From Bryobacterales bacterium (GTDB lineage Bacteria > Acidobacteriota > Terriglobia > Bryobacterales > Bryobacteraceae), in contig PLRZ01000411.1 in the NCBI GenBank assembly GCA_003164075.1, positions 1-6,936 on the forward strand: 6,936 nucleotides of DNA, written 5' to 3'. The translations under genes were made by a program, and so were the position numbers. The notes under the pieces are model-generated. The model was not told where the DNA came from and did not search any database. It worked only from the letters and a program-made list of their open reading frames with translations. Each line of letters begins with the position of its first letter. The stretch's first letter is position 1. Of the stretch, positions 1 through 6,936 are shown in pieces.

Positions 1-4
1 AGTT

Positions 5-72
5 CGGAGACTCATCTCGACCCTCCCGTGGGAGCGGCATCGAGCATCCCGGAGTGCCGAGATGAGTCTCCG
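5..72. repeat. 15-bp perfect inverted repeat spanning the beta-helix gene start
   Basis: The left arm at 5-19 (CGGAGACTCATCTCG) is the exact reverse complement of 58-72. The 38-base loop holds a small inner hairpin (CTCCC at 23-27, GGGAG at 30-34) and the likely Shine-Dalgarno GGAG at 51-54. The right arm contains the ATG at 62-64. In a transcript beginning at or before base 5, the start codon would be paired. The pairing is seen directly; a regulatory role in translation is inference. It could also be a protein-binding site, or the end of a repeat that begins left of the window. Confidence 0.6.
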
Positions 73-1426
73 GCCCAGCACCTCGGACAGAAATATTGGG
101 CCGGCATCGGCAGTTCGCTGGCTCGGCGCGGTCGCGGCACTGGCGGTGCTCGCGGTGTTGTTCAGCTTTCCCGCGCCCGGTCCGCGCGCGGTGGAACTGC
201 CGGCCGGCATTGTGGAGCTGCATCGCGAGCTGCTGGTGCCGGGCAGCACGGAACTGCGCGCAGCGGCGGCCGGCACGGTACTGCGCGCCGCCGCCGATTT
301 CGACGGCCGCGCGCTGGTGGTGGTATACGGAGAGAAGGTCACCCTGCGCGGCTTCACTCTCGATGGAAACCGCGAGGAATTGGAACAGCGCACCGGCCTG
401 CCGCCAACCGACAAGCCCTTCTCGCAATTCACGCGCGGCAACGGCGTACTGGCCGTGGGAGTCCGCAAGCTGCGCATCGAGAATCTGCGATTCCGCAACA
501 TCGCCGGATTCGCGGTGCTGGTGAGCCGCTCGCGCGATGTCGGCATCGAGAATGTGGAGGTGGCCGATAGCGGCTCGCACGATACCCGCGGCCGCAATAA
601 TACCACCGGCGGCATCCTGCTGGAAGAAGGCACGCGCGATTTCAGCGTGATCCGCTCGGAGTTCCGCAACATTCGCGGCAATGGCGTCTGGACTCACTCG
701 CTGTTCACCTCGCCGCGCAACCGGGATGGTTGGATCGCGTTCAACCGCTTCCAGGATCTGGCGCGCGACGCCATCCAGGTGGGCCACGCCACCAACGTCC
801 GGGTGGAAGACAATCGGGGCACGCGCATCGGATATCCCGCGGAACTGGTGGATCTCGAAAGCCAGGCGTACCCCGTGGCCATCGATACCGCCGGCGATGT
901 GGACCACAGCAGCTACGCGCGCAACCGCTTCACCGAGGTGGACGGCAAGTGCATCGACCTGGACGGATTCCACGATGGCGACGTGGTGGAGAATTCCTGC
1001 GTGAACCGGCCCGACGGCAGCCTGTATCCGTTCGGAAACGTCGGCATTCTGTTCAACGACAGCAATCCCCATACGCGGTCGAACCGCATACGGGTGGTCG
1101 GCAATGTGCTGGATGGGGTGAAATACACCGGGATCTATGCTTTCGGTACGGGCCACACCATCGCGCACAATCGGCTGTTGAATGTGAATCTGGCGCATTG
1201 TAATGAGGAAGCGGCGAAGTCGGGATGTTACTACCCGAAGGATGAGCCCGACGCGTTGCAGTCCGGGATCTATCTGGGGCGCGGATTTCTGTGGCGCGAG
1301 CCGGCGCGCGATAACGTGGTGGAAGATAACGAGATTTCGGGCTTCGGGATGAAGTCGCGTTGTATCGGGTTCGCGCCCGGTGTCGGGGCCGGCGCGAATA
1401 CAATTCGCAATAATCGCTGCCGGTAA
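62..1426 (+). CDS. Exported right-handed parallel beta-helix repeat protein
   Basis: The 454-residue product has a basic, polar N-terminus followed by a hydrophobic stretch at about residues 20-36 (W-L-G-A-V-A-A-L-A-V). This is either an uncleaved anchor or a long signal peptide, so the protein is expected outside the cytoplasm. From about residue 48 onward it shows the short degenerate coils of a pectate-lyase-like or NosD-like beta helix, with many Asn turns and repeated phrases such as LRIENLRFRNI, IAFNRFQDL, VVENSCVN, IRVVGNVLDG and NTIRNNRCR. All six cysteines lie in the C-terminal part, from residue 297. Family members bind or cleave polysaccharides, but no catalytic site can be assigned here and the substrate is unknown. 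The ATG at 62 is preceded by GGAG (51-54) at 7 bases spacing. No pairing terminator is seen after the TAA. Confidence 0.85.
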   Translation: MSLRPSTSDRNIGPASAVRWLGAVAALAVLAVLFSFPAPGPRAVELPAGIVELHRELLVPGSTELRAAAAGTVLRAAADFDGRALVVVYGEKVTLRGFTLDGNREELEQRTGLPPTDKPFSQFTRGNGVLAVGVRKLRIENLRFRNIAGFAVLVSRSRDVGIENVEVADSGSHDTRGRNNTTGGILLEEGTRDFSVIRSEFRNIRGNGVWTHSLFTSPRNRDGWIAFNRFQDLARDAIQVGHATNVRVEDNRGTRIGYPAELVDLESQAYPVAIDTAGDVDHSSYARNRFTEVDGKCIDLDGFHDGDVVENSCVNRPDGSLYPFGNVGILFNDSNPHTRSNRIRVVGNVLDGVKYTGIYAFGTGHTIAHNRLLNVNLAHCNEEAAKSGCYYPKDEPDALQSGIYLGRGFLWREPARDNVVEDNEISGFGMKSRCIGFAPGVGAGANTIRNNRCR

Positions 1427-1457
1427 GAAGGCGCGCATTCAGTTGGAATCTTGAGAT

Positions 1458-1939
1458 ATGAGAATTACCGATTCTCGTAGCGCTCGCCTCCGGCCCCGCG
1501 TCCCATGGAGCGGATCCGCAAGATGTGCCGGCACAGTCGCCCAAGAGTACCGGCGACCAGGGCGCCGTGGTCGAACGAACCTTTTCCAGCGTCACGTTTT
1601 CGGACGATGGCACGGAGGAGATGGAACAATCCACGCGCGTTCGCATCCAATCGGAAGGAGCGGTACAGGATCATGCCGGAAGAGGAACTCTCGCAGGTAC
1701 GCACGGCAGGCGTGCCGGAACTGAAGTATCGGCACGGCGCCGCTGAATTCTTCATTCTGTTTTCCACCGCTGGAGTGGAGGATCTGCAGGCTGGGGCGCT
1801 GCGCAAGGTCTATTACGCAATGCCATTCCCGGATCAGGGGCCCGAAAAAATCGCGCGGCGCGGGATCTTGTCTCGCTCGCAATACACCACTCCGAATTGC
1901 AGCTTGACGTTTCTGCTTCCGGGGAACAGGACAAAGTGA
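1458..1939 (+). pseudogene. Remnant of a secreted DUF3857-like (transglutaminase-type) protein
   Basis: Three pieces in two shifted frames read like one eroded gene. ATG-AGA at 1458 is followed by one extra A (1464); skipping it gives a signal peptide, MRLPILVALASGPASHGA, whereas the uncorrected frame has a TGA at 1459. The same frame continues through VVERTFSSVTFSDDGTEEM and STRVRIQSEGAVQ (to about 1668), which resembles the start of the DUF3857 domain. The reading then degenerates and runs to a TGA at 1744-1746. In another frame, from about 1673 to the TGA at 1937-1939, there is a plausible C-terminus with MPFPDQGPEKIARRGILS and NCSLTFLL, like tails I recall from acidobacterial DUF3857/TPR proteins. 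Intact relatives have several hundred residues or more; only about 160 codons remain. The frames are seen; the family call rests on remembered motifs. The 1673 ATG piece could still be expressed as a short peptide. Confidence 0.55.
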
Positions 1940-3042
1940 GAGTCGCGCCCGAGTTTCTTACCGGAATCCGCGAATTGATTGCCGGCGCGCGCGCCACCGT
2001 GGCGCGTGGCGTGGATCTGGTCCAGGTCCATACCAATTTCGAAATCGGCAAGCGGATCGTTCAGGAGGAATTACGCGGCAAGGGCCGGGCCGCCTATGGG
2101 GAGGAAATCATCAAGGCGCTGGCGCACCGGCTGACGGCTGAATTCGGTAAAGGGTTCTCCCGCACCAACCTTAAGTTGATGCGGCTCTTCTATTTACAGA
2201 ACCAGAACCGAATTGGTCAGACAGTGTCTGACCAATTCAACGGTCCACAGATTGGTCAGTCGTTGACTGACCAATTGGCAATTGGCCAGTCACTGTCTGG
2301 CCAATTGGTCCCGTCGCCCCGTCCCTTCGCCTTGAGCTGGTCGCACTATGTCTTCCTCCTCGGCGCCAAGAACGCGGACGAGCGCAGTTTCTATGAGATA
2401 GAAGCCACCAACCAGAACTGGACCGTCCGCGAGCTCAAACGGCAGTTCAACTCGGGCCTATACGAGCGGCTCGCCCTGAGCCGCGACAAAGAGGGCATTC
2501 GCAGGCTCGCTCAGGAGGGCCAGATCGTCGCGAAAGCGTCCGATCTGTTCGAGGAACCGCTGGTCCTGGAATTCCTCGGCCTCGACGAGCGCAGCCGCTA
2601 TTCGGAATCCGACCTGGAATCCGCCATCATCAGCCAGATCGAGCGTTTCCTGCTGGAAATGGGCAGGGGCTTCCTCTTCGAGTCGCGCCAGAAGCGATTT
2701 ACCTTCGACGAGGACCACTTCTTCGTGGACCTGGTCTTCTACAACCGCCTGCTGCGCTGCTATGTCCTGCTCGACCTGAAAATCGGCAAGATCGCCCACC
2801 AGGATCTCGGGCAGATGCAAATGTACGTGAACTACTTCGATCGCTTCGTGAAGACCGCCGAGGAACATCCCACCGTCGGCATCCTGCTTTGCCGGCAGAA
2901 GAATAAGGCGCTGGTGGAAATCACCTTGCCCAAGGACGCCAACATCCACGCACGCGAGTATCAGCTCTACCTGCCCAGCAAAGACGAGTTGCAGCAGAAG
3001 CTTATGGAGTGGATTGGCGAGCAGGAGACTGGCGATGAGTAG
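1936..3042 (+). CDS. YhcG/DUF1016-family protein with PDDEXK nuclease domain
   Basis: The 368-residue product has the two-domain layout of the YhcG (DUF1016) family. The N-terminal helical domain, about residues 1-90, contains IRELIAGARATVARGVD, FEIGKRIVQEE and FSRTNLKLMRLFY. After a linker and SWSHY (134-138) come a second helical part and a C-terminal PDDEXK-type domain. Candidate catalytic residues are D265 (F-V-D-L-V-F-Y) and D280-L-K282, where many family members have E-x-K, followed by GQMQMYVNYFDR. Members are predicted DNA nucleases, often found near mobile or defence genes; the substrate and biological role here are unknown. The GTG at 1936 was chosen because the homology starts there, GGGGA (1921-1925) lies upstream, and GTGA overlaps the stop of the preceding remnant. 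An in-frame TTG at 1897 would add 13 non-conserved residues. The gene overlaps the next one by 8 bp. Its linker is encoded by three palindromes. Confidence 0.87.
   Translation: MRVAPEFLTGIRELIAGARATVARGVDLVQVHTNFEIGKRIVQEELRGKGRAAYGEEIIKALAHRLTAEFGKGFSRTNLKLMRLFYLQNQNRIGQTVSDQFNGPQIGQSLTDQLAIGQSLSGQLVPSPRPFALSWSHYVFLLGAKNADERSFYEIEATNQNWTVRELKRQFNSGLYERLALSRDKEGIRRLAQEGQIVAKASDLFEEPLVLEFLGLDERSRYSESDLESAIISQIERFLLEMGRGFLFESRQKRFTFDEDHFFVDLVFYNRLLRCYVLLDLKIGKIAHQDLGQMQMYVNYFDRFVKTAEEHPTVGILLCRQKNKALVEITLPKDANIHAREYQLYLPSKDELQQKLMEWIGEQETGDE
2210..2310. repeat. Three consecutive palindromes inside the YhcG-like gene
   Basis: Unit 1 has arms 2210-2223 and 2225-2238 (14 bp, 1-base centre). Unit 2 has arms 2251-2261 and 2265-2275 (11 bp, 3-base loop). 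Unit 3 has arms 2279-2289 and 2297-2307 (11 bp, 7-base loop). All arms are perfect and share the core ATTGGTCAG or ATTGGCCAG. GACCAATTGGC at 2269-2279 can also pair with 2300-2310, so alternative larger folds exist. Each unit encodes a nine-residue peptide repeat: IGQTVSDQF (residues 93-101), IGQSLTDQL (106-114) and IGQSLSGQL (116-124). They sit just before the SWSHY motif, between the N-terminal helical domain and the rest of the protein. Confidence 0.9.
3023..3027 (+). promoter_or_regulatory. Ribosome binding site that sets the panE start
   Basis: AGGAG lies 7 bases before the ATG at 3035, inside the end of the YhcG-like gene. It supports starting panE at 3035 rather than at the in-frame TTG at 3014, which would put extra residues ahead of the Rossmann strand. 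Confidence 0.7.
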
Positions 3043-3979
3043 CGGGCCGACCGTCGCCGTCGTGGGCGCGGGCGCCGTCGGATGTTATTTCGGGGGAATG
3101 CTGGCGCGGGCCGGCGTGCGCGTCACGTTGATCGGCCGCGCGCCTCATATGGAGGCGATCGCGCGCGAGGGGCTGCTGCTCGACGGCCTGCGCTTCCACG
3201 AGCGCATCCCCATCGCGGCCACTACCAGCCTGGAAGAGGGCCTGCGCGATGCCGGCGTGATTCTTTTCTGCGTGAAGACCGTGAGTACCGAAAGCGCCGC
3301 CCGCGAACTCCAGCCGTTCCTTGCGCCGGACGCCGCCATCCTCAGCTTCCAAAATGGCGTCGATAACGTCGACCGGATCCATTCCGCGATCGGTGTCCAC
3401 GCCATTCCGGCAGCGGTATATGTGGCCGCCGAGATCACCGCGCCGGGCCGCGTCACCCACACCGGACGCGGCGACCTGATCGTCGGCCACCGCGCGGCGT
3501 GGCCCCGGCAGCCCGATCTGGAGCCGCTCGCCAGCCTGTTCGAAAGCGCCGAAATCCCCTGCAAAATCTCGCCGTCGATCGAGACCGAGCTGTGGACCAA
3601 GATGGCCATGAATTGCGCCTACAACGCGGTCTCGGCGCTGACCCGCGCGCGCTACGGCCGCATGATCCAGCTTGCGCCCGTGCGTACCACGATGGAGCGC
3701 GCCATCGCGGAGACCGTGGCGGTGGCGCGCGCCGAGGGTGTGTCGTTGTCCGAATCCGCCATGATCCAGGCGGCGTACCAATTGGGTGAAAAGATGAGCG
3801 GCGCCACGTCATCCACCGCTCAGGATATTGCCCGCGGCAGGCCCACCGAAATCGATTCGCTCAACGGCTATGTGGCAAGGCGCGGCGCCGCTTTGGGAAT
3901 CGCCACGCCGGTCAGCGACACCCTGGTTGCCCTGGTCAAACTGCTGGAAGAGTCCGCCGTCAGTCGGCAATCAGGTTGA
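3035..3979 (+). CDS. panE: 2-dehydropantoate 2-reductase (ketopantoate reductase) family protein
   Basis: The 314-residue product matches the ApbA/PanE family in length and layout. Ketopantoate reductase makes D-pantoate from 2-dehydropantoate with NADPH, in the cytoplasm, for pantothenate and CoA synthesis. The N-terminal Rossmann fold shows TVAVVGAGAVG with the G-x-G-x-x-G at 11-16. By position, K81 (F-C-V-K-T), N107 (S-F-Q-N-G-V), K189 (W-T-K-M-A-M-N, the expected catalytic lysine), S260 and E272 (P-T-E-I-D-S-L-N-G) correspond to the conserved active-site residues of the E. coli enzyme. The gene begins 8 bp inside the YhcG-like gene, so the two are probably co-transcribed, and its end overlaps the opposing lipoprotein gene by 20 bp. 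Bacteria often carry several paralogues of this family, and some act on other 2-oxo acids. The family is therefore firm and the exact substrate less so. Confidence 0.88.
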   Translation: MSSGPTVAVVGAGAVGCYFGGMLARAGVRVTLIGRAPHMEAIAREGLLLDGLRFHERIPIAATTSLEEGLRDAGVILFCVKTVSTESAARELQPFLAPDAAILSFQNGVDNVDRIHSAIGVHAIPAAVYVAAEITAPGRVTHTGRGDLIVGHRAAWPRQPDLEPLASLFESAEIPCKISPSIETELWTKMAMNCAYNAVSALTRARYGRMIQLAPVRTTMERAIAETVAVARAEGVSLSESAMIQAAYQLGEKMSGATSSTAQDIARGRPTEIDSLNGYVARRGAALGIATPVSDTLVALVKLLEESAVSRQSG

Positions 3980-4664
3980 TCTGGCCGATGCCGCCCTGAA
4001 CGTCCACGTGGATGCGGACCTTGGCATTGTCATAAGCGTCGTTCACCCAGTGGTCGCCCTGTTTGCGCAGTCCTTCGGTGTGGATTTCGCCGATGCCGCC
4101 GCTGCCGGTCGCATAGATGCCGATATCGCGGGGCAGGTGAACCGTGGCTTCCCCCACGCCGCCGTGGATGTGCACGTCATAGTCGTGCTTGGGCGTGCCG
4201 CGCAGGTCCATGCGCAGTTCTCCCACGCCCATGTCCACCTCCACGCGGCGCAGCGTCAGGCTTCCGAGATCCAGGCGCGCTTCGCCGGCGCCCAGGTTCG
4301 CCACCAGTTCCAGGGGAATGTCGTTGGCTGTCTGGATATCCCAGGTGTAACTGGTCTCGCCGATGTGGGTGTGGTGGGTCGAGGGCTGGTCGATGTTGAG
4401 ATCGGCCGAGCCGCCCAGTGCGTGGTAGGTGACTTCGGGCTTCCATTGTTCCACGTTATAGGTGAAGTCGGCGCGCGCCAATTGCGCCGCCCCGCCGCGC
4501 ACTTTCACCTCGCCGGCGCCCATGCGGAGATCCAGCCGCAGACGCTCGATTCCCTTCCGCTCGAACTCGCGGAATTCGTGGCGGGTCGGTCCGCTGTGGA
4601 CCTCCACCACACAACCGGTCAGGCACAAAACCCCCAGGATGAGGGGCCAACCTCTGGCTAACAT
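3960..4664 (-). CDS. Lipoprotein with repeated G-x-G-E turns (toast-rack/LiaF-like beta fold)
   Basis: The 234-residue product starts with a short lipoprotein signal (MLARGWPLILGVLCLTGC) whose lipobox is L15-T-G-C18, so C18 should be lipidated and the protein held at a membrane facing outward. The mature part is a series of short beta strands with six repeated turns: GAGE at 49 and 125, GVGE at 146 and 169, GIGE at 190 and GIGQ at 225. They alternate with strands such as ARLDLG, ELRMDLRG and ATVHLP. This pattern resembles the adhesin-like toast-rack and LiaF C-terminal domains, which are poorly understood. The fold call is inference and the function is unknown. The start is well supported: AAGGAG (complement of 4670-4675) lies 5 bases before the ATG. 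The gene converges on panE with a 20-bp overlap and diverges from the gene at 4794. Confidence 0.8.
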   Translation of the reverse strand: MLARGWPLILGVLCLTGCVVEVHSGPTRHEFREFERKGIERLRLDLRMGAGEVKVRGGAAQLARADFTYNVEQWKPEVTYHALGGSADLNIDQPSTHHTHIGETSYTWDIQTANDIPLELVANLGAGEARLDLGSLTLRRVEVDMGVGELRMDLRGTPKHDYDVHIHGGVGEATVHLPRDIGIYATGSGGIGEIHTEGLRKQGDHWVNDAYDNAKVRIHVDVQGGIGQINLIAD

Positions 4665-4793
4665 GGGCTCTCCTTCAGTCCACCATACGCGGGATTAGGG
4701 ACAAATGTTCCGCAATCCAATCAAGATAATGCCTCTCTAGGGCCATGCCGGGCCCGGTAACCGGCTGGGAGAGGCCCGCGTCGTATCAGGTGC
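4665..4793. promoter_or_regulatory. Divergent intergenic region between two exported-protein genes
   Basis: This 129-bp gap must carry the promoters of both the lipoprotein gene and the 266-residue protein gene, unless transcription enters from elsewhere. Its middle part (about 4691-4735) is more AT-rich than its surroundings. It holds an imperfect palindrome, GGGACAAATGTTCC at 4698-4711, and a GATAAT at 4725-4730 that resembles a plus-strand -10 element. No well-spaced -35 element was found on either strand, so the promoter positions are weakly supported. Confidence 0.35.
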
Positions 4794-5594
4794 GTGAACA
4801 CTTGTCTGCACGTCGGCCGTTGGGTATCGGGATCTTTCCTGCTGCCCGCGCTGGCGTTAGTCGCGGTATTTCCCGCACGCTCCCAACTGATGGAATACGC
4901 TAGCGATTCGGCATCTGCGACGTGCGGACTCGGGGGCATCATACCGGAGTCCGGAACGGTCGTCGTTCTCAATCCGATACTCCCCGGATCGTCTCCCCTG
5001 AATGAGGAGCGCATCCTGGGAGTGATGCCGGATTACCAGACTGTACGCGATACTACCCACGCGGTGCCGCCCCTCACCGCCAGGGAGAAGTGGCTGCTGG
5101 CGGAAAAAGAGACGGTGGATCCCTTCAACATTGCCACCGCGTTTCTGACGGCTGCCGAATCGCAAGCCGGGAATGAGACTCCCAAATATGGTGAAGGCTG
5201 GGCCAATTATGGGAGGCGCGTGGGCGCGGCGCAGCTCGACTTCGGCACGCAGAACTACTTCAGCGCGGGAGTCTTGGCGAACTTACTCCACCAGGATCCG
5301 CGATACTTCCGTAGGGGTCCGCAATCCAAATTTCTCCCACGGGTGTTCTATTCCATCAGCCGTCTGGTGGTCGCGCCACAGGATTCCGGCCGCGAGGCAT
5401 TTAACGCCTCGGGAATTGGCGGAATGGTGCTGGGAATCGCGGCGTCGAACATTTACTATCCGGCCGCCAGCGTGCGCGGCTCCGTAATGGCCGGGCGGGT
5501 CTGGACCAGTCTGATGGGCGGCGCCGTTGGCAACCTGATGTCGGAATTCTGGCCGGACGTGCAGGAGGAATTCTTCCACCATCGCGGCAAGTGA
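4794..5594 (+). CDS. Conserved secreted/membrane-associated protein of unknown function
   Basis: The 266-residue product has a signal-peptide-like N-terminus (hydrophobic residues about 12-26, then P-A-R-S-Q at 27-31), pointing to export. The body contains DPFNIATAFLTAAESQA (109-125), YGEGWANYGRRVGAA (132-146), NYFSAGVLANLLHQDPRYF (154-172), DSGREAFNASGIGG (197-210), ASNIYYPAA (217-225) and EFWPD (251-255). I recall this motif order from a family of hypothetical proteins common in Acidobacteriota, with no known function. Several glycine- and alanine-rich segments, such as 205-220 and 238-248, could be membrane-associated or strand-forming. The GTG at 4794 is the only sensible start, because TAA at 4758 closes the frame upstream and no other start codon intervenes. 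Its ribosome site is poor: only AGG at 4788-4790 is close, while GGGAGAGG at 4767-4774 lies about 20 bases away. Translation may therefore be weak or start in an unusual way. Confidence 0.75.
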   Translation: MNTCLHVGRWVSGSFLLPALALVAVFPARSQLMEYASDSASATCGLGGIIPESGTVVVLNPILPGSSPLNEERILGVMPDYQTVRDTTHAVPPLTAREKWLLAEKETVDPFNIATAFLTAAESQAGNETPKYGEGWANYGRRVGAAQLDFGTQNYFSAGVLANLLHQDPRYFRRGPQSKFLPRVFYSISRLVVAPQDSGREAFNASGIGGMVLGIAASNIYYPAASVRGSVMAGRVWTSLMGGAVGNLMSEFWPDVQEEFFHHRGK

Positions 5595-5868
5595 AGGCAG
5601 GTTTGGCGGGAGCACAGACGGTACCGCCCGGCAAGTGTGCGGGTGGACGCGTGGACGCTCGTGCGGCGATGCGGCCGCCCAAACAGGCAGGCGAGATGTC
5701 GCCCCGCGATTTCTGCCTGGCGGGGAAAATGGGCTGAGTCATTCCTTTCGATGGCGAGAGCTTCGCAGGTGGGGCAGCGGTGCCGCCTGCCCGCCCGCGC
5801 TGAATCAGGCCCGCTGCTCGAATCGGATCCAGGGCAGGCGAGCACCGCCTGCCCCACCTCGGCGCGCC
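5595..5868. other. Convergent intergenic region rich in hairpin-forming repeats
   Basis: This 274-bp stretch lies between the tails of the 266-residue protein gene and mnmE. It holds no gene I can support. Besides the inverted repeat pair at 5767-5859, it contains a short stem GGCGG/CCGCC (5605-5609 with 5624-5628) just after the stop codon, a tandem 8-mer GTGGACGC (5643-5650, 5651-5658), and CAGGCAG/CTGCCTG (5684-5690 with 5713-5719). None of these has a following T-run typical of an intrinsic terminator. Confidence 0.6.
5767..5859. repeat. Inverted pair of GC-rich hairpin units (REP/BIME-like)
   Basis: The right unit contains a perfect 9-bp stem, GGGCAGGCG (5832-5840) with CGCCTGCCC (5846-5854), around a 5-base loop. 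The left unit has the same design with one bulged C (GGGCAG-CGG at 5772-5780, CCG at 5783-5785, CTGCCC at 5787-5792). The units are imperfect reverse complements of each other, including the flanks AGGTGGGGC (5767-5775) and GCCCCACCT (5851-5859), and are separated by about 39 bp. Pairs of short palindromes in opposite orientation between convergent genes resemble REP/BIME elements. They could also act as a bidirectional terminator or mRNA-end stabiliser for the two flanking genes. A degenerate third copy may lie at 5686-5705, which shares GGCAGGCGAG with the right unit. Confidence 0.7.
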
Positions 5869-6936
5869 TCACTTCCCGATGCAAAACGTCGAGAAGATGC
5901 GATTCAAAATGTCGTCGGCGGTGGTAGCGCCGGTGATGGCGTCGATGGGCCGTAGCGCCGCGTACAGATCCAGCAGCAACATCTCATGCGGGATGGCCGA
6001 TTCCACCGCGGCGGCCGCTTTCTCCAGGTAGGTCGCCGATTCCCTCAGCAACTGCTCGTGCCGCAAGCTGGTGATGAAGCCAGTCTCCTGTTCGAAGACG
6101 CCCTTGGGCGCAATCGCTTCCAGAATCAGCTCGCGCAGGCGCGGAATGCCCTCGCCAGTCAACGCGGAGACCGGGATGGCGGACTCCGGCGGCGGCTGGT
6201 GCGCCAAGTCGGCCTTGTTGCCGACCAGCAGGTGGCGGCCCTGCCGTTCGGCCCGGACAATGAGCGCGCGGTCCTGCTGGTCGAGGGGCTGCGAGAGATC
6301 TACCACCACCAGGGTCAGGTCGGAATCAGCCATGGCCCGATAGCTGCGTTCAATCCCCAGGCTCTCGACCAGCCCGGCCGATTCGCGTATGCCGGCGGTG
6401 TCGTAGAGCTTGACGGGGATTCCGGCGATGGCGGCGGTCTCCGATACCAGGTCGCGCGTGGTGCCGGGGATGTCGGTGACGATGGCGCGGTCCTGCTCCA
6501 GGAGGCGATTGAAGAGGCTGCTCTTGCCTACGTTGGGACGGCCGACCAGAGCCAGCGTCAGGCCTTCGCGCACCATCGCGCCGTACTGGAAGCTGGCGGC
6601 AAGCTGGCGGATGCCGGCGCGGACGGGCGCCAGGCGGCGCAGGATTTCGGCGGGCCCGGCCACGCTGACATCGTCGTCGGCGAAGTCGATCCCGGCTTCC
6701 AGAAGCGCGATCAGTTCCAGCAACTGCTCCTTCAGCGGGGCGATGCGCCGCGACACCGATCCGCCAGCCTGCTGTGCGGCGATGCGCGCCTGGTAGAGCG
6801 TGGTGGCGTCGATCAAATCGCGGACGGCTTCGGCTTGCGGAAGGTCGATCCTTCCCAGCAGGAAGGCACGCAGCGTGAATTCGCCCGGTTCGGCGAGGCG
6901 CGCGCCGGCGGCGAGGGCGCGCTCCACGGCATGGCG
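5869..6936 (-). CDS. mnmE: tRNA modification GTPase MnmE (5' end outside window)
   Basis: MnmE works with MnmG in the cytoplasm to add a carboxymethylaminomethyl (or aminomethyl) group to the wobble uridine U34 of certain tRNAs, using methylene-tetrahydrofolate and GTP hydrolysis. The visible 355 residues begin within the N-terminal folate-binding domain ([23 protein letters not shown]). They continue through the helical domain and the inserted G domain: GRPNVGKS (132-139), IPGTTRD (156-162), DTAG (179-182), NKAD (240-243) and SAL (257-259). The product ends with the family's C-terminal FCIGK, whose cysteine is functionally important. All GTPase motifs are intact. The reading frame stays open to the window edge (R-H-A-V before E-R-A-L), so the GTG at 6927 is an internal valine, not the start. 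Compared with the usual length of about 450 residues, roughly 100 N-terminal residues are missing. Confidence 0.97.

Follow-up and report, generated by a model that had tools for sequence, protein, structure and literature searches.

In-frame palindromic DNA units in DUF1016/YhcG nuclease genes: a possible cognate site for the encoded enzyme

The window analyzed here, a stretch of 6,936 nucleotides from a Bryobacterales bacterium (contig PLRZ01000411.1), encodes a DUF1016/YhcG protein on the forward strand (1897..3042); an alternative start, GTG 1936, matches the 368-residue form P0001 and may be the one used. The ORF matches both Pfam families of DUF1016 proteins over the cut-off (PF17761 and PF06250, with 127.6 and 169.7 bits, respectively), and PADLOC assigns it to PDC-S02 (E 1.5e-130). 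The DUF1016_N match (residues 24-191; 1966..2469) is a predicted ParB-like helix-turn-helix region that is split by a linker carrying the palindromes described below, and a helix predicted in the AF2 model just 5' of these palindromes (residues 89-101; 2161..2199) is a candidate DNA-recognition helix. The YhcG_C match (residues 217-369; 2545..3003) is a PD-(D/E)XK nuclease domain, and the ORF contains a motif of this type (DLVFYN...LLDLK), in which, across 62 sequences, D278 is invariant and D293, L294 and K295 are each conserved in at least 90%. With a mean pLDDT of 60, the first structure model was poor, and a compact relative was therefore modelled in addition. EndoMS/NucS was the top PDB match for both models, and the C-terminal domain, as modelled, resembles this nuclease; the split N-terminal domain, on weak to moderate evidence, may resemble the DNA-binding domain of ParB. 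A search of PDB by sequence yielded no convincing relative, and the Pfam scan of the ORF detected no CTP-binding or ParA-type domain. The neighbours in the window are ordinary, with a ketopantoate reductase gene directly downstream (3014-3979), followed by genes for a toast-rack/LiaF-like protein (3960-4664) and MnmE (5869-6936).

The linker is encoded by three consecutive palindromic units: unit 1 (2210..2238, centre 2224, 14 of 14 pairs), unit 2 (2251..2275, centre 2263, 11 of 12 pairs) and unit 3 (2279..2307, centre 2293, 13 of 14 pairs), with centre-to-centre spacings of 39 and 30 nt. A sequence-only reading of the window had reported three perfect palindromes with arms of 14, 11 and 11 bp; these values stand as lengths of uninterrupted arms, and only unit 1 is perfect throughout, the sole mismatch being G/T next to the centre in unit 2 and T/T three bases off the centre in unit 3. 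The in-frame peptides given in that reading, IGQTVSDQF, IGQSLTDQL and IGQSLSGQL, agree with the translation. All three units are odd-centred, with the central base at codon position 1. Searching the window for AATTN3CAGACN3GTCTGN3AATT with up to three mismatches returned these three units only, whereas 200 shuffled versions of the window contained none (mean 0.00, maximum 0). Scored for palindromes, the linker reaches 14 and the remainder of the gene 8; in 40 synonymous-codon shuffles, the linker never exceeded 7. The peptide repeat as the source of the symmetry is ruled out, the score dropping to background in synonymous shuffles. The array had also been placed between the DNA-binding and nuclease domains, where it does not lie: it falls within the DUF1016_N match, and the nuclease match begins only at residue 217.

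Relatives were collected from at least 80 bacterial and archaeal loci and from Pfam searches in genomes, resulting, after filtering, in 147 unique DUF1016 ORFs from many phyla, with 239 other ORFs of the same loci serving as controls. Because related sequences are not independent events, the family counts that follow are not to be taken as probabilities. The best odd-centred dyad per DUF1016 gene has on average 10.9 of 12 pairs, as against 8.6 in synonymous shuffles, and at least 11 of 12 arm pairs are found in 98 of the 147 family members compared to 4 of the 239 controls (control mean 8.6 pairs; 21 reach 10, 4 reach 11 and 1 reaches 12). The dyad lies at the same place in the gene (median 32% along the ORF) and in the same codon phase (codon position 1 holds the centre in 133 of 147) throughout the family, bearing out the earlier suspicion that the phenomenon is recurrent. 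Its maximum beats all 100 synonymous shuffles in 78 of the 147 genes and equals or exceeds the shuffle maximum in 116; in an earlier subset of 67 genes, the linker palindrome outscored the remainder of the gene in 61 and all 40 synonymous shuffles in 53. Symmetry beyond what the peptide requires, as the sequence-only reading had surmised, is thus a property of the family, although not of every gene, suggesting that the DNA itself, beyond the encoded protein, is under selection in many DUF1016 genes. Weak members exist: when the ORFs were scanned beyond nt 180 in codon phase 1, 23 of the 147 showed at most 9 pairs. No obvious connection emerged between a weak palindrome and loss of the catalytic motif, a simple pattern for which is matched by 21 of these 23 ORFs; in the same informal comparison, the pattern was missing in two ORFs with 10 pairs.

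In a divergent subfamily, a single palindrome (score 8-16) is present and the peptide repeat is absent. Accordingly, the repeat is not the central feature, and the arrays are probably expansions of a core unit. The proposal that the array mainly tunes the spacing between the DNA-binding and nuclease domains is not supported, for the same reason and also because the array splits one predicted domain. For the family as a whole, self-complementarity is in excess and unit number is not fixed, in line with the sequence-only reading.

The letters of the units change while the symmetry is kept. The cores seen include CAGAC, CAGCA, CAACA, CAGAA and GAGAC, the units are translated as peptides as diverse as IGQTVSDQ, ISEKPSRKL, AILQEPLAKL and PNLDALRQDL, and the arm letters vary across genes and among the units of a single gene, yet covary. 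When each pair was scored on units picked by the remaining pairs, with the expectation taken from column make-up, the three positions of the variable triplet (k=7, 8 and 9) were paired in 0.94, 0.94 and 0.85 of the genes compared to the expected 0.36, 0.32 and 0.35. Within the CAGAC class, 69 of 103 units have perfectly complementary triplets, whereas shuffling among units gave a mean of 4.8 and a maximum of 13; C or G occupies the centre in 96 of the 103. Even when shuffling was confined to units of the same gene (2000 shuffles), the 46 complementary triplets observed in 75 units exceeded the mean of 29.2 and the maximum of 40. Core identity is 0.80 within a gene and 0.52 between genes, a difference that duplication alone could produce.

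Among the genomes of bacteria and archaea that were scanned, the unit hardly occurs outside the DUF1016 gene. Among 37 sites (at most two mismatches) in 15 genomes with such a gene, 34 fall in DUF1016 ORFs or fragments, two of which share just about 30% and 41% identity with the protein of the window; of the three exceptions, two are solitary units, near an AbiEi-like gene and a Fic gene, and one is in a repeat-like stretch without DUF1016. Of 596 genomes scanned for the exact motif (349 Pseudomonadota and 247 Acidobacteriota, not including the genome of the window itself), 4 contain it, one of them the centre genome G001, at one site each and always in a DUF1016 ORF; PF06250 was detected in 27 of 150 Pseudomonadota. 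Among 61 genomes of one order, the motif (at most one mismatch) occurs in 2, both times within a DUF1016 gene, and PF06250 exceeds the cut-off in 15, so the CAGAC letters represent only one class of units. The confinement is less strict in viral contigs: the exact motif lies outside DUF1016 in 8 of 12, in four of them beside RhuM, AbiEi, SocA/PemK or AAA_21 genes, and two more contigs with a related pattern likewise carry units outside DUF1016. At viral loci L206-L209, L211-L214, L218 and L219, no DUF1016 ORF was found in the stretch examined around the motif. Extragenic copies are therefore real, yet rare in the genomes scanned, and a high-copy dispersed element is ruled out by the whole-genome scans. 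A repeat-like stretch in a Methanomicrobiales genome (L104, 1380-1620) is partly like the motif and is not a DUF1016 gene.

Noncoding units of the same type also occur beside the gene, namely 3' of yhcG in Escherichia coli, about 5 nt past the stop codon in L216, and centred 49 nt upstream of the gene in L118. Upstream, operator-like units are not the rule, with only 6 palindromes found within 300 nt upstream of the 147 genes (0.137 per kb vs 0.054 further out); downstream there are 7 (0.162 per kb vs 0.071 further out). Most of these flanking palindromes do not share the core of their own gene.

The turnover of units can be followed in E. coli, where yhcG has a match in 4417 of 5426 genomes; in 3310, the match spans at least 80% of the length of the gene. 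Of 14 complete alleles sampled, 10 contain three units and 3 contain two, and the single unit of O157:H7 reflects the loss of two units that makes its yhcG 78 nt shorter; unit number does expand and contract, as had been proposed from the window alone. The three two-unit alleles have another first triplet than the others. One of these, ECO8855, differs from K-12 mainly at about nt 200-410, that is, in the helix upstream of the array and in the array itself, and is 90-99% identical to it in 100-nt windows elsewhere in the gene, so that the region matching the candidate recognition helix changes along with the palindromes. Domain swapping as the purpose of the palindromes was considered and rejected: the divergent segment of ECO8855 lacks a clean junction, and P0070 is possibly an assembly artefact. 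The latter sequence joins the window sequence from unit 1 onward to a foreign N-terminus on a 1442-base contig, and is either a chimera or such an artefact.

The extragenic E. coli unit lies between yhcG and nanQ (6955-7015 in L081, and in other alleles), with CTG/CAG arms in 12 of 15 alleles and CTC/GAG arms in 3; a one-sided arm form was not found among these 15. In one allele, CTC/GAG arms are found in the second intragenic unit, which looks like a copy of a 3' unit, and the differences between 3' units with identical arms look like inversions of the centre. Changes of whole units occur with the flanks unchanged. Among 60 matches listed, 10 end at nt 406 and 2 begin at nt 385, both points being inside unit 3; of three broken yhcG genes (L193, L194 and L200), two are truncated before a transposase gene and one is joined to IS1.

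We propose, with a probability of about 0.45, that the palindromes are cis-acting double-stranded DNA sites that are kept in frame because the encoded nuclease binds them. The predicted ParB-like helix-turn-helix domain would bind the inverted repeat as a dimer, the site consisting of a fairly gene-specific core (CAGAC...GTCTG in the class of the window), the variable symmetric triplet and the AATT ends. By binding to its own gene, the enzyme would control its own expression or be kept at its locus. A single unit would be ancestral, with arrays arising as units are duplicated in frame, lost and exchanged, and the phase, with the centre at codon position 1, would permit units in either orientation. 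Such a dimer on an inverted repeat would explain the dyad, the DNA nature of the signal, the core shared within a gene and the position at the enzyme's own locus. It does not explain why the units of one gene have different and yet complementary triplets, which are better explained by a cruciform or hairpin substrate or by copying of whole units. More tentatively still, the linker-coding DNA may be the enzyme's own symmetric recognition site or substrate, in a self-addressed nuclease whose site and recognition-domain letters turn over together by cassette exchange, in bacteria as well as archaea.

A close parallel to the proposed binding is ParB-parS, where a DNA-binding domain of the kind predicted here and a short palindromic site likewise belong to one locus; parS sites can lie within a parB gene. 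The predicted DUF1016 domain differs in being joined to a PD-(D/E)XK nuclease, and its site is longer than parS, in frame, often multiplied and gene-specific in its letters.

An unlikely alternative, albeit the one that fares best, is that pairing rather than sequence is selected and the encoded nuclease acts on an extruded cruciform or a single-strand hairpin, with cleavage and repair driving the turnover and inversion of units. The complementarity of variable triplets within a gene, above the maximum of all shuffles, favours such a substrate, as do the C or G at the centre of most units and the apparent inversion of same-arm 3' units in E. coli. Conversely, the cores are more alike within than between genes, so sequence may matter too, and arms of 12-14 bp are short for cruciform extrusion in vivo. 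With regard to the enzyme, the EndoMS/NucS-like nuclease domain favours a structural substrate, and so does the relationship between YhcG and YraN-like Holliday junction resolvases reported by Kosinski (2005) (PMC1189080).

A selfish, REP-like palindromic element that settled in the linker, where in-frame insertion is harmless, appears rather improbable. It would account for the extragenic copies (8 of 12 viral contigs; 3 of 37 places in 15 genomes) and for the truncation at nt 406 and the IS1 junction at nt 385 within unit 3 in E. coli; REPs serve as IS targets (PMC1525189). The exact motif, however, with 4 of 596 genomes and one site in each, has a tiny copy number, its place and phase are fixed, and divergent subfamilies with unrelated letters still have one unit at the same place. 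REPs and their TnpA-REP/RAYT partners do provide a parallel, in that short palindromes are paired with a gene for a DNA-processing protein and IS junctions occur at palindromes. In contrast to these, and to the high palindrome copy number of a REPtron, the DUF1016 units lie in frame within the gene and are scarce elsewhere in the genomes scanned, and the enzyme is of the PD-(D/E)XK type without an HuH Pfam match, whereas RAYT is described as an HuH enzyme (PMC8266576).

We consider it quite improbable that the units act as hairpins in mRNA, through translation pausing, as an RNase site or in autogenous RNA binding. Stems of 11-14 bp could, judging from the sequence, form in RNA, and the variable arms covary. 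At wobble positions, however, would-be G-U mismatches (48 of 514 cells) are avoided as strongly as A-C mismatches (75 of 899), without a G-U excess, and an mRNA hairpin is accordingly disfavoured; the selection of units by Watson-Crick pairs penalises the two kinds alike. Furthermore, the covariation includes the pair adjoining the centre, a hairpin-loop position (odds ratios of 5.8, 4.3 and 4.3 in three GC strata), units are found in noncoding DNA as well, and an Rfam scan of six sources identified no family matching the units, the sole match being a riboswitch elsewhere. Equally hard to credit is a purely mutational origin without function as such, in which quasi-palindrome template switching, a known class of mutation (PMC3820800), keeps restoring perfect arms: the whole-unit E. 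coli changes beside unchanged flanks would fit, but such a process should not be limited to one family and one codon phase or be absent from the 239 control ORFs of the same loci.

Other palindromes that are read in frame within protein genes are known. In PARCEL (DUF285; Roske 2010, PMC2996958), palindromic DNA encodes a protein repeat in many lineages; the palindromes, as described in that paper, are imperfect, vary in sequence, length and phasing, and occur in ORFs with differing flanks, whereas those of DUF1016 have covarying arms and, within a single nuclease family, keep their place and their phase. The window ORF gave no Pfam match to the DUF285-type 25-residue amphipathic repeat, and its unit spacing is 39 and 30 nt. 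Rickettsia palindromic elements, also found in frame within protein genes, are about 100-150 nt long and have intergenic regions, RNAs and a range of coding sequences as insertion targets (PMC4316617). Among the papers listed in the literature searched, with most subscription journals outside it, no published account of palindromes in the DUF1016/YhcG family was found; the accessible parts of PMC7967276 and PMC1913061 contain no description of them.

PADLOC lists the large DUF1016/YhcG nuclease family, to which no function has been assigned, as a phage-defence candidate. The palindromes suggest that symmetry at the DNA level can constrain a coding sequence even as its peptide and letters drift; if the self-addressed nuclease is real, it would constitute a new class of genes, with the protein and its DNA target overwritten on each other. 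The palindrome also offers a concrete, testable handle on the DNA target of DUF1016, for which E. coli supplies natural variants. In K-12 yhcG, R replaces the conserved W that follows the array, and the first unit is decayed.
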